A model generated the notes under the pieces. That model was given only the letters and a program-made list of their open reading frames with translations. It made no database searches and was not told where the DNA came from. 64,000 bases of DNA from Candidatus Zixiibacteriota bacterium (lineage in GTDB: Bacteria > Zixibacteria > MSB-5A5 > GN15 > FEB-12): positions 1-64,000 of the forward strand of contig JAGNLV010000006.1 of assembly GCA_017999435.1 (NCBI GenBank), given 5' to 3'. A program made the translations under genes and the position numbers. Positions 1 through 64,000 of the stretch are shown in pieces (the first letter of the stretch is position 1; each line of letters begins with the position of its first letter).

Positions 1-16
1 CTCCACCAAATCCCGC

Positions 17-55
17 GACCGGGCCCGGCGACAAATCCGGGCCCGGTCTTTTTTT
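17..55 (+). terminator. Rho-independent terminator of a gene left of the window
   Basis: A perfect 12-bp stem (GACCGGGCCCGG at 17-28 with its complement at 37-48, loop 29-36) is followed by seven T residues at 49-55. The T-tract lies on the plus side, so it ends a plus-strand transcript that begins outside the window. Confidence 0.85.
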
Positions 56-92
56 GTGCACGGGGAGAAAAAGATCGAGTTTTCCGCTCAAG

Positions 93-112
93 TCGGCGCC
101 CCGGGGCGCCGA
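93..112. repeat. 20-bp perfect palindrome
   Basis: TCGGCGCCCC at 93-102 is followed directly by its exact reverse complement at 103-112. It overlaps a weak -10-like GATACT (111-116) ahead of the possible RNA at 123-248, so it could be an operator. That role is inference; only the palindrome is seen. Confidence 0.5.
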
Positions 113-122
113 TACTTCTTAT

Positions 123-248
123 GGAGAATGACCAGGGCCCGCTGGTCGGGCCGCGCGGGAAGTGCCCCGGAGCCGCAAGGCGCCGGGCGCGGAGCGAAAT
201 GGGCATTCTCTACCGTAGGGGCGGATTCATATCCGCCCTTCTTTTTTT
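123..248 (+). ncRNA. Possible small structured RNA (unknown family)
   Basis: No convincing coding frame exists between the two terminators. The segment can fold: GAGAAT (124-129) pairs with ATTCTC (205-210). Inside are a GACCAG/CTGGTC hairpin, a CCGCGC/GCGCGG stem, and a GCC-GCAA-GGC hairpin with a GNRA tetraloop. A rho-independent terminator follows at 219-248. I do not recognise it as SRP, 6S, tmRNA or a known riboswitch. Many short stems are expected by chance in DNA this GC-rich, so confidence is low. Confidence 0.28.
219..248 (+). terminator. Rho-independent terminator
   Basis: An 8-bp stem (GGGCGGAT 219-226, ATCCGCCC 231-238, loop TCAT) is followed by a T-rich run at 239-248. The orientation is plus, so it faces the 3' end of the minus-strand glycosyltransferase and must end a separate plus-strand transcript. 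Confidence 0.75.
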
Positions 249-276
249 GCCCATCGGAGGCAGTGCTGTGGGGGGC

Positions 277-2445
277 TCAGCGGCGCCTGAGCATCTCGCG
301 GACAAAGCGGTTGTCGGGAAACCGTTCCGCCATCTCTTTCAGCAGCGCCCCGGCTTCGGCCGTCCGTCCGGCGGCCGTCAGACCCGAATACAGATTCAAG
401 TATCCCTCGGCCTGGTGCGGCGCCAGCTCGACGGCCCTGCGGGCAAAGGCGATGGCCGACTCGATGTCGTTGCCGTTGCCGGCGATGTAGGCCAGTTGAA
501 CAGCGGCCGCGGCGCGCTGGCTGTTGAGTTTGTCGCGGCTGTTGCGGAAGTCGTGGCGAAACGCCTCGTGGTCCATTTCGATCGGGGGGCCCTCCGCCTC
601 GAGCGCGCGGCGGGCGAAACGGCTGGCGGGCGCGAGTGCGCCCCGGTTCAAAAGCAGCTCCGCCCCCATCTGCAGCAGGTAGATGTCGTCCCGGGCGCGC
701 TGCGCGGCGCGGGCGATTTCCCCCGCCAGCGAGTCATCGGACACGGCCGTGTCGGCGGCGAGGGCGCGCACCAGAACGAGGTTGGGACCGGCGGCATAGG
801 GGGCGCGGGCGAGCGCCTGCCGGGCCATACCGATCGCGCCGCGGAGATCGCCGCGCGCCATGGCCACGTGCGCCAGGCTCGTCCAGCCGGGAGCGTACCA
901 CGGGTTGAAACGCACCTCCCGCTGGAAGTACACCTCGGCGGAGTCCGCCTGCTCGAGGGCCAGGAGCACGGACCCGATGTTGGTGTTGACGCCGGGGTAG
1001 ACCGAGTCGACAGCCGCCGCCATCTGGTAGTGCCGCCAGGCCTGGACATAATTCCCCTTCTGATACTCATACCCGCCCGCCTCGACCAGCGGGTGGATGG
1101 AGTAGCCGGTGACCGGCGGCCCGGGCAGGGCGAACGAAACCAGGGCCGCGAGGATGCCGCCTCCGAGAGCGGCGCCGCAGCGGAGACGGCTCTCGCGCCA
1201 GAGGTCGGGCAGTCGGGCGAGGGCGAACCCGGCCAGCGCGAAGTACACCGGTTCCAGCGGCAGGCGGAACCGGGTCGCGTAGAAGAAGACCGCGCCGCTG
1301 AGGATCGACAGGGCGACAAACAGGAGTATCCAGCGCAGCGGCCGCGACGCAAGCGCGCCGGCGGCGAGGCCGGCCACGGCCAGACCGAAGACGAGCGCGA
1401 AGCGGACCGGGTTGAGACGGAGGACGGCGATCCGACTGATGAACGGTTCGAGGTCGCGATTATTGGAGACCGGAGCGTTGCTGAAGAAGAGGAAGAATTT
1501 CCGCGCGTAGAGGCGGAGGAAGGCGCCCGGGTTGTCTTTCATCCAGGCCAGTGCCCGATCGGTCCAGTAGGCGGACACCTCGCCCGGAGTGAGGTCGCGG
1601 CCGAGGTCGCTTTCGGCGATATACTCGGTCTGTTCGAGCCGCCAGTAGGGACCCATGGGCGGCGGCAGCACCGCCGCCGCACCGTCGGCCTCGGGGTTGT
1701 TCCCGATGTAGAGGTTGATGCCGCCCGAGGTGGCGATGAGAGCGGGATCATCGGCCTTGAGGTAGTTCCGGAGCGTGATCGGGCCGATGACGAGGAGCAA
1801 ACCGAGGGCGAGCGCCCCGAGGTGGGGGACCGGGGCGGCGATGCGGCGCCACCGGACCGCCAGCACGAGAACCGCCACCGGAACCATCACGAGGGCGTTG
1901 GGCCGGGTGATGGCGGCGAGGCCGAGGAGGACGGCGAACGTGAGGGCATCGCGGACGGCGCGCGAGTCATACCAGGTCACGAAGCCGTGCAACGCCGCCA
2001 GCAGGAGAAGGGTGTAGAGCGGATCGACCAGCAGTTCCGGCTCGAAATAGACGGCCATCATACAGAGAGCATGAACCAGGCCGGCGAAAAAGCCGGCTTT
2101 CGCGCCGAAGAGCCGGCGCGCCAGCAGACTGGTGAGAGCGACCGAGGCCAGGCCGATCGCCAGGCCGAAGAGCCGCCCGATCCAGAGAGAGTCGCCCAAG
2201 ACCGCATACAGGAGGGCGAGGCAGAACACATAGAAGGGGGCGCGGAAATAGGTGGTGTCGCCGAAGACATCGCCGGCGGCAATATCCTGCGCCCAGTGGT
2301 GATGGTAGTTGGCGTCGACCGTGAGCTGCGACCAGTCGCCGGTGGCGTGGTACTGGAAGAGATAGACCACGCGCACCAGGAGGGCGACAGCGAGGACGAC
2401 GAGAAGCCCCCAGCGGTCGAAAAATCCTCGCGACCGATCAACCAT
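277..2445 (-). CDS. GT39-like membrane glycosyltransferase with C-terminal TPR repeats
   Basis: 722 aa. Residues about 12-400 alternate hydrophobic segments in the style of the PMT_2/GT39 (ArnT/PMT-like) superfamily. An acidic first loop (VDANYHHHW, about residues 43-51) sits where this family carries its catalytic Asp. From about residue 430 the protein becomes soluble and repetitive, with several TPR-like helices (for example PGVNTNIGSVLLALEQADS and APGWTSLAHVAMARGDLRGA). The family moves sugars from polyprenyl-phosphate donors to lipid or protein acceptors on the outer face of the inner membrane; donor and acceptor are unknown here. The start ATG lies 5 nt from a TATATT box with no Shine-Dalgarno sequence, suggesting a leaderless mRNA. 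Confidence 0.8.
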   Translation of the reverse strand: MVDRSRGFFDRWGLLVVLAVALLVRVVYLFQYHATGDWSQLTVDANYHHHWAQDIAAGDVFGDTTYFRAPFYVFCLALLYAVLGDSLWIGRLFGLAIGLASVALTSLLARRLFGAKAGFFAGLVHALCMMAVYFEPELLVDPLYTLLLLAALHGFVTWYDSRAVRDALTFAVLLGLAAITRPNALVMVPVAVLVLAVRWRRIAAPVPHLGALALGLLLVIGPITLRNYLKADDPALIATSGGINLYIGNNPEADGAAAVLPPPMGPYWRLEQTEYIAESDLGRDLTPGEVSAYWTDRALAWMKDNPGAFLRLYARKFFLFFSNAPVSNNRDLEPFISRIAVLRLNPVRFALVFGLAVAGLAAGALASRPLRWILLFVALSILSGAVFFYATRFRLPLEPVYFALAGFALARLPDLWRESRLRCGAALGGGILAALVSFALPGPPVTGYSIHPLVEAGGYEYQKGNYVQAWRHYQMAAAVDSVYPGVNTNIGSVLLALEQADSAEVYFQREVRFNPWYAPGWTSLAHVAMARGDLRGAIGMARQALARAPYAAGPNLVLVRALAADTAVSDDSLAGEIARAAQRARDDIYLLQMGAELLLNRGALAPASRFARRALEAEGPPIEMDHEAFRHDFRNSRDKLNSQRAAAAVQLAYIAGNGNDIESAIAFARRAVELAPHQAEGYLNLYSGLTAAGRTAEAGALLKEMAERFPDNRFVREMLRRR

Positions 2446-2450
2446 GCCGC

Positions 2451-2456
2451 AATATA
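2451..2456 (-). promoter_or_regulatory. -10 box placed for a leaderless transcript
   Basis: Minus-strand TATATT ends 5 nt before the ATG at 2445, which puts transcription start at or next to the start codon. No good -35 is seen. Confidence 0.5.
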
Positions 2457-2508
2457 GGCCGGTTGTTAAAGGAACGCATGCATCAAATTCGGCGCGGCCC
2501 GGACCGCC

Positions 2509-2528
2509 CCTGCGGCCGGGGCCGCAGG
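2509..2528. repeat. Intergenic GC-rich inverted repeat
   Basis: CCTGCGGCC (2509-2517) and GGCCGCAGG (2520-2528) form a 9-bp perfect stem with a 2-nt spacer between the two minus-strand genes. There is no T-tract on either side, so it is not a classical terminator. It could stabilise the 3' end of the upstream mRNA. Confidence 0.4.
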
Positions 2529-2543
2529 CGGCGGCCGCCGGCT

Positions 2544-3080
2544 CTATTCACCGGCCGCTGGCCCGCCGGAAAGCCAGGGGCGGAAAAGGGGGTGGCTGGT
2601 GACGACCCCGAACGCCGGCAAGAGGCGGGAGGCGACCAGTTCCCGGTTCCACAGGAAGACGCCGAACGCGAGTGCCTGGAGAAAGTACTGGTTGAGGCCG
2701 AGGCCATGGGCGATCCCGCCGGCGTCCCCCCCGTACAAGAAGGGCCCGACCGCAATATTCAGCGGATCGGCCAGCAGAAAAATGAGAGTCGCCCAGTAGG
2801 CGAGGGAACGCCCGGCCAGCGGCGCGATTCGGGCGAATACGCTCCGCCCGGTCAGCAGCAGGTAGCCCAGTAGCACGGTCACGAGGTTGGGCAGGCCGGC
2901 GATGAGCGCCCAGTGAATTCCCGCGCGCAATTCGACCGCGGTCCGGTAAATCACTTCAAAGCCATACCAGTGCACACGAAACGATCCGTATTCGCCAAAC
3001 AGCGCCGCCGTGGCCGCATGGAGGCTTTCGTGGACGAAGGCGAGCAGGGCAACGGCAATCACGAGACCGATGAGATTCAC
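2544..3080 (-). CDS. M50-like membrane zinc metalloprotease
   Basis: 178 aa, largely hydrophobic, with four or five predicted membrane segments. The first segment carries HESLH, a match to the HExxH zinc-binding motif (about residues 17-21), placed inside the membrane as in site-2-protease/M50-like families. A later DPLN in a hydrophobic stretch could supply the third ligand. The frame is open to an ATG at 3128, but GGAGGAGG lies 7 nt before the GTG at 3080, so I take the GTG start. That makes the protein begin directly with the membrane helix. The substrate is unknown; the protein may instead be a regulatory or inactive relative. Confidence 0.62.
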   Translation of the reverse strand: MNLIGLVIAVALLAFVHESLHAATAALFGEYGSFRVHWYGFEVIYRTAVELRAGIHWALIAGLPNLVTVLLGYLLLTGRSVFARIAPLAGRSLAYWATLIFLLADPLNIAVGPFLYGGDAGGIAHGLGLNQYFLQALAFGVFLWNRELVASRLLPAFGVVTSHPLFRPWLSGGPAAGE

Positions 3081-3132
3081 CGTGAGACCTCCTCCAGCGA
3101 GTAGTTGTCGTTTAAAAAGTCCGCTCAATGAT

Positions 3133-3162
3133 CATGTACGCGGATGAAGCCGAGATGTTCAA
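3133..3162 (-). promoter_or_regulatory. Promoter of the M50-like gene
   Basis: Minus-strand TTGAAC (3157-3162) and TACATG (3133-3138) are separated by 18 nt. The expected start is near 3126, giving a leader of about 45 nt that includes the GGAGGAGG ribosome-binding site. Confidence 0.45.
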
Positions 3163-3263
3163 ATGGGGGAGGCAATCGGCGGTAATTGGGGCGGAGGACA
3201 GGGGGAAGGTTGACGAGGCGATCCCGTCATCGCCGGCAGTGATGCCGGGCCGGCCGCCCCTGT

Positions 3264-4109
3264 TCACTCTTCCAGCGTGTACCGGGTGATTCGGTCGAGG
3301 CGGAACGTGCGGTCGGCTCTGGCTTTCTCGCACCAGCCCTCGATGTAGTAAGCGTTGCGCAGCCTGTGAATGCGGCGCGGCTGAATCGTGCGGCGCTGCG
3401 GCGCATTCGGCCGCGCTTCGTAAACGATCGTGATCCGCTGATTGAGGCGGACCGCCCGGTCAAGAGCGGCGAACTCCTCGGGGAGGCGGATGCTGTCGTC
3501 GTGCCACTCAGCCATGCGATAGGCCGCGAGGTTTCTTCCCCAGTCTTCCTTCTTGCCGATCCCCTCGAGACCGGGCGCCGCCAGACGGAACAACGCGGCA
3601 ACCAGAAGGGCATCGGCCAGCGCCCGGTGCTCCTGAACCTGCGCAAAGCGAAACCGGCGGGCGAGCGCCTCGAGTGAGTAGGAGGGAAGGCCCGGGACCG
3701 TGCGGTGGAGGATGTCGACCGTGTCGACAATGATATTCTCCGGGTAACTGATCCCGGCGCGGCTGAACTCCATGCCGAGAAAGGAGATGTCGAACGGGGC
3801 GTTGTGGGCGATCAGGACCGTGTCGCTCCCGCAGAATTCCTTGAATTGCTTGAGGATATCGGCCGCCAGGGGCGCCTCGGCGACCATCTGATCAGTGATC
3901 CCGTGCACCCGGATGACATCGAGCGGCATAGTCCGCTCGGGATTGATGAGCGACTCGAAGGACCGGCCCCCCTCGACCTCGAGCTCGAACCTCACCGCCC
4001 CGATCTCGACGACCCGGTTGACCGGGGCCCAGAGACCGGTGGTTTCGGTATCGAACGCGACAAACACCTGGCGGCGCAGGTATTCATTCAGGTCTGACTT
4101 GTCGAACAT
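3264..4109 (-). CDS. DnaQ-type 3'-5' exonuclease fused to a WYL domain
   Basis: 281 aa. Residues about 14-175 are a DEDDh exonuclease: D20 and E22 in DTETTG, D107 in HNAPFD, and H161 with D166 in HRALADA. All five catalytic residues are present. The family removes nucleotides from DNA or RNA 3' ends using two metal ions (DNA polymerase III epsilon, RNase T, the exonuclease of DinG-like proteins). Residues about 215-278 form a WYL-type domain ending in RTFRLDRI. WYL domains usually sit in transcription regulators that bind ligands or single-stranded DNA. No helix-turn-helix is present. The gene stands alone under its own promoter. The role may be repair, RNA turnover or a nucleic-acid sensor; I cannot choose. 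Confidence 0.82.
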   Translation of the reverse strand: MFDKSDLNEYLRRQVFVAFDTETTGLWAPVNRVVEIGAVRFELEVEGGRSFESLINPERTMPLDVIRVHGITDQMVAEAPLAADILKQFKEFCGSDTVLIAHNAPFDISFLGMEFSRAGISYPENIIVDTVDILHRTVPGLPSYSLEALARRFRFAQVQEHRALADALLVAALFRLAAPGLEGIGKKEDWGRNLAAYRMAEWHDDSIRLPEEFAALDRAVRLNQRITIVYEARPNAPQRRTIQPRRIHRLRNAYYIEGWCEKARADRTFRLDRITRYTLEE

Positions 4110-4140
4110 CCGGTCCCTTTCACCTGGAGGTCGCTCCCGC

Positions 4141-4169
4141 AGTATAGACCATGCGAATCAGGTTGACAA
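4141..4169 (-). promoter_or_regulatory. Promoter of the exonuclease-WYL gene
   Basis: Minus-strand TTGTCA (4164-4169) and TATACT (4141-4146) are separated by 17 nt. The leader would be about 25 nt. The -35 overlaps the -35 of the plus-strand promoter at 4163-4190. Confidence 0.6.
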
Positions 4170-4190
4170 TGCCGTTTCTGCATCTATCTT
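4163..4190 (+). promoter_or_regulatory. Divergent promoter toward the small ORF and the lyase
   Basis: Plus-strand TTGACA (4163-4168) and TATCTT (4185-4190) are separated by 16 nt. It shares the TGACA bases with the opposite promoter, so the two polymerases cannot bind at once. Confidence 0.6.
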
Positions 4191-4231
4191 GGAGGCGCCA
4201 GAGGCGGAATTCACTCCCTGGCGGCGAGAGT

Positions 4232-4342
4232 ATGAGCTACCAGACGGCAAACATCACGCTGCGGACTCCCGATCCGCGCCCGGTCACGACCATCATGACC
4301 CGGTACCAGCCGACCTCCGCCTCGGGTCTCCCCGACACCTGA
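4232..4342 (+). CDS. Possible 36-aa small protein
   Basis: A 37-codon frame starts at the ATG at 4232, about 35 nt after the expected transcript start, and ends in TGA. Almost all its codons end in G or C, as in the real genes nearby. The ribosome-binding site is weak (GAGAG close to the ATG) and no family is recognised. It is polar, with no membrane segment. It could be a leader peptide ahead of the lyase or a chance frame. The 200 bases from 4343 to the lyase hold only short GC-rich stems. Confidence 0.25.
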   Translation: MSYQTANITLRTPDPRPVTTIMTRYQPTSASGLPDT

Positions 4343-4543
4343 GCGGACAATTCACGCACAATTGAGGATCGAGTCGCCGATCCGCCGAAGCGGCGGGCGT
4401 GGCGTGAGTCAATCAGTTCGCCTCCGCATGGGCGCCGGTCTGGAGCGCCCGGCGGGGAAGCGAATGTGTCGGGACCGCGGGAGTCCCGGCCTGCAGAAGA
4501 TGAGACCGCGAATCAATGATGTTTGGGAAGCAGAGGTTTCGAT

Positions 4544-6067
4544 ATGCCGATTGTGTTGAATGGGTCCGGGTTGACCATTGAGAAGCTGGTGCGGATCGCC
4601 CGGCACAATGAAGCGGTGGAACTGGCGCCGGAGGCGCTCGAGCGCATCAAGGCCTGCCGGGCAATGCTGGAGCGCAAGATCGAGGCGCGCGAGATCATGT
4701 ACGGCATCAACACGGGAATCGGGGAGTTTTCGGAAGTTGTGCTGTCCGACGACCAGGTGCAGGATTTTCAGAAGTACCTGATTTACAACCATGCCGCAGG
4801 GATCGGGGAACCGATGGGGCTGGAGGCGGTGCGCGGGGCGATGGCGTCGCGGGTCAATGTCCACGCCCACGGCAACTCGGGCTGCCGGCCGGAAATCACC
4901 CAGACCCTCGTGGCCATGCTCAACCGGGGAGTCACCCCCTATGTCTGTCTCAAGGGATCGGTCGGGGCGTGCGGCGATCTCGCGCCGATGGCGCAGATCG
5001 CCCTGCTCATGATGGGAGAAGGGAAAGCCTACTACCGCGGCGAACTGCTTCCGGGGCGGACGGCGCTGGAGCGGGCGGGGATCCCGATCCCGGGGCTGAA
5101 AGCGCGCGACGGGCTGGCGACGATCAACGGGTCGAACGTGATGACGGCCAAGGCGGCGCTGTTTCTGCACGACGCCAACCGGTGGCTGAAGCAGGCGGAG
5201 ATCGCCTGCGCGATGTCGCTGGAGGCGCTGCGGGCGAACATGAAGCCGTACACGCCCAAGCTGCACGAGATCCGCGGATTCGCGGGCGCCGTGCGGTCGG
5301 CGAAAGCGATTCGCAAAGTGGTGGAAGGGGGCGACCTGGCCGAGGGACGGGTTCCCTGCAAGGTGCAGGACGCCTACTCGATGCGGTCGACGCCGCAGGT
5401 GATCGGCGCGGCTCACGACGCCCTCGCCTACGCCCGCGCACAGGTCGAGATCGAACTCAACGGGGTCGGCGACAACCCCATTTTCTGGCCGGAGGAGAAT
5501 CTCCAGCTCTCGGGCGCAAATTTCCAGGGGACGCCCGTTTCGGTGCCCATGGACATGGCCGGATACTGCATCACCATGGTGTCGGTCCTCTCGGAGCGCC
5601 GGATGAACCGTCTGAACAACCCGGCCCTGTCGGTCGGACTGCCCCCCTTCCTCACCAAAGGGGCGGGGATGTTCTCCGGGCTGATGCTCTCCCAGTACAC
5701 GGCCGACAGCCTGATTGTCGAGCAGCGAATACTCTCGATGCCGGCGTCGGTGCAGTCGATCCCGGCCGCCGCCGATCAGGAGGATTTCGTCTCGATGGGG
5801 ATGAACACCGCGATCAAGAACGACCAGATCCTGGAGAACGCCTACGGGGTGCTGGGGATCGAGTTCATGGCGGCGGCCCAGGCGCTCGATTTCCGCGACT
5901 ACAAGTTCGGCGTCGGCACCCGGACCGTGCATGACATCGTACGCCGCCACGTCGCGTTCCTCGACATCGACCGGCCGCTCTACCCGGACCACACGGCGAT
6001 GCGGGAGGTGGTCCGGTCGTGCGAGATTCTGGACGGTGTGGAGGCCGCGGTCGGAAGTCTCGGATAG
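4544..6067 (+). CDS. Histidine ammonia-lyase-like aromatic amino acid lyase
   Basis: 507 aa, the normal length for histidine ammonia-lyase (HAL). The family removes ammonia from His, Tyr or Phe using an MIO cofactor made from its own Ala-Ser-Gly. Key positions match Pseudomonas HAL numbering: Tyr53 in MYGINTGIG, His83 in NHAAGIG (the position that favours histidine over Tyr/Phe), the Arg in YSMR (281) and the Glu in ADQED (413). The MIO triad is unusual: GSVGACGDLAP has Cys143 (TGC) where Ser is normal. The frame is open to a TTG at 4523, but AGAGG lies 7 nt before the ATG at 4544 and the family starts there. No other hut gene is nearby, so the true substrate is uncertain. Confidence 0.85.
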   Translation: MPIVLNGSGLTIEKLVRIARHNEAVELAPEALERIKACRAMLERKIEAREIMYGINTGIGEFSEVVLSDDQVQDFQKYLIYNHAAGIGEPMGLEAVRGAMASRVNVHAHGNSGCRPEITQTLVAMLNRGVTPYVCLKGSVGACGDLAPMAQIALLMMGEGKAYYRGELLPGRTALERAGIPIPGLKARDGLATINGSNVMTAKAALFLHDANRWLKQAEIACAMSLEALRANMKPYTPKLHEIRGFAGAVRSAKAIRKVVEGGDLAEGRVPCKVQDAYSMRSTPQVIGAAHDALAYARAQVEIELNGVGDNPIFWPEENLQLSGANFQGTPVSVPMDMAGYCITMVSVLSERRMNRLNNPALSVGLPPFLTKGAGMFSGLMLSQYTADSLIVEQRILSMPASVQSIPAAADQEDFVSMGMNTAIKNDQILENAYGVLGIEFMAAAQALDFRDYKFGVGTRTVHDIVRRHVAFLDIDRPLYPDHTAMREVVRSCEILDGVEAAVGSLG

Positions 6068-6090
6068 CGGCGCCGCCGGGACGGGCTTAT

Positions 6091-6144
6091 GCCTCACCGG
6101 GCGCGGCAGGCTCAGGCCGGGCCTGCCGCGCGCGGGGGTGAGGC
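6091..6144. repeat. Long nested GC-rich hairpin between convergent genes
   Basis: The outer arms GCCTCACC (6091-6098) and GGTGAGGC (6137-6144) enclose the inner arms GCGCGGCAGGC (6101-6111) and GCCTGCCGCGC (6121-6131). It lies between the lyase and the convergent secreted-protein gene and lacks a T-tract. It may act as a bidirectional transcription barrier or an mRNA 3'-end stabiliser. Confidence 0.5.
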
Positions 6145-6161
6145 CCTTGCGGCAACCGCCG

Positions 6162-6560
6162 CTAGTGGCTCTCGTGGAAAGCGCGGATTTGGTCGAGGGT
6201 GAACTTGTTCAGCTCAATCGCCCGCGCCTTGGACCGGTGTGAAGCCGGCACCATTTTCAGCGCCTCCGCTTTGCCGGCCGCCTGCACCCGGGCGTAACCG
6301 GTGTGGTCGCCCGCCATGCACCCCCAGTCGAATTGCTGCAGCACCGCAGCGCCTTCGGCGGCCACGCTGTCGAGCGCCGCGAGACAACCCTCCTGGGTGT
6401 GCGGAGAAATCACGAGATACCACGTTTTCCCCTCGGCAGCGGCCGGCGCCGCCGCCGGGGCGGCCGATGCCCCCTCGTCTTTGCTCATGACGCCCGGGGC
6501 CGCCGCCAATGACACCAGCGCGGCGCCGAGGGTGAGTGCTGCAAACCTCCGGGTGAACAT
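6162..6560 (-). CDS. Small secreted protein of unknown function
   Basis: 132 aa. The signal peptide comes first (MFTRR, then an Ala/Leu-rich core to about residue 28), followed by an Ala/Pro-rich linker. The compact domain is about residues 48-132 (WYLVISPH, FDWGCMAGDHTGY, LNKFTLDQIRAFHE). Its size and pattern suggest a small alpha/beta, perhaps ferredoxin-like, fold; I cannot name a family. Two Cys in the domain (EGC, WGC) could pair in the periplasm. GGAGGA lies 4 nt before the ATG at 6560. The frame runs further upstream without a usable ribosome-binding site. A promoter about 210 nt upstream implies a long untranslated leader. Confidence 0.6.
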   Translation of the reverse strand: MFTRRFAALTLGAALVSLAAAPGVMSKDEGASAAPAAAPAAAEGKTWYLVISPHTQEGCLAALDSVAAEGAAVLQQFDWGCMAGDHTGYARVQAAGKAEALKMVPASHRSKARAIELNKFTLDQIRAFHESH

Positions 6561-6772
6561 GACGTCCTCCTTGGTTAGGGTTCTCATACGAATGACAACC
6601 GATGTCGGGCAGTTTTGCCGATGAATCCGCCTGGCGCATCGCCATCCTGTCTTGCGCCCATACTCGCTCCCGGGCCGGCCTGGACAGCGGCCCATATCTC
6701 CGCATGCAAAAGACACTGACGGTGTGAGTGCGCCGGACGCAGGACGGTTGACCGTGCCGGCGATACTGGATA

Positions 6773-6802
6773 GAATTAGTCTCTGTTGGCGGATTTTGTC
6801 AA
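6773..6802 (-). promoter_or_regulatory. Promoter of the small secreted protein; long leader
   Basis: Minus-strand TTGACA (6797-6802) and TAATTC (6773-6778) are separated by 18 nt. Transcription would start near 6766, leaving about 205 nt before the ATG at 6560. I recognise no riboswitch in that leader. The rest of the 6561-7043 gap holds nothing further that I can call. Confidence 0.45.
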
Positions 6803-7043
6803 GCGATATTTTGGGGGGCTCCCCCGGCGGGGTGGCCCGGTGCGGGCGCCGCCGGAGTCGGCCCGCCGACTGCCGTCCGTTCGGAGGGCGCCCCTCGCTG
6901 TGCCGCAAGAGGTTGCGGTGGCTCCGGCGCACCCTCCCCGTAGGTCTCCGTCAGCAGCGGTTAAACATTGCGGAGGTCTGCGGCCAATGTCAAATTGAGG
7001 GGGTGAACCAGTGAATGACGTGGATTGGGAGACGGAGCAGACT

Positions 7044-7844
7044 ATGGCGAACCGATGCGCATGGGTGTTCGGCGCGGCGTTGGCGGCGGCGGTGACGGCT
7101 GCCGGGTGCGGGGGAGGCGGGACCCTGGCTATCGTGGCCGACCGCAGCGACGGCTTGGCGGCCGATGGCGCGGCGCGGGACTGGGATGCGCTCAGCGCGC
7201 GGTACATCGAAGCCGACCGCGTCGTCGTGGGGGCGGCCACCGACGGCGAACGCCTGTTCGTGCTGCTGCGGTTCCGCGACCCCCAGTACGCGGCCCAGAT
7301 CAGGAGCGAGGGGCTGACGCTCGCGCTGGATCCGACGGGGGGGTTCGGCGAGCGGTTCGTGCTTCACTATCGGGGAATGCCGGCGGGCACCGACGGCGTG
7401 CCGGCGGCGTTGCAGGCCGAGCTTCGCCGCCTGCGGTCAGCGGCGCCCGGCGACACGCTCCGGGCGGAAGAACTTCGGATTGCCATCCGCGATGAAATTG
7501 AGACCAAACCGATTCCGGCCACCGGGGAGGAGGGACCATCGGCCGCCGCCGGTTTCGACCAGGGTTTCTTCGTCTACGAGTTCCAGGTGCCGCTGGGGAA
7601 GTCGGCCGTTCGGCAGTACCGGGTGCCCGCGGCGCCGGATGCGGAAGTCGGGGTGGTGCTGGAGTGGGGCGGGCGGGCTGAGGCGGATCTGCTGAACGAA
7701 ATTGCGGGCGGCGGGCTCATGGTGGACGGTCCGCTGTTTCCGACCGCCGACGAGCCGCCGCGCCGCGACGGGGCGGAGGATCCGGGCAAATCGCGTCTCG
7801 GCCGGCATGAGATTCGATTGCGGGTCAGCCTGGGCGGGCGCTAA
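7044..7844 (+). CDS. Lipoprotein with a DOMON/CBM9-like fold (putative)
   Basis: 266 aa. The N-terminus has a short positive region, an Ala-rich core and TAAGC, a lipobox with Cys22, so it is likely anchored to a membrane. The opening part of the mature protein (DGLAADGAARDWDAL, then ATDGERLFVLLRFRD) resembles the start of CBM9/DOMON-like beta-sandwich domains that bind sugars or haem. This is a weak, pattern-level match. The rest is polar with a charged tail. An ATG 33 nt upstream is in frame, but the start at 7044 has a GGAG-type site and begins the signal peptide. Its 3' end overlaps the convergent phosphotransferase gene by 4 nt. Confidence 0.6.
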   Translation: MANRCAWVFGAALAAAVTAAGCGGGGTLAIVADRSDGLAADGAARDWDALSARYIEADRVVVGAATDGERLFVLLRFRDPQYAAQIRSEGLTLALDPTGGFGERFVLHYRGMPAGTDGVPAALQAELRRLRSAAPGDTLRAEELRIAIRDEIETKPIPATGEEGPSAAAGFDQGFFVYEFQVPLGKSAVRQYRVPAAPDAEVGVVLEWGGRAEADLLNEIAGGGLMVDGPLFPTADEPPRRDGAEDPGKSRLGRHEIRLRVSLGGR

Positions 7845-9844
7845 AGCCCGCGCCGCTGCGCCTCCGGGAGGGTCGCCTGCTCGGCGGCCTGCAGGTAGTA
7901 GTGCAGCCGCCTCTGCAGACGCCGGAGAACATCGGGGTACTGCTCGTTCACCATGGCCTCTTCCTGTCCGAGAAAGTCGGGGTCGAACAGGCCGGGCTTG
8001 CCGCCGAGGTGTTCCAGCAGAAAGAAGTCGGGGACGAGATACCCTATCCGATACGAGCTGTTGAATATGGCGAAGCCGGAGTCGGCGGGGGGGACTCGGA
8101 GGATGTCCCGTCCCCAGCTCTCGTGCGTGTAGTCCCCTCCGAGGAGTCCCATGAGGGTGGGGAGCAGGTCGCACTGCCCCGAGTAGGTGGCGATCGTGCG
8201 CCCCGAGTCGCCCAGCAGCGCCGGGCCGTAGATGAGCAGGGGAATGTGGAGGTTCACGGGGCTCAGGGAGTTGCTCGCCACGCCCCAGAGAGCATGGTCG
8301 GCGGTGAAGACGAAGATGGTGCTGTCGAAGACCGGCCGGTCGGCCGCCTCTGCCATGAACCGGCCGATCGCCCAGTCGGCATAGATCTGCGCATTGTAGA
8401 TCCGCGAGAGCCGGTCGTCCCCCTGATAGCGGCGCACGGAGGAGTCGGGCAATTCAAACGGACTGTGATTGGAGAGCGTCAGGATGGTCAGTTGAAACGG
8501 CCGGGGGAGGGTGTCGGCCAGCTCGAGCGCGCTGCGGAGCAGGAGGTGGTCCGGAATCCCCCACTTGGAGAACGACCGCTCCCGCCCAAGATCCTCCTCG
8601 CCGAGGATGCGGTCGTACGCTTTCGTCCGCAGAAATCCCCCCATGTTGTCGAAGACAAGGTCGCCGCCGTAAATGAAGGCATTGACGTAGCCGCGGCGGC
8701 GGAGAATCTCCGACAGCATCACGAAGGGGTGGCGCGCTTCATAGCGCTTGAGGATTGACCGGCCGGGGACCGAAGGAAAGGAACCGATGGCGCCGGCGAT
8801 GCCGTACGAGGTCCGCGTGCCGGTCGCGAAGAAATTCGAAAAGAGGATCCCCCGGCGGGCAAGCGAATCGAAACAGGGCGTGAGGTTCTCCGGGGAGCCG
8901 AGCACGCCGGTATTGCGGCCGGAGAAACTCTCCATGAGGACAAGGACGATGTTGGGCCGGAAGCCGAATTTCGGTTCCGGCTGATGCGTGGTCCGCCGGA
9001 GCGACCGGCCCGGCTCCAGCCAGGTGTCGCCGGGCAGGTCGAGCATGGCCCGGACGGTGTCGATGGCCTCGGAGAACTCGGTGAACTCCCAGCGGTCGGG
9101 CGGCCGGAGGGCGGAGAGCCGGCCGTCGTGCTCGGTCGCGGTGCGCCCGAGGGTGTACACGCCGTTGAGGGCGAGCTGGTTGATGAAGTGATTGTGGCTG
9201 AAGTAGGCCACTCCCCAGTCGATGGGGGCGAGATCCACCCGGCCGCGAATACCCAGCGCCGCCAGCAGCACGAGCAGCACCGTGTAGCCGGTGGCGACCG
9301 GCCAGCGGCGCACCAGCGGGAGCGGCCGGACCAGCCGCCGGACGACGAGCAGGCCGAGCGTGAGCAGCCCGGCCAGGGCGACCCACACCCCGGTCAGCGA
9401 CCAGAACGAGGAATCGAACAAGACAAGGTTCCAGGCCGTTCGCCCCTCGGTGAGGTAGTCGATGACGTGGAAATTCAGGTGGTTATCGAATTCCTCGAAG
9501 AAGCGGATGTCGCCGAGCAGGAGGAGGAAGAGGACGCTGCAGACGGCCACCAGGTAAATGATGGCGAGGCCGAGGCGCGGGCGGCGCATGAGAAAGGGGA
9601 GTCCTGCCACCAGCGGCAGGAGAACGGCAGCAATGACCACCGTGTCAAAGCGCAGGCCGACGGCGAAAGCGAGGAGGAGGGGACCGAGGCCGGCGGCGCG
9701 CACCTCGTGCGGGAAATGCAGAAGGAAGACCAGGCGCGCGGCCGCGAACACGATCAGACCGACCAGGTAGGCGCCGAAAAGAAACGCCACGGCCCGGGGC
9801 GGCGCGAGCGGGGAACGCGGGGTGTCGGTCGGGCTATCGGCCAT
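7841..9844 (-). CDS. LtaS-like membrane phosphoglycerol transferase / sulfatase-fold enzyme
   Basis: 667 aa. Five hydrophobic segments (about 18-46, 55-85, 90-111, 146-168, 183-200) precede an extracytoplasmic alkaline-phosphatase-superfamily domain from about residue 297. Visible family features are NIVLVLMES with Glu305 as metal ligand, Thr345 in GTRTS as the likely nucleophile, and TADHALWG with the metal-binding Asp-His near the end. LtaS, OpgB and related enzymes transfer phosphoglycerol or phosphoethanolamine to polymers or lipids outside the cytoplasm. In a Gram-negative-type cell, decoration of a periplasmic glycan or lipid is more likely than lipoteichoic acid synthesis. The start codon directly follows a strong promoter. 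Confidence 0.85.
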   Translation of the reverse strand: MADSPTDTPRSPLAPPRAVAFLFGAYLVGLIVFAAARLVFLLHFPHEVRAAGLGPLLLAFAVGLRFDTVVIAAVLLPLVAGLPFLMRRPRLGLAIIYLVAVCSVLFLLLLGDIRFFEEFDNHLNFHVIDYLTEGRTAWNLVLFDSSFWSLTGVWVALAGLLTLGLLVVRRLVRPLPLVRRWPVATGYTVLLVLLAALGIRGRVDLAPIDWGVAYFSHNHFINQLALNGVYTLGRTATEHDGRLSALRPPDRWEFTEFSEAIDTVRAMLDLPGDTWLEPGRSLRRTTHQPEPKFGFRPNIVLVLMESFSGRNTGVLGSPENLTPCFDSLARRGILFSNFFATGTRTSYGIAGAIGSFPSVPGRSILKRYEARHPFVMLSEILRRRGYVNAFIYGGDLVFDNMGGFLRTKAYDRILGEEDLGRERSFSKWGIPDHLLLRSALELADTLPRPFQLTILTLSNHSPFELPDSSVRRYQGDDRLSRIYNAQIYADWAIGRFMAEAADRPVFDSTIFVFTADHALWGVASNSLSPVNLHIPLLIYGPALLGDSGRTIATYSGQCDLLPTLMGLLGGDYTHESWGRDILRVPPADSGFAIFNSSYRIGYLVPDFFLLEHLGGKPGLFDPDFLGQEEAMVNEQYPDVLRRLQRRLHYYLQAAEQATLPEAQRRGL

Positions 9845-9849
9845 GACGC

Positions 9850-9877
9850 AATTAACGGCGCACGGGCGTCATGTCAA
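9850..9877 (-). promoter_or_regulatory. Consensus promoter of the LtaS-like gene, leaderless geometry
   Basis: Minus-strand TTGACA (9872-9877) and TTAATT (9850-9855) are separated by 16 nt. Only 5 nt separate the -10 from the ATG at 9844, so the first transcribed base should be at the start codon. No ribosome-binding site is present. Confidence 0.7.
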
Positions 9878-9910
9878 GCCGCCGCGCGGCCGGCCCCGGC
9901 AAAGAGGCGA

Positions 9911-10231
9911 CTACTCGTCCTCAAGAACGACCGCGGTTCCATAGGCGACGATCTCGGCGGCGCCGGCCATTATCTCGGCCGTGGCAAAGCGGGCGGCGAC
10001 GATGCCGTTGGCGCCCAGGCCGCGGGCTTCCTCAATCATCCGGTCCAGCGCCTGTTCCCGGGCCTCCGCGATCAGCTTCGTGTAGTTGTTGACTTCGCCG
10101 CCGATGATGTTGCGAAAGAGGGCGGCGATGTCGTGGCCGAGGTGGCGGGCGCGGATCGTGTTCCCCCGCACCAGCCCGAGCGTCTTGGCAATGCGCTTGT
10201 GCGCAATGAACTCCGAGGTAGTAACTATCAC
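9911..10231 (-). CDS. ybjQ: YbjQ/UPF0145 family protein
   Basis: 106 aa, matching the usual YbjQ length of about 107. The core has the family features: a start VTTSE, G-x-VRGNT, then a GGE-VNNYT stretch, AREQALDRM, and the closing GANGIVAARF with AYGTAVV. The family forms pentameric rings and has no settled biochemical role. The frame is open further upstream, but GGAGG precedes the GTG at 10231, which lies inside the stop codon region of the anti-sigma gene (GTGA overlap). The two are therefore translationally coupled, which suggests YbjQ is an output or partner of the sigma/anti-sigma pair here. Confidence 0.85.
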   Translation of the reverse strand: MIVTTSEFIAHKRIAKTLGLVRGNTIRARHLGHDIAALFRNIIGGEVNNYTKLIAEAREQALDRMIEEARGLGANGIVAARFATAEIMAGAAEIVAYGTAVVLEDE

Positions 10232-10671
10232 CTGAGGACCCTCCGATACCGGTCGCGCGTGAACGCGAAATAGCGCTCCCGTCCGTACGACACCAGCAGG
10301 ATGACGACGCCGGCCGCGCCGACGGAGACGCCCACCTTGACCCACAGCGGGATCAGGGGATCATAATACATCCCCCGGAAGGCTTCGTAAAGGCCAAAGC
10401 CCAGGAGAACGATGGCACCGAGCGAGAGGAATATCCACCCCGCCCCGCGCTCGAGTTTGCGGTAGAGCGATTCCCAATACTGCTCCCAGACCTGCGGCGG
10501 CAGGTCGGCATACTGAGCCATACCGGTCACCTCTTTGAGTTTGCGGAATTCCTCCAGCTCGGCCCGAAGATCGGGGTCTTCGGCAAGGGCTGCCTCGACC
10601 GCTGTCCGCTCCTCATCGGACAGCTCGCCGTCGAGATAGCCGACCAGGAGCTCTCGGATCTCGTTACGCAT
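10228..10671 (-). CDS. Putative membrane anti-sigma factor without zinc ligands
   Basis: 147 aa. The N-terminal segment (ELLVGYLDGELSDEER, then ALAEDPDLRAELEEF) has the sequence pattern of anti-sigma domains of the zf-HC2/ZAS type. It contains no Cys, so no zinc can be bound in the standard way. Two membrane helices follow (about residues 79-97 and 109-127) with a short Arg-rich tail. It overlaps the sigma gene by 8 nt, as expected for a cotranscribed ECF regulator. Topology suggests the N-terminus holds the sigma factor in the cytoplasm. Confidence 0.7.
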   Translation of the reverse strand: MRNEIRELLVGYLDGELSDEERTAVEAALAEDPDLRAELEEFRKLKEVTGMAQYADLPPQVWEQYWESLYRKLERGAGWIFLSLGAIVLLGFGLYEAFRGMYYDPLIPLWVKVGVSVGAAGVVILLVSYGRERYFAFTRDRYRRVLR

Positions 10672-11221
10672 GGCAGTGCCTCATTTCGGTGGCGAGTTTC
10701 TTTCGGGCGTAGTACAACCGCGACATGACCGTGCCGCGCGGGATTCCCAGCAGCTCCGCGATCTCGTCGTACGACATGTTGCGGAAGTGCTGGAGGACGA
10801 TGATCTCGCGGTCGTTGTAGGGCAGCCGCATGAGCGCCGCGCGCAGTTGCCCCACCAGCGCCTTGCGGGCGTACTCCTGTTCGGGCGTGCTCTCGGTGGT
10901 GAGCAGGTAGGAGACGTCGTCCAGGTCAACCGAGCGACGGTTCTGCAGCGCGCGGCGCCGCAGCCAGGATCGGGACAGGTTGGCGACAATGGCGTAAAAC
11001 CACGGCGCGAACGGCCGAGTCCGGTCGAAACGGTCGAGCGACCGGTAGGCCCGCAGAAAGGCCTCCTGCGAAATGTCGTAGGCGTCATCCTTGTTGCCGA
11101 CCAACCCCAGCGCCCAGAGGTAGGCCTGCTTTTTGTGCCGCTCCACGAGCTGCCCGAAAGCTTTCTTATCTCCGGCGACACATGCCGAAATCAGGGTAGT
11201 GTCCGTACGCATGGCGACCAT
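10664..11221 (-). CDS. ECF-type RNA polymerase sigma factor
   Basis: 185 aa. Region 2 includes DAYDISQEAFLRAYRSL (core binding and -10 recognition). A linker follows with no extra domain. Region 4 is a helix-turn-helix (LPYNDREIIVLQHF, then MSYDEIAELLGIPRGTVMSRLYYARKKL) that reads -35 elements. Domain order and length fit the sigma-24/ECF group. The frame stays open upstream to about 11419, but that part looks like noncoding sequence. I use the ATG at 11221; a second in-frame ATG lies at 11212 and neither has a strong ribosome-binding site. The target regulon cannot be read from this window. Confidence 0.85.
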   Translation of the reverse strand: MVAMRTDTTLISACVAGDKKAFGQLVERHKKQAYLWALGLVGNKDDAYDISQEAFLRAYRSLDRFDRTRPFAPWFYAIVANLSRSWLRRRALQNRRSVDLDDVSYLLTTESTPEQEYARKALVGQLRAALMRLPYNDREIIVLQHFRNMSYDEIAELLGIPRGTVMSRLYYARKKLATEMRHCHA

Positions 11222-11385
11222 GTCTCGTTTCAACCGTGCGATTGTTCCTTCCAGATCATTACGAACTGGGGGGCGGGAATATTCGAAAATCGCGCCGCAA
11301 AGGAGCGACCGGCGCGCGGGGGGGCCGATAGGCCCCGGGGAAGCTCGCGGTAACGTGCGGTAACGCAATGGGTTGGCCGGCCGAA

Positions 11386-11412
11386 CAAGAAAACGGGGCG
11401 AAACCGCCCCGT
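11386..11412 (-). terminator. Terminator of the FKBP gene
   Basis: An 8-bp stem (ACGGGGCG 11393-11400, CGCCCCGT 11405-11412) is followed on the minus strand by TTTCTTGT (11386-11392). It separates the FKBP gene from the sigma operon. Confidence 0.75.
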
Positions 11413-11437
11413 GAGACAACGGATTGGCTGACGCGCC

Positions 11438-11962
11438 CTATTCCTCGGCCCCGTCACCCGCGACCGCCATGATCTCCACCAGCTTCAGATCAAACAGAAG
11501 GGTCTTGCCGGCGAGGTGGTGATTGGCATCGACCGTAACATTGCTGTCCCGATCGATGGCGGTGATGACGAGAGTCACCGGCTGGCCGTCGGGCGTCTGC
11601 ATCTGGAGCTGCATCCCGAGCTCCGGCTGGATGTTGTCGGGGAAGCTGTCGGCCGGGTAGGTGTGGGTGAGTTCGGGCCGGTGGGGTCCGTAAGCCTCTT
11701 CCGGCGGGATGGAGACGGACTTGGTCTCGCCGACAGCCATTCCGACGACGGCGTTTTCAAAGCCGGGGATCACCTGCCGTTGGCCGATGACGAAATCGAT
11801 GCCCTGGCCGGCCGTCGTGCTGTCAAACACCACGCCGTCATCGGTCTTTCCCACATATTCGATTTTCACGCGATCGCCGATCTTGGCGGTCTGCGGGCTG
11901 CTGCAGCCGATGACGAGCGCGAGCGCGCCTGCGAGAACGCATGCCGACAGGAAAACTCTCAC
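11438..11962 (-). CDS. SlyD-like FKBP peptidyl-prolyl isomerase lipoprotein
   Basis: 174 aa. The signal sequence ends in LVIGC with Cys20 as the lipidated residue, so it works in the periplasm. The FKBP core follows (KIGDRVKIEYVGKT, GVVFDST, FVIGQRQVIPGFENAVVGM, ETKSVSIPPEEAYG). The insert after the YG segment and the HHLAGKTL ending are typical of SlyD-type FKBPs, which carry a chaperone flap. It isomerises X-Pro bonds and helps exported proteins fold. AGGAGG lies 6 nt before the GTG start at 11962. The frame is open upstream without a better start. Confidence 0.88.
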   Translation of the reverse strand: MRVFLSACVLAGALALVIGCSSPQTAKIGDRVKIEYVGKTDDGVVFDSTTAGQGIDFVIGQRQVIPGFENAVVGMAVGETKSVSIPPEEAYGPHRPELTHTYPADSFPDNIQPELGMQLQMQTPDGQPVTLVITAIDRDSNVTVDANHHLAGKTLLFDLKLVEIMAVAGDGAEE

Positions 11963-12035
11963 AAGAACCTCCTCAGGAGTGTGACCGGTTCGAGGCCCGC
12001 CGACTGCGGGAATGCCGCCGGCGCCGATTTCTCCA

Positions 12036-12064
12036 AAACTACGGTACGGACCGCCATCGGGCAA
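12036..12064 (-). promoter_or_regulatory. Promoter of the FKBP gene
   Basis: Minus-strand TTGCCC (12059-12064) and TAGTTT (12036-12041) are separated by 17 nt. The same TTGCC/TAGTTT combination precedes the exoprotein operon at 57691-57719. Confidence 0.5.
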
Positions 12065-12115
12065 GAAGATTTCCGGCGCCGGCACACGGCGGAGCGCCGG
12101 CCGATTCCGCGGCCG

Positions 12116-12155
12116 CGAAAAAGCTGCGGCGCCGCCCCGGCCGGAGCGGCGCCGT
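12116..12155 (-). terminator. Terminator of mscL
   Basis: A near-perfect 10-bp stem (12126-12135 with 12146-12155, core GCGGCGCCG) with a 10-nt loop is followed on the minus strand by AGCTTTTTC. Confidence 0.75.
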
Positions 12156-12179
12156 GCGGTATCGAGCCGAGGTGCGCAA

Positions 12180-12653
12180 TCAGACCTTGTCGGCCTGCAC
12201 CTGCGACGTGCAGTGCGGGCAGCGCGTCGCGGCCTTAGGAATGGTCGACAGACAGAACGGACACTCCCGGGTGGTCGGGACCGCCGCCGGAGCCGGCGTC
12301 TCCATCTTGCTCTTGAGACGGTTGACATTCTTCACGAGCAGGAAGACGGCGAAAGCGACGATGAGGAAGCTGATGATGCTGTTGATGAAGAGGCCGTAGT
12401 TGAGGGTGACCGCCCCGGCCGCCTTGGCGAGGGCGGGAGTGGCGTAGGGTCCGGCTGTCGCACCCTCCTTGAGCGTGACAAAGAGGCTGGAGAAATCGAC
12501 ATTGCCGAGCAGCAAGCCGATCGGGGGCATGATGACGTCATCGACAAGCGACTTGACTATCGAGCCGAACGCGGCGCCGATAATGATACCGACCGCCATG
12601 TCGACGACATTGCCGCGCATGGCGAATTCTTTGAATTCTTTGATCATGGCCAT
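12180..12653 (-). CDS. mscL: Large-conductance mechanosensitive channel with C-terminal zinc ribbon
   Basis: 157 aa. The start ([26 protein letters not shown]) is the typical MscL N-terminus and first helix. A second helix ([19 protein letters not shown]) follows. MscL forms a pentameric pore that releases solutes on hypo-osmotic shock. Normal MscL ends with a short cytoplasmic helix bundle. Here the tail runs through a Pro/Ala linker into a zinc-ribbon-like motif, CPFC followed by CPHC ten residues later. That extension is not part of standard MscL and could bring five zinc ribbons together under the pore. AAGGAGA lies 9 nt before the ATG. Confidence 0.92.
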
Positions 12654-12805
12654 GAACTGTTCTCTCCTTCACATAAAGGGCCAAAGAACACAGGCAACGG
12701 TGAGCCAAGAGAAATATCCGGAGCCGCTCCTCGGCGATGCAACTGAAAACTTGTCTCCGGCCGTCCATAAAGCTCTCCGGCCGGCGGGCGCCGGGACGGG
12801 AGCGC

Positions 12806-14443
12806 TTAGCGGCCCGGCGGTTCGGGGAGGGCGACCATGCGGTCGATTTCCTGCCGGATGGCGGCGCCGTCGAGCCGCCGCACCGTGATCACGGTCCGCT
12901 TTCCCTTGCCCCGGGCGACGGTCTTCTCCGCGACGAAGTGCTGGTCGGCCAGGCGGGCGATCTGGTGCAGGTGCGTGATCACCAGGACCTGGCACGAGAC
13001 CGACAGTTTCTTCAATTTGCGGGCCACCTCGTTGGCCGTCCGGCCGCCGATGCCGGCGTCCACCTCGTCGAACACGAGCAGACCGGGTCCCAGCCGGCCA
13101 TGGCGAAGTTCGGCGGACTTGAGGGCCAAAAGGACCCGCGAGATCTCGCCGCCGGAAGCGGTCTTGACGAGCGACCGGAGGGGTTCGCCGGGATTGGCCG
13201 AAAACAGGAAGCGGACCAGTTCCAGGCCGGTTTCGTGCGGCCGCACGGCGCGATCGCCGAGGATCACGCCCCCCTCGTCCTCTTCGTATGCGAAGTCGCA
13301 CAGGAAACTGGCGTGGTCGACGGCGAGCTCCGCGAGTTCCTCAATGACGAGGGTGCGCAGATCGGCCGCCGCTTGGCGGCGGGCGGCCGTGAGCCGGAGG
13401 GCGTGGTCGGCGTATGTTGCGGCGCACTGTTCAGCCTGCCGTTCCAGCGCCGCGATGAGCGAATCGGTGTCGGGACGTTCCTTGAGTTGTTCACGAATGC
13501 GCTCGAGCGCGGCCAGCACCGCCTCCTCCGACCCGCCGTATTTCCTCTTAAGGCCGTAGAGCTCATCGAGGCGGAAGTTGATTTCCTCGAGCCGCGCCGG
13601 GTTGTCCTCGATCGAAGCGCCGTACTGCTCGAGGTGGCGGCGAAGGTCCTCGAGCTGGAAGTCGATCTCGGCGAGCGTCTCGGCCTGCTTTTCCAGGGCG
13701 GGGTCGACCGCGGCCATCTTATCCAGCTCCCGGCGCGCCAGTTGGAGGCGGTCGAGGATGCTTTCGTCGTCGCCCCCGATCGCGTCGGTGATCCTGGTTG
13801 CCGATTCCATGAGGCTGCGGCCGGCATCAAGGATGCGGCGTTCGCGCTCAAGTCCTTCTTCCTCGCCGGCCCGCACCTGCGCCTTCTCGATCTCCGCCTG
13901 CTGGAACATCAGGAGCTCGCGCTCGGCGGCCAGTTGGTCGCGGCGGCTGCGCACGCGGCGCAGTTCCTCGGCCGTCTCGCGCCACTCGCGGAACAGCCGC
14001 CCCGCCTCGCCGCGCCCGGGCTCGAGGCCGGCGAAGCGATCGAGGAACAACAGGTGGTTGTCCTCGTTCATGAGCATCTGCCCGGCGTGCTGGCCGAGGA
14101 TTTCCGCCATCGGCGCGGCCCGCTCGCGGAGCTGGGCCACAGCGGCCGGGGCGCCGTCGATCGTCAGCTTCGAGGTCCCCGCCGTCTCCGCGATCTCGCG
14201 GAAGACCTCACACCGGGTGCGGGTCGCGGGATCTTCGAACACCGCCCGGATGGCGGCGGTGGGGGAGCCGTGGCGGATGAATTCGCGGTCGGCCCGGCCG
14301 CCCAGGGCGAGGGCGAGGGCGGTGACGATGACCGATTTGCCGGCCCCCGTTTCGCCGGTCAGGGCGATCAGACCGGGGCCGAACTCTAGCTCGGCGTCGT
14401 CGATCAGCGCGACATTGCGGATGGTCAGCGAGCGCAGCATCAT
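12806..14443 (-). CDS. recN: DNA repair protein RecN
   Basis: 545 aa, the usual RecN length. It is an SMC-like ATPase that acts in recombinational repair of double-strand breaks. Visible are the N-terminal Walker A in LTGETGAGKSV, long coiled-coil arms in the middle third, the ABC signature TASGGEISR, and Walker B in LLVFDEVDAGIGG. The start is the first ATG of an ATGATG inside the dnaG stop region (ATGA overlap), which fits the family start MLRSLTIRNVALID. The frame extends upstream inside dnaG but has no reason to be used. Confidence 0.93.
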   Translation of the reverse strand: MMLRSLTIRNVALIDDAELEFGPGLIALTGETGAGKSVIVTALALALGGRADREFIRHGSPTAAIRAVFEDPATRTRCEVFREIAETAGTSKLTIDGAPAAVAQLRERAAPMAEILGQHAGQMLMNEDNHLLFLDRFAGLEPGRGEAGRLFREWRETAEELRRVRSRRDQLAAERELLMFQQAEIEKAQVRAGEEEGLERERRILDAGRSLMESATRITDAIGGDDESILDRLQLARRELDKMAAVDPALEKQAETLAEIDFQLEDLRRHLEQYGASIEDNPARLEEINFRLDELYGLKRKYGGSEEAVLAALERIREQLKERPDTDSLIAALERQAEQCAATYADHALRLTAARRQAAADLRTLVIEELAELAVDHASFLCDFAYEEDEGGVILGDRAVRPHETGLELVRFLFSANPGEPLRSLVKTASGGEISRVLLALKSAELRHGRLGPGLLVFDEVDAGIGGRTANEVARKLKKLSVSCQVLVITHLHQIARLADQHFVAEKTVARGKGKRTVITVRRLDGAAIRQEIDRMVALPEPPGR

Positions 14444-16167
14444 TGCACCCGGCGGTGAATCTCCGCCATCAGCCGCGCGATCGCCTCCCGGTCCCCGGCC
14501 GCTTCCGCCTCGGCGAGCTGCCGTTTCAGTTCGGGAAGGCTCGCGCGGCTTCTCTGCGTGAGGAACTCCTTCAGCATCTTGCGGGCCTCGGCCTCCACTT
14601 TGTCGGGCTCCCATTCGATGGCGGCGACCGCAGCGATGAGCGACTGAAAGGCCTCGTCCTGCGCGGTGTCGACCAGTCCGCGGGCGTCGATCTCGCCGGT
14701 CACGCGGTACTGCCGGGCCATGGCGGCATAGAGCCGGGTCAGTTCGGGGGCCTCGAAATCCTCCGGGGCCACGCGTTCGAAAACCGCGTCAATGGCGCCC
14801 GGGTTATGGAGCATGAGGGAGAGCAGGTGGAGGGCGAGTGGATCGTATTTCCGCGCCCGCTTGGCCGGCGCGGTCTCGGCGGCAGCCGCCTCCCGCGGAG
14901 CCGCCGAAATGAGCAGGTCGGGATTGAGGCCGAGCACCGTGGCCGCCTCCTCCCAGAAGAGGCTGCGGCGGGTGGGATCGGCGATGCGCGCTCCGAGGGC
15001 GGCGAATTCTTTGACCAGCTTCTCCCGCCCGATGATGCCCGCGCGGCGCACGTCGATATCCTGCGTTCGATATGTGATGTATCCAACCGCGGCGCGGCGG
15101 AGCTGCTCGATTTTCTCGCGGCCGTGCGCGCGCGCCACCGAATCGGGGTCCTCGCCCGGCGGCGCCACCACAACCTTCACCTCCAGCCCCGCGTCGTAGA
15201 GCACGTCGACCGAGCGGAGGGCCGCAGCCCGGCCGGCCGAGTCGGCGTCGAAAAAGAGATAGACGCTCTCCGCAAAGCGGGCCAAAAGCCGGGCCTGCGG
15301 CAAGCTGAAAGCGGTTCCCGACGAGGCCACGACGTTCTTCACGCCCGCCTGCCAGAGGGAGATGACGTCGAAGTAGCCCTCGACTACGAAGACGGCGTTT
15401 TCGCTGCGAATGGGATCGCGGGCGAAATTGAGATTGTACAGGACACTGCCCTTGGAGTAGAGCGCCGTCTCCGGCGAATTCATGTACTTGACCGTCTCGC
15501 CCTTCTTCAGCGTTCGCCCGCCGAACGCAATCGGCTTCTGGCTCAGGTTGAAAATGGGGATCATGAGGCGCTGGCGAAAACGGTCGTAGTGCTGGCGGGA
15601 CTTGTCGGAATACAGGGCCAGTCCGCATTCGACGAGATCCTCGGGGGAGAGGCCTTTGGGACGGGCGAAACGGAGGAGGCTGTCCCACTCTTCGCCGGCC
15701 AGGCCGAGCTGGAACTCGCGGATGGTATCGCGCGTGATGCCGCGGCGCTTCATCAGATAGTCCTCGAGCGCCGCCCGGTACCGCGGATTAAACAACTGCT
15801 TCTGGAAGAACTCGAGGGCGACGCTGTTGGCGTAGGCGATCTTCTCGCTCGCCTCCCGGCGGCCGTCGCGCTCGCGGTCCTCGCGGATGTGAATGTTGGC
15901 TTTCTGGGCGAGGAACTGTACGGCCTCGACGAACGACATCCCCTCGTGCTCCTGGAGAAAGGTGAACACCGTCCCCCCCCGCTGGCAGCCGAAGCAGTAG
16001 TACATCTGCCGGTCGGGGGAGACGGAGAAGGAGGGGGTTTTCTCGGTGTGGAAGGGGCAGACGGCGACCAGGCGCCGTCCCTGGCGCTTGAGGCGGACGT
16101 ACTGGCCGATGAGAGCGACGATATCGGTGGCCTGGCGGACCTGCTCGATTGTGTCGGGCGCAATCAT
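14440..16167 (-). CDS. dnaG: DNA primase DnaG
   Basis: 575 aa. It makes RNA primers for replication. The N-terminal CHC2 zinc finger is intact: C37, H40, C58 and C61 (CPFH ... CFGC). The Toprim catalytic core follows, with VVEGYFDV (acidic metal ligand) and FFDADSAGRAA. The C-terminal part should bind the DnaB helicase and is the most divergent. It starts 3 nt after mutS2 ends and overlaps recN by 4 nt, so these genes are cotranscribed. Confidence 0.94.
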   Translation of the reverse strand: MIAPDTIEQVRQATDIVALIGQYVRLKRQGRRLVAVCPFHTEKTPSFSVSPDRQMYYCFGCQRGGTVFTFLQEHEGMSFVEAVQFLAQKANIHIREDRERDGRREASEKIAYANSVALEFFQKQLFNPRYRAALEDYLMKRRGITRDTIREFQLGLAGEEWDSLLRFARPKGLSPEDLVECGLALYSDKSRQHYDRFRQRLMIPIFNLSQKPIAFGGRTLKKGETVKYMNSPETALYSKGSVLYNLNFARDPIRSENAVFVVEGYFDVISLWQAGVKNVVASSGTAFSLPQARLLARFAESVYLFFDADSAGRAAALRSVDVLYDAGLEVKVVVAPPGEDPDSVARAHGREKIEQLRRAAVGYITYRTQDIDVRRAGIIGREKLVKEFAALGARIADPTRRSLFWEEAATVLGLNPDLLISAAPREAAAAETAPAKRARKYDPLALHLLSLMLHNPGAIDAVFERVAPEDFEAPELTRLYAAMARQYRVTGEIDARGLVDTAQDEAFQSLIAAVAAIEWEPDKVEAEARKMLKEFLTQRSRASLPELKRQLAEAEAAGDREAIARLMAEIHRRVQ

Positions 16168-16170
16168 GGG

Positions 16171-18531
16171 CTACTCTTTGAGCTTGACGATGGTGACCCC
16201 GGCGCCGCCTTCGTTCCAGTTGCCGAGCCGCACGGAAGCGACCTCCGGATGTTCCCGGAGATACTCGGTGATGCGTTTGCGCAGGGCGCCGGTCCCCTTG
16301 CCGTGCACGACATACACCTGGTGCAGTCCGGCCACGACCGCCCGGTCGAGGTAGCGTTCGAGTTCTTCGATGGCCTCGTCGCCGGTCAGGCCGCGCAGGT
16401 GGATCTCGGGGGACTCGACCGGCCGGGCCGACACCCGCGCGCCCGTCGCCTCCGGCCGCGCCGGCGCACCGCCCTCTTCGAGCCGGCGGAGATGGCGGAT
16501 CTCGACGGTGGTGAAGACATTCCGCACCTTCACCCGGGCCCGGTCGTCGCCGAGGAGTTCGTCAATCTCGCCGGCCTGGCCGAGGGAGACAATCTCGACG
16601 CGGTCGCCCTTTTCGAACCGGCCCGGCTCCGGCGCCGGGGTCTCCGAGGCTTTCTTCAGCGACGAAAGTTCCTTGGCCCGCTCGCGCAGGGAGCGGTGAA
16701 AGTTCTTGACCTGTTGCGGCTCGGCCTGCGAGCGGCGGATATCGGCCACCAGCTGCTCGACCTCGCGGCGGGTTTGCTCGATGAAAGCCTCCGTCTCGGC
16801 GAGCGCCCTGCGGCGCGTTTCCTCCACATTGGTCGTGAGTTCATCCACGCGGCTCCTGTAGGTGTCCTCGAGGCGGCGGGCCTCGGCGAGCCGGTCGGTC
16901 AGTTCGGCGCGGTCTTTGCGGACGACGGCCAGCTCGCTCTCCAGCGAGGAGATGAGCGCGGCCAGCGATTTTTCCCCCGACCCGACGAGCCGGGAGGCGC
17001 GCTCGGTGATCTCCTCGGACATGCCCAGCCGGCTGGCGATTTCGATGGCGTAGGACGACCCCGGCGTGCCGAGCTGGAGGCGGTAGGTCGGGGCGAGCGT
17101 CGTGCGGTCGAACTCGAACGAGGCGTTCTCGATTTCAGGGTTGTCCATCGGGAGCGTCTTGAGTTGCGAGAAGTGGGTGGTGACGATCATGCGGGCCCCC
17201 TTGCGGATCGCGTGCAGGATGATCGCCTCGGCCAGGGCGGCCCCCTCCTTGGGGTCCGTGCCGGCGCCGATTTCATCGAACAGCAGCAGCGTGCGTGGCG
17301 AGGCCTTGCGGACGCCGTCGATGAGGTTGCGGACGTGGGAGGAGAAGGTCGACAGGGACAGCTCGATGGACTGCTCGTCGCCGATGTCGGCGCAGACATA
17401 TTCGAAAATGCCGACCGAGGATTTATCCGCGGCGGCAATGTGGAGCCCCGATTGCGCCATGAGCACGGCCAACCCGACCGTCTTCAGGCAAATTGTCTTT
17501 CCGCCCGTGTTGGGCCCGGTCACGAGGATTGCCTGGCGGAGGTCATCGAGGGCCAGGCTGTTGGCGACCACGGCCTCGGGCTTGCCGAACTGGACCGCGA
17601 GGAGCGGGTGGCGGGCATCGACGAGACTCAACGAGGACTCCGGCCCGAGCGCGGGCTTGTTCCCGCCGACCGCTTTCGAATATTTGGCGCAGGCGTACAG
17701 ACTGTCGAGCCGTCCGATCAGCCGCGTGTTCTCCAGGAGCGCCTCGCCCCGGCGGGCGATCTCGGCGGTGATGGCCCGCAGGATGCGGTCGATCTCCAGC
17801 CGCTCCTCCTGCTGCAGCAGGTTGAGCCGGTTGTTCAGTTCGACGGTCTCCGGCGGTTCGATGTACAGCGTGGCCCCCGTCTGCGAACGGTCGTGGAGAA
17901 TCCCCATGTTGGCCCGGTAGGAGCTCGACGGCACGGTGATGACGTAGCGGCCGTTGCGCATCGTCACGATGTCGTCCTGCACGCCGGCCTGGTGGGGGCG
18001 GTCGGCCTGAATGGCGGTGAGGCGGGCGACGAGGCGCCGCTTGGCGTCGCCGAATTCCGCCCGCACCTGCTTGAGCTTGGGCGACGCTGAGTCCTTCACC
18101 TCGCCGTTCTCGTCAATGGCGCGCCGGATCTCCGCCTTCAGCTCGGGGAAAGCGCGGACCTGCTCGAGGTAGGCGGCGATGAGCGGGAACTTCGGGCGCC
18201 CCTCCCGGTCGTACCCGTTCAGGGCGATCGAGACCTCGACCAGTTCGAGGACGCGGAGGATCTGCTCGGGATCGAGGAATACCCCTTCCACCTGGGCGCG
18301 GAGAAGTTCGGGGCGGCAGTTTTCCATGCGGGCGAGGGGGAAGGCCATGCCGAAGCTGACGATATCCCTCATCTGCGAGATTTCGCTGCCGCGGCGCTCG
18401 ATCTCAGCCGGGTCGTACAGAGGCCGTATGCGGTTGACTTCATCCGCACCATAGGGGGTGAGGCACCGGCCGGCGACCTGGGCGATCACCTTCGGATATT
18501 CCAGTATGTCAAGAGTATGCTGGTCAATCAT
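16171..18531 (-). CDS. mutS2: MutS2 family ATPase/endonuclease
   Basis: 786 aa, standard length. The core and clamp region spans about 1-310. The ABC ATPase has VTGPNTGGKT as Walker A and LLLFDEIGAGTDP as Walker B. A long charged coiled coil lies at about 515-640, and a C-terminal Smr nuclease domain follows (LRGLTGDEA, VVHGKGTGALR). The family suppresses recombination and, in some bacteria, splits collided ribosomes. It lacks the mismatch-recognition domain of MutS. Its start codon follows the cvpA terminator closely, so it probably has its own promoter in the 18532-18556 stretch or relies on read-through. Confidence 0.93.
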   Translation of the reverse strand: MIDQHTLDILEYPKVIAQVAGRCLTPYGADEVNRIRPLYDPAEIERRGSEISQMRDIVSFGMAFPLARMENCRPELLRAQVEGVFLDPEQILRVLELVEVSIALNGYDREGRPKFPLIAAYLEQVRAFPELKAEIRRAIDENGEVKDSASPKLKQVRAEFGDAKRRLVARLTAIQADRPHQAGVQDDIVTMRNGRYVITVPSSSYRANMGILHDRSQTGATLYIEPPETVELNNRLNLLQQEERLEIDRILRAITAEIARRGEALLENTRLIGRLDSLYACAKYSKAVGGNKPALGPESSLSLVDARHPLLAVQFGKPEAVVANSLALDDLRQAILVTGPNTGGKTICLKTVGLAVLMAQSGLHIAAADKSSVGIFEYVCADIGDEQSIELSLSTFSSHVRNLIDGVRKASPRTLLLFDEIGAGTDPKEGAALAEAIILHAIRKGARMIVTTHFSQLKTLPMDNPEIENASFEFDRTTLAPTYRLQLGTPGSSYAIEIASRLGMSEEITERASRLVGSGEKSLAALISSLESELAVVRKDRAELTDRLAEARRLEDTYRSRVDELTTNVEETRRRALAETEAFIEQTRREVEQLVADIRRSQAEPQQVKNFHRSLRERAKELSSLKKASETPAPEPGRFEKGDRVEIVSLGQAGEIDELLGDDRARVKVRNVFTTVEIRHLRRLEEGGAPARPEATGARVSARPVESPEIHLRGLTGDEAIEELERYLDRAVVAGLHQVYVVHGKGTGALRKRITEYLREHPEVASVRLGNWNEGGAGVTIVKLKE

Positions 18532-18556
18532 TTCGCGTTCTCGACGGCGGCGGCAG

Positions 18557-18585
18557 GCAAAGAAAAAGCCGACCGTCGGTCGGCT
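18557..18585 (-). terminator. Terminator after cvpA
   Basis: An 8-bp stem (AGCCGACC 18567-18574, GGTCGGCT 18578-18585) with a 3-nt loop is followed on the minus strand by TTTTTC. It may attenuate expression from rpsU-yqeY-cvpA into mutS2. Confidence 0.8.
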
Positions 18586-18621
18586 TAAATATACCGCTCG
18601 GACCGCGAAAGAAAAGCCAAA

Positions 18622-19254
18622 TCACGGCTGGGCGGGGTCCGAGGTGGCAAAGAAGCGGCGCATCTGGTGAAGCACCTCGTAGACCTCGGACCGCTGGGCA
18701 TCGGTCGTCTTCTTGTTGCTCGTCTGCGCCGTCAGCAGAGCCGTCTCTATCTTGGCGATGAAGGTGCGGTTGCGCGGGTGCACCGGCGCGGTGCCTTCGA
18801 ATACCAGGGGAACGGTCTTGGCGACCATCGGCCCGAAGAATGACTGCTCAAAGGCGGTATAGAACGAGGCCGGCATGGGCAGGAGGAACAGCAGGAGTGT
18901 GACAAACCCGACCAGCAGCCACCCGCGGAGGAAGCCGATGAGCGCGCCGCCCATCTGGTCCTTCTTCCCGATCGATTTGATGTTGGCGACTTTGTAGAAG
19001 ACCATCCCCATCAGCTTGAAGGCGGCGTAGGAGAGAGCGATGAGCACGGCAAACGACAGAAAAGCCGCAACCAGAGGCGACCCCCCGACTTTCTCATAGA
19101 CCCAGACAGCGAAGCGGTCGATGTAGTTGACGGAAACGACAATGGCGATCAGGAATACCAGGAACGCCATCAGCTCCCGGACGAGCCCTTTTTTCGAGCC
19201 GACGATGACCATCGCCAGCAAGAGCACGAAGAGCACAATATCAACCCAGTTCAT
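18622..19254 (-). CDS. cvpA: CvpA family membrane protein
   Basis: 210 aa. It begins WVDIVLFVLLLAMVIVGSKKGLVREL, the family signature, with four membrane helices in the first 125 residues (others near 30-48, 63-85 and 103-125). The polar C-terminal tail has no recognisable domain. CvpA is tied to colicin V export, biofilm and envelope stress in other bacteria, but its activity is not settled. It is often next to mutS2, as here. Confidence 0.85.
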   Translation of the reverse strand: MNWVDIVLFVLLLAMVIVGSKKGLVRELMAFLVFLIAIVVSVNYIDRFAVWVYEKVGGSPLVAAFLSFAVLIALSYAAFKLMGMVFYKVANIKSIGKKDQMGGALIGFLRGWLLVGFVTLLLFLLPMPASFYTAFEQSFFGPMVAKTVPLVFEGTAPVHPRNRTFIAKIETALLTAQTSNKKTTDAQRSEVYEVLHQMRRFFATSDPAQP

Positions 19255-19319
19255 CCACTGCGACTCCTGTCAAGAAGTGGGTGCGATGTAACCTGGGAAT
19301 AGCGTAGGGGATTTTTAAA

Positions 19320-19766
19320 TCACTTGGCAAGCATTTTCGCGGCCAGCTGGTTGACCAGCTTGCCGTCGGCCTGCCCCCGCACCTTGGGCATGAGCGCTTT
19401 CATCACGCGCCCGAGGTCGGCCGCCGACTGGGCCCCGGTCTCCCGGATCGCCTCGGCGATGAGGGTGCGCAGATCGTCTTCGGATAATTGTCTGGGAAGG
19501 TATGCGGTGATGAGGTCAAGCTCCCGCTGCTCCTGCTCGACCAAGTCCATGCGGTTGCCGCGCTGAAACTGCTCTATCGACTCGCGGCGTTTCTTGGCGG
19601 CGGTGGAGAGGACCGCGATGATATCCTCGTGGGTCAGCTCCGCGCCCTTGTCGATCTTCTTGTACTTCAGGTCCGACTTCAGACCCCGAAGGACGGTGGC
19701 TTTGTGGCGGTCACCGGCCTTCAGGGCCGAAGTCAGATCCTTGTCTATCGTTTCAAGCAGACTCAT
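19320..19766 (-). CDS. yqeY: GatB/YqeY domain protein
   Basis: 148 aa, standard length. Family features are SLLETIDKDL, a KATVLRGLKS segment, EQEQRELDLITAYLPRQLS, and the closing GKLVNQLAAKMLAK. The domain resembles the tRNA-binding tail of GatB (amidotransferase) but is free-standing. It often follows rpsU, as here (7 nt gap), which supports a link to translation. Confidence 0.9.
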   Translation of the reverse strand: MSLLETIDKDLTSALKAGDRHKATVLRGLKSDLKYKKIDKGAELTHEDIIAVLSTAAKKRRESIEQFQRGNRMDLVEQEQRELDLITAYLPRQLSEDDLRTLIAEAIRETGAQSAADLGRVMKALMPKVRGQADGKLVNQLAAKMLAK

Positions 19767-19773
19767 CGATGAC

Positions 19774-19971
19774 TTAGTACCTCGATAGTCTTCTCAACCG
19801 TCTCTGTTTGCGTCGCGCGGCAGCCATTTTGCGTTTCTTGGCTTCCGACGGCTTCTCGTAGTGCTGATGCTTCTTGATGTCGCTCAGTACTCCGGTCTTT
19901 TCGCAAAACTTGTTGAAGCGGCGAAGGGCTCTCTCAAAAGACTCATCGTCTCGAACTCTGACGCCCGGCAA
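19774..19971 (-). CDS. rpsU: 30S ribosomal protein S21
   Basis: 65 aa, very basic, with the S21 pattern (VRVRDDESFERALRRF, then KHQHYEKPSEAKKRK). S21 joins the small subunit near the anti-Shine-Dalgarno end of 16S rRNA. The start is a TTG at 19971, supported by AGGAGG 9 nt upstream. It heads the rpsU-yqeY-cvpA run. Confidence 0.93.
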   Translation of the reverse strand: MPGVRVRDDESFERALRRFNKFCEKTGVLSDIKKHQHYEKPSEAKKRKMAAARRKQRRLRRLSRY

Positions 19972-20070
19972 TTAGATACACCTCCTTTTTGGTGCCTGTT
20001 AAAGATTACCGCCGGCACAACGGTCGGCGAGCTATCCCCGCATCCGGGCATAGTACCACTCTATATCGGT

Positions 20071-20098
20071 AAGATACACACACTTATACAGTTGTCAA
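20071..20098 (-). promoter_or_regulatory. Promoter of rpsU
   Basis: Minus-strand TTGACA (20093-20098) and TATCTT (20071-20076) are separated by 16 nt. The leader to the TTG start is about 93 nt and could hold an autoregulatory fold, though I cannot assign one. Confidence 0.65.
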
Positions 20099-20186
20099 CG
20101 ACAATCGCAGAATAAAAGGCCCGATTCAACCGGTTTGTTCCGGCCAAAGGAAACAATCGGAGGCCGATGTCGATAGAAGAACTACG

Positions 20187-21023
20187 ATGCCGTTTACTGT
20201 CGCCCATGCCGCCGCCGGCCTGCCGCTGAAAGCGGTCCTCCCGCGCCGACTCTCCCTGTCCGGCCTGATGGCCGGGGCTATGGCCCCGGATCTCCTGTAT
20301 TTCCTTGTGATGACGACGGTTGACCGGGGGCTGTCGCACTCCTGGCCGGGGCTGTTCCTGTTCTGCCTCCCGGCCGGGACAGCGTTCGCCCTGGCCTTCC
20401 ACGGTTTGATCAAGTACCCGCTCCTGACCAATCTGCCCTCCCCCTGGGACCGCCGATTTTCGGGGCTGGCCACGGCCCGGTTCCACCCGCACGGGGTGCG
20501 TGGGTGGAGTGTTGTTGTCCTCTCGGTCGGCATAGGCGCGCTCACCCACTTTTTCTGGGACTCTTTCACACACCCCGGGGGGGAGCTGGCGCGGGCGTTG
20601 CCGTTTCTCCAGGCGCAGGTTCGGGCATTCGGACAGGTGATCCCCGTGAGCCGGATCGCCCAGCATACGAGCACACTGCTTGGGATATCAGCCCTCCTGT
20701 CTGGGTCTTGGCGGGGGTGGCTGCTGCCGGCGCCCGCGACCGGGGCGCGCTTTCGGACAGCTCGCGATAAATGGCGTTTCTGGCTGGGCAGCGGTCTTTT
20801 CGCGACCTTGTTCGCCCTGGCCGTCACCTGGGCGTACCGGACCTACTGGCCCGACCGGGTGGCCACGACATTCACGACTTTCGGCCTGGCCGGCTGGGCC
20901 GGGTTTTTCTGGGTGGTGGCGGTGTGCGGGGCGATCTCTCGCTTTCTTCCGGGGCGAGGTCGATCAGGCCCGGCCGGAGACCGGGCCCGCCAGCCAGTTG
21001 GAGCGTGGCGCAGTCAAAGCTGA
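20187..21023 (+). CDS. DUF4184 family membrane protein
   Basis: 278 aa. It opens with PFTVAHAAAGLPL, close to the family start, and has about six hydrophobic segments. Polar residues recur near the membrane, including APDLLYF and THFFWDSFTHPGG, whose His/Asp residues are conserved in this family and could bind metal. The function of DUF4184 is not known; a metal-dependent membrane hydrolase is one possibility. It is divergent from rpsU and convergent with the HIT gene. Confidence 0.75.
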   Translation: MPFTVAHAAAGLPLKAVLPRRLSLSGLMAGAMAPDLLYFLVMTTVDRGLSHSWPGLFLFCLPAGTAFALAFHGLIKYPLLTNLPSPWDRRFSGLATARFHPHGVRGWSVVVLSVGIGALTHFFWDSFTHPGGELARALPFLQAQVRAFGQVIPVSRIAQHTSTLLGISALLSGSWRGWLLPAPATGARFRTARDKWRFWLGSGLFATLFALAVTWAYRTYWPDRVATTFTTFGLAGWAGFFWVVAVCGAISRFLPGRGRSGPAGDRARQPVGAWRSQS

Positions 21024-21095
21024 GTTCTTCCACTTCATTGGGCGGGCGTATCGCGCGGGAACTCGATTTCTCATTCGTCAGGGCGCCCGGTCGTC

Positions 21096-21437
21096 TTATT
21101 CCTCCACAAAGTGCACCCGCTCGCTTCCCTCGTTCGAGAGGAAATGGTAGTGGAGGTGGGGAATCTCCTGGCCGTAGCCGTTGTTGATCTGGATGCGGAA
21201 GTGGTTTTCCAGCCCGAGCCGGCGCGCCACCAGCTTGGTTTTCTCATCGAGCATGGCGAGCACCTCCGGCGGAGCTTCAAAGAACGACGGCGTTTCCGTT
21301 TTGGGGATTATGAGCAGGTGCACGCGGTCTTTCGGGCGGTGATCGGCGATGACAATGCAGTCGTCATCCTCGTAGAACACCTTGGCGGGAATTTCGCGTC
21401 TGATGATTCTATTGAAGATTGAGGCCATCGTTGTCAT
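21096..21437 (-). CDS. HIT family protein (HinT-like)
   Basis: 113 aa. The histidine triad near the C-terminus reads HLHYHF, a match to HxHxHxx, and the N-terminal half has the standard IFNRIIRREIPAKVFYEDD and HRPKDRVHLLIIPK blocks. HinT proteins hydrolyse AMP-lysine and similar phosphoramidates. A TATAAT lies about 80 nt upstream (minus strand 21515-21520). AAGGATC precedes the ATG. Confidence 0.92.
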   Translation of the reverse strand: MTTMASIFNRIIRREIPAKVFYEDDDCIVIADHRPKDRVHLLIIPKTETPSFFEAPPEVLAMLDEKTKLVARRLGLENHFRIQINNGYGQEIPHLHYHFLSNEGSERVHFVEE

Positions 21438-21589
21438 GATCCTTGTAACTTGTTGACTGTTAGTCGGTTGCTATTGTCGGCGCAACCCAGCGGGCAGCGC
21501 GGCCACCCTAAAGTATTATACGGGGCGGACGGAGCAAGCGCCGATCGGAGCGGGGGCAGGCAAATGATGGTTTGGCCGATTTCCGCCTC

Positions 21590-21616
21590 TTGCGGAGTTT
21601 GCGGGCATCATATATT
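21590..21616 (+). promoter_or_regulatory. Possible promoter of yebC
   Basis: TATATT (21611-21616) lies in an AT-rich stretch, with TTGCGG 15 nt upstream. The spacing is short, so only the -10 is reasonably supported. Confidence 0.35.
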
Positions 21617-21676
21617 TTAGTAAATGGGAGATTATATATGAGAATAGTAACGCCTTAATATACAAGGAGGATGGCC

Positions 21677-22426
21677 ATGTCAGGTCATTCAAAGTGGGCG
21701 ACCATCAAACGCAAAAAAGGCAAACTCGACGCCGAGCGAGGCAAGATTTTCACTCGGCACATCAAAGAAATCGTGACCGCGGCGCGCGAGGGAGGAGGGG
21801 ATCCGGACGGCAACCCGCGTCTGCGCACCGCGATTCAGGCCGCCAAGGCCTCGAACATGCCCGCTGACAATATCAAGCGAGCCATCATGAAAGGCACCGG
21901 CGAACTGCCGGGCGTGAGCTACGAGTCGGTGGTGTACGAGGGGTATGGTCCGGCGGGGGTAGCGATTTATCTCGAAGTCCTCACCGACAACCGCAACCGC
22001 ACGGTCAGCGAGATTCGCCACTTCCTCACCAAGTACGGCGGGAACCTGGGCGAGAACGGCTGCGTCGGTTGGATGTTCCATAAGAAGGGCGTGATCGAGA
22101 TCGACAAGACCGCGGCCGATGAGGACACCGTCATGGAAATCGCGCTGGAAAACGGGGCCGAGGACGTGCGCACCGACAGCGGCTCGTTCGAGGTGGTCAC
22201 GCCCGCGGAGGCGCTCGAGACCGTCCGCGCCGCCTTCGAAAAGAAGGGAGTCCCGATGGCGTCGGTCGAGGTGACCATGATTCCTGAAACCACGGTGAGA
22301 CTGGAGAAAGAGGGAGAGGCGTCGTCGATGCTGAAGCTCTACGAGCTGTTGGAGGAGCACGACGATATTCAGAAAGTGTACTCGAACTTCGATATCGACG
22401 AGAGGCTGATGGAGCAGCTGGCGTAG
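21677..22426 (+). CDS. yebC: YebC/PmpR family protein
   Basis: 249 aa. The start SGHSKWATIKRKKGKLDAERGKIF and the motif ARANP-like region (GDPDGNPRLRTAIQAAKASNMPADNI) define the family. YebC/TACO1-like proteins help ribosomes through proline runs and also act as DNA-binding regulators in some species. AAGGAGG sits 6 nt before the ATG at 21677; the in-frame ATG at 21671 is too close to the site to be used. It lies upstream of ruvC, its common neighbour, though two genes intervene here. Confidence 0.93.
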   Translation: MSGHSKWATIKRKKGKLDAERGKIFTRHIKEIVTAAREGGGDPDGNPRLRTAIQAAKASNMPADNIKRAIMKGTGELPGVSYESVVYEGYGPAGVAIYLEVLTDNRNRTVSEIRHFLTKYGGNLGENGCVGWMFHKKGVIEIDKTAADEDTVMEIALENGAEDVRTDSGSFEVVTPAEALETVRAAFEKKGVPMASVEVTMIPETTVRLEKEGEASSMLKLYELLEEHDDIQKVYSNFDIDERLMEQLA

Positions 22427-22450
22427 CCGGGCGGAGAGGAGAGTTTGCAG

Positions 22451-22499
22451 CGCGCCGGGCAGCAGGCCGAAGAGGGTCTGCGGCCCGGCGCGTTCTTTT
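22451..22499 (+). terminator. Terminator of yebC
   Basis: A 10-bp stem (CGCGCCGGGC 22451-22460, GCCCGGCGCG 22483-22492) is followed by TTCTTTT. From 22500 to about 22870 I see no gene, promoter of good quality or repeat. Confidence 0.75.
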
Positions 22500-22897
22500 G
22501 TGCGTCGGCGCCGCCAGGCCGCCACGATCCCGGGAGCACGGGCACAGTGGGGGATCTGCGACAGCGCGGGAGGGAGATTGTCGCCGCGCCGCGACAGCGC
22601 CCGGAGGCGGGTCGCCGGATCGGCCGACGCAGCCGCGCACAGCGGACCATGCGACGTCTCGACGGTCCGGAAGAACCGCCGACCTATTTCTGCGGCATTC
22701 ACGAGCCTGAGCGGCCGCCCGGACGCCGGCCGCGGGAAGCGGCGAGCTCTTCCATGCGCAGACTTCCCCCGGTGCGTGCGATCCGGCACAATCGTTGCTT
22801 TGGCGGAAGGCGAAAGAGGCAACCAAACGGCCGGCGCTGGTCCGGCTGTGCCGACAACACTAACTCCGGTTTGGGAGGTTCTGATGAAGACATACTC

Positions 22898-23176
22898 GTG
22901 CAATGCAACTCGCCGCGCGGCAGCGAACTCCCCACCGACCTCTCGAGCGTCGGCGAGAGGTACGTTTTGGAGGCTGACTCCAGCGGGCTGTGTTCGAGCA
23001 AGGACGGCTTGCTCCATGTCGACTTCACGTTCTCCACGAAGCCGAATTCCCTCACCTTCACCCAGGGGATTGCGCACCCCACGTACTGGCACTCGGTGAC
23101 CACGAGCACTCTCACGCTCAAGACTCTCGACGGGACGGGGTATTTCGCGGTGCAGTTTCTCCTCGCCCGTCAGTAG
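22898..23176 (+). CDS. Unknown small protein; start unclear, possible frameshift
   Basis: The frame ending at the TAG at 23174-23176 has strong G/C preference at third codon positions and a beta-strand-rich protein-like content (DGLLHVDFTFSTKP, TLTLKTLDGTGYFAVQFLLARQ). I recognise no family. The only good ribosome-binding site (GGGAGG, 5 nt before an ATG at 22884) serves a different frame. That frame opens MKTYSCN and then degenerates. Either the gene uses a poor GTG at 22898 or TTG at 22871, or one base has been lost near 22890-22930. The listed start is the in-frame GTG. Confidence 0.4.
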   Translation: MQCNSPRGSELPTDLSSVGERYVLEADSSGLCSSKDGLLHVDFTFSTKPNSLTFTQGIAHPTYWHSVTTSTLTLKTLDGTGYFAVQFLLARQ

Positions 23177-23248
23177 CGACGGGGCTCTTCGGCGGACTCC
23201 GGCACAGGCCGGGGTCCGCGCGGCGACGAGGGCCGGGTGGAACCGATC

Positions 23249-23278
23249 TTGACGGCGCCGGTCGAATCGGCGTACCTT
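23249..23278 (+). promoter_or_regulatory. Promoter of the HAD phosphatase, near-leaderless
   Basis: TTGACG (23249-23254) and TACCTT (23273-23278) are separated by 18 nt. Expected transcription start is near 23285, about 3 nt before the GTG at 23288. Confidence 0.55.
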
Positions 23279-23287
23279 AGCCTCGCT

Positions 23288-24079
23288 GTGACAAGAGGAA
23301 GACTGCAAGGAATCAGCGGCATCCTGTGCGATATCGATGGCGTCCTTTGGGACAGCCAGGATCGCAAGAGGCCGACGCCGGGGGCGCACGAGGCTATCCG
23401 CTGCATCAAGGAAGAACGGCGTCTCCCGGTGCGCTTCGTCACCAACACCACCACCCGCAGCCGCGACACGCTCTACCGGGAAATCCGCCAGCGGGGCTAC
23501 CCGATTGAGCGGGACGAGATTGTCGCGCCGACCACGCTGGGTGCCGAGTGGCTTCGCAGGAAAGGACGCCCCAGCGTCTTCCTGGTCATGCGCGAGGACA
23601 CGCAGGAGGAATTCGCCGAGTTCCCGCGCGACGATGTGCGGCCCGACTACATCGTGATCGGCAACAACCGCGACCGGTGGGACTATGCCCTGGTGAACCG
23701 GATTTTTCTCATGCTCGTCAACGGCTCCGAGATGCTCGCCCTGCACAAGCAGCGTTACTGGCAGAGCGGGGACGACATCGCGGTCGATATCGGCTGTTTC
23801 GTGACCGGGCTGGAATACTCCAGCGGGAAGCGCGCGACCGCGATCGGCAAGCCCGAGCCGCTATTTTTCCAGGCGGCGCTCGAGGCGATCGGGGTGGCGC
23901 CGGCGGAAGCGATCATGGTCGGTGATGATATCGAGACGGACATCGGGGGGGCGCAGCGGGCCGGGCTGCGGGGTGTGCTTGTGCGCACGGGCAAATTCCG
24001 CGAGTACCTCGTGCGGCAGTCAACGGTGGCCCCGGACCTGGTGATTGCCTCGCTGGGGGACCTGCCATCGCATCTGTAA
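23288..24079 (+). CDS. HAD-superfamily phosphatase of the LHPP/NagD type
   Basis: 263 aa. HAD motif I is CDIDGVLWDS (nucleophile Asp), motif II is FVTNTTTRS, and motif III/IV is IGKPEPLFF followed by MVGDDIETDIGGAQRAG. The large C2-type cap between motifs II and III matches the LHPP/NagD/p-nitrophenyl phosphatase group. The natural substrate is unknown. The frame is open to a GTG at 23237, but the promoter overlaps that stretch, so I use the GTG at 23288. Confidence 0.85.
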   Translation: MTRGRLQGISGILCDIDGVLWDSQDRKRPTPGAHEAIRCIKEERRLPVRFVTNTTTRSRDTLYREIRQRGYPIERDEIVAPTTLGAEWLRRKGRPSVFLVMREDTQEEFAEFPRDDVRPDYIVIGNNRDRWDYALVNRIFLMLVNGSEMLALHKQRYWQSGDDIAVDIGCFVTGLEYSSGKRATAIGKPEPLFFQAALEAIGVAPAEAIMVGDDIETDIGGAQRAGLRGVLVRTGKFREYLVRQSTVAPDLVIASLGDLPSHL

Positions 24080-24136
24080 CGGGGTGGTGGCTGCCGCGCA
24101 TAAGCCGAATGTGACTTGGGCACGGCCAGATTTAAG

Positions 24137-24164
24137 TTGAATTCGGGCCGGCTTTGCCTTACTT
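24137..24164 (+). promoter_or_regulatory. Promoter of ruvC, leaderless geometry
   Basis: TTGAAT (24137-24142) and TTACTT (24159-24164) are separated by 16 nt. The -10 ends 6 nt before the ATG at 24171, so the start codon is the expected first base. No ribosome-binding site is seen. Confidence 0.55.
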
Positions 24165-24170
24165 GAGCCT

Positions 24171-24662
24171 ATGCGCGTGCTAGGCATCGATCCCGGACTG
24201 CAGATCACCGGGTACGGGGTGATCGAGGACGGCGGGGGAGCGCCGGTGGTGCTCGAAGCCGGTGTGATCCGGACGACGAGCGGGCATGATATGTCCTTGC
24301 GCCTGCATGAGTTGTCGTGCGAGATTAAAGGGGTGATCGAGCAGTTCCGGCCGGATATCATCGCTGTTGAGGAGCTGTATTCGCACTACGGTCACCCGCG
24401 CACGGCGATTATCATGGGGCACGCCCGAGGAATCGTGTTCCTCAAAGCGGCCGAGGCCGGGGTCGCGGTGGTCCCGTACGCCTCGACGCGCATCAAGAAG
24501 TCGCTGACGGGCAACGGCCGGGCGAGCAAAAGGCAAATGCAGATGATGATCCGTTCGGCCCTGCACCTTCCCCGCCCACCGGAACCCCCCGATGCGGCCG
24601 ATGCGCTGGCGGTGGCGCTGTGCCACTGCCGGGCGGCCGCGCACCACGAGGTGGCCGTATGA
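24171..24662 (+). CDS. ruvC: Holliday junction resolvase RuvC
   Basis: 163 aa. It cuts four-way DNA junctions made by recombination. Catalytic acids are visible in LGIDPGLQITGYG, AVEELYSHYG and PPDAADALAVALCH. The length is standard. It heads ruvC-ruvA-ruvB with ATGA and TGATG overlaps, so the resolvase and branch-migration motor are made together. Confidence 0.94.
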   Translation: MRVLGIDPGLQITGYGVIEDGGGAPVVLEAGVIRTTSGHDMSLRLHELSCEIKGVIEQFRPDIIAVEELYSHYGHPRTAIIMGHARGIVFLKAAEAGVAVVPYASTRIKKSLTGNGRASKRQMQMMIRSALHLPRPPEPPDAADALAVALCHCRAAAHHEVAV

Positions 24663-25306
24663 TCAGCCGCATCTCCGGGCGGCTCGTGAACATCGAGAAC
24701 GACACCGCCCTGGTGGAGACGGGGGGCCTGGCCTACGAAATCATGCTGCCGTCGGCCCTGGCCGAGCGGCTGCGCGACGACGGGAAAGTCGGCGGGGACA
24801 TCAGTCTCGAGACGCTGTACTATATCGATGCCGGGGAGCGGAAGTCGGCCCATTTCCCCCGCCTGGTCGGTTTCGTCAACCCGATCGACCGGGAGTTTTT
24901 CTCGGTTTTGACCCATGTATCCGGTTTGGGGGTAAAAAAGGTTCTGAAGTCGCTGGTCATGCCGATCCGCGACATTGCGACGGCGATTGAGAACAAAGAC
25001 GCGGCCCAACTCAACCGGCTGCCGGGGATCGGCGCGCGGCTGGCGAACAAGATTATCGCCGAACTGCACGGCAAGGTGGCGAAGTTTGCGCTCTCCAAGG
25101 AGGACCAGGCGCTCTCCAAAGCGGCGGAACCGGTCGAGCCGCTCGGCGAGGAGGCCCGCGCGGTCCTGCTCCAACTGGGGTACTCGCGGAGCGAGGCCGA
25201 CCGGATGGTGGAAGGGGCGCTCAAGCACGGTCTGAAGGCGGCGCGGGTCGAGGATTTGATCACGGTGATTTTCCGCAACGAACAGCAGAAGAAGGCGGCT
25301 GAGTGA
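24659..25306 (+). CDS. ruvA: Holliday junction branch migration protein RuvA
   Basis: 215 aa. The N-terminal OB fold (ISRISGRLVNIENDTALVET) binds the junction. Two helix-hairpin-helix motifs follow (VSGLGVKKVLKSL, LPGIGARLANKII). The C-terminal domain (EEARAVLLQLGYSRSEADRMV) contacts RuvB. The ATG at 24659 overlaps the ruvC stop by 4 nt and matches the family start. An upstream in-frame start lies inside ruvC. Confidence 0.94.
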   Translation: MISRISGRLVNIENDTALVETGGLAYEIMLPSALAERLRDDGKVGGDISLETLYYIDAGERKSAHFPRLVGFVNPIDREFFSVLTHVSGLGVKKVLKSLVMPIRDIATAIENKDAAQLNRLPGIGARLANKIIAELHGKVAKFALSKEDQALSKAAEPVEPLGEEARAVLLQLGYSRSEADRMVEGALKHGLKAARVEDLITVIFRNEQQKKAAE

Positions 25307-26334
25307 TGGCGCGCGAGCGGATCGTGTCAGGCGAGCAGATTATTCCCGACGAGGACAAGGCGCTGGTGACGCTGCGGCCGAGCCGCTTGTCGGAGTATAT
25401 AGGACAGAATAAGTTACGAAACAAACTTAAGGTCACGCTTGATGCCGCCCGGGGTCGGGGGGAAGCGGTCGAACACATGCTGTTCTATGGGCCGCCGGGG
25501 TTGGGCAAGACTACGCTGGCGTACATTATCGCCAACGAGATGGGGACCAAACTGGTGGCGACCGCCGGCCCGGCGCTCCAGCGGGCCGGCGACCTCATGG
25601 GGATTCTGACCAATCTCAACGAGGGGGATATCCTGTTCATCGACGAAATCCACCGCCTCACCCCGGTGATCGAGGAGTTCATCTATCCGGCGATGGAGGA
25701 TTTCAAGGTCGATTTCGTGGTGGACAAGGGGGCGTTCGCCAAGGTCATCAACGTGCCGCTGAAACCGTTCACGCTGATCGGGGCGACGACGCGGGCGGGG
25801 TTTCTGTCGGCGCCCCTGCGCGACCGGTTCGGGCTGTACTACCATCTCGATTTCTACCCGCCGGAGGAGCTGGCCGACATCGTCCTGCGCTCAGCCCGCC
25901 TCCTGGAGGTGGAGATTGAGACGGAGGCGGCGGCGACGATCGCCCGCCGGGCGCGGGGCACGCCGCGGGTCGCCAATCGGCTCCTGCGGCGCGTACGCGA
26001 CTTCGCCGAGGTCAAGGCGGCGGGGGTAATCACGCCCGAGGTGGCGGCCGCGGCATTGGACGCCGAGGGGGTCGATTCGCTCGGACTGGATGCGCTGGAC
26101 CGGAATCTGATCCGCGTGATTATCGAATTCTACCACGGGGGGCCGGTCGGTATCGAGGCGCTGGGGGCGACCCTGAACGAAGAGATCAACACGCTGGTCG
26201 ATATGGTGGAACCGTACCTGCTGAAAATCGGGTTTGTGCGGCGTACGCGCCAGGGGCGAGTGGCCTCCGAGGCCGCCGCGAAACACCTCGGCGTCACCCT
26301 GCCCCGCACCGGTCGCCAGGGAAGGCTGCTGTAG
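25306..26334 (+). CDS. ruvB: Holliday junction branch migration helicase RuvB
   Basis: 342 aa. This AAA+ motor drives branch migration on RuvA. Walker A is GPPGLGKTT, Walker B is LFIDEIHRL, sensor 1 is GATTRAG, and the C-terminal winged helix ends RTRQGRVASEAAAKHLG. The ATG at 25306 overlaps the ruvA stop by one base (TGATG); a GTG at 25303 is also possible. Confidence 0.95.
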   Translation: MARERIVSGEQIIPDEDKALVTLRPSRLSEYIGQNKLRNKLKVTLDAARGRGEAVEHMLFYGPPGLGKTTLAYIIANEMGTKLVATAGPALQRAGDLMGILTNLNEGDILFIDEIHRLTPVIEEFIYPAMEDFKVDFVVDKGAFAKVINVPLKPFTLIGATTRAGFLSAPLRDRFGLYYHLDFYPPEELADIVLRSARLLEVEIETEAAATIARRARGTPRVANRLLRRVRDFAEVKAAGVITPEVAAAALDAEGVDSLGLDALDRNLIRVIIEFYHGGPVGIEALGATLNEEINTLVDMVEPYLLKIGFVRRTRQGRVASEAAAKHLGVTLPRTGRQGRLL

Positions 26335-26345
26335 AAAAGAACACG

Positions 26346-27041
26346 ATGCAATCCGAACCCTGGATCGAAGTCGACCGCTATCTGACCGCTCTCCACGTTC
26401 CCCCCGATCCCGTGCTGGAGTCGGCCCTGGCGGCCAGCCGGGAGGCGGGCCTTCCGTCAATCCAGGTCACGCCCCTGCAGGGGCAATTGCTGCAGGTGCT
26501 CGCGCTGGCGTGCGGGGCCCGGCGGATCCTCGAGATCGGCACTCTCGGCGGTTACAGCACCATCTGGCTGGCCCGGGCCCTTCCGCCCGGCGGGCGGCTG
26601 GTCACGCTCGAAGTCAACTCTTCGCACGCCGAGGTTGCCCGCGCCAACATCGCGCGGGCGGGACTCGCCGGGACGGTCGAAATCCGGGTCGGACCCGCGC
26701 TCGCCTCGCTGGAGGCGATCGCCGCGAGGGGGGAGGGGCCGTTCGACCTGACCTTTATCGACGCCGACAAGGAGGGCACCCCGGAGTATTTCCGCCGGGC
26801 GCTCGACCTGTCCCGGGTCGGGGGTTTCATCGTGGTCGACAATGCTGTGCGCCATGGGAAAGTGGTGGAGCGCGACAGCGATGACCCGCGGGTGGCCGGC
26901 ATGCGGCGCTTTCTGGAATTGGCAGCCGCCGAACCGCGCGTCAAGGCGGCGACGGTCCAGACGGTCGGCGCGAAGGGCTACGACGGCTTTACGCTCGCGC
27001 TGGTGACGGCGGAGAGGCGCGGAGGGGGCGGGAATGGATGA
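26346..27041 (+). CDS. Class I SAM-dependent O-methyltransferase
   Basis: 231 aa. It has the catechol-O-methyltransferase-like layout: SAM-binding ILEIGTLGGYSTIWLARAL, then FDLTFIDADKEGTPEYF with the metal-binding Asp, and VVDNAVRHGKV. These enzymes methylate small phenolic or similar hydroxyls with a divalent metal. The substrate is unknown. It follows ruvB by 11 nt and overlaps the next small gene by 8 nt. Confidence 0.85.
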   Translation: MQSEPWIEVDRYLTALHVPPDPVLESALAASREAGLPSIQVTPLQGQLLQVLALACGARRILEIGTLGGYSTIWLARALPPGGRLVTLEVNSSHAEVARANIARAGLAGTVEIRVGPALASLEAIAARGEGPFDLTFIDADKEGTPEYFRRALDLSRVGGFIVVDNAVRHGKVVERDSDDPRVAGMRRFLELAAAEPRVKAATVQTVGAKGYDGFTLALVTAERRGGGGNG

Positions 27042-27318
27042 CGATATCCGGCTGCTGCTCGAGGCGCTGGGCAGTCAGATGTTCGACCCCCGCCACGACC
27101 CGCGCGCCACGGTGGCGGTGCTGATCACCGAGACGGTGCGGTTTCGCGACAAGCTCAAGGCCGAGACCGGCGAAATCCTGACCATCGAGGACACCCGCCT
27201 GGCGGTCGAGGCGCTCCAACAGTACCTCGAGAACAGGACGATGCCGTCCCACCTGACGCCGGAACAGAGGCAGTTGGCGCAGATTTACGTGGACCGGCTG
27301 ACCGTGTTCGGGGGCTAG
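27034..27318 (+). CDS. Unknown 94-aa protein
   Basis: An acidic, mostly helical protein with no signal peptide, membrane segment or Cys. Recognisable stretches are IRLLLEALGSQ, TVAVLITETVRFRDKLKAET and LAVEALQQYLENR. I match it to no family. It overlaps the methyltransferase gene by 8 nt and third codon positions are G/C rich, so it is very likely real. The helix pattern could suit a small adaptor or oligomer-forming protein. Confidence 0.7.
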   Translation: MDDDIRLLLEALGSQMFDPRHDPRATVAVLITETVRFRDKLKAETGEILTIEDTRLAVEALQQYLENRTMPSHLTPEQRQLAQIYVDRLTVFGG

Positions 27319-27502
27319 CGGGGTGGCGCCTCGGCGCCCGCTTTGCCGCGGCGAGATTCCACCCGGCGAGGATGCTCGTTTCTATCGCCGCCGTCTTTCA
27401 CCGCTGTTCACCGCCCTTATCAATTTGTTTCGCAGGCAGCCGCGGTTGCGTATCATGGGTGGCGGCGGCCGGGACCGGTTGCGCCCGGCGGCCGGACGCC
27501 GT

Positions 27503-28540
27503 ATGGATATCAGCCAGTTCGACTACCACCTTCCGCCGGAGTTGGTCGCGCAGTTTCCCTCGCGCCGGCGGGACGAATCCCGGCTCATGATTGTCGACCG
27601 GGCCGGCGACGGCTGCACGATTGTGCCGTTCCGCCGGATCGCCGACTACCTGGAGGACGGCGAGGCGCTGGTGGTGAACGATACCCGGGTATTCAAGGCG
27701 CGGCTCCGGGGCAACCGCTCCAGCGGCGCGCGGGTCGAGGTGTTTCTGGTGCGTCCGCTTGACAGGGGGGATGGAGACGCCTGGCTGGCGCTAGTCAGCC
27801 CATCGCGGAGGCTCCGCGAGGGGGAGGACGTGCTGTTCGGCGACGATCGGATAAGGCTGCGGGAATACCAGGGCAAAGGCCGGTGGGCGGTGGGATTTGC
27901 CTCCCGGGCGGCGCGGGAGAGGATCATCCGCCGGCACGGCCGCGTGCCACTGCCGCATTACATTCGCCGGGAGGACGGCCCGGCCGATCTCCGGCGTTAC
28001 CAGACCGTGTTCGCCGACCGCGCGCGGACGGGGGCGGTGGCGGCGCCGACCGCCGGATTTCACTTTACCCGGCCGCTCCTGCACGATCTGGCCGGCCGGG
28101 GGGTCCGTCTCGTCCGACTCACCCTCCACGTGGGGCCGGGGACGTTCAAACCGGTGTCGGCGGACAACATCGACGACCACGTGGTGGACCCGGAGTGGGC
28201 GGAACTGCCGGAGAGCGCCGCCCGGGTGTTGAACGGCGTCCGGGATGGGGGCGGCCGAATCACGGCCGTCGGGACAACCTCGGTGCGGACGCTCGAATCG
28301 GTCGTGCGGGGGGACGGGCGGTTCGTGCCGCTGGCCGGGATGGTCGATCTCTACATCCGGCCGGGGTACCACTTCCGCGGCGTGGACCGCCTGATCACCA
28401 ATTTCCACCTCCCGCGTTCCTCGCTGCTCATCCTCGTCGCGGCGTTCGCCGGACGGGATCGGATCCTCGAGGCCTATCGGTACGCGATCGCGCAGCGGAT
28501 GCGGTTCTACAGCTACGGCGACGCGATGCTCATCCTCTGA
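27503..28540 (+). CDS. queA: S-adenosylmethionine:tRNA ribosyltransferase-isomerase QueA
   Basis: 345 aa, standard length. It transfers ribose from SAM to 7-aminomethyl-7-deazaguanine in tRNA, a late step of queuosine synthesis. Family blocks are FDYHLPPELVAQFPS, VVNDTRVFKARL, GAVAAPTAGFHFT, and TTSVRTLES with the closing FHLPRSSLLILVAAF. The frame is open about 180 nt further upstream, but the ATG at 27503 fits the family start. No other queuosine gene is in the window. Confidence 0.94.
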   Translation: MDISQFDYHLPPELVAQFPSRRRDESRLMIVDRAGDGCTIVPFRRIADYLEDGEALVVNDTRVFKARLRGNRSSGARVEVFLVRPLDRGDGDAWLALVSPSRRLREGEDVLFGDDRIRLREYQGKGRWAVGFASRAARERIIRRHGRVPLPHYIRREDGPADLRRYQTVFADRARTGAVAAPTAGFHFTRPLLHDLAGRGVRLVRLTLHVGPGTFKPVSADNIDDHVVDPEWAELPESAARVLNGVRDGGGRITAVGTTSVRTLESVVRGDGRFVPLAGMVDLYIRPGYHFRGVDRLITNFHLPRSSLLILVAAFAGRDRILEAYRYAIAQRMRFYSYGDAMLIL

Positions 28541-28546
28541 ATTCGC

Positions 28547-28575
28547 TTTTGTCGGGACCGGGCGGCGCGTATATT
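28547..28575 (+). promoter_or_regulatory. Promoter of the ispD operon
   Basis: TTTTGT (28547-28552) and TATATT (28570-28575) are separated by 17 nt. Expected start is near 28582, one base before an in-frame GTG at 28583. Confidence 0.6.
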
Positions 28576-28624
28576 CCCGCCCGTGGCCGGACGCCATGGC
28601 CGGCGTCCCGCCGAAACCGGAAAG

Positions 28625-29329
28625 ATGCGCGACCGCATGATCACCGCAGCCGTCATAGTCGCCGGCGGGCAGTCGCTCCGCTTCGGCGGCGAAGTCCCGA
28701 AGCAGTTTCGGGAAGTCGCCGGGCGGCCGCTGTTGGCCTGGACCATCAGCCGCTTCGAAGCGGCCGGCTCCATCGACCGGATTGTGGTCGTGGCGGCCGA
28801 AGACTATCTCGGCTACGCCGGAGAACAGGTTGTGGACCGGTACGGGTTCGCGAAGGTGCAGCAGATCGTCTCCGGCGGGACCGAACGCCGGGAGTCGGTG
28901 TGGAGAGGGCTGGAAGCGCTGCCGATCGCCACCGGTTTCGTGGCCATCCATGACGGCGCCCGGCCGCTGGTCCGGCCAGCCGACATCGACCGCGTCGTCG
29001 GCGCGGCGAAGCGGGACCGGGCCGCCATCCTCGCGGTCCCGGTGCCCGACACGCTCAAGCGTGTGCGCGACGGCTACGTGATCGCAACCGTGGACCGCAG
29101 TTACCTGTACGGCGCGCAGACGCCGCAGGTGTTTCAGTACGATCTCATCATGGCGGCGCACCGGGAGGCGGCCGGCGCGGCCGGGCGGTATACCGACGAT
29201 GCGTCGATGGTGGAGAGCCGCGGATTCAAGGTGACGGTGGTGGAGCCGAGCGGACCCAACATCAAAATCACGACCCCGGAGGATCTGGTCATCGCCGAAG
29301 CCCTCCTGGCCAGGGAGGGGCATGGCTGA
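28625..29329 (+). CDS. ispD: 2-C-methyl-D-erythritol 4-phosphate cytidylyltransferase IspD
   Basis: 234 aa from the ATG at 28625. Third step of the MEP isoprenoid pathway (CTP + MEP). The nucleotide-binding loop AAVIVAGGQSLRFGG-EVPKQF and the later VAIHDGARPLV and DDASMVES blocks are the family signatures. The start could also be ATG 28637, or a leaderless GTG at 28583 that would add 14 residues. Fusion with ispF is common in other bacteria; here the two genes are separate but overlap by 8 nt. Confidence 0.9.
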   Translation: MRDRMITAAVIVAGGQSLRFGGEVPKQFREVAGRPLLAWTISRFEAAGSIDRIVVVAAEDYLGYAGEQVVDRYGFAKVQQIVSGGTERRESVWRGLEALPIATGFVAIHDGARPLVRPADIDRVVGAAKRDRAAILAVPVPDTLKRVRDGYVIATVDRSYLYGAQTPQVFQYDLIMAAHREAAGAAGRYTDDASMVESRGFKVTVVEPSGPNIKITTPEDLVIAEALLAREGHG

Positions 29330-29810
29330 CCTGCGCATCGGGCACGGGTTTGACGTCCACGCGTTCGCCGACGACCGCGAGCTGGTGGTGGGCGGAGTGA
29401 TTATCCCGCACGAGCGCGGGCTGGCCGGCTGGTCGGACGCCGACGTTCTCCTGCACGCCATCATGGATGCGCTCCTGGGGGCGGCCGGCCTGCCCGATAT
29501 CGGGCAGCAGTTCCCGCCGGGCGATCCGGCCTACCGCCAGGCCGACTCGGCCGTGCTCCTGTCGCGGGTCGGCCACCTGGTGCGGTCGGCCGGGTATACC
29601 CGCATCCTCAACATTGACGCGATCATCATGGCCGAGCGCCCCAGGATGAACCCGCATATTCCGGCGATGCGCAAGGCAATCGCGGAGGTGCTGCGGATCA
29701 AGGAGGCGCAGGTGAATGTGAAAGCCACGACCACCGAGCAACTCGGTTTCGTCGGGCGGGAAGAGGGGATCGCCGCGAGCGCGGTGTGTCTGATAGCCGG
29801 CGATGAATGA
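29322..29810 (+). CDS. ispF: 2-C-methyl-D-erythritol 2,4-cyclodiphosphate synthase IspF
   Basis: 162 aa, standard length. It cyclises CDP-ME 2-phosphate in the MEP pathway. Zinc ligands lie in GHGFDVHAF and in WSDADVLLHAIMDALLGA; the later NIDAIIMAERPRM and KATTTEQLGFVGRGE-like (actual GFVGREEGI) segments match the family. It overlaps ispD upstream and the DedA gene downstream by 8 nt. Confidence 0.94.
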   Translation: MADLRIGHGFDVHAFADDRELVVGGVIIPHERGLAGWSDADVLLHAIMDALLGAAGLPDIGQQFPPGDPAYRQADSAVLLSRVGHLVRSAGYTRILNIDAIIMAERPRMNPHIPAMRKAIAEVLRIKEAQVNVKATTTEQLGFVGREEGIAASAVCLIAGDE

Positions 29811-30432
29811 GAACCCCGAACAGATCGGCCGCTACCTGGACTACCTGTTCACGTTCGGCCCCGGGCTGGTGTACGTGACGCTGTTCGCGGCCTGCTTCAT
29901 GGAGAACGTGTTCCCGCCTTTTCCCGGCGACAGTTTCATTGCGGCGGCCGGGGCGCTGGTCGGGGCGGGGCGGCTGGATTTGTACCTGAGTTTCGCGCTA
30001 GTGCTCGCGGGGGGGATGAGTTCGGTCATGCTCATGTACGGTGTGGGCCGCCGCTACGGCCGCGAGTATTTCCTGGTCAAAGACTACAAGTATTTCTCGG
30101 CGGCGGACATCCTGGCTTTCGAAAGGCACCTGGCGCGCTGGGGGGGGCTCCTTCTGGTGTGCTCGCGGTTCGTGATCGGCCTGCGGAGCGCTATCGCGCT
30201 GGGGGCGGGCATCGCCCGCTACCCGGTCCGGCGCATGGCGGTCTACTCGCTGCTGTCCTACATCGTGTTCACGGCGGCCCTCTTCTACCTCGCCATGGTT
30301 GTTGTTGATAACCTCCAGCGGATTGCCGACTATTTCCGGACGTACAACATGATTGTTTGGCCGATCGTGGGGCTGGCGACGGCTGCCCTGGTAGCGTGGA
30401 AAATCCAGCAGGTGAGAACGAGGTCGAAATGA
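29803..30432 (+). CDS. DedA family membrane protein
   Basis: 209 aa. Family features: ENVFPPFPGDSFIAAAG, a re-entrant region, then GRRYGR and the conserved Arg-rich SRFVIGLRSAIALGAG. DedA proteins are thought to flip undecaprenyl phosphate or phospholipids with the proton gradient. The neighbours ispD/ispF (isoprenoid supply) and ddl (peptidoglycan precursor) fit a role in recycling the undecaprenyl carrier. That link is inference. Confidence 0.88.
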   Translation: MNENPEQIGRYLDYLFTFGPGLVYVTLFAACFMENVFPPFPGDSFIAAAGALVGAGRLDLYLSFALVLAGGMSSVMLMYGVGRRYGREYFLVKDYKYFSAADILAFERHLARWGGLLLVCSRFVIGLRSAIALGAGIARYPVRRMAVYSLLSYIVFTAALFYLAMVVVDNLQRIADYFRTYNMIVWPIVGLATAALVAWKIQQVRTRSK

Positions 30433-31460
30433 AAGTTCTTATACTCGCGGGCGGCGACTCCTCCGAACGCGACGTGTCGCTGCACTCGGGCGAGGCAATG
30501 TGCAAAGCCGTCCGCCGCCTCGGCCACGAGGTGCGCGCTCTGGATCCGGCCACGGGGCAGTCGCTTCTGGACGGCGGGGGACATTTCGCCCTGGCGGAGG
30601 CCGCCAAAACCGACTTCCGGTCGCTCGCGGTCGACGCCGCCGCCCTGCTGCGCGCCCTGGCCGCGCCCGATCTGCGCGATGTTGATATTGTCCTCTTGGC
30701 GCTCCACGGCGGAACGGGCGAGGACGGCACGATCCAGTGCCTGCTCGACCTCGCCGGAGTCCGATACACGGGTTCGGGCATGCGGGCCTCGGCGATTGCC
30801 ATGGACAAGGCGCTGACCAAGCGGCTGGTGTCGACGGCGGGAGTGCCGACGCCGCCCTTTGCCCTCGTGCGCGCCGGGCAGGGGCGATCGACGGACGAGG
30901 ACGAAGCGCGCATCCGCGGGCAATTCGATCTGCCGGCGATTGTCAAGCCGAATGCGAGCGGGTCGACGGTGGGGCTGACGCGGCTCGAATCCTGGGACGG
31001 GCTGCCCCGGGCGATCGCGCAGGCGGCGCAGGAATCACCCGAAGTGCTCATCGAAAAGTATATCCGGGGACGCGAGCTGACGGTGGCGGTGCTTGACGGC
31101 GAGCCGCTCCCGGTGGTCGAAATCCGGCCAAAGAAGGGCCTCTACGATTACGAGGCCAAGTACACCAAGGGAATGTCCGAGTACCTGGCGCCGGCGCCCG
31201 TTCCCGATGCGGTGAGGGACCGCCTGCAGGCCGAGGCGGCGGCGGCCTACCGCCTGCTCGGCTGCGAGGGGCTGGTGCGGGTGGATTACATGATGGCGGC
31301 CGACGGGTCCTGCTGGTTCCTGGAACTCAACACCCTCCCCGGGATGACCGAGCTGTCGTTGTCGCCGATGGCGGCCCGGGCGGTGGGGATCGACTTCCCG
31401 CAGTTGATCGACCGCATCATGTCGTCGGCTTTGAAGAAGGCACGGCGCCGCCGTGGATGA
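30429..31460 (+). CDS. ddl: D-alanine--D-alanine ligase
   Basis: 343 aa. ATP-grasp enzyme that joins two D-Ala for peptidoglycan. Visible: VLILAGGDSSERDVSLHSGEA, ALHGGTGEDGTIQ, EKYIRGRELTVAVL, and the catalytic end LELNTLPGMTELSLSP. The ATG at 30429 overlaps the dedA stop (ATGA). A longer frame begins inside dedA but lacks support. The 3' end overlaps the next gene by 8 nt. Confidence 0.93.
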   Translation: MKVLILAGGDSSERDVSLHSGEAMCKAVRRLGHEVRALDPATGQSLLDGGGHFALAEAAKTDFRSLAVDAAALLRALAAPDLRDVDIVLLALHGGTGEDGTIQCLLDLAGVRYTGSGMRASAIAMDKALTKRLVSTAGVPTPPFALVRAGQGRSTDEDEARIRGQFDLPAIVKPNASGSTVGLTRLESWDGLPRAIAQAAQESPEVLIEKYIRGRELTVAVLDGEPLPVVEIRPKKGLYDYEAKYTKGMSEYLAPAPVPDAVRDRLQAEAAAAYRLLGCEGLVRVDYMMAADGSCWFLELNTLPGMTELSLSPMAARAVGIDFPQLIDRIMSSALKKARRRRG

Positions 31461-32190
31461 CCTCCGGCCGAAAGCGGTGCTCTTTGATCTCGGCTCGACC
31501 CTGATCGAGTACGAAGCGGTGTCGTGGGACGAGCTCTCCCGGCTCTGCGCGCTGGAGGCGCGCGAGTGGCTGGTCGACGAGGGGTACGCTGTGCCGGAGG
31601 AGGAGGAATTTCACGTTTCGTTCGAGCGCGCCAAGGCGCCCCTGCGGCAACGGGCGTGGGAGACGCTGACCGAATGGACGGTTCCCGAGGCGGCGCGGGC
31701 GCTGTGCGCCCAGCTGGAGATTCCCTACAGCGACGAACTGGCCGCCCGGTTTTTCGAGGAGTTCTACCGCCCGGTCGACCGGCTTCTTTACGCGTACGAC
31801 GACGCGGTGGCCACGCTGGAGAGAATCCGGGCGGCGGTCCCGGCGGTCGGACTCATCTCCAACACCGTGTTTCCGGAAGACGTGCACCTGCGGGAACTCC
31901 GGCGGTTCGGGCTGAGCCGCTTCTTCGATTTCACCATCTTCTCCTCCACCTTCGGCAAGCGCAAGCCGCACCCCGACATCTTTGTCCAGGCGGCCAACCA
32001 GGCCGGGTACGGGCCGGCGGAATGCGTCTACATCGGCGACCGGTACGTGGAGGACATCGAGGGACCGCACGGGGTGGGGATGCCGGCGATTTTGAAGATG
32101 AAAGCGGGACGGGAGTATCCGGCGGAGATGCCGCTGGCCCGCCGTCGGATCGGAGCCCTGGCGGAACTGGCCGACCATCTTCGCTTTTAG
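31453..32190 (+). CDS. HAD-superfamily hydrolase
   Basis: 245 aa. HAD motifs: AVLFDLGSTLIEYE (nucleophile Asp), LISNTVFPEDVHL (motif II, Ser-Asn), KRKPHPDIF (motif III Lys) and YIGDRYVEDIEG (motif IV). The helical cap between motifs I and II puts it in the subfamily I group with phosphoglycolate phosphatase-like enzymes. The substrate is unknown. The GTG start at 31453 overlaps ddl by 8 nt. Confidence 0.82.
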   Translation: MDDLRPKAVLFDLGSTLIEYEAVSWDELSRLCALEAREWLVDEGYAVPEEEEFHVSFERAKAPLRQRAWETLTEWTVPEAARALCAQLEIPYSDELAARFFEEFYRPVDRLLYAYDDAVATLERIRAAVPAVGLISNTVFPEDVHLRELRRFGLSRFFDFTIFSSTFGKRKPHPDIFVQAANQAGYGPAECVYIGDRYVEDIEGPHGVGMPAILKMKAGREYPAEMPLARRRIGALAELADHLRF

Positions 32191-32193
32191 GGG

Positions 32194-32222
32194 TTTACGA
32201 GCAGCCGCGGGCCGGCTATATT
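32194..32222 (+). promoter_or_regulatory. Promoter of the M42 aminopeptidase-cysS operon
   Basis: TTTACG (32194-32199) and TATATT (32217-32222) are separated by 17 nt, directly after the HAD stop codon. Confidence 0.65.
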
Positions 32223-32289
32223 GTCGCCTTGCGGGCGCAAACCGAAGCTGATGACGCGAGAAGACCGCTATAGAGGAAATGAGGATATC

Positions 32290-33366
32290 GTGGACAGGAC
32301 CGAGCAACTCCTGAAAGAGATCACCGAAGCCAACGGCGTGTCGGGGTATGAGGAAGAAGTGCGCCGCCTGATGGCGCGCGAGTTGAGAGAGACTGCGGAT
32401 CGGATCGAGTATGACCGGCTGGGCTCGATCATGGGTTGGAAGAAGGGAACGGCCGACCGCCCGCGGGTCATGGTGGCCGGGCACATGGATGAAGTCGGGT
32501 TCATGGTCAGGGAGATCACATCCGAGGGGTATATCAAGTTTCTCCCCCTGGGCGGCTGGTGGGGTCACGTGGCCCTCGGTCAGCGGATGCGGGTCATCAC
32601 CCGCAAGGGTCCGGTGATCGGGGTCGTCGGCTCCAAGCCCCCGCACATGCTGGAGGCCGAGGAGCGCAAGAAAGTGCTCGAGCTGAAAGACATGTTCATC
32701 GACGTGGGGGTGCAGGAGGGATTCAACGCCAAGGAGGCGCTCGGCATCCAGCTCGGCGACCCGATCATCCCCGATTCCGATTTCACGATCATGGGGAATC
32801 CGCGGATGTATCTGTCCAAGGCGTTCGACAACCGCATGGCCTGCGCGGTGGTGATCGACGTTTTCCGCGCGCTCAAGGGCGAGGGGCACCCGAACACGCT
32901 CCTCGGCGCCGGTTCGACGCAGGAGGAGGTCGGGCTGCGGGGGGCGCAGACGCTCGCCCACCTGGGCGACCCCGACGCGGCGCTCATTGTCGATGTCGGC
33001 ATCGGCCAGGACATCCCGCCCGACGGTTTCAAGAAGGCCGAGAAGCTGGGGGGCGGCCCGGGCATCCTGCTGTTCGACGCCTCGATGATTCCGAACCGCC
33101 GGCTGCGCGATCTCGTCACCGACACCGCGGAGGAGCTGAAAATTCCGTACCACCTCTCCTACATGGAGCGGGGCGGGACCGACGCCGGGCGCATTCACAT
33201 GTCGCGGACGGGCGTCCCGTCGGTGGTGGTCGGCCCGCCGGTCCGCTACATCCACAGCCACAACGGCATCCTCAATCGCGACGACTACGACAACACGGTC
33301 CGGCTCATCGCGGCGGTGGTGCGCAAACTCGACGCCCGGACGGTGGCCGGTCTCACGGAGGTCTGA
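32290..33366 (+). CDS. M42 family glutamyl/leucyl-type aminopeptidase
   Basis: 358 aa. A self-compartmentalised dinuclear metal aminopeptidase (TET type) that trims peptides. Metal ligands are in VAGHMDEVGFM, the Asp of SKAFDNRMA, the catalytic pair in TQEEVGLRGA, and the His of YIHSHNGI. The frame opens earlier (ATG 32251). The GTG at 32290 follows AGAGGAAATGAGG and gives the family start (LLKEITEANGVSGYE), so I use it. cysS follows after 3 nt. Confidence 0.88.
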   Translation: MDRTEQLLKEITEANGVSGYEEEVRRLMARELRETADRIEYDRLGSIMGWKKGTADRPRVMVAGHMDEVGFMVREITSEGYIKFLPLGGWWGHVALGQRMRVITRKGPVIGVVGSKPPHMLEAEERKKVLELKDMFIDVGVQEGFNAKEALGIQLGDPIIPDSDFTIMGNPRMYLSKAFDNRMACAVVIDVFRALKGEGHPNTLLGAGSTQEEVGLRGAQTLAHLGDPDAALIVDVGIGQDIPPDGFKKAEKLGGGPGILLFDASMIPNRRLRDLVTDTAEELKIPYHLSYMERGGTDAGRIHMSRTGVPSVVVGPPVRYIHSHNGILNRDDYDNTVRLIAAVVRKLDARTVAGLTEV

Positions 33367-33369
33367 TCC

Positions 33370-34788
33370 ATGCCCCTGCGATTCCGCAACACGCTGAACC
33401 GCGAGAAGGAGGAGTTCCGGCCGATCGAGCCGGGGAAGGTGCGCATGTACACGTGCGGGCCGACGGTGTATGGGTTCGCCCACATCGGCAATTTCCGCAC
33501 CTTCATGTTCGAAGACTTGCTCCGCCGGTACCTGAAGTACAAGGGGTACCGGGTCTTCCAGGTGATGAACCTGACCGACGTCGACGACAAGACGATCCGG
33601 GACTCGCAGAAGGAAGGCGTATCGCTTAAGGAGTTCACGACCCGCTACGCCAACGCGTTCTTCGAGGACCTCGACACGCTCGGCATCGAGCGGGCGGAGG
33701 TCTACCCGGCGGCGACTGACCACATTCCCGAGATGGTGGAGATCATCAAGGAACTCATCGCCAAGGGGCTGGCGTACGAGGTCGGCGGCAACTGGTACTT
33801 TCGCATCGAGCGCTTCCCGGCCTACGGCCGGCTGGCGCACATCGACCGGGCCAATCTGAAAGCCGGGGCGCGGGTGGCGGTCGATGAGTACGAGAAAGAC
33901 TCGGTCTCGGACTTCGCTCTGTGGAAGGCGTGGGACGAGAAGGACGGCGACGTGTACTGGGAGACGGAGCTCGGCAAGGGGCGTCCCGGCTGGCACATCG
34001 AGTGTTCGGCGATGTCGATGAAGTACCTCGGGCGCCACTTCGACATCCACAGCGGCGGGGTCGACAACATCTTCCCGCACCACGAGAACGAAATCGCCCA
34101 GTCGGAGGGGGCCACCGGCGAGCCCTTCGTCAACTACTGGCTCCACGCCGAACACCTCATAGTCGAGGGGCGGAGAATGGCGAAGTCGTTCGGCAATTAC
34201 TACCTGCTGCGCGATCTGCTGGCCCGGGGGCACAGCGGCGCCCAGACGCGCTACGTGCTCATCTCGACCCACTACCGCCAGCAGCTCAACTTTACGTTCC
34301 AGGGGCTCGAGGCGGCCAAGAGCGCGCTGGAGCGCTACAACGACTTCATCGCCAATCTCGAGGACTACGCCGGGGGCGCGGCCTCCGGCGGCGCGGCCGA
34401 GGCGATCACCGCCCGCATGCTGGCCGGGTTTGAGGAGGCGCTGGACGACGACCTGAACATCTCGGGCGCGCTGGCGGCCGTGTTCGATTTCGTCCGCGAC
34501 ATCAACCGGCTGCGGGCCGAGGGAACGCTCGCGGCCGAGGAGCGGGACAGGGCGCTGGCGGCGATCCGGCGGGTCGATACGGTGCTGAATTTCACCTACG
34601 AGCGGGGCACGGACGAGGCCGTGGGGCCGGAGATCATGGCTCTGGTTGAAAAGCGGACGGCGGCCCGCGCCGGGCGCGATTTCGCCGCGGCCGACCGCAT
34701 CCGCGACGAACTGCTCGCCCGCGGCTACGTTCTGGAGGATACGCCGCAGGGGCCCAAAGTGAAGCGGAAGCAGCCGGGACCCCGGTAA
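33370..34788 (+). CDS. cysS: Cysteinyl-tRNA synthetase
   Basis: 472 aa. Class I synthetase that loads Cys on tRNA-Cys. Zinc ligands and the HIGH box appear as MYTCGPTVYGFAHIGNFR; WHIECSAMS and DNIFPHHENEIAQ complete the zinc site. The KMSKS loop reads GRRMAKSFGN: Arg replaces the first Lys and Ala the first Ser, keeping the catalytic second Lys. The C-terminal domain binds the tRNA. The next feature is tRNA-Thr from its own promoter. Confidence 0.94.
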   Translation: MPLRFRNTLNREKEEFRPIEPGKVRMYTCGPTVYGFAHIGNFRTFMFEDLLRRYLKYKGYRVFQVMNLTDVDDKTIRDSQKEGVSLKEFTTRYANAFFEDLDTLGIERAEVYPAATDHIPEMVEIIKELIAKGLAYEVGGNWYFRIERFPAYGRLAHIDRANLKAGARVAVDEYEKDSVSDFALWKAWDEKDGDVYWETELGKGRPGWHIECSAMSMKYLGRHFDIHSGGVDNIFPHHENEIAQSEGATGEPFVNYWLHAEHLIVEGRRMAKSFGNYYLLRDLLARGHSGAQTRYVLISTHYRQQLNFTFQGLEAAKSALERYNDFIANLEDYAGGAASGGAAEAITARMLAGFEEALDDDLNISGALAAVFDFVRDINRLRAEGTLAAEERDRALAAIRRVDTVLNFTYERGTDEAVGPEIMALVEKRTAARAGRDFAAADRIRDELLARGYVLEDTPQGPKVKRKQPGPR

Positions 34789-34792
34789 AACC

Positions 34793-34823
34793 TTGACACT
34801 TTCGGCCCGCGGGCGCGTACATT
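34793..34823 (+). promoter_or_regulatory. Promoter of tRNA-Thr
   Basis: TTGACA (34793-34798) and TACATT (34818-34823) are separated by 19 nt. Expected start is about 7 nt before the tRNA. Confidence 0.65.
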
Positions 34824-34836
34824 AACGGAGTTGCAC

Positions 34837-34909
34837 GCCGGTGTAGCTCAGCTGGTAGAGCAACTGATTTGTAATCAGTAGGTCGGGGGTTCGAATCCCT
34901 TCACCGGCT
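34837..34909 (+). tRNA. tRNA-Thr (anticodon UGU)
   Basis: 73 nt. The acceptor stem is GCCGGTG (34837-34843) with CACCGGC near the 3' end. The D arm has GCTCAGCTGGTAGAGC. The anticodon arm ACTGA-TTTGTAA-TCAGT gives anticodon TGT (Thr, ACA codons). The T arm has GGTTCGAATCC. The 3' CCA is not encoded. No terminator with a T-tract follows, and the ABC transporter gene begins 115 nt downstream. Confidence 0.97.
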
Positions 34910-35024
34910 TTGATTGCGGCAGGGTGCGGGCGGCGAAGGCAGGACCCGGGGGGAGCGGCGGACAACCGCGCGCCGGCGGCCGGGAACCCCGGGTTTGCGG
35001 AAAACCAAATCGGGCGGAAGATCT

Positions 35025-35969
35025 ATGAACGTTATCGACAGTCAGGATCTGACCAAGGTCTACAGCGGCGGACTCCGCCAGCGCGGGATTGTGGCCCTCG
35101 AGGCGGTGAACATCTCGGTGGCCGAAGGGGAGATCTTCGGCCTCCTCGGTCCGAACGGGGCGGGCAAGACGACGTTTCTCAAGGTCGTCCTGGGGATCAC
35201 CCGGCTCACCTCGGGCAACGTCATCGTCAGCGGGCACAAGCCCACCGACGCGCGGTCGCGGCAGCGCCTGGGGTACCTGCCCGAGAACCATCGCTTTCCC
35301 AGCCACCTGACCGGCCTCGGCCTGATGATCGCGACCGGGCGGCTGTTCAGGATGAGCGCCGCCGAGACCCGGTCGCGCGCCGCCAACCTCCTCCACCTGG
35401 TGGGCATGGACCGGTGGGGGGACACCAAGCTCAAGAAGTACTCGAAAGGGATGCAACAGCGCATCGGCATCGCCCAGGCGCTCGTCTCCGACCCGGATAT
35501 CCTGCTCCTGGACGAGCCGACCGACGGCGTCGACCCGGTCGGCAAGGTCGAGATCCGCGAGGTGCTCCGGACGATCCGGGCCGAGGGCAAATCGATCGTG
35601 CTCAATTCCCACCTTCTGTCGGAGGTGGAGTCGGTGGCCGACCGGGTGGCGATCCTCAACCGCGGGCGGCTCGTCAAGACGGCGACCGTCGAGGAACTCA
35701 CCAGCCGGCGGAGCCAGTTTGAAATCGAGGCCGCGATCGGCAACCTCCTGTTCAGTCTCCCGGAGGGCATGGGCAAGATCATCAAACTCTCGGCCCGCGG
35801 GATGATCGTCGAACTGGAAAGCGAAGAGGACATCAACTGGGTGATCGACGAGCTGCGCATCAAGAAAATTCCGATCCGGATGATCCGCCCCATGCGCATC
35901 ACGCTCGAGCAATCGTTCATCGAGACCATCACGACCCCCGAACCGCCATCCACGGAGGCCGGCATATGA
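35025..35969 (+). CDS. ABC transporter ATP-binding protein
   Basis: 314 aa. Walker A is GPNGAGKTT, the signature YSKGMQQRIGIAQAL, Walker B DILLLDEPTDGVD, and the switch His lies in VLNSHLLSEVES. A C-terminal regulatory part of about 80 residues follows, as in ABC-2 type (NatA/CcmA-like) exporters. With the next gene it should form a drug, lipid or polysaccharide efflux pump; the substrate is unknown. A longer frame starts upstream, but the ATG at 35025 has a GGAAG site and fits the family. Confidence 0.88.
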   Translation: MNVIDSQDLTKVYSGGLRQRGIVALEAVNISVAEGEIFGLLGPNGAGKTTFLKVVLGITRLTSGNVIVSGHKPTDARSRQRLGYLPENHRFPSHLTGLGLMIATGRLFRMSAAETRSRAANLLHLVGMDRWGDTKLKKYSKGMQQRIGIAQALVSDPDILLLDEPTDGVDPVGKVEIREVLRTIRAEGKSIVLNSHLLSEVESVADRVAILNRGRLVKTATVEELTSRRSQFEIEAAIGNLLFSLPEGMGKIIKLSARGMIVELESEEDINWVIDELRIKKIPIRMIRPMRITLEQSFIETITTPEPPSTEAGI

Positions 35970-36754
35970 GAGGGCTGCTCCAGGATACGTTCAAGGAAAT
36001 GGTCGAGCGCAAGCTGATCTGGATTTACGTGGCGGTGACGGTGATCGCGGTGCTGATGACGATCGCCTCCCACTCGATGAAGATCGAAATCAACATGAAT
36101 TCCGGAAGCGAGGATCCCATCGCGAGCCTGGCCCAGAAAGTGGCCGTGGGGGCGATGGACACCTACTTTTCGTTTCTCGTTTTCCTGACCGTCATGGGCA
36201 CGGCCGGCCTGATTCCGTCGATGCTGGTCCGGGGGCGGGCGGAGTACTACCTGTCGAAGCCGGTATCGCGCGCCGCGCTGCTCCTGTACAAGCTGTTCAG
36301 CATCTGGGCGGTGTACGGCGCGACGATCGTGGCCGGCGGGCTGGTGACTTTCCTGGCATTCTACGCGGCCTGGGGGTTTGCCGACGTCCGGCTGCTCTAC
36401 ATCTTCGCGCTCAACATGGCCGCCCTCTTCGTCTGGCTGAGCGTGACCGCTTTCTCCGGCATCCTGACCGGATCGTTCGCGGTGAGCATCATGATGGCGT
36501 TCGTGATGTGGATCGCCCAGGTCCTCCTGCAGTACCACGAGGCCGTGCAAAATGTCATCGACAGCCGGTTCGTCACCGGGATCGTGAGCGGGCTGTACTA
36601 CGTTCTGCCGAAAACGAGCCAGCTCGGCGAGGTCACCCAAAGCCTCGCCCTCGGGCGGCCGGTGGAATCCTGGTTGCCGCTCTGGTCGAGCCTGCTCTTT
36701 GCGGTCGTCCTGGTCGGGATTACGGTGGCGATGTTTGAGCGAAAGGACTACTAG
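35966..36754 (+). CDS. ABC-2 type transporter permease
   Basis: 262 aa with about six membrane helices, starting with GLLQDTFKEMVERKLIWIYV, a typical ABC-2 opening (cytoplasmic elbow helix then first span). A long extracytoplasmic loop sits between helices 1 and 2. The ATG overlaps the ATPase stop (ATGA), so the two subunits are coupled. Confidence 0.82.
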   Translation: MRGLLQDTFKEMVERKLIWIYVAVTVIAVLMTIASHSMKIEINMNSGSEDPIASLAQKVAVGAMDTYFSFLVFLTVMGTAGLIPSMLVRGRAEYYLSKPVSRAALLLYKLFSIWAVYGATIVAGGLVTFLAFYAAWGFADVRLLYIFALNMAALFVWLSVTAFSGILTGSFAVSIMMAFVMWIAQVLLQYHEAVQNVIDSRFVTGIVSGLYYVLPKTSQLGEVTQSLALGRPVESWLPLWSSLLFAVVLVGITVAMFERKDY

Positions 36755-36810
36755 CCGGCGGCCGCCCGGCCCGGCGGCGCGGCCGGCCACCCGGCTGCGG
36801 AGAGACAACG

Positions 36811-37326
36811 ATGAGCGAGCCGCACGACAAACCCGATATCCTCGAACCGTTCCGCATCGCCCGACGGCTCGAGACCGAGGGCCGGGCGTTTTTCGAAGAG
36901 GCCGCCCGCAAGGCGGAGAGCGACCTGGTCCGGCAGACCTTCCAGTTTCTCGCCGCCGAGGAAATCCGCCACATCGAGAAAATTGACAAATTCGTCCGGT
37001 CGCTGGAAATATCGGAGGGCCGGGAGGTGCCGGAGATCGAGGATTCCAACGCCGAAGCGAAGCTGGCGGAATTCAACAACCGCCTCGCCGCGCTCCGGGA
37101 CACCATCTCCCCGAGCGCCTCCGACGTCGAGGCCTACCGGTTTGCGATCAAATTCGAAAACGGAGCCGAGGAGTTCTACCTCGAGAAAATGAACGAGGCG
37201 GAGGACCCCCGGATCAAGCGCTTCTACAAGTGGCTGATCGACGAGGAGACGATGCACGCCCGGCTGCTGCGGTCCTGCCTGAATTTCGCCTGCGATCCAG
37301 CCGAGTGGTTTCGCCGGCACCGGTAG
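36811..37326 (+). CDS. Ferritin-like diiron protein (rubrerythrin-type)
   Basis: 171 aa, all helical. Two Glu/ExxH pairs typical of ferritin-like four-helix bundles are visible: E..(about 25-34, ETEGRAFFEEAA) with AAEEIRHIEKI, and ENGAEEFYLEKM with DEETMHARLL. These should bind two irons. There is no rubredoxin (CxxC) tail, so it is closer to the ferritin-like domain alone. The role is probably peroxide or iron handling. A second such gene is at 40586-41092. Confidence 0.75.
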   Translation: MSEPHDKPDILEPFRIARRLETEGRAFFEEAARKAESDLVRQTFQFLAAEEIRHIEKIDKFVRSLEISEGREVPEIEDSNAEAKLAEFNNRLAALRDTISPSASDVEAYRFAIKFENGAEEFYLEKMNEAEDPRIKRFYKWLIDEETMHARLLRSCLNFACDPAEWFRRHR

Positions 37327-37370
37327 CCGCGCAGCCGGCAGCGGGGCGGTTCCTGCCGGTCAGCCGGGGC

Positions 37371-37399
37371 TTTACACCGCCCCGCGCGCGCCCTATATT
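37371..37399 (+). promoter_or_regulatory. Promoter of the M20 peptidase operon
   Basis: TTTACA (37371-37376) and TATATT (37394-37399) are separated by 17 nt. Expected start is near 37406. Confidence 0.65.
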
Positions 37400-37441
37400 C
37401 TCCCTGCGTTGACTGCGGAATGCAAACCAAGGAGTAATGCC

Positions 37442-38815
37442 ATGACCCCGCTTGATTACCTCACTGCGCACGAGAAAGACCGCATGGACCAGTTGTTCGA
37501 GTTTCTCCGCTTCCCTTCGGTCTCGGCCAAATCCGCGCACCAGCCGGACATGCAGGCGTGCGCCCAGTGGCTCGCCGACCACTTCACGGGCCTGGGTTTC
37601 CGGGCGGCGGTGCACCCGACCGGCGGGCACCCGCTCGTGTACGCCGAATACGCGGTTGACCGGCGCCTCCCGACCGTCCTCTACTACGGCCACTACGACG
37701 TCCAGCCGCCGGAACCGCTCAATCTCTGGCAAAGCCCGCCCTTTCAGCCGGAAATCCGCGACGGCATGATCTGCGCCCGCGGCGCCACCGATGACAAGGG
37801 GCAGTTGTTCGCCCACATCAAGGGACTGGAGGCGATCCTCAGGAGCGAGGGGCGGCTGCCGGTAAACGTGAAATTCCTCGTCGAGGGAGAGGAAGAGGTC
37901 TCGTCGGCCAATCTGCCCAAGTGGCTGAAGGCGAACAAGAAGCTTTTGGCCGCCGATATCGTCGTCGTCTCCGACTCCAGCCAGTTCAGCAAGACGCTGC
38001 CGGCGGTCACCTACGGTCTGCGCGGCATCGTCGCCATGGAGCTGTTCGTTCTCGGCCCCAAGCGCGATCTGCATTCGGGCACGTTCGGCGGCGCGGTCGC
38101 CAACCCCGCCAATATTCTCTGCCAGATTGTCGGACGGCTGCACGACGCGAACGGCCGGATCACGGTGCCGGGGTTCTACAAAGACGTCGCCCCGCCCGCC
38201 AAGTGGGAACGCGCCCAGTTCAAGAAGCTGCCCTTCAGCGAGGCGCAGTACATGAAGATGGTCGGCATTCCGGCGCTGCACGGCGAGCGGGGGTGGAACA
38301 CCTTCGAACGCACCTGGGTGCGGCCGACGCTCGATGTGAACGGGATCACGGCCGGGTACCAGGGGGAAGGGGCGAAGACAGTGCTGCCGTCGTACGCCTC
38401 CTGCAAGATCACCTGCCGGCTGGTGCCGGCGCAGAAGCCGACGGATATTCTGCAGAAGGTCGAGGCGTACATCAGGAAGATTGCGCCGAAGTCGGTGCGG
38501 ATCGAGCTGAAGAAATCCGGGGGGGCGCCCGCGGTCGTGGTGCCGACCGACGGCCCGTGGCTGGAGGCGGCCGCGCGCGCGCTCAAAAAGGGTTTCGGCA
38601 AGGCCCCGGTGTTTATCCGGGAAGGCGGCTCGATTCCGATCGTGGGCGATTTCAAGGAAATCCTCGGCCTGGACACGCTCCTGCTCGGGTTCGGCCAGAA
38701 CGATGACAACACCCATTCCCCGAACGAGCATTTCCGGGTTGTGGATTTTGAGCGGGGCTGCCGGACCGCGGCCGTGCTTCCCCACGAACTCGCGCGCGCG
38801 GCCGAGGCGAAGTGA
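37442..38815 (+). CDS. M20 family dipeptidase
   Basis: 457 aa. Metal ligands and catalytic residues are visible: YYGHYDVQPPE (His, Asp), ARGATDDKGQL (bridging Asp), EGEEEVSS (general base and ligand Glu), and the closing NEHFRV His. The dimerisation domain sits in the middle (about 190-330). These enzymes split short peptides, often carnosine-like or acylated. AAGGAG lies 7 nt before the ATG at 37442. Confidence 0.88.
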   Translation: MTPLDYLTAHEKDRMDQLFEFLRFPSVSAKSAHQPDMQACAQWLADHFTGLGFRAAVHPTGGHPLVYAEYAVDRRLPTVLYYGHYDVQPPEPLNLWQSPPFQPEIRDGMICARGATDDKGQLFAHIKGLEAILRSEGRLPVNVKFLVEGEEEVSSANLPKWLKANKKLLAADIVVVSDSSQFSKTLPAVTYGLRGIVAMELFVLGPKRDLHSGTFGGAVANPANILCQIVGRLHDANGRITVPGFYKDVAPPAKWERAQFKKLPFSEAQYMKMVGIPALHGERGWNTFERTWVRPTLDVNGITAGYQGEGAKTVLPSYASCKITCRLVPAQKPTDILQKVEAYIRKIAPKSVRIELKKSGGAPAVVVPTDGPWLEAAARALKKGFGKAPVFIREGGSIPIVGDFKEILGLDTLLLGFGQNDDNTHSPNEHFRVVDFERGCRTAAVLPHELARAAEAK

Positions 38816-39594
38816 TGGATCTCGGCCTCAACGGCAAACGGGCGCTGGTCACCGGGGCCTCCTCGGGACTCGGCCTGGCGTGCGCCGCGGCCCTGGCCGC
38901 CGAAGGCGCGGCCGTCACGATCAACAGCCGGAACCGGGAGCGGCTGGCGGCCGCGGCCGAGAAGATCGCGGCCGCGACCGGGGCGCCGGCGACGCTCGCG
39001 GTTGGCGACGTCGCCGATCCGGACGACGTCCGGCGGATCGTGCAGACCGCCGGGGAAGTCGACATTTTGGTCTCCAACTGCGGGGGTCCGGCGGCGGGGC
39101 CGTTTCTCAGCCACTCGCCGGAGGCCTGGCGGCACGGGGGGGATCTCGTGCTCTTCTCGGCCATCAATCTGACCCGGGAGGTGATCGAGGGGATGAAAGC
39201 GCGCGGGTGGGGGCGGCTGATCTACATCACCTCGGTCGCGGTGCGCCAGCCGCTTGACGACCTGATCATCTCCAACACCTTCCGGGCGGGTCTGACCGGT
39301 TTCATCAAGACGATCTCCAACACCTATGCCCGCTTCGGCATCACGGCCAACAGCGTGTGCCCCGGCTACACGGCAACCGACCGCCTGTGGGAGCTGGCCC
39401 GGGGCCGCGCCCTTCAGGCCGGCACCACGCCCGAGGAGGCGATGAAGCAGATGGGCGCGGGCGCTCCGGTGGGTCGGGTCGGAAGGCCGGAGGAACTGGG
39501 GGCGACGGTGGCGTTTTTGGCGAGTGTCCCGGCCGCCTTCATCACTGGAGCTGCGATCCCGGTCGACGGCGGGACGTACAAGGGGCTGCTGTGA
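38815..39594 (+). CDS. SDR-family protein with altered catalytic residues
   Basis: 259 aa. The Rossmann nucleotide site is intact (LVTGASSGLGLACA). The usual NNAG becomes SNCGG. The catalytic Ser is kept in ITSVAV, but the YxxxK motif is replaced by SNTFR: Ser sits at the Tyr position and Arg at the Lys position. The IPVDGG end is normal. A subgroup of SDR proteins annotated as 3-oxoacyl-ACP reductase-like shares this SN(T)xR pattern, and its activity is not established. It overlaps the M20 peptidase by one base (TGATG). Confidence 0.8.
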   Translation: MDLGLNGKRALVTGASSGLGLACAAALAAEGAAVTINSRNRERLAAAAEKIAAATGAPATLAVGDVADPDDVRRIVQTAGEVDILVSNCGGPAAGPFLSHSPEAWRHGGDLVLFSAINLTREVIEGMKARGWGRLIYITSVAVRQPLDDLIISNTFRAGLTGFIKTISNTYARFGITANSVCPGYTATDRLWELARGRALQAGTTPEEAMKQMGAGAPVGRVGRPEELGATVAFLASVPAAFITGAAIPVDGGTYKGLL

Positions 39595-39643
39595 CGGGCG
39601 GCGGGCGCCGCCCCCGCGGGGCCGGAGCCGCGAAGGACGCTTC

Positions 39644-40567
39644 TTGGGACTGACGACCGACCCGGCCGCGGCTGCGCCGGCGGGCGCGAGCGAGGATCAC
39701 CGCGGGTTTGCCTCGCTGGCCTTCGCGCTGTTTACCCACCAGGTGCTCGGGGCGCTGACGTTTCCGGCGGCGCGCTTCGGCCTGGCCACGATCGAGCCGT
39801 TCACCTTCGCCTTCTACCGCTTCGTCCTCTCGGCCGTGGTGCTGTTGGCGATCGTTCGTTTCCGCCGCTGGCGCGTGCCGATCGAACGCCGCGATTTCAA
39901 GAAGATCGCCGGGCTGGGCTGTCTGGTGGTTCTGTTCAACCAGGTCACCTATCTGGTCGGGCAGAGCCTGACCACCGCCAGCCACGGCGCGCTGCTTTTT
40001 GCCACGACGCCGATCTGGATCTTCATTCTGGCGATGATTCACCTGCGCGAGCCGTTCCGGTGGCGGCGGGCGGTCGGGGTGGCGATCGCGGTCACCGGCG
40101 TGATCATCATCATGAGCGCCGGTGGAATCCACCTCGGGCTGAACTACGTGGCGGGGGACGCGATCATCCTCTTCGCGGTCGTGGTCTGGGCCTACTACAC
40201 GGTATGGGGGAAACCGCTGGTCCGCAGGTACGGGGCAGTGCGGGTCACCGCGTACGCGCTGGCATCCGGTTCGCTCCTGTACTTCCCGTTCGGGCTCTAC
40301 CGCGCGGTCACGTTCGACTATGGCGGCGTCGTCGTCGCGGCGTGGCTCTCGGTGGGCTACGTGGCGATCGGCACGTCGGTGGTGGCCTACATCCTCTGGT
40401 ACTGGCTGCTCAAACACATGGAGGCGTCGCGGCTGGCGGTCTACCACAACATCCAGCCGATTGTCGCCTCGCTCGTCGCCTGCGTGTTTCTCAACGAGCC
40501 GCTGGGCTGGCCGTTCGTGATCGGCGGGGCGGTGGTGCTCGGCGGCGTGATTCTCACCGAGGTCTAG
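39644..40567 (+). CDS. EamA/DMT-superfamily transporter
   Basis: 307 aa from the TTG at 39644. Ten hydrophobic segments form two EamA repeats (about 25-150 and 165-300), as in drug/metabolite exporters of the RhaT/YdcZ group. The second repeat ends with VFLNEPLGWPFVIGGAVVLGGVILTEV, a typical EamA close. The substrate is unknown. A GAAGGA site precedes the TTG. The frame runs further upstream inside the SDR gene. It ends 18 nt from a convergent ferritin-like gene. Confidence 0.82.
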   Translation: MGLTTDPAAAAPAGASEDHRGFASLAFALFTHQVLGALTFPAARFGLATIEPFTFAFYRFVLSAVVLLAIVRFRRWRVPIERRDFKKIAGLGCLVVLFNQVTYLVGQSLTTASHGALLFATTPIWIFILAMIHLREPFRWRRAVGVAIAVTGVIIIMSAGGIHLGLNYVAGDAIILFAVVVWAYYTVWGKPLVRRYGAVRVTAYALASGSLLYFPFGLYRAVTFDYGGVVVAAWLSVGYVAIGTSVVAYILWYWLLKHMEASRLAVYHNIQPIVASLVACVFLNEPLGWPFVIGGAVVLGGVILTEV

Positions 40568-40585
40568 CCCCGGCCGCCAGCCGGC

Positions 40586-41092
40586 CTACCGGCCTTCCCA
40601 GCTCATGAAGCTCTTGTAGTTCTGCGAGGCGGCGAACCCGGCCGGATCGGCGAGGAACTGGAGCATGTTGTCGATCATGTAGATGTGGGCCTGCTCCTCA
40701 TCGGCGATCCGCGTGAGCATGTCTTTCCGAACCGGGTCGGAAGTCGCCGCCGCCGCTTCGCGGTACATCTTCTCCGACTTGATCTCCACCTCGCGGGCCT
40801 GTTTCCAGACCTCGCGTTTGGTGTCGCCGCCGAGCTTCTCCCGGCCTTCCTGAATCATCTCGCGGAAGATGCTCTTGAGGGTCATGACCGTTTTGCCGCG
40901 CGGGGCGAGGTCGGCCGGCGACGCGTCTTCGCCCCCCTTGAGTTTCTTGAACACGTGGTAGTGGCGGTGCTCCTCGTCGGCGAGGGTGAGGAAAATCTGC
41001 CGGACATGCAGGTTGGCGGCCTGGTCGGCACTGTTCCGGTAGTACGCACGGCCGTCGAGCTCCATCTGAATGGCGAAATCGAGTATATCCAT
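40586..41092 (-). CDS. Ferritin-like diiron protein (rubrerythrin-type)
   Basis: 168 aa, helical. ExxH pairs: AIQMELDGRAYYRNSA with LADEEHRHYHVF, and REVEIKSEKMYREAA with IADEEQAHIYMID. It lacks a CxxC rubredoxin domain. It is a paralogue of the protein at 36811-37326 by fold and layout, with modest residue identity by eye. It is probably transcribed after the M29 peptidase (68 nt gap). Confidence 0.8.
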   Translation of the reverse strand: MDILDFAIQMELDGRAYYRNSADQAANLHVRQIFLTLADEEHRHYHVFKKLKGGEDASPADLAPRGKTVMTLKSIFREMIQEGREKLGGDTKREVWKQAREVEIKSEKMYREAAAATSDPVRKDMLTRIADEEQAHIYMIDNMLQFLADPAGFAASQNYKSFMSWEGR

Positions 41093-41160
41093 ATGACCCC
41101 TGTTCCTGGGTGTGGGTTTGTCCGTGGGGCAGAGGGCGGGGGCCGGACCGGCCCCGCCGC

Positions 41161-42300
41161 CTAGGCCTCCTGCGGATTCTTGAGATTTTCGGCCGAGAAC
41201 GCTTTCTCCAGTTTCGGATCAGTGAAGACGCCGTCCCGGCGGATCAATTTGCCGTCGAACCAGATCTCGCCGCCGCCGTAATCGGGCCGCTGGATGCAGA
41301 CGAGATCCCAGTGGATGGAGGACTGGTTGCCGTTGGGGGCCTCGTCGTAGCACTGGCCGGGGGTGAGATGGAACGAGCCGGCGATCTTCTCGTCGAACAG
41401 CGTGTCCTTCATCGGGTGCAGGATGAACGGGTTGACGCCGAGCGAGAACTCGCCGATGAAGCGCGCCCCCTCGTCGGTGTCGAGAATCTTGTTGAGCTTG
41501 GCCTGGTCCCCTTCGCAGGCGGCCTTGACGATCTTCCCGTTCCGGAACTCGAAGGCGATGTTCTTGTAGAGGACTCCCTGGTAGAGCGACGGGGTGTTGT
41601 ACTGGAGGGTGCCGTTGACCGAGTCGCGGACCGGGGCGGTGTAGACCTCGCCGTCGGGGATGTTGCGCTTGCCGTCGCACTTGACCGGCGGAATCCCCTT
41701 GATCGAGAACCGCAGGTCGGTTCCCGGCCCCTTGATGTGGACCTGGTCGGTGGCCGCCATGAGGTCGCGCAGCAGGTTCTCGGCGGCACTCATTTTCGGG
41801 TAGTCGGCCGTGCACACGCGGTAGTAGAAATCCTCGAACGTCTCCTGGGAGGTTTCCGCGAGCTGGGCCATGGCGTTGTTGGGGTACCGGAGGACAACCC
41901 ACTTGGTCCGTTTGACGCGCTCCTCCAAGTGGACCGGTTTGTAGAACAGGTTGTTCATCTTGTCCATCTGGGGCTGGGGGAGATCGGCGGTGTCGAAGGG
42001 ATTGTCCGATCCGCGCAGGCCGATGTAGGCGTCGGCCTGTTTCATGAGGTGGAGGTGCAGCTCCGCCTGGGCCTTGAATTGATCATCCCCGGCCGCCCGG
42101 ATCCACTGGCGCAGAAGGGACTCATCGTTGTAGTACCAGAACGGAACGGCGCCCTTCTCGGTGGCGTAGCGGATGATGTGTTTGCCCAGCTCGAGGGTGT
42201 CTTTCCCCTTGATCTCGAGGTAGAGGACTTCCCCTTTTCTCAGCTCGACCGAATAGTCCAGCAGGAGTCGGGCGAGAGCCTCATTGCGTTTGTCTTTCAC
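41161..42300 (-). CDS. M29 family aminopeptidase (AmpS/AmpT-like)
   Basis: 379 aa. The N-terminal part (LLLDYSVELRKGEVLYLEIKGKDTLEL) and the closing SSIHWDLVCIQR region fit M29 thermophilic-type metal aminopeptidases. Metal-binding residues of this family lie in the middle and C-terminal parts (GEFSLGVNPF, GSFHLTPGQCYD, HWDLV) and are plausible but atypical here. AGGAGG lies 4 nt before the GTG at 42300; the frame stays open upstream. Confidence 0.75.
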   Translation of the reverse strand: MKDKRNEALARLLLDYSVELRKGEVLYLEIKGKDTLELGKHIIRYATEKGAVPFWYYNDESLLRQWIRAAGDDQFKAQAELHLHLMKQADAYIGLRGSDNPFDTADLPQPQMDKMNNLFYKPVHLEERVKRTKWVVLRYPNNAMAQLAETSQETFEDFYYRVCTADYPKMSAAENLLRDLMAATDQVHIKGPGTDLRFSIKGIPPVKCDGKRNIPDGEVYTAPVRDSVNGTLQYNTPSLYQGVLYKNIAFEFRNGKIVKAACEGDQAKLNKILDTDEGARFIGEFSLGVNPFILHPMKDTLFDEKIAGSFHLTPGQCYDEAPNGNQSSIHWDLVCIQRPDYGGGEIWFDGKLIRRDGVFTDPKLEKAFSAENLKNPQEA

Positions 42301-42340
42301 GGAGCCTCCTTTGGCTTGGCCTTGATCGTCTTTTGTCGGG

Positions 42341-42369
42341 AGTATAAGGAAATCCGGCGGTCGGGGCAA
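42341..42369 (-). promoter_or_regulatory. Promoter of the M29 peptidase
   Basis: Minus-strand TTGCCC (42364-42369) and TATACT (42341-42346) are separated by 17 nt. Confidence 0.65.
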
Positions 42370-42416
42370 CGGGCGAAGCGGCGAAACCTTTTGCCCGCCG
42401 TCCGGTTTCTAGACAT

Positions 42417-43199
42417 ATGAAAGCCACCGCGCGGGTGTTTATCGGAACGGCGGGATTCAGCTACAAAGACTGGCTGGGAAATTTCTACCCCCAGTTCGTG
42501 CCGCCGGCGGATTTCCTCAAATTCTACGCCTCCAAATTCCGGACCGTCGAGATCGACTCCACTTTCTACCGGATTCCGTCGGCCGAGACGGTCGCCAAGT
42601 GGGCGCGCCAGACCCCCGAGAGGTTCGTGTTTGCCGCCAAGTTCCCGCAAACAGTCACCCACGAGGGGCCGCCGGCCAGGCGGGTGGAGGACGCCCGCGT
42701 CTTCATCGACACCATGCGCGGCCTCGGCGACAAACTCGGACCGCTCCTGCTGCAGTTTCCGTACTCATTCAAGCCGGCGGAAAAGAATCTGCTGGCCGAT
42801 CTGCTGGCAGCGGTGCCGGCCGACATCCGGGTGTCGGTGGAGCTGCGCAACGGCGCGTGGCTGTCCGAGGACGATCTCTTCGCCCGGCTGCGGCAGCAGA
42901 ACATCGCGCTGTGCCTGATCGACCACCCCTGGATGCCCCGCCTGACCACCTGCACGGCTGATTTCGTGTACATCCGGTTCCTCGGCGACCGCAAGAAGAT
43001 CGAGGAGGATTTCAGCTATGTGCGGGACGACCGCGCCCAGGAGCTCGCCTGGTGGCGCGAACTCATTGACCGGGTGGCGGGGGAGGGCAAGGATCTCTAC
43101 GCGTACTTCAACAACCACTACTCCGGCCACGCCCCGAGCACGGCGTTCCGGCTGATGGAGATGCTCGACGGGATGGCGCCCGACGACACCCGGCCGTGA
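42417..43199 (+). CDS. DUF72 family protein
   Basis: 260 aa. It starts FIGTAGFSYKDWLGNFYP, the family hallmark, with TVEIDSTFYRIPS and the closing AYFNNHYSGHAPS. The fold is a TIM barrel (YecE type); activity is not established. There is no ribosome-binding site before the ATG and no clear promoter that I can place. It is divergent from the M29 gene and convergent with the glycosyltransferase. Confidence 0.88.
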   Translation: MKATARVFIGTAGFSYKDWLGNFYPQFVPPADFLKFYASKFRTVEIDSTFYRIPSAETVAKWARQTPERFVFAAKFPQTVTHEGPPARRVEDARVFIDTMRGLGDKLGPLLLQFPYSFKPAEKNLLADLLAAVPADIRVSVELRNGAWLSEDDLFARLRQQNIALCLIDHPWMPRLTTCTADFVYIRFLGDRKKIEEDFSYVRDDRAQELAWWRELIDRVAGEGKDLYAYFNNHYSGHAPSTAFRLMEMLDGMAPDDTRP

Positions 43200-43215
43200 G
43201 CATCCGCTTCCCCGC

Positions 43216-44589
43216 CTAGCCGCTGCGCCCGTTCCCGACCGCCGCCTCCTCCGGCTGCCGATTCCGCACCGCTGATCGAATCAGCAGAGCGAGGAGGAGC
43301 GCATAGAAGGGCGCGTGCTCCAGCGCCGGCAACCACGCGAGGGCGGCCGAGTCGCCCCCGGCGGCGGCCAGCACATGCGCGGCCGGCGGCGCCAAAGCGG
43401 TGAGGACAAGGAAGGGGAGATTGCGGTAGAGCACGACAAACGGGAGGATCCACACCAGGGCGGCGGCGTCGAGGGCCGGGGCGAGGATGACGCCCGCCGC
43501 GGCTGCGATAAACAGCCGCCCGCTGACCCGCGGCACGCGCTCTCTCAAGGGGTAAGCCGCGATCCCCACCACCGCCAGCAGAAGACCGGCCGCGATCACC
43601 CGCGCCGCCTCCTCCGTGGGGGACAGCCACGCGATCAGGCGGTAGGCCGAGCTGTTGAATTCCGGCTGGGTCAAAAACTGCCGGATGGTCTCCGCGATGT
43701 GTGTGCCCGCCTTCGGTCCAAACGGGAGGTACAGCAGCACCCCGGGAAACACCAGTCCAGCCAGGAAGAAGAGCCGCTTGCGCCCGACAAAGTGCATGAA
43801 GATCACGGCGGCGAAAAGCAGCGCGCCCGGTTTCACCAGCGTGGCCAGCGCCAGCAGAAGGCCCGTGCCGGCCGCATCGTCGCGCCGCAGGCGGACCAGG
43901 CTGAATACGAAAAAGGGCATCGCGAGGATGTCGACGTGGTGAGAACGGAGGAACTCGAGCATCACCAGCGGCGAGAAAGCGTAGATGAGGATCGACCAGC
44001 TGTGAAAGGGACGTTTCTCGATTAGCGGAGCCGCGAGCATGATCACGCCGAGCAGCGTCGCCAGCTCGGCCAGCAGCGACAGGAGGCCGAATCCGTGCAG
44101 CGACTCGCTGTGCAGGAGATAAGCGGCAGCAAAGAGGTATTGCGCCAGCGGCGGGTGCGTCGAGGCGCGGTCGTGCCCGCACATGCGGGGGTAGAGCGCA
44201 TCGTCGGCCAGCGCCTCTCCTTGGCTGGAACCCGGCGGGACTGCGTACGGGTTGTAGCCCTCGGCCACCAGCTTGCCCTCCCACACGCAGCGGAAGACGT
44301 CGGGCGGCGCCGGCGCAGTCGTATCGGCTCCGATCACCGCAGCCGCCCGGACCAGAAGGGCCGCCGCCGCGAGCGCCAGCAGCGTTGGGCGGTCGCGTCC
44401 GAACAGCGACAGCGGCCGGGCCAAACGGAGCATGAGCAGATACACGCCCCCCAGTCCGAGCGCGATCACAGCTACGCGCTGCGGCGCGGCAGGATCCTCC
44501 GCCGGCGCCAGCAGGAGCCCGTAGAGCAGGAGCGCCACCCCGGCCGGCGCCACGGGGAGGATCTTCACGGAGCGCCTCTCGATCCACAT
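43216..44589 (-). CDS. GT87-like membrane mannosyltransferase
   Basis: 457 aa. About ten to twelve membrane helices with a first large loop holding VWEGKLVAEGYNPYAVPP and a later STHPPLAQYLFAAAYLLHSE. That layout fits the GT-C glycosyltransferases of the GT87/DUF2029 group, which use polyprenyl-phosphate sugars (mannose in actinobacteria). The exact sugar is unknown. The start is the ATG at 44589; the frame opens 60 nt earlier without support. Confidence 0.7.
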   Translation of the reverse strand: MWIERRSVKILPVAPAGVALLLYGLLLAPAEDPAAPQRVAVIALGLGGVYLLMLRLARPLSLFGRDRPTLLALAAAALLVRAAAVIGADTTAPAPPDVFRCVWEGKLVAEGYNPYAVPPGSSQGEALADDALYPRMCGHDRASTHPPLAQYLFAAAYLLHSESLHGFGLLSLLAELATLLGVIMLAAPLIEKRPFHSWSILIYAFSPLVMLEFLRSHHVDILAMPFFVFSLVRLRRDDAAGTGLLLALATLVKPGALLFAAVIFMHFVGRKRLFFLAGLVFPGVLLYLPFGPKAGTHIAETIRQFLTQPEFNSSAYRLIAWLSPTEEAARVIAAGLLLAVVGIAAYPLRERVPRVSGRLFIAAAAGVILAPALDAAALVWILPFVVLYRNLPFLVLTALAPPAAHVLAAAGGDSAALAWLPALEHAPFYALLLALLIRSAVRNRQPEEAAVGNGRSG

Positions 44590-44849
44590 TCGACAATCAG
44601 GTCCATACAGTCTCGTATCGCCGCACCCGCTTGCGCGCCTCCGGGTCACGGCGGTGTCGCGGGTGGCTGCGGAGGCGACCGGCCGGGGCGGCCGGGAGGG
44701 CCGACCGCTCGATTCGCCGGGCGGCGGCGCCCGCCAGCGGTGTCCCCGGCGTGCCTTTGGGTCGCTGGCGCTGACGGGGGGCAGAGTCAGGTCCTGTGCC
44801 GTAACAGCGGGGGGCGCGGCGCGGTTCCGAAAGCCGGCCGAGGCCGCGA

Positions 44850-44878
44850 TTGACTAAAGCGGCCGGTTGGTGTATGTT
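44850..44878 (+). promoter_or_regulatory. Promoter of the GT-B glycosyltransferase
   Basis: TTGACT (44850-44855) and TATGTT (44873-44878) are separated by 17 nt. The leader to 44963 holds a GGCCGCC (44893-44899) / GGCGGCC (44912-44918) hairpin. From 44590 to 44849 I see no other feature. Confidence 0.55.
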
Positions 44879-44962
44879 CGGTCTCACCGTCCGGCCGCCT
44901 CCCGGCCGGGCGGCGGCCACGGAATCTGAAAATCAATCGGGGGATTATATCGGGATGAACCG

Positions 44963-46174
44963 GTGACGACGCCACGGACAGCCATACCGGCCCGCGTTAC
45001 GCTGTTGTATACGAACATCGGACGTGGCCACCCCTTTTACCTCGACGGCATCACGGAGGCCCTCATCCGTTCGCAGGCGATCAGCCTGGTCCGGCGCGAG
45101 CTCGACGTGTTCGAACTCTCGCGGGGGGCGGCGCGACTCGGGTGGCGGGCGGCCCGGTGGCTCTACCGGAGAGGCTCCTCGGGCGGGGCGACGGGGGTTC
45201 TCTACCGTCTCATCCGGCGGGGGAACAACTACAATCGGGAGACGCCCGCGCTTCGCTTGCTCGGGCGGGATATCCGGGCCGCTCTGCGGGAGGATCCCAG
45301 CCCCGTGATCGTGGCTCACCCCACTCTGGTCGGAATTCTCCGCCACCAGCCGCACCTGATCTACCAGCACGGCGAGCTGGTCACGCCGGATGAGGCGGTG
45401 GTGCGCGGGGCGGCGACCGTGCTGGTGCCGACGCCCGAGGCAGCGGAACCGTTCCGCCGGGTCGGGGGCTATGCCGCCGAACAGGTGGTGGTGACGGGGC
45501 TGTGCATCGAGCCGGCGCTCATCCGGCTGGCCGCCGACGCCTATGGCGGACGGGTCGCCCGCTATGCGGCGGCCGGGGAGCCGATGGTGGGGGCGTACTT
45601 TTCCTCGGGGGCGGAACCGACCGCCCACGTCACGCGGCTGATCGCGGCCGCCTGTTCGGCGGTTCTGGAGGGCGGGCGGGTGATCCTCTTCGCCCAGAGC
45701 GGCGGGCGGTTTGCCCGCCGGGCGGCCCGGGCTTTCGCCCGCCGGTCCATTCCCTTCGCCACCCTGGACTCTTCCGACCTGATCCCCACCGATCTTCCCC
45801 GGGCGCTCATCGTGTGCCACGCCAGCCGGCGCGAGGAAAACATTCTCACCGCCCGCTTGTTTCCCCTGTTTGACTACTTTGTCGGTCCCAGCCACGAACG
45901 GACCAACTGGTCGCTCGGTCTCGGGCTGCCCATGTTCGTGGTCGGCCCCGACATCGGTCCGTTTGCGCCGCTCAATCGCCGGCTTCTCCTCCAGGCAGGG
46001 ACGGCGGCGGCGCTCGAGACGCCGATGGACGCCCACTTGCTCGGTCCGCGACTCGCCCGGCTCCGGTCGCGGGGGGATCTGACCGCCATGGCCCAGGCCG
46101 GGTGGGGGCAGCGCGAGATCAACGGCTTTGCCCGGATTGCCGCCTTTTTAGTTAGCAAATACGGCACGATCTAG
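44963..46174 (+). CDS. GT-B fold glycosyltransferase (MurG/MGDG-synthase-like)
   Basis: 403 aa. N-terminal LLYTNIGRGHPFYLDGI is a glycine-rich loop like that of MurG and diacylglycerol glycosyltransferases. The C-terminal half, with ILFAQSGGRFA, IVCHASRREENIL and GLPMFVVGPDIGPFAPL, resembles the nucleotide-sugar site (GG...E...P) but is not a clean match. It probably adds a sugar to a lipid or polymer on the cytoplasmic side. The GTG start at 44963 has a GGGAT stretch 5 nt upstream. Confidence 0.62.
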   Translation: MTTPRTAIPARVTLLYTNIGRGHPFYLDGITEALIRSQAISLVRRELDVFELSRGAARLGWRAARWLYRRGSSGGATGVLYRLIRRGNNYNRETPALRLLGRDIRAALREDPSPVIVAHPTLVGILRHQPHLIYQHGELVTPDEAVVRGAATVLVPTPEAAEPFRRVGGYAAEQVVVTGLCIEPALIRLAADAYGGRVARYAAAGEPMVGAYFSSGAEPTAHVTRLIAAACSAVLEGGRVILFAQSGGRFARRAARAFARRSIPFATLDSSDLIPTDLPRALIVCHASRREENILTARLFPLFDYFVGPSHERTNWSLGLGLPMFVVGPDIGPFAPLNRRLLLQAGTAAALETPMDAHLLGPRLARLRSRGDLTAMAQAGWGQREINGFARIAAFLVSKYGTI

Positions 46175-46181
46175 GTATACT
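46152..46181 (+). promoter_or_regulatory. Promoter of the FHA/kinase operon
   Basis: TATACT (46176-46181) is close to consensus; TTAGCA (46152-46157) lies 18 nt upstream. It overlaps the end of the glycosyltransferase gene. Confidence 0.5.
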
Positions 46182-46229
46182 GCGGCCCGACCGGGTATCG
46201 AACCTGTCGCCGACGGAGAGTTTCTTCTC

Positions 46230-47870
46230 ATGGCCAAGTTGATTGGGACCGACGGACTGAAAGTCTACGCGTTCGATCTGCCGCCGGGCAGTTACGTGGT
46301 GGGCCGAAACGCCGACTGCGGAATCTGTATCCCCGATCGGACGGTCTCCCGCCGCCACGCCGAGCTCGAGGTGGAAGCGGCCGGGGCGAACATCTGGGTC
46401 GCCGACCTGGGCAGCCACAACGGGACGAGCGTCAACGGCCTGCGGATCTCGGCCCGCACGGCGGTCAAGCCGGGCGACATGATCATCTTCGGCCAGGTGG
46501 AATTCCGGCTGACCGACGACCCGGATGCCGGCGTCCGCTCCAATCTCACGAGGCTGTCCGCAGTGGAACCGGAGCGCTCCGTCTATCTCGATATCAGCGA
46601 GGCCCTCAAGCCGCTCCCGGCGCGGGTGACCGACCGACCCGAGGTGGTCCCGACGATTTTTGAGATGGCCAAACTGCTCGTTCTGCCCGAGCCGGAGCAG
46701 GTGCTCCTGGAGCGCTCGCTCGGGCTGATCGCCCGGCTCATCCCGGCCGACCGGCTGGCGGTGCTCGTCCGCGGGGAAGGCGACGAGCTGTACACGGCGG
46801 CCACGCTCCTGCCGGAGGGGAAGGACATGGGGGAGTTCCGCCTCTCCAGCACGATTGTGCGGGAGATCCTGACCGACAAGCAGTCGATCGTGGTGGGCAA
46901 CCCGATGGAGGACCCGCGATTCGCGCAGCAGCAGTCGATCATCCTGTCGGAGATGAAGTCGGCCATGGCGGTGCCGCTCTTCGACGAGGGGAACGTCCAC
47001 GGAATCCTCTACGTCGACACGACCAACCCGCTCCACCGTTACAGCGACGAGTACCTCCGCCTGCTAGCGACGTTCGGGAACATCCTCGGGGCGCGCATGC
47101 TCAGTTACACGCTCCAGCGCGAGCGGCAGGAGAAGCACGTGATGGAAGCGGAACTGGCGCGGGCGGCCTCGATTCAGAAAAACCTGCTGGTGCAGGCGTA
47201 TCCCACGCCCGGTGGGTACGACCTCCATGCCTTTCAGGAGCAGAGCCGGGCGGTCGGGGGGGATCTCTACGACATCGCTGCGCTGCCGGACGAACACGTG
47301 TTGTTTCTGGTGGCCGACGTGAGCGGGAAGGGCATGGGGGCGGCGCTGCTCATGTCCAACATCCTTGCCTCGTTCCGCATCCTCTACGACCAGGCGGATT
47401 TTGACCTGTGCCGCATGGTGCGGCTGGTATCCACCCAGATGTACCGCTACAGCGCCCCGGAGAATTTCGCGACCCTCTTCGTCGGGGTCATCGATGCAGC
47501 GACGCACGAGATCCGGTTTGTCAACGCCGGCCACAACCCCCCGATCGTCGTGCGGGCCGACGGACGCCACGAACACCTGCCGGCTTCCGGAATCATGATC
47601 GGAGCCATGCCCTTCGATGCCTGGTCGGAGGAGCGCGTCACGCTGCAGCCGGGGGAATCGCTCGTCGTCTTCACCGACGGTGTCACCGAGGCCGAGCGGG
47701 CGGACGGATCGCTCTTCGGGGAGGACCGGCTCGAGGCGGTGTTGACCGGGGCGCGGGGGCAGGCCCCGGCCCACCTGTGTGAAACGATAATGAAGGAGAT
47801 CCGGCGGTTCGTCGAGAACGCTCCGCAGTCGGATGACATCACGATGCTTGTTGTGCAAAGGAAGGCATGA
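46230..47870 (+). CDS. FHA-GAF-SpoIIE (PP2C-type) signalling phosphatase
   Basis: 546 aa. Residues about 22-95 are an FHA domain with the phosphothreonine-binding pattern GR (25-26), SRRH (40-43) and SHNGTSVNG (62-70). Residues about 150-295 are a GAF domain (AKLLVLPEPEQVLLERSL, then MAVPLFDEGNVHGILYVDTT). A short coiled linker leads to a SpoIIE/PP2C Ser/Thr phosphatase at about 325-545 (GGDLYDIA, VADVSGKGMGAALLMSN, FTDGVTEA, DDITMLVV), with metal-binding Asps in place. The FHA would bring it to phosphoproteins and the GAF may sense a small ligand. It overlaps the kinase gene by 4 nt (ATGA), so kinase and phosphatase are coupled. Confidence 0.9.
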   Translation: MAKLIGTDGLKVYAFDLPPGSYVVGRNADCGICIPDRTVSRRHAELEVEAAGANIWVADLGSHNGTSVNGLRISARTAVKPGDMIIFGQVEFRLTDDPDAGVRSNLTRLSAVEPERSVYLDISEALKPLPARVTDRPEVVPTIFEMAKLLVLPEPEQVLLERSLGLIARLIPADRLAVLVRGEGDELYTAATLLPEGKDMGEFRLSSTIVREILTDKQSIVVGNPMEDPRFAQQQSIILSEMKSAMAVPLFDEGNVHGILYVDTTNPLHRYSDEYLRLLATFGNILGARMLSYTLQRERQEKHVMEAELARAASIQKNLLVQAYPTPGGYDLHAFQEQSRAVGGDLYDIAALPDEHVLFLVADVSGKGMGAALLMSNILASFRILYDQADFDLCRMVRLVSTQMYRYSAPENFATLFVGVIDAATHEIRFVNAGHNPPIVVRADGRHEHLPASGIMIGAMPFDAWSEERVTLQPGESLVVFTDGVTEAERADGSLFGEDRLEAVLTGARGQAPAHLCETIMKEIRRFVENAPQSDDITMLVVQRKA

Positions 47871-50800
47871 TGCTGCAGCCCGGACAGGAATTTGCCCATT
47901 TCCGGATCATGCGGGAACTCGGCGCCGGCGGCATGGGAGCCGTGTACCTGGCCGAGGATCTCAAACTGCACCGCGAGGTGGCGCTCAAGATCATTCTGGC
48001 GGAGTACTTCAATGACGCCGAGCGGCTCGGGCGTTTCCAGCGGGAGGCGAAGATGGCCGCCCGCATCGCCCACCCCAACGTTATGGGCATCTACGACATC
48101 GGGAGCGCGCCCGACCCCGACACCGGCCGGGACCTCGAGTACATCGTCATGGAGCGCGTGAAAGGCATTCCCCTGGGCGAGTATTTCCAGAGCGCCAAGC
48201 CCGACATGGGCGGCGTGATCCGGGTCGCCTCGCGCATCGCCGCCGGACTGGCCGCCGCCCACAAGCTGAACATCGCCCACCGCGACATCAAGGCCTCGAA
48301 CATCCTGGTCGACGACGAGGGGAACCCCAAGATCCTCGACTTTGGCCTTGCCAAGCCGGTCGACCCCGTCCAGTTCGACGAGGGCGACCGCACCGACACC
48401 GTGTCGCAGGAACTGACGCGCGCCGGCAAGATTGTCGGCACCGTCTCCTACATGTCGCCCGAGCAGGCCCGCGGCGACGCCGTCGACATCCGCACCGACA
48501 TCTTCTCCTTCGGCGTCCTGCTCTACCGCATGGCCACGGGCGAATTCCCCTTTGCCGGCCAGTCGCAGGTGACGACGCTGGCGAAAATCCTCGAATCGAA
48601 ACACGAGCCCCCCCGGCTGAAAAACCAGCAGATTCCGACCGAACTCGAACGGATCATCGACAAGTGCCTGCAGAAAGATCCTAATGACCGGTACCCGTCG
48701 GCCGCGGATTTGACGGTCGACCTGCGCAACCTCCGCCGGCAGTTCGATTCCGGCGTGACCGAGTCGATCTCGGGCGAGTACCGGGTGGAGAGGACGGTCC
48801 GGGTCGGCGGGAAGCGTCTGGCTGCGATCGCCGCCGGTCTTGTCGTCGTCGGAATTGTCGCGGTGATCGTCTGGCGCTCCGGCGGGGAGCGGCCGGGGGG
48901 AGCCGGCCCCGGCGGAATCTCGCCCTCGGTGACGACCCCCGGCGGCAACGCGGTCGCGGTCTTCGATTTCGAGAACAAAACGGGGGACACCTCGCTCAAC
49001 TGGCTCCAGACGGGCCTGCCGGAGATCCTCATGACCGACCTGGCGCAGACCGGGTCGATCACGGTCATCAGCCGGGAGCGCGTGCTCGACCACTTGCGCA
49101 CCGGGTCGGACCTGCCGGATGCCGACGAGATTTCGGACGACGTGCGGGCCGAAATCGAGCAGGCCCGGGACGAGATTCGCGAGGCGGTCAAAAGCGGGTC
49201 GCTCGACGGCGTGCCGGCGGTCAAGGATGCGCTGGAACTGGCGCGGGTGAGCGTGGCCGGACTGATGCGCCCGCACACCTACGCCGAGATGGCCCAGGCG
49301 GCCGGGGCGCTCGGCGCCTCCACGGTCCTCTCCGGGTCCTTCTTCAAGCTCGGCGAGCGTATCCGCATCGACGCGCGGCTCGAAGACATCGGCAGCGGGA
49401 AGATCGTGCTGGCGGAGAAGGTGATGGGGAACGATCCCTTCGCCCTCGTCGACAGCCTCACCGGCAAGATCGTCGCCTCGCTCAATGTCAAGGACCAGAT
49501 GGCCGACCAGTCGGTGGCTAACGTCATCACCGGGTCGCCCGAGGCATACAGGCTCTACCGGGAGGGCATGGACCTCTTCGGGCTGGGGATGAACGACGAG
49601 GCGATCGCGAAGTTCGAGGCGGCCGCGGGCGTCGACTCGGCCTTCGCGCTGGCCTACATGCGGATCGCCATGGTCCATGTCTTCGAGGGACGGCTGCAGA
49701 AGGGGATGCAGTATCTGGCCCGGGCCGATGCGTTCAAGGAGAGTCTGCCGGTGCGCGAGCGGTCGCTGCTGGATATCTACACCGACCTGTGGCTCGAGCA
49801 GGAACTCGACGCCGCCTTTGTCAAGCTCCGCGCCTATGTCGAAAACTATCCGTCGGACAAAGAAGCCCGCGTCCTGTTCGGACTGGCCACCTGGGTGTTT
49901 AACCAGGACACCGCGGCCGCCCGCGCCCAGTACGACACCGTCCTTCGGGCCGACCCGGTCAACCTGCGGGCGCTCGCCTGGACGGGCGATCTCCTGCGCC
50001 AGTCGGGGCAGCTCGATTCGGCCGTTTACTACTACCGCAAGGTCAAGGCGTACCACCCCGATTCGCCCGAGGGGTACACGAACCTCGGCGCGCTCTATCG
50101 CGAGCAGGGGGACATCCCGGGCGCGGCCCAGGAATACCTTCTGATGTCGGAGGCGTTTCCGCGCCTGGCCGCGCCGTGGATGAATCTCAGCACGCTGGCC
50201 ATCCGCCAGCGCGACTTCGAAGGCGCCGGGCGCTTCCTTGACGAGTACCGCGGGCGGACCGGGAAAGATCCCTACGGCCTCTACGAGTACGAGATGCAGT
50301 TGTCGGGCCTGGAGCAGTGGCGGGGGCAGTTCCGGTCGGCCCGCGACCATATGCGCGCGGCGCTGGACTACGCCCGGCAGACGAAAGACAGCAACTACGT
50401 GCGCAGCGCCTACAATACTCTCTTCTCATTCTACCGGCGTCTCCATATGGACGACAGCGCCCTGTGGTGCGCCCGGCAGACCGAGCCGTGGTCGACGGGC
50501 ATCGCCCGCCTGAATGTCGCCATGAATTACGCCGAGGCCGCCCCGGCCGACTGCGGCCGCGCCCGCGCGTTCCTGGAGGAAGGCACCGCGGCTTTCAAGC
50601 AGCGCGTCCCGTCCGGCTTGTGGCCGGTGGCCGAGGCCGTGGGCGAGGCATTCGACGGCTACTGCGCGGGCGACACGGCCGCCGTCATCGCCGCGCTGCT
50701 GAAGCTCAGCAGTGCGCAGCAGCCGGGGCAGGGGGAGGGCAACCGCCGCGAGGCCGGCGTGCTCCAGGTGCTCACGGGACACTACCGGGAAGGGCGCGAC

Positions 50801-51016
50801 ATCCTTGTCCGGTCGCTCTCCGGCAAGGATGAGGTCGCCTCCGGAGCGACCTATCCGTATTTTCTTTACCTCGTCGGGGTGGCGGAGCAGGAACTGGGCG
50901 ACACCAAGTCGGCCATCGCCCGTTTCGAGGAGATGCTGCGCTACTGGGGCAAGCCGGACATCGAGACCAAGGAGATCGCCGACGCGAGGCGGCGCCTGGC
51001 GGCGCTGCGCAGCTAG
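47867..51016 (+). CDS. Transmembrane Ser/Thr protein kinase with CsgG-like and TPR extracytoplasmic part
   Basis: 1049 aa. The kinase (about 10-290) is complete: GAGGMGAVY loop (19-27), Lys41, Glu60, HRDIKASN with catalytic Asp140, DFG (158-160) and the APE-like SPEQ. One membrane helix follows at about 318-336. Outside the membrane, residues about 360-530 look like a CsgG/FlgO-type domain (VAVFDFENKTGD, LTDLAQTGS-like opening, VLSGSFFKLGERIRIDARLED), then many TPR repeats to the end. The kinase thus links an envelope sensor to cytoplasmic phosphorylation, with the upstream phosphatase as likely antagonist. A rho-independent terminator follows. Confidence 0.92.
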   Translation: MMLQPGQEFAHFRIMRELGAGGMGAVYLAEDLKLHREVALKIILAEYFNDAERLGRFQREAKMAARIAHPNVMGIYDIGSAPDPDTGRDLEYIVMERVKGIPLGEYFQSAKPDMGGVIRVASRIAAGLAAAHKLNIAHRDIKASNILVDDEGNPKILDFGLAKPVDPVQFDEGDRTDTVSQELTRAGKIVGTVSYMSPEQARGDAVDIRTDIFSFGVLLYRMATGEFPFAGQSQVTTLAKILESKHEPPRLKNQQIPTELERIIDKCLQKDPNDRYPSAADLTVDLRNLRRQFDSGVTESISGEYRVERTVRVGGKRLAAIAAGLVVVGIVAVIVWRSGGERPGGAGPGGISPSVTTPGGNAVAVFDFENKTGDTSLNWLQTGLPEILMTDLAQTGSITVISRERVLDHLRTGSDLPDADEISDDVRAEIEQARDEIREAVKSGSLDGVPAVKDALELARVSVAGLMRPHTYAEMAQAAGALGASTVLSGSFFKLGERIRIDARLEDIGSGKIVLAEKVMGNDPFALVDSLTGKIVASLNVKDQMADQSVANVITGSPEAYRLYREGMDLFGLGMNDEAIAKFEAAAGVDSAFALAYMRIAMVHVFEGRLQKGMQYLARADAFKESLPVRERSLLDIYTDLWLEQELDAAFVKLRAYVENYPSDKEARVLFGLATWVFNQDTAAARAQYDTVLRADPVNLRALAWTGDLLRQSGQLDSAVYYYRKVKAYHPDSPEGYTNLGALYREQGDIPGAAQEYLLMSEAFPRLAAPWMNLSTLAIRQRDFEGAGRFLDEYRGRTGKDPYGLYEYEMQLSGLEQWRGQFRSARDHMRAALDYARQTKDSNYVRSAYNTLFSFYRRLHMDDSALWCARQTEPWSTGIARLNVAMNYAEAAPADCGRARAFLEEGTAAFKQRVPSGLWPVAEAVGEAFDGYCAGDTAAVIAALLKLSSAQQPGQGEGNRREAGVLQVLTGHYREGRDILVRSLSGKDEVASGATYPYFLYLVGVAEQELGDTKSAIARFEEMLRYWGKPDIETKEIADARRRLAALRS

Positions 51017-51038
51017 CCGCGGCGGGCCGTACGAACGC

Positions 51039-51072
51039 ACAGCCGGGGGGATCCCTCCCCGGCTGTTTTGTC
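51039..51072 (+). terminator. Terminator of the FHA/kinase operon
   Basis: A 10-bp stem (ACAGCCGGGG 51039-51048, CCCCGGCTGT 51057-51066) is followed by TTTGT. Confidence 0.75.
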
Positions 51073-51096
51073 TCCGCGCCGGCCGCCGAATCCCGC

Positions 51097-51125
51097 TTGT
51101 CAAGGGCCGGCCGATGTCGTTAATT
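51097..51125 (+). promoter_or_regulatory. Promoter of the MFS transporter, near-leaderless
   Basis: TTGTCA (51097-51102) and TTAATT (51120-51125) are separated by 17 nt. Expected start is near 51132, 4 nt before the ATG at 51136. Confidence 0.55.
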
Positions 51126-51135
51126 GCACGCCACT

Positions 51136-52377
51136 ATGATTGCCCGAAGCGCCCGCTACCTCCGCCAGTTCGATCTGAATCTCTGGATCCTGTCTTTCGG
51201 GTGGTTCAACAGCTCGATGGGATTTTCCATCAGCCTGCCGTTCATCTCGATCTACTTCTATTCCGAGTTCGGCATGTCGATGACCGAGATCGGCGTCTTT
51301 TTCGGCGCTTTGGCTTTTGTCCGGTCGTTCTTCCAGGCGGTCGGGGGCGAGGCCTCGGACCGGATCCAGCGCCGGTGGCTGCTGGTGTACTCACAGTATG
51401 CCCGTGCGGTGTCGTTCTTGGCGATGGCGGCCTCGATTCATTTCCACCTCGGGTTCTGGGCGACGGCTGCGGCCCTCGCCGTCAACTCGATCCTCGGCGC
51501 CATATTCCAGCCCGCCGCCAACGCCACGGTCGCCGACATTCTGCCCAAGGCGCAGCACCTCGACGGTTACGCGATCACGCGGTCGGCGGGCAACCTCGGC
51601 TGGGCGGCGGGGCCGGCGATCGGGGGATTCCTCGCGGGCTGGTCGTACGCGGCGCTTTTTGCCGTCTCGGCCCTCATGGCGCTCCTGTCCGGGCTGGTGT
51701 TCCACCTGCTCCTGCGCGTGCCCGAGGCGACCCGGGCGGTCGACCGCTTCCGCCTCCGCGACATCCTGACCATCCGGGATGACCACCACCTCCTTCGCCA
51801 CGCCGCCCTCCTGTTCCTGCTCTACCTCGTGGTGGCCCAGCTCACCGTGCCGTTCTCCGTCTACAGCGTGGAGATGGCCGGCATCAGCAAGGTCCAGCTG
51901 GGCACGCTGTACACGATCAACGGGCTGCTGGTCGTGGCGCTGCAGATCCCGGTCACGCGGCTGCTCAGCCGCTTCACGCTGACGGCGCAGATCGCGATGG
52001 GATCGTTCTTCTACGCGGTCGGGTATGGCTCGGTCGGGATACTGGTGGGATATCACTATTTCGCCCTGGCCATGGTGGTGGTGACGATCGGCGAGGTGAT
52101 CATGTCGCCGCCGACGCTCACGCTGACCTCGCGCCTGGCGCCGGAGGGGCGCATGGGCCGCTACATGGGCGTGCACGGGTTTGTCGTCGCTTCGGGATGG
52201 TCCTTCGGGCCGCTCTACGGCGGCGTGATTCTCGACCATTTCCCCCACACCTGGTCGGTCGCCTGGATGATGATCGCGTCGCTGGCGCTCGTCTCGGGAG
52301 CCGGCTACCTGTGGTTCCGGCGCTGTCTCCCCGAGGCGGTGAACAAGGCGCGCTACGCGCCGCCGGTCACCGAATGA
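51136..52377 (+). CDS. MFS transporter
   Basis: 413 aa with 12 predicted membrane helices in two halves. The loop between helices 2 and 3 reads GGEASDRIQRRW, an MFS motif A-like stretch. The layout resembles drug/metabolite exporters; the substrate is unknown. No ribosome-binding site precedes the ATG. The 3' end overlaps the convergent exoprotein gene by 11 nt. Confidence 0.85.
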   Translation: MIARSARYLRQFDLNLWILSFGWFNSSMGFSISLPFISIYFYSEFGMSMTEIGVFFGALAFVRSFFQAVGGEASDRIQRRWLLVYSQYARAVSFLAMAASIHFHLGFWATAAALAVNSILGAIFQPAANATVADILPKAQHLDGYAITRSAGNLGWAAGPAIGGFLAGWSYAALFAVSALMALLSGLVFHLLLRVPEATRAVDRFRLRDILTIRDDHHLLRHAALLFLLYLVVAQLTVPFSVYSVEMAGISKVQLGTLYTINGLLVVALQIPVTRLLSRFTLTAQIAMGSFFYAVGYGSVGILVGYHYFALAMVVVTIGEVIMSPPTLTLTSRLAPEGRMGRYMGVHGFVVASGWSFGPLYGGVILDHFPHTWSVAWMMIASLALVSGAGYLWFRRCLPEAVNKARYAPPVTE

Positions 52378-54997
52378 CCGCGAATTTCCCGATCTGCGTG
52401 CGGCCCTCCGACTCGACCACCCAGTAGTACAAGCCGGTCGTCAGGATCTGCGTGTTGCGCGTGATGAGGTTCCACTCCTCGTGCGCGGAGGAGGCGTCGC
52501 CGGGACTCCGATCGTGCTCGATCCGTTTGATCAGGTCGCCGTCCAGCGAAAAAATGCTGATCGTGCATCTCAAGGGGAGGTTGGCGAAATGGAGCTTGCG
52601 CACGCGTTCGTCGGGACGGTCGGAGTCCTGCCGCCCCTCGAACCCCAGGCCCCGGTAGTCGCCGTCCAGACGGTAGGGATTCGGGTACACGTAAACATCG
52701 AGCCGGTCTTCAGCCACGGCGGCCGCCGCGGTCTGCGGGTATTCGAGAACGGCGTTGATCAGCGGGCTCGTCTCGAGCGGCGGCAGGCCGACCACGGGTG
52801 AGCCGAAGTCGAAAGCCGTGACCGCGGCGTAGTAGGGTACGGTCAGCAGCAAATCGTCGATGACGTACTCGTACTCGTAGTACTTGGGCAGCCCCTCGCC
52901 GTGCTCAAAGGTGAGGTCGTCGGGCCGCCACTCGGCGCGGTCGGCGGGAGGCCGGGGGCTGTCCGGGTATACCTTGTGAATCCCCCGGGACGAGGTCAGG
53001 TCGGACCGGTTGTTGTCCTGGCGGGTGAAGTAGTAGTGGCTGCCCTCCCAGGCGAACGAACTGCTCGGCGTGTAGCGGAGCGGGTCGAAGAGCGAATCGC
53101 CGTATTCAACGCGCAATTCGTCGAGCGTCAGGGGCGTCCCCTGGAGTACCCAGTCAGACCGGGTGGCGTCAAAGACATAGCGGTTGTAGTTCTCGTGGTC
53201 ATACGACGAGAGAACGGAGAAACTGCCCGGGCGGTTGTCGCGCGCCAGGTACACCCGGTAACCCTCGAAATCGACGGCGTTGAGAAAGAAGTCCTCGGTG
53301 GTTTCCGAGTAGTATCCGTTCCAGCGGACAATCAGCCGGCCGTCGGACGGAATCACCCGGATGCGCGGGGCGACGGGGGGACCGGCGCCGCGGAAATCGG
53401 GCACCTCGTCGCCCACGTACCACTGGACGTCCCACCCGGCCCCGCTGCTGACGGCGCCCACGGTATCGTCGCAGTTGTACAGGCACACCGGGGTGCCGTC
53501 GGCAAGGCTCGCCTGGCAGTGAGCGCGTCCCGCGTACCCGTCGCTGTCGGTGTCGACGCCGGGGTTGTCGTAGACCCAGGATGCCCACTTGGCGTTGCCG
53601 GCGAGTTTGTCGAAACCCAGGTAGTTGTAGAACGGGGTCGGGTTGTAGGGGTCGAAGAGCGTCTCGAACGCATCCGCCTGGGTATGGAAGTCCTCGCCGC
53701 CGAGCCAGGCGAACGAGACCGGCAGTTTCTGCCCCGGATTGATGTCGAAGGGGCCGAAAGAGAGCAGGTAGCGGCTGTCGTAGCCGCGGGCGATTTCGGC
53801 CGCCTGGTCGGCCGGCGGGGGCATCCAGACGGCGTTGCTCGGCCCGATCGTCGCCGTGTAGTACAGGTCGTAGTCGAACTCCTCGTGGCGCAGCATGTAG
53901 TACTTGTTGCGGTCGCCCTCGGGGCTGCCGATGCGCCGGCCGAAGTTGCGGAACGGATCGCTGTCGGTGGGGCGGGTCCGCGGGCCGAAATCGCGCGAGG
54001 GGTCGGAGTAGTTGATGATCCACCAGTTGTAGGAGTATGCGAGCTCCGCGGCCGGGGTGCGCACGACCCGCACGCCGACGGCGCTCCGGGGAGAGCGATA
54101 GTCCCACTCGCCGCTGGTCTCGTCCGGGTCGCCGTCGTTGTCGGCGTGCCAGGCCACGTTGATGGTGTCGATGAACCCGCAACGTCCCTCGGCCGGGTGC
54201 GTCCGGTAGAACCCGACGACGTCGTCGTTCCAGCCGTCGGGGCCGTTGCGCGTCACGTGCCACACGTCGCCGTCGACATAGATGCCGATGTAGATGTCGC
54301 GGATCAGTTTCTGGCCGATGTTCTCCACCTGGTAGTCGAACAGGATGAAATCATCGGCATAGGCGTAACTCCAGGCCATTGAGCGCTGCGTGATCTTCAC
54401 GCCGAGCGGCTTGTGCGGCCGGTTGTCCGTGTTGTCCGACTCCACGATTGCGGGATCGTCGAGCGTGTCGGCGTAGGTGCAGATGATATCCTCTTCGGAG
54501 AGCGCCTCCGGGTGGTACCAGGAGCTGTTGATGTCGATCGAGCGGTACTTGAATCCCAGCGGCGGCTGGAGATCCTCCCAGTCGTAGTCGACCGGCGAGA
54601 ACTCCTCGGTGACGTAGAAATCCTCGTTGCCCACCGACACGAGCGTGTCGCGGCCCACGACCGCGCCGATCCAGACCGCGGCCACCCAGAGATAGACGAG
54701 GTCGGTGTTCTTGGGGTAGACGCAGGCCTGGATCGCCTCGCCCGTGATGGGGTCGGCGATGGTTGTGCCGAGCGTGCCGAAGGTGCCGTTGTTGGCGACC
54801 GCGAGCTGAATGTTCCCCCGGCTGTGGGCGATGTACATGATGGTGCGCCCCTCGGCCCGCTGGTGTCCGCCGTAGCGCGCCGCGAGGCGCTCCTTCGGCG
54901 TGCGCTCCCGGGCAGCCGCGGGCGGCGGCCACCACGCGGCGGCGAGGATCAGGAGGAAAACCAGACATCGTGCGGCGGAACCCAGAGGCGGCTGCAT
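52367..54997 (-). CDS. Large secreted protein with FlgD/T9SS-like C-terminal domain (tandem copy 2)
   Basis: 876 aa. The signal peptide covers about residues 1-28. The body shares many blocks with the neighbour at 55010-57586: NNGTFGT, WIGAVVGRDT, YADDFILFDYQ, GSPEGDRNKYY, SFGPFDINPGQKLPVSFAW and YDNPGVDTDSDGYAGRAHC. The DxDxDG repeat (DTDSDG) and DNDGD suggest calcium binding. About residues 560-700 look like a fibronectin/discoidin-type beta domain. The end (VYPNPYR, CTISIFSLDGDLIKRIEH, GLYYWVVESEG-TQIGKFAVIR) is a FlgD-like/type A sorting-like domain, so the protein is probably exported to the cell surface. The role is unknown. The gap to the upstream gene is 12 nt. Confidence 0.75.
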   Translation of the reverse strand: MQPPLGSAARCLVFLLILAAAWWPPPAAARERTPKERLAARYGGHQRAEGRTIMYIAHSRGNIQLAVANNGTFGTLGTTIADPITGEAIQACVYPKNTDLVYLWVAAVWIGAVVGRDTLVSVGNEDFYVTEEFSPVDYDWEDLQPPLGFKYRSIDINSSWYHPEALSEEDIICTYADTLDDPAIVESDNTDNRPHKPLGVKITQRSMAWSYAYADDFILFDYQVENIGQKLIRDIYIGIYVDGDVWHVTRNGPDGWNDDVVGFYRTHPAEGRCGFIDTINVAWHADNDGDPDETSGEWDYRSPRSAVGVRVVRTPAAELAYSYNWWIINYSDPSRDFGPRTRPTDSDPFRNFGRRIGSPEGDRNKYYMLRHEEFDYDLYYTATIGPSNAVWMPPPADQAAEIARGYDSRYLLSFGPFDINPGQKLPVSFAWLGGEDFHTQADAFETLFDPYNPTPFYNYLGFDKLAGNAKWASWVYDNPGVDTDSDGYAGRAHCQASLADGTPVCLYNCDDTVGAVSSGAGWDVQWYVGDEVPDFRGAGPPVAPRIRVIPSDGRLIVRWNGYYSETTEDFFLNAVDFEGYRVYLARDNRPGSFSVLSSYDHENYNRYVFDATRSDWVLQGTPLTLDELRVEYGDSLFDPLRYTPSSSFAWEGSHYYFTRQDNNRSDLTSSRGIHKVYPDSPRPPADRAEWRPDDLTFEHGEGLPKYYEYEYVIDDLLLTVPYYAAVTAFDFGSPVVGLPPLETSPLINAVLEYPQTAAAAVAEDRLDVYVYPNPYRLDGDYRGLGFEGRQDSDRPDERVRKLHFANLPLRCTISIFSLDGDLIKRIEHDRSPGDASSAHEEWNLITRNTQILTTGLYYWVVESEGRTQIGKFAVIR

Positions 54998-55009
54998 CGG
55001 CTTACCCGG

Positions 55010-57586
55010 TCACTTGATAACCGCCAGCTTGCCGATCTGCGTCTCCCGGCCCTCAGCCTCCACCGTCCAGTAGTACAGACCCGACACCACGAGCTGGGTG
55101 TTGCGCGTGATCAGGTCCCACTCCTCGTAGGGGGCATTGGGGTCCGACGGCGGCATGTCGTGCTCGAGCGTCCGGATCAGGTCTCCGTCGAGAGAGAATA
55201 TCCGGATCGTGCAGCGGGGCGGCAGATTTGCAAAACGCACGCACCGCACGCGGTGGTCCGGCCGGTCATCCTGCCCCCGGCCCTCGAATCCGAGCGAGCG
55301 ATACTCGGCGTCGATGCGGTACGGGTTGGGATAGACGATGATCGGGAGCTCCTCCGAGCGCGCCTTCTCAGGATCGGACAGCGGGATCACGTACTGGGCT
55401 CCCTGGGTGACGGCCGATTCGAGCGACGGCAGGCCGGACCGGGGAGATCCGTAATCGAGCGCGGTGACATTGATCCAGTACGGCACCGAGGGGAGGAGCC
55501 CCTCGATGTCGTACTCGTATTCGTAGTACTTGAAAAGACCATCGGGGGCCAATTCGTCGGGGTCCGCCTGGCGCGGGTCGTCAGTCGCCGGCTTGGGCTG
55601 GTCGGGATAGGCGCGGCGAATGGCGCCGGGGATTCCCAGCACCGAGCGGTTGAAATCCTGCGGTGTGAAATAGTACAGCTCGCCGGCGGGTGTCCGCAGC
55701 GGCTCCACCATGCTGTAGGCGAGGGGGTCGAAGTTGGCGTCGCGGCACGAGTCGCCGAACCGGCAGGCGAGTTCCTCGCGCGTGAGCGGAACCGGCGAAA
55801 TCTCCCAGGTGCGGCGGTCGGGCAGCCAGTGGAAGCTGTTGTAGTTCTCCCGATCGTACCCGCACACGACGCTGAAACTGGTCTTGCGGTCGTCCCGTCC
55901 GATGTAGATGCGGTAACCCTCGAAATCCACCAGGCCCACGAACGGATCTTCGGTCGTCTCGGAGTAGGTGCCGTTGAAGCGGACGCGAACCTTCCCGAAC
56001 GAAGGTATGAGCTGGAACTTGGGAGCCGGCGGCGGGGCCGCGCCCCGGAAGTCCGGCACTCCGTCCCCCGTGTACCAGTGGATGTCCCATTCCGCGCCGG
56101 CCGCGTCCGCGCCGGTCGTGTCCTCGCAGTTGTAAAGGCAGATGGCCGTGCCGTCCGACAGCCGCGTCTGACAGTGGGCCCGGCCGGCGAAGCCGTTGCT
56201 GTCGGTGTCGACGCCCGGGTTGTCGTAGATCCACCCCGCCCAGCGGGCGTTTTCGGCGAAATCCTCGAAGTGCAGGCTGTCGTAGAAAGCGTCAAAGTTG
56301 TAGGGCAGGTTGCTCAGGTTCTGGCGGTAGGTGTGGAAATTCTTGCCGCCTACGTAAGCGAACGAGAGCGGGAGGGTCTGCCCCGGGCGGATGTTGAAGG
56401 GCCCGAACGAGAGCAGATAGCGCGTGTCGGCGCCGTCGGCCCACTCCGCCACCAGCTCCTGTTTCGGATAGACCCACAGGGGATCGGTGGGGCCGATCGA
56501 CGCCACCCGCGCCTGGTCGTAGTCGAGCTCCTGGTTGCTCATGATGTAGTACTTGTTGCGGTCCCCCTCCGGCGTCCCGGTGCCGCCCGTGCCGAAATCC
56601 CGGAACGGCTCTTTCCACTTTCCGGTATAGGGGCGCTCGCGCGGCCCGAAGTCGAGTTCGCCGCTGGCCGAGAACCACCAGTTGAAGGAAATCTCCAGCG
56701 TGTCGGCGGGCGTCCGCACGATGCGCATCCCGGTCACGTGGGGAACCGGGCGCGGGAAATCCAAATCCCCGTCGTTGTCCGCCAGCCAGGCGATATTGAT
56801 GGTGTCCGCGTACGAGCAGGGGCCGATGACCTGCGAGTACTTCTCCAAATACCCGGTGAGGTCGTCGCTGTACCCGTTGGTGGTGGTCGGGTGGTACACG
56901 TCGGCATCGACGTAGATCCCCAGGTACACGTCGTTGAGCATCTGCGAATTCATGCTTGTGATCTGATAGTCGAAAAGGATGAAATCCTCGGCGTAGGAGT
57001 AGGACCACCCGTAGGAGTTCTCGGTCACCGCGATCTTGATGGGGATGTGCGGCTGGCCGTACAGGTCGGGCGGGATGCCGGCCGTAAACGTGTCGGTGTA
57101 AGTGGCGACGAAGTCCTCTTCCGAAACCGCGCCCTCGTATTCGCTGTCTTCGGGATCCACAATGGAGCGGCGGAGCAGGGGTCGGCGGAAGGGGAACATT
57201 TCGCGTGTCGACGACCACCCGTCGGCGCCCAGCGAGACGACCGTGTCCCGCCCCAGCACCGCCCCTACCCAGAAGGCGGCCGAGAAGAGATACTGGGTGT
57301 TCGAGCCTTTCGGGTACTCGCAGGAATACACCTGTCCGCCGCTGAAGCAGTCGCCGGTGGAGCCGAGCGTGAAGCCGGTGCCGAAAGTACCGTTGTTGTT
57401 GATGGCCAGCACGATTTCATTGACCCGGTGCGACGCCACGCAGAGCGGCACCTCGGGCTGTTGCGCCGCCTGCGACCGACCGCGCCGCTCCTCCGATCCG
57501 ATGAACTCCGCGCGTCCCCAGGCGTCGGCCGCAAGTCCGGCACCGAGCAGACACGCAAGTGCAGATACCGTCACCGCTTTCCGCAT
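55010..57586 (-). CDS. Large secreted protein with FlgD/T9SS-like C-terminal domain (tandem copy 1)
   Basis: 858 aa from the ATG at 57586; the signal peptide is about residues 1-22 (MRKAVTVSALACLLGAGLAA). It shares NNGTFGT, WVGAVLGRDT, YAEDFILFDYQ, GTPEGDRNKYY, LSFGPFNIRPGQTLPLSFAY, YDNPGVDTDSNGFAGRAHC and the C-terminal VYPNPYRIDAEYRSLGFEGR/GLYYWTVEAEG-IGKLAVIK with the next gene. The two probably arose by duplication and are made as one operon. A longer frame upstream is not supported; the ATG here begins a signal peptide. Function is unknown. Confidence 0.75.
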   Translation of the reverse strand: MRKAVTVSALACLLGAGLAADAWGRAEFIGSEERRGRSQAAQQPEVPLCVASHRVNEIVLAINNNGTFGTGFTLGSTGDCFSGGQVYSCEYPKGSNTQYLFSAAFWVGAVLGRDTVVSLGADGWSSTREMFPFRRPLLRRSIVDPEDSEYEGAVSEEDFVATYTDTFTAGIPPDLYGQPHIPIKIAVTENSYGWSYSYAEDFILFDYQITSMNSQMLNDVYLGIYVDADVYHPTTTNGYSDDLTGYLEKYSQVIGPCSYADTINIAWLADNDGDLDFPRPVPHVTGMRIVRTPADTLEISFNWWFSASGELDFGPRERPYTGKWKEPFRDFGTGGTGTPEGDRNKYYIMSNQELDYDQARVASIGPTDPLWVYPKQELVAEWADGADTRYLLSFGPFNIRPGQTLPLSFAYVGGKNFHTYRQNLSNLPYNFDAFYDSLHFEDFAENARWAGWIYDNPGVDTDSNGFAGRAHCQTRLSDGTAICLYNCEDTTGADAAGAEWDIHWYTGDGVPDFRGAAPPPAPKFQLIPSFGKVRVRFNGTYSETTEDPFVGLVDFEGYRIYIGRDDRKTSFSVVCGYDRENYNSFHWLPDRRTWEISPVPLTREELACRFGDSCRDANFDPLAYSMVEPLRTPAGELYYFTPQDFNRSVLGIPGAIRRAYPDQPKPATDDPRQADPDELAPDGLFKYYEYEYDIEGLLPSVPYWINVTALDYGSPRSGLPSLESAVTQGAQYVIPLSDPEKARSEELPIIVYPNPYRIDAEYRSLGFEGRGQDDRPDHRVRCVRFANLPPRCTIRIFSLDGDLIRTLEHDMPPSDPNAPYEEWDLITRNTQLVVSGLYYWTVEAEGRETQIGKLAVIK

Positions 57587-57690
57587 ATTTCCGCCACTGC
57601 TTCCCCGAAAGGGTTCGGCATGTCTTTTGAATGCCACCGGTTGAAACCGGCGCCGCCGCACGGAGCGGCCCGCCGTCACCATCATGGGCA

Positions 57691-57719
57691 AAACTACGGC
57701 ATGGAGCGTGCGTTGGCAA
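57691..57719 (-). promoter_or_regulatory. Promoter of the exoprotein pair
   Basis: Minus-strand TTGCCA (57714-57719) and TAGTTT (57691-57696) are separated by 17 nt. The leader is about 98 nt. Confidence 0.55.
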
Positions 57720-57739
57720 GACCCTTTTCGTCCTATTAC

Positions 57740-57772
57740 TAAAGGAAAGCGGCGCCCGAATGAGCGCCGCTT
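57740..57772 (-). terminator. Terminator of the subtilisin gene
   Basis: A 9-bp stem (AAGCGGCGC 57747-57755, GCGCCGCTT 57764-57772) is followed on the minus strand by TCCTTTA. Confidence 0.75.
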
Positions 57773-57795
57773 CAGGAATCTGCCTTCTGTCCGGG

Positions 57796-60180
57796 TCAGC
57801 AAGCGCACGGGTCGGGCCCGCTGCGGAACAGGTAGTTGATCAGGTAGGTCAGATCCGACACCTTGACCGATCCGTCGCAGTTGACGTCCGCCGTCTCCAG
57901 ATGCGCCGGCGGCGGACCGGACCGGAAGAGGTACCCCACCAGGTAGGTGATGTCGGCCACGCTGATTCCCGGGCTCCCGTCCAGATCCCCTCGCGGCGGG
58001 CATAGGTCGAGCGTTCCCGCCTGCAGAACCGGCGTATACGTGGCCAGCGGCCCGCTGAATGCCGGCAGATAAGTACCGTAGCCGGTCAGCTTCACGTCGG
58101 CTGACTGCGGGAATTCGGCTTCCGGTGAGATGACGAAGACCAGGTTCACAATCGGTCCGGCCCCGGGTTCGAGCGGCGGGGCGGTCCCGGTCACCGAGCT
58201 CTGGAGCCGCACCGCCATGCGCCGGCCCCCCGGAAAGCTGTACCACAGGTCCTGAACCTGGAAATATGAGGTCCGACAGCCGACCGTGTTGAAAGTCGCA
58301 CTCGAAATCAGGATGTCGCCGGGGTACTCGACGGGAATGTCAATGCGGGTCAAGGGGACGTTGTTGCGGGCGTAGATCGGCACGATGACCGTGTCCCCGC
58401 GCCCGCCTTGGGCGGCCGGGGCGACCATCGTGTCAGCCAGAACCGCCACGTAGTCGACCCGCTGGGCGACCCGCGGCTGCCCGTCCGCCATGATTTCCAG
58501 GCGAACCGTGTACTGCCCCCCGGCCTCGTAGGTGTGGACCGGGTCCTGAACGAACGCCGAATCACCGTCGCCGAAATCCCAAGTCCAACTGGTCACTTCA
58601 AGTCCGGAACTGCCGGTGAACGCCACGTCGAACGGCGCCCAACCGATCGTCGTATCGGCGCTAAACGAGACCCCGATCACCTGGTCGGTCGCGCCCTGGA
58701 GGTCGGGGAGCGGGCCGACATGTTTGTAGTGGGCCGCCTGGGGTGTGCCGTACGTTTGCATCAGGCTGCGGATTTCGTTGTGGTATAATGTGGTGCCGTG
58801 GGTCGCCTTGTTGATCCCCTGGAGCACGGCCGCCGACCCGGTGATGATCGGCGAGGCCGACGATGTCCCGGAGAAGGAACCGGTGTACGAATCATTGATG
58901 CCGGTGCCGTAGAGCGACCCGTAGCCGAGGGTGTACACATCCCAGGTGCCGAACGCATGCACGTCGACCCGCTGGCCGTAGTTCGTGAACGACGCGGGCA
59001 CGTGGCCGGCGCTGGTGGCGCCGACCATGATCGCACCCGAGAAGCGGTAGGCGGGGTCGAACGTCTGGCCGTAGATGCCGACGTCGTCCAGGTTTTCGTT
59101 GCCGTTGCCGCCGGCTTCGACGACGATCCGGCCGAGGGCCGAGGCCTGGAGGATGGCATCGAAGACGTCCTGCCAGTACTCCATGGGGACATACCCCGCC
59201 TGGTCATCGCGGGGTTCGAAATCGTAGTGCGGACCGGGCGCGTGCAATTCGATGAGGAAGACGTCGCCGGCTTCGGAATTTGCCACCGCCGTCGTAATCG
59301 CCGCCGCCGTCGACATCGAGCCGATCGAGACGGTCCCGAGATCGACGTTGAACGCGATGCCGGTCATGCCGAAGGAATTGGAGTCGGCGGCAATCTCGCC
59401 GAGCACCGCCGTGCCGTGATTCCACCAGCCGGCGTCGTTGATCCGGGTGCCGGCGATGTGGAAATTGTCCGTGCCGCCGTGGAGATCCTCGTGCGTCTCG
59501 ATCCAGTTCCCCTCGATGTCAATCACTCTGACCGTTTCCCCCTTGCCGCCGGGGTAGTTCCAGGCGTAGTACGCGTTCACGCCGATCGGGGCGGCTTTCA
59601 GGTAGTACTGGTTGTTCTCCCAGTTCGGGGTCGCCTGCACTTCGGCGATCGACAGCATGGCCGGGGAGAGGGATCTCCCGGAGGCCGGTTCGGGGTCGGG
59701 CTGAAAGAAGGCGATTTCCACGAGGTCAAGGGCGTTGAGGTCGTTGACCGCCGCCAGTTTCTCGGCCGCCGTGGCCGAGGCGGGGAACCGCAGTTCGTAG
59801 TACCGGGTGAGGTCGGGCATCGCCCAGCCGACGCGGGCCGAGGCCTCCTGCCGCATCCGGTCGAGCACGGCCGGGTCCAGCGGAATATGCGGCGCCAGCT
59901 CGCGGGCCGCTTTCGCCGGGCCGGCCACGATTGCGTTCAGCCGGTCCCACTGCGCCCCGGACTGAACGAAGCGTCCGCCCGCGACCGCGGGCCGATCGGG
60001 CGCCTCCGCAAGTTTGAACACCACCCGGCCGGCGCCATCGCCGGCGCGAAGAGATTTGAGCGCGCTTTTGACCGGAACCGGGCGCTTGAGCGAGGCATCG
60101 GCGGCGCCGCTGGCCGCACCGCTCCACCACAAAACGAGACTGAGGCAGCACGCTGCCACAAGGGCAATACGCTTGTTCAC
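57796..60180 (-). CDS. Secreted subtilisin-like protease with PKD, cohesin-like and dockerin-like regions
   Basis: 794 aa from the GTG at 60180. Signal peptide about 1-26, then a propeptide-like region to about 185. The S8 domain has Asp221 (VIDIEGN), His255 (NHGTAV), Asn359 (AGGNGN) and Ser440 (GTSSASP). A PKD-like domain follows at about 505-582 (WDFGDGDS, HTYEAGGQYTV). Residues about 585-720 look like a cohesin/dockerin-partner beta domain (VPIYARNNVPL, FVISPEA). The last 65 residues are dockerin-like, two DxDxDG-type repeats (DLDGSPGISVADITYLV and DVNCDGSVKVSDLTYLI). The protein probably acts outside the cell on proteins and could join a complex through its dockerin. No T9SS-type end is present. 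Confidence 0.88.
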   Translation of the reverse strand: MNKRIALVAACCLSLVLWWSGAASGAADASLKRPVPVKSALKSLRAGDGAGRVVFKLAEAPDRPAVAGGRFVQSGAQWDRLNAIVAGPAKAARELAPHIPLDPAVLDRMRQEASARVGWAMPDLTRYYELRFPASATAAEKLAAVNDLNALDLVEIAFFQPDPEPASGRSLSPAMLSIAEVQATPNWENNQYYLKAAPIGVNAYYAWNYPGGKGETVRVIDIEGNWIETHEDLHGGTDNFHIAGTRINDAGWWNHGTAVLGEIAADSNSFGMTGIAFNVDLGTVSIGSMSTAAAITTAVANSEAGDVFLIELHAPGPHYDFEPRDDQAGYVPMEYWQDVFDAILQASALGRIVVEAGGNGNENLDDVGIYGQTFDPAYRFSGAIMVGATSAGHVPASFTNYGQRVDVHAFGTWDVYTLGYGSLYGTGINDSYTGSFSGTSSASPIITGSAAVLQGINKATHGTTLYHNEIRSLMQTYGTPQAAHYKHVGPLPDLQGATDQVIGVSFSADTTIGWAPFDVAFTGSSGLEVTSWTWDFGDGDSAFVQDPVHTYEAGGQYTVRLEIMADGQPRVAQRVDYVAVLADTMVAPAAQGGRGDTVIVPIYARNNVPLTRIDIPVEYPGDILISSATFNTVGCRTSYFQVQDLWYSFPGGRRMAVRLQSSVTGTAPPLEPGAGPIVNLVFVISPEAEFPQSADVKLTGYGTYLPAFSGPLATYTPVLQAGTLDLCPPRGDLDGSPGISVADITYLVGYLFRSGPPPAHLETADVNCDGSVKVSDLTYLINYLFRSGPDPCAC

Positions 60181-60246
60181 GATATGGTTACCTCGGCAGT
60201 AATGAAGTTTCTCTGTGAGCAGATCGTCCTGGCGGTCACACCAAAG

Positions 60247-60274
60247 ATAATAGCCATCTCGAATTCTGCAACAA
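60247..60274 (-). promoter_or_regulatory. Promoter of the subtilisin gene
   Basis: Minus-strand TTGTTG (60269-60274) and TATTAT (60247-60252) are separated by 16 nt. The leader is about 60 nt with GAGG before the GTG. Confidence 0.5.
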
Positions 60275-60310
60275 GTATTCCGTTGCCCGGTTCCCTCGCG
60301 ACGGCCCGTC

Positions 60311-61231
60311 TCAGTCGGCCGGCGGCGGGCCCCCGCGAAACAGAAACGCCACCATGCAGGTGAGGTCGCCGATTGTCGGCTGCGCCGGATCATTGCCCGA
60401 CCCGTCGCAGTCGCACCGGACCGAGGGGCAACTGCCGCCCCGGAAGAGCAGGTTGGTCAAACAGGTGAGGTCGCCGATGCCGTAGGCGCCGTCGCCGTTG
60501 AAATCGCACATCAGGGGTTCCGGCAAGACCAGCTTGATCGACCCGGGCCCCATCACGACCAGCGTCGTATCCATCTCGTGGACGTAAATATCGTAGACAT
60601 AGATCGAATCCCAGTCGGCCGTGTCCGGGTCGATCTGAACCCACCCGAGGCAGATATCTCCGTCCCAGGCGGTGCAGCGGTAGAAGAGCGTGTCGGGGAC
60701 GGTGTCGACCACCACCATGCCAATGCTGTTGCCGCGGGGATCGGAGAAGGTGTAGGGACCGGTGACCGTGATGTTGCAGGTCAGGCCGCCGGTGGTGTCC
60801 GGTTGGGCAGCCGTGCTGAAGGGCAGGCGGGCCAGAACGGCCCCGTTCTGGGCGGGGATCCCGGGCGTCTCCGGTCCGCTGAACGGCAGGTTGGCTAGCG
60901 CGATCAGCCGGTAAATGCTGTGGTCTGCGCTGTCCCGGGCCAGGACCAGCTCAAATCCGGACAGAAGGGCGCCGGCGGTGTCGAAATCCGGTCCACTCAG
61001 ATCGAACCAGACAAGGTCCGGGCGGTCTACCGATAGGCGAAATTCAAGGCCCGCAATGGTATCGACATAATTGCTCAAGTATAAATCCAACCAGGCCGCC
61101 GACTCGCCCGGCGAGGCGGTGGTGTCCTGGACATCAAATACGATTCGCGGAGAATCGGCCGCCGTTGATAGCGGGGCCATCAGGACTCCCAGCACTAGGA
61201 AGGCCAGGCTAATTCGATGCGCGTACGCCAT
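60311..61231 (-). CDS. Small secreted cohesin-like/dockerin-like protein
   Basis: 306 aa. Signal peptide about 1-24, then a beta-rich domain (about 27-235) with the cohesin-like pattern of paired strands (ASPGESAAWLDLYLSNYVDTI, FDTAGALLSGFELVLARDS). The C-terminal dockerin-like part has CDFNGDGAYGIGDLTCL and a second copy with CDGSGND. Four Cys in this region may form disulfides. It has no catalytic domain. It could be a scaffold partner of the subtilisin next to it, but no scaffoldin has been shown here. Confidence 0.7.
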   Translation of the reverse strand: MAYAHRISLAFLVLGVLMAPLSTAADSPRIVFDVQDTTASPGESAAWLDLYLSNYVDTIAGLEFRLSVDRPDLVWFDLSGPDFDTAGALLSGFELVLARDSADHSIYRLIALANLPFSGPETPGIPAQNGAVLARLPFSTAAQPDTTGGLTCNITVTGPYTFSDPRGNSIGMVVVDTVPDTLFYRCTAWDGDICLGWVQIDPDTADWDSIYVYDIYVHEMDTTLVVMGPGSIKLVLPEPLMCDFNGDGAYGIGDLTCLTNLLFRGGSCPSVRCDCDGSGNDPAQPTIGDLTCMVAFLFRGGPPPAD

Positions 61232-61350
61232 AGGGTCAATCCTCGTTCAACTTGCCTGTTTCGCAACGAATTAGCGCTGGTTCTCCAGTCGGATCTCCTC
61301 GGCCACGGGTGCATGGCGGACCGGCCGTTGGTAGTAGTATCGGCATCCGC

Positions 61351-61378
61351 AAGATAGGGCAAATCAGGAAATTGTCAA
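61351..61378 (-). promoter_or_regulatory. Promoter of the cohesin-like/dockerin-like gene
   Basis: Minus-strand TTGACA (61373-61378) and TATCTT (61351-61356) are separated by 16 nt. The leader is about 113 nt. Confidence 0.7.
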
Positions 61379-61391
61379 CGCCAATCGGGCA

Positions 61392-61422
61392 ACAGAAAGC
61401 CGGCCGGGAGGGCCCGGCCGGC
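61392..61422 (-). terminator. Terminator of the M16 pair
   Basis: A 10-bp stem (GCCGGCCGGG 61399-61408, CCCGGCCGGC 61413-61422) with a 4-nt loop is followed on the minus strand by TTTCTG. Confidence 0.75.
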
Positions 61423-61453
61423 GCGATCTGACCAATGCTCGAAAGCCAACCGC

Positions 61454-63592
61454 TCACTGCGGCGGCGCGAAGACCTCGGCCGCTATCGCGGTGTTGACGT
61501 CGAACACGCTGATATTCTCTTCCATGATCTTCTGGCCGTTCAGTTCGGTCACCGTAACCGTCGGAAGAGTGATCTTGCCTTTCGGCTGCAGGTTGGAGTA
61601 CTTCTCGGTGACCATACCCTCGCCCATCATGGTCTGATCGAAGTACATCTTGGCGGCCAGTGTATGACTGCCGGCGTCAAAGCCGAAGCGGGCGAGCTGC
61701 TCGCCGGAGGCGTCGAGGATGGCGACCCATTCGACCGGGGTTCCGCCGAGCTCTCCTCGGCCGTTGTAGACCGCCTTGTAGTACGGATTGCCATAGGCCT
61801 GGAAGACGCGGATAGTCTCGCGGAGGCGCTCTTTCTCGCCTTCGGCCACTTCATCCGCCGACAGGGGCACCATCTGGCCGGTTTGATCGGTCCTCCAGCC
61901 CTGCTGGCCGACCCGAAGGCTGATGATCTTCTGACCCATGATGCTGATTTCGGATTTCTCCTTGTCGGGGATGACTTCCCAGCTGTTGACTGTCGCGGGG
62001 AGCTCCTGGCCGCCCATCACGAGCTTGATGGAGCGGGTGCTGACGACACTGGTGACGCCGGCGAAGGCCTCCGTCCCGCCGTGGGCCGCAATGGCCTTGC
62101 CCAGGATCTCCATCCCCTTGGCGATGTTCGCATCGTTGACGACCAGTTCCTCCTGGTCGGCCTGCTGCGGCGCCGGAATCGATATGTCGACCGCCTCGAT
62201 CGGACCCCAGCCGAGCGAATCGAGCGGCAGGTCGAACTTCTCCTTGTCGCCGACGACCAGGATGACCATGGAGTCCGGGTGGAGACTGCGTTTCGCGGCC
62301 GCCACGACATCGTCCTTGGTGGTCTGCTCCACGCGGGTTTTCTCGCGCTGGAGGAAGTCCTCGGGCAGGCCGTAGAAGTCGTAGCTCATGATCCGGCCGA
62401 TCACCTCGCGGCGGGAATCGAAGTTGAACACGAACGAGTTCAGGTATCCGTCCTTGCCCTTCTTCATTTCCATGTCGGTCGGCGGCACCGTCTGCATCGA
62501 GCGGATCTGCTCGATCATGGCCCGGCAGGCTTTGACGGTGTTCCCCGGATCGGTCGAGGCCAGCGCGAAGAAGTACCCGGGATAGGCGGCGTTCGACACG
62601 TAGCGCCCGCCGGCCGAGTAGGCCAGACCCAGGCGGGTCCGGACTTCATCGGTGAGCCGGCTTCCGAATCCCAGCCCGAGGATCGAATTCATCACGATCT
62701 TGTCGGCATAGTCGGGGTCTTTCAGCATGCCGCCGAGATGTCCCATGCGGATGTACGACTGCTTGGCGCCTTTCTTTTCGGCGTAGTACACCTGTTTGCG
62801 CCACTGGTAGTCGACCACCGGGGGCGGCGGCACTGCCGCGGTCCCTTTCTTCCAATCGCCGAACAGCTTCTTGACCCGGGCGAGGACCTTGTTCTTGTCG
62901 AAGTCGCCGTAGATCGCCATCTGGATGTTCTCGGGACGCACATAGCGGTCGTGGAAAGCGACCAGGTCGTCGCGCGTGACCTTGTCGAGCGTGGCGTACT
63001 CCATAGTGCGGGCGTAGGGCGACTCGGCCCCGTAGATCAGCTTGCGGAACTCGCGGAGCGCGATCTCGGAAACCTCGTCGTTGCGGCGCGCGATGTTGGT
63101 TCGCGCCTGCACCATGGCCAGGTCGATCTTGTCCTGGTCGAACCGGGGGTAGCGGAGAACTTCGGCCAGCACAAGGAGGCCGGTGTCGGCGTAGTCGCTC
63201 AGCACGTTGACGAACGCGCCGCCCTCGACGTCCCCGAAATTGGTCTCGACCATGCCGCCGATTCCCTCGAGCAGCTCGTCAATCTGATCGCCGGTCCAGG
63301 TGCGCGTGCCGCCCGTCCGCATGACGGTGCCGGTGATTTCGGCCAGTCCGGCCTGATCGCCTGGCTCGAGGTAGGAGCCGGCGGCGAGGCGTACGTTGAC
63401 GTTGAACAGCGGCAGCGACTTGTCCGTCAGCAGGTAGAGCCGCAGGCCGTTGTCGAGCTGGATCTTCTCGACTTTCGGAATCTCCAGCGGATTGAGCGGC
63501 GGGAAGGTGATGCTCTCGACGTCCTGGGCGGCCGCCGGCAACGCGAGCGCCGCCAGCCACCACAGGCACAGGAGGGTCGTCCATTTCTTCAT
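61454..63592 (-). CDS. M16 family protein lacking the zinc motif, with a C-terminal extra domain
   Basis: 712 aa. Signal peptide about 1-22. Two M16 (mitochondrial-processing-peptidase-like) repeats follow, about 30-240 and 245-480. Where active M16 enzymes have HxxEH, this protein has AGLAEITGTV, so no zinc site is present. Such inactive members pair with an active partner, here the adjacent gene. Residues about 500-712 form a separate beta-rich domain (GKAIAAHGGTEAF, then SIKLVMGG, GQKIISLRVGQQGW), which may resemble LolA/outer-membrane lipoprotein-type folds. Its role is unknown. The upstream stop codon is only 14 nt away, so the two are cotranscribed. Confidence 0.85.
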   Translation of the reverse strand: MKKWTTLLCLWWLAALALPAAAQDVESITFPPLNPLEIPKVEKIQLDNGLRLYLLTDKSLPLFNVNVRLAAGSYLEPGDQAGLAEITGTVMRTGGTRTWTGDQIDELLEGIGGMVETNFGDVEGGAFVNVLSDYADTGLLVLAEVLRYPRFDQDKIDLAMVQARTNIARRNDEVSEIALREFRKLIYGAESPYARTMEYATLDKVTRDDLVAFHDRYVRPENIQMAIYGDFDKNKVLARVKKLFGDWKKGTAAVPPPPVVDYQWRKQVYYAEKKGAKQSYIRMGHLGGMLKDPDYADKIVMNSILGLGFGSRLTDEVRTRLGLAYSAGGRYVSNAAYPGYFFALASTDPGNTVKACRAMIEQIRSMQTVPPTDMEMKKGKDGYLNSFVFNFDSRREVIGRIMSYDFYGLPEDFLQREKTRVEQTTKDDVVAAAKRSLHPDSMVILVVGDKEKFDLPLDSLGWGPIEAVDISIPAPQQADQEELVVNDANIAKGMEILGKAIAAHGGTEAFAGVTSVVSTRSIKLVMGGQELPATVNSWEVIPDKEKSEISIMGQKIISLRVGQQGWRTDQTGQMVPLSADEVAEGEKERLRETIRVFQAYGNPYYKAVYNGRGELGGTPVEWVAILDASGEQLARFGFDAGSHTLAAKMYFDQTMMGEGMVTEKYSNLQPKGKITLPTVTVTELNGQKIMEENISVFDVNTAIAAEVFAPPQ

Positions 63593-63606
63593 GACACACT
63601 GCTCCC

Positions 63607-64000
63607 CTAACTCTGAACCGTGTTCAGGCAGACGACGGTCCGGTTGTTCTTGGTGAAGTACTTCTTGGCCACGCGCTGGATGTCCTCGGGGGTAACGCCG
63701 TTGATCCGGCCGAGCTCCTTGAACAGGGCGCGCCAGTCGCCCCAGTCATTCTGGGCGGAGGCCAGCTGCGAGGCCATGCCGAGGTTCGAGGTCAGGCCGT
63801 TGATGAAGTCGGCTTTGGCGCGGGCCTTGATCTCGGCCACGTCCTCCGCGGGGAGCAGCTCGTTCTGCAGCCGCTCGACCTCCACGTACACCTCGCTCTC
63901 GCACTCCTCGTTGGAGTGGTCGGCGGCCGGGATGACGCCGACCAGGGCCAGCGTCGGGTATTTCGAGGCGGGATAGCCGGCAAAGGCAAACACCTCGGCG
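63607..64000 (-). CDS. M16 family peptidase, C-terminal part (cut by window edge)
   Basis: Only the last 130 residues are in the window; the N-terminal zinc-site half lies to the right. The visible part (VFAFAGYPASKYPTLALVG, AEDVAEIKARAKADFINGL, INGVTPEDIQRVAKKYFTKNNRTVVCL) matches the last quarter of M16 peptidases, including the closing strand before the stop. This should be the catalytic partner of the downstream inactive member, inferred because the other lacks HxxEH. Whether the HxxEH motif is present here cannot be seen. Confidence 0.75.
   Translation of the reverse strand, partial: AEVFAFAGYPASKYPTLALVGVIPAADHSNEECESEVYVEVERLQNELLPAEDVAEIKARAKADFINGLTSNLGMASQLASAQNDWGDWRALFKELGRINGVTPEDIQRVAKKYFTKNNRTVVCLNTVQS

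Follow-up and report, generated by a model that had tools for sequence, protein, structure and literature searches.

The stretch of DNA analyzed here (the window, 64,000 nt, positions 1-64000 of contig C6) belongs to a 3.5-Mb, seven-contig genome of an uncultured member of Candidatus Zixiibacteriota, a phylum that the NCBI taxonomy places in the FCB group. The assignment rests on YebC, which is 79% identical to the protein of a Candidatus Zixiibacteriota MAG and whose nearest matches fall mostly in this phylum; an alphaproteobacterial origin, considered at first, was rejected on these grounds. The genome is 98% complete and has a GC content of ~65%. It is the sole member of its genus among the genomes compared, and its family comprises ~53 relatives in some 30 genera. 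Six start codons in the window, two of them on the reverse strand, directly follow a -10-like hexamer (Table 1). A preliminary description had quoted -10 boxes, gaps and spacers for these sites, the gap being the number of nucleotides between the -10 box and the start codon, and direct reading of all six confirmed every hexamer, spacer and gap. Its remark that the starts lack a Shine-Dalgarno (SD) sequence also holds (0/6 with SD). The window further contains, at 46230-51016, a gene for a FHA/GAF/SpoIIE-type phosphatase with a 4-nt overlap with the start of a gene for a 1049-aa PknB-like Ser/Thr kinase with TPR repeats.

Table 1 Promoter boxes and candidate leaderless genes in the window. Scores are those of the bipartite promoter model.
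Feature	Position	Strand	Remarks
-10 box TATATT	2451..2456	-	5 nt before ATG 2445; score 7.8
PMT_2 / TPR protein ORF, predicted leaderless	277..2445	-	PF13231 8.4e-15
-35 box TTGACA of membrane sulfatase gene	9872..9877	-	read directly; TTGAC kept in most family orthologs
-10 box TTAATT	9850..9855	-	5 nt before ATG 9844; spacer 16; score 9.2
Membrane sulfatase / LtaS-like phosphoglycerol transferase ORF, predicted leaderless	7841..9844	-	PF00884 1.2e-38
-35 box TTGACG, upstream of alternative GTG 23288	23249..23254	+	score 8.1
-10 box TACCTT	23273..23278	+	9 nt before GTG 23288; spacer 18; not conserved, 1/19 relatives
HAD-IIA hydrolase ORF from GTG 23288	23288..24079	+	gene caller's start 23237
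-35 box TTGAAT of ruvC	24137..24142	+	TTGAT/A in family; ungapped over 30 orthologs
-10 box TTACTT	24159..24164	+	6 nt before ruvC ATG; spacer 16; score 6.0
ruvC, predicted leaderless	24171..24662	+	NF000711 1.3e-48
-10 box TATATT	28570..28575	+	7 nt before GTG 28583 (ispD); score 8.6
ispD from GTG beside TATATT	28583..29329	+	TIGR00453 1.3e-71; gene caller's start ATG 28625
-35 box TTGTCA of MFS gene	51097..51102	+	read directly
-10 box TTAATT	51120..51125	+	10 nt before ATG 51136; spacer 17; score 8.5
MFS transporter, predicted leaderless or with a 2-4 nt 5' UTR	51136..52377	+	PF07690 8.4e-43

The sites were scored with a bipartite promoter model trained solely on promoters at gaps of 30-100 nt, a choice made against circularity; the model converged on TTGACa-17-TATATT. 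Dinucleotide-shuffled upstream regions exceeded a score of 6 at any gap of 4-11 in 0.43% of cases. For the 34 operon-first genes of the window, ~0.15 sites with scores >6 are expected by this measure, compared with 6 observed.

Genome-wide analysis used a sample of 1.25 Mb of the source genome (~36%), the window included. A total of 1029 genes were called by codon usage alone, blind to promoter and SD. Genes were taken as operon-first (n = 584) if they are divergent from the preceding gene or follow it at a distance of 60 nt or more, and intra-operon genes (n = 291) served as the comparison class. The latter carry a strong G-rich, GGAGG-type SD with a mixture weight of 0.87. The source genome gave no 16S rRNA match and the anti-SD was not found; the rRNA operon may lie behind the 5,200 N present in 600 kb of contig C1. 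The simple pattern TANNNT showed a peak of 32 matches at gaps 5-7 in operon-first genes over a background of ~4 per position, and no such peak in the intra-operon genes. Bipartite matches (score >5) at gaps 5-7 numbered 39 among the 584 operon-first genes, while 20 shuffles that preserve dinucleotides gave 1.6 on average and never more than 4, so the -10 distances, which the preliminary description had proposed to compare with shuffled upstream regions, do differ from them. The gap profile is bimodal, with a sharp peak at 6, few matches at 0-4 and 13-22, and a broad rise from ~30 up. Models cross-trained by contig reproduced the peak at gaps 5-7. Expectation maximization (EM) from a weak TATATT/TTGACA prior led to TTG(A/C)C-17-TATATT with a gap mode of 6 and a weight of 12.8%, compared with 2.0% in intra-operon genes, and addition of a leaderless class to the model raised the log-likelihood from 192 to 363.

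A gap mixture assigned gaps 4-8 to 6.7% of operon-first genes (bootstrap 4.7-8.9%), versus 0.1% in shuffles and 0.4% in intra-operon genes. Among promoter-bearing genes the leaderless share is 11% (8-15%), or 13.5% with gaps 9-11 included. When alternative starts were allowed, gaps 4-10 were found in 69 genes versus 16 in shuffles (~9%). The leaderless layout therefore applies to about 7-10% of operon-first genes, a genome-wide share set for the source genome only. The earlier claim that leaderless mRNAs are common needs to be toned down accordingly: the class is clear, but its share is modest. Free EM on small samples was set aside: for E. coli (128 genes) it assigned 20% of genes to a 'leaderless' class whose motif made no sense, and relearning on shuffles gave large weights as well. 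The conclusions therefore draw on the motif trained at gaps 30-100, on transfer of a fixed motif and on conservation. A 400-kb sample of a genome of the same family (G020) and pooled Zixibacteria loci lay above shuffles, the G020 peak being weak; in a 400-kb sample of a genome of the same order (G088), the peak did not stand out from shifted windows. The same pipeline applied to plasmid 1 of Deinococcus deserti, a species known to be rich in leaderless genes, gave 23 TANNNT matches in a peak at gaps 5-7, with a background of ~1 per position; applied to E. coli K-12, it produced no TANNNT peak at these gaps.

The 38 best cases, chosen without regard to SD, differ from leadered genes in more than promoter position. 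An SD score >2.5 is found in 49% of leadered genes but in 0% of these cases. The start codon is ATG in 95% of them, against 80% of the 275 leadered genes, the sample being small. The -35 element of the leaderless class (T0.79 T0.83 G0.72) lies at a spacer of 17 nt. Beyond the window the class includes genes for the exonuclease VII large subunit, a DEAD-box helicase, Dus, phosphofructokinase, NAD kinase, a lipoyl ligase-like protein and a cation-efflux transporter. Several DNA repair and recombination genes (ruvC, ligA, xseA, DEAD-box helicase) were noticed among the candidates.

Conservation was assessed in orthologs from the family, whose start codons were chosen motif-blind, by asking for a bipartite promoter at gaps 4-10; shuffle means for the tested genes were at most ~1. 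Such a promoter precedes ligA in 29/29 orthologs (SD in 0/29) and obgE in 30/30 (SD in 2/30). It is also present in 21 of 25 MFS transporter orthologs, mostly at gap 9, in 14 of 17 membrane sulfatase orthologs (shuffle mean 0.44), and in 24 of 30 ispD orthologs, where a -10 score >3 occurs at gaps 6-9 in 29/30. The ispD relatives start with ATG 6-9 nt past TATATT, and the same layout is seen in members of another family (f4) of the order. For ruvC the -10 boxes are weak and 14 of 30 orthologs score >4, compared with 1.0 in shuffles; over 30 genomes the -35 box, spacer, -10 box and ATG nevertheless align almost gap-free. Outside the family, obgE of G088 has TATATT 9 nt before ATG. The PMT/TPR gene lacks a canonical -35 box and scores as bipartite in only 4/25, yet TATATT followed by a start codon within a few nt is found at 25/25 loci. 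In contrast, the proximal promoter was absent from control genes of the same genomes (ruvA 0/30, ispF 0/30, yebC 0/12), which have SDs in 20/30, 20/30 and 12/12 cases, respectively; in 11/12, yebC also has an ordinary upstream promoter. Among the window sites, the exception is the HAD gene at 23288: the boxes are present as described, but the layout recurs in just one of 19 relatives and is not conserved.

In many PMT/TPR orthologs (L263-L286), a shared T-rich element with CAGG after it (TTTTTGCAGG / TTTTACAGG) lies ~20-25 nt before the conserved TATATT, which is too far for a normal -35 box. This element may be the site of a regulator or belong to another type of promoter; in the copy of the window itself it is not apparent. 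At four Zixibacteria loci beyond the close relatives (L078, L079, L082, L097), the end of an ORF, apparently yebC, lies directly before ruvC, which starts at or beside its stop codon. The presence of a putative leaderless promoter of its own for ruvC in the family of the source genome, as against a yebC-adjoining start elsewhere, may represent a switch of initiation mode within the phylum.

These data bear on whether the hexamers could be chance AT-rich matches that have no promoter function. Single -10 hexamers are cheap, as TANNNT occurs by chance at 3-6 of the 584 genes per position. However, the exact gap peak, the paired -35 boxes at 17+/-1 nt, the absence of the layout inside operons and the family-wide conservation make such an origin scarcely credible. 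Chance is refuted for the class, but it may account for an individual site that is not conserved, such as 23288. It is also very improbable that the start codons are mis-assigned, with a downstream codon in use and the boxes giving ordinary leaders. The gene caller did prefer ATG 28625 over GTG 28583 for ispD and GTG 23237 over GTG 23288 for the HAD gene. Against this, residue 1 of ruvC, ligA, obgE and the MFS transporter is the ATG adjoining the box in nearly all relatives, MRVLGIDPG being aligned at residue 1 in the ruvC relatives, and the start regions of these four sets of orthologs contain almost no SD. For the HAD gene, TIGR01458 (7.9e-61) matches the ORF that starts at 23237 from residue 27 onwards, consistent with a start near 23288. 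The caller's start for ispD is probably misplaced. Translation of ispD from GTG 28583 would give an apparent N-terminal extension of ~14 residues (28583-28625) relative to the relatives.

The more substantial alternative is that the transcripts are not strictly leaderless and have very short 5' UTRs of 1-5 nt, with initiation still independent of SD. The usual distance from a -10 box to the transcription start is 6-7 nt, so that gaps of 7-10 predict UTRs of 1-4 nt. The gaps at 51136 and 23288 would accordingly predict 5' UTRs of ~2-4 nt rather than none at these two of the six sites, and gaps of 9 in most MFS orthologs and of 7-8 in ispD point the same way. For 51136, and for the ispD and MFS orthologs at gaps 7-10, a UTR of 1-4 nt is as likely as none. 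The genome-wide gap mode of 6, on the other hand, places the predicted start on the A of ATG, and for the class as a whole the short UTR is a possible, if less probable, state of affairs. Alternatively, the proximal promoter may be one of several, with leadered or read-through transcripts also made and the leaderless mRNA a minor isoform. A second weak promoter-like site (gap 32, score 4.9) at ruvC, and the same-strand genes that precede several candidates, fit this idea. A second promoter scoring >6 at gaps 20-74 is, however, present in 0/29 ligA and 1/30 obgE orthologs, and SD is absent in 29/29 and 28/30 of them, respectively, so that a leadered form would be without a ribosome site; this explanation seems unlikely.

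The promoters, their spacing, the absence of SD and the conservation in the family are direct observations on the DNA. The source genome very probably combines leaderless, or nearly leaderless, initiation with SD-led initiation, and the genome-wide statistics and family conservation strongly support the mixture of modes put forward in the preliminary description. Most genes have an SD, the operon-first ones among them having a sigma70-type promoter (TTGACa-17-TATATT) ~30-100 nt upstream. In a minority of operon-first genes, the -10 box of this promoter is only 5-7 nt, and at most 10 nt, away from the start codon. Transcription would be expected to begin on the A of AUG or a few bases from it, which would leave no space for an SD in the resulting leaderless mRNA, and ribosomes may be recruited by the 5'-terminal AUG and initiator tRNA in a 70S/IF2-type process, as in other bacteria (PMC9031893).

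Many bacteria are known to have leaderless genes in which a -10 box precedes the start codon, and leaderless transcription is predicted in 21.6% of bacterial species, a figure cited by the StartLink+ paper (PMC9581028). Average leaderless shares are 13.3% in Acidobacteria, 19.2% in Actinobacteria and 39.4% in Deinococcus-Thermus (Zheng et al. 2011, BMC Genomics 12:361, PMC3160421). The share in the source genome is close to the first and below the other two, although the denominators differ. The leaderless genes of that survey, with a TA-like signal ~10 bp upstream, likewise have the -10 directly before the start and are mixed with SD-led genes. The signal in high-GC groups is, however, a low-information TAnnnT, whereas the source genome has the full TATATT plus a -35 box. 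The survey table has no Zixiibacteriota row, and the present data follow conservation gene by gene over ~30 genera. In Deinococcus-Thermus, leaderless mRNAs arise from a -10 motif located a few bp before the ORF, and the distance between this motif and the start codon is important (Life Sci Alliance 2025, PMC12340547). There the -10 box alone suffices and a -35 box enhances, whereas in the source genome a -35 TTG-C is present at 17+/-1 nt. The class is thus not made up of -10-only promoters of the Deinococcus type, with the PMT orthologs as a potential exception. Leaderless and SD-led genes likewise coexist in Mycobacterium tuberculosis and other mycobacteria, but were established there by transcription start site mapping and ribosome profiling (PMC3898074, PMC4633059), while the class in the source genome is predicted from sequence and conservation. 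FCB-group genomes, those of the better-known members, are described as using non-canonical AT-rich, non-SD ribosome-binding sites (PMC9581028), in contrast to the canonical GGAGG-type SDs and leaderless genes of the source genome.

A literature search for leaderless genes in Zixibacteria found no earlier report among the papers covered, and the database records retrieved included no cultivated member of the phylum. The case appears to be a new lineage for a known kind of initiation, with an unusually clear gene-by-gene conservation of the predicted layout. A mixture of canonical SD and leaderless initiation inside the FCB group bears on the gain and loss of initiation modes. In practical terms, gene callers blind to leaderless promoters can misplace starts in Zixibacteria genomes. 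The obgE (30/30) and ligA (29/29) orthologs provide a ready set in which selection for leaderless initiation could be told apart from mere tolerance of it. A core housekeeping set (obgE, ligA, ruvC, ispD and others) might be kept leaderless for functional reasons, selectively maintained over ~30 genera of differing GC as a jointly controllable translational class, a proposal that we regard as doubtful. If it is true, the leaderless housekeeping genes could be controlled together, for example through initiation factors or ribosomes changed under stress.
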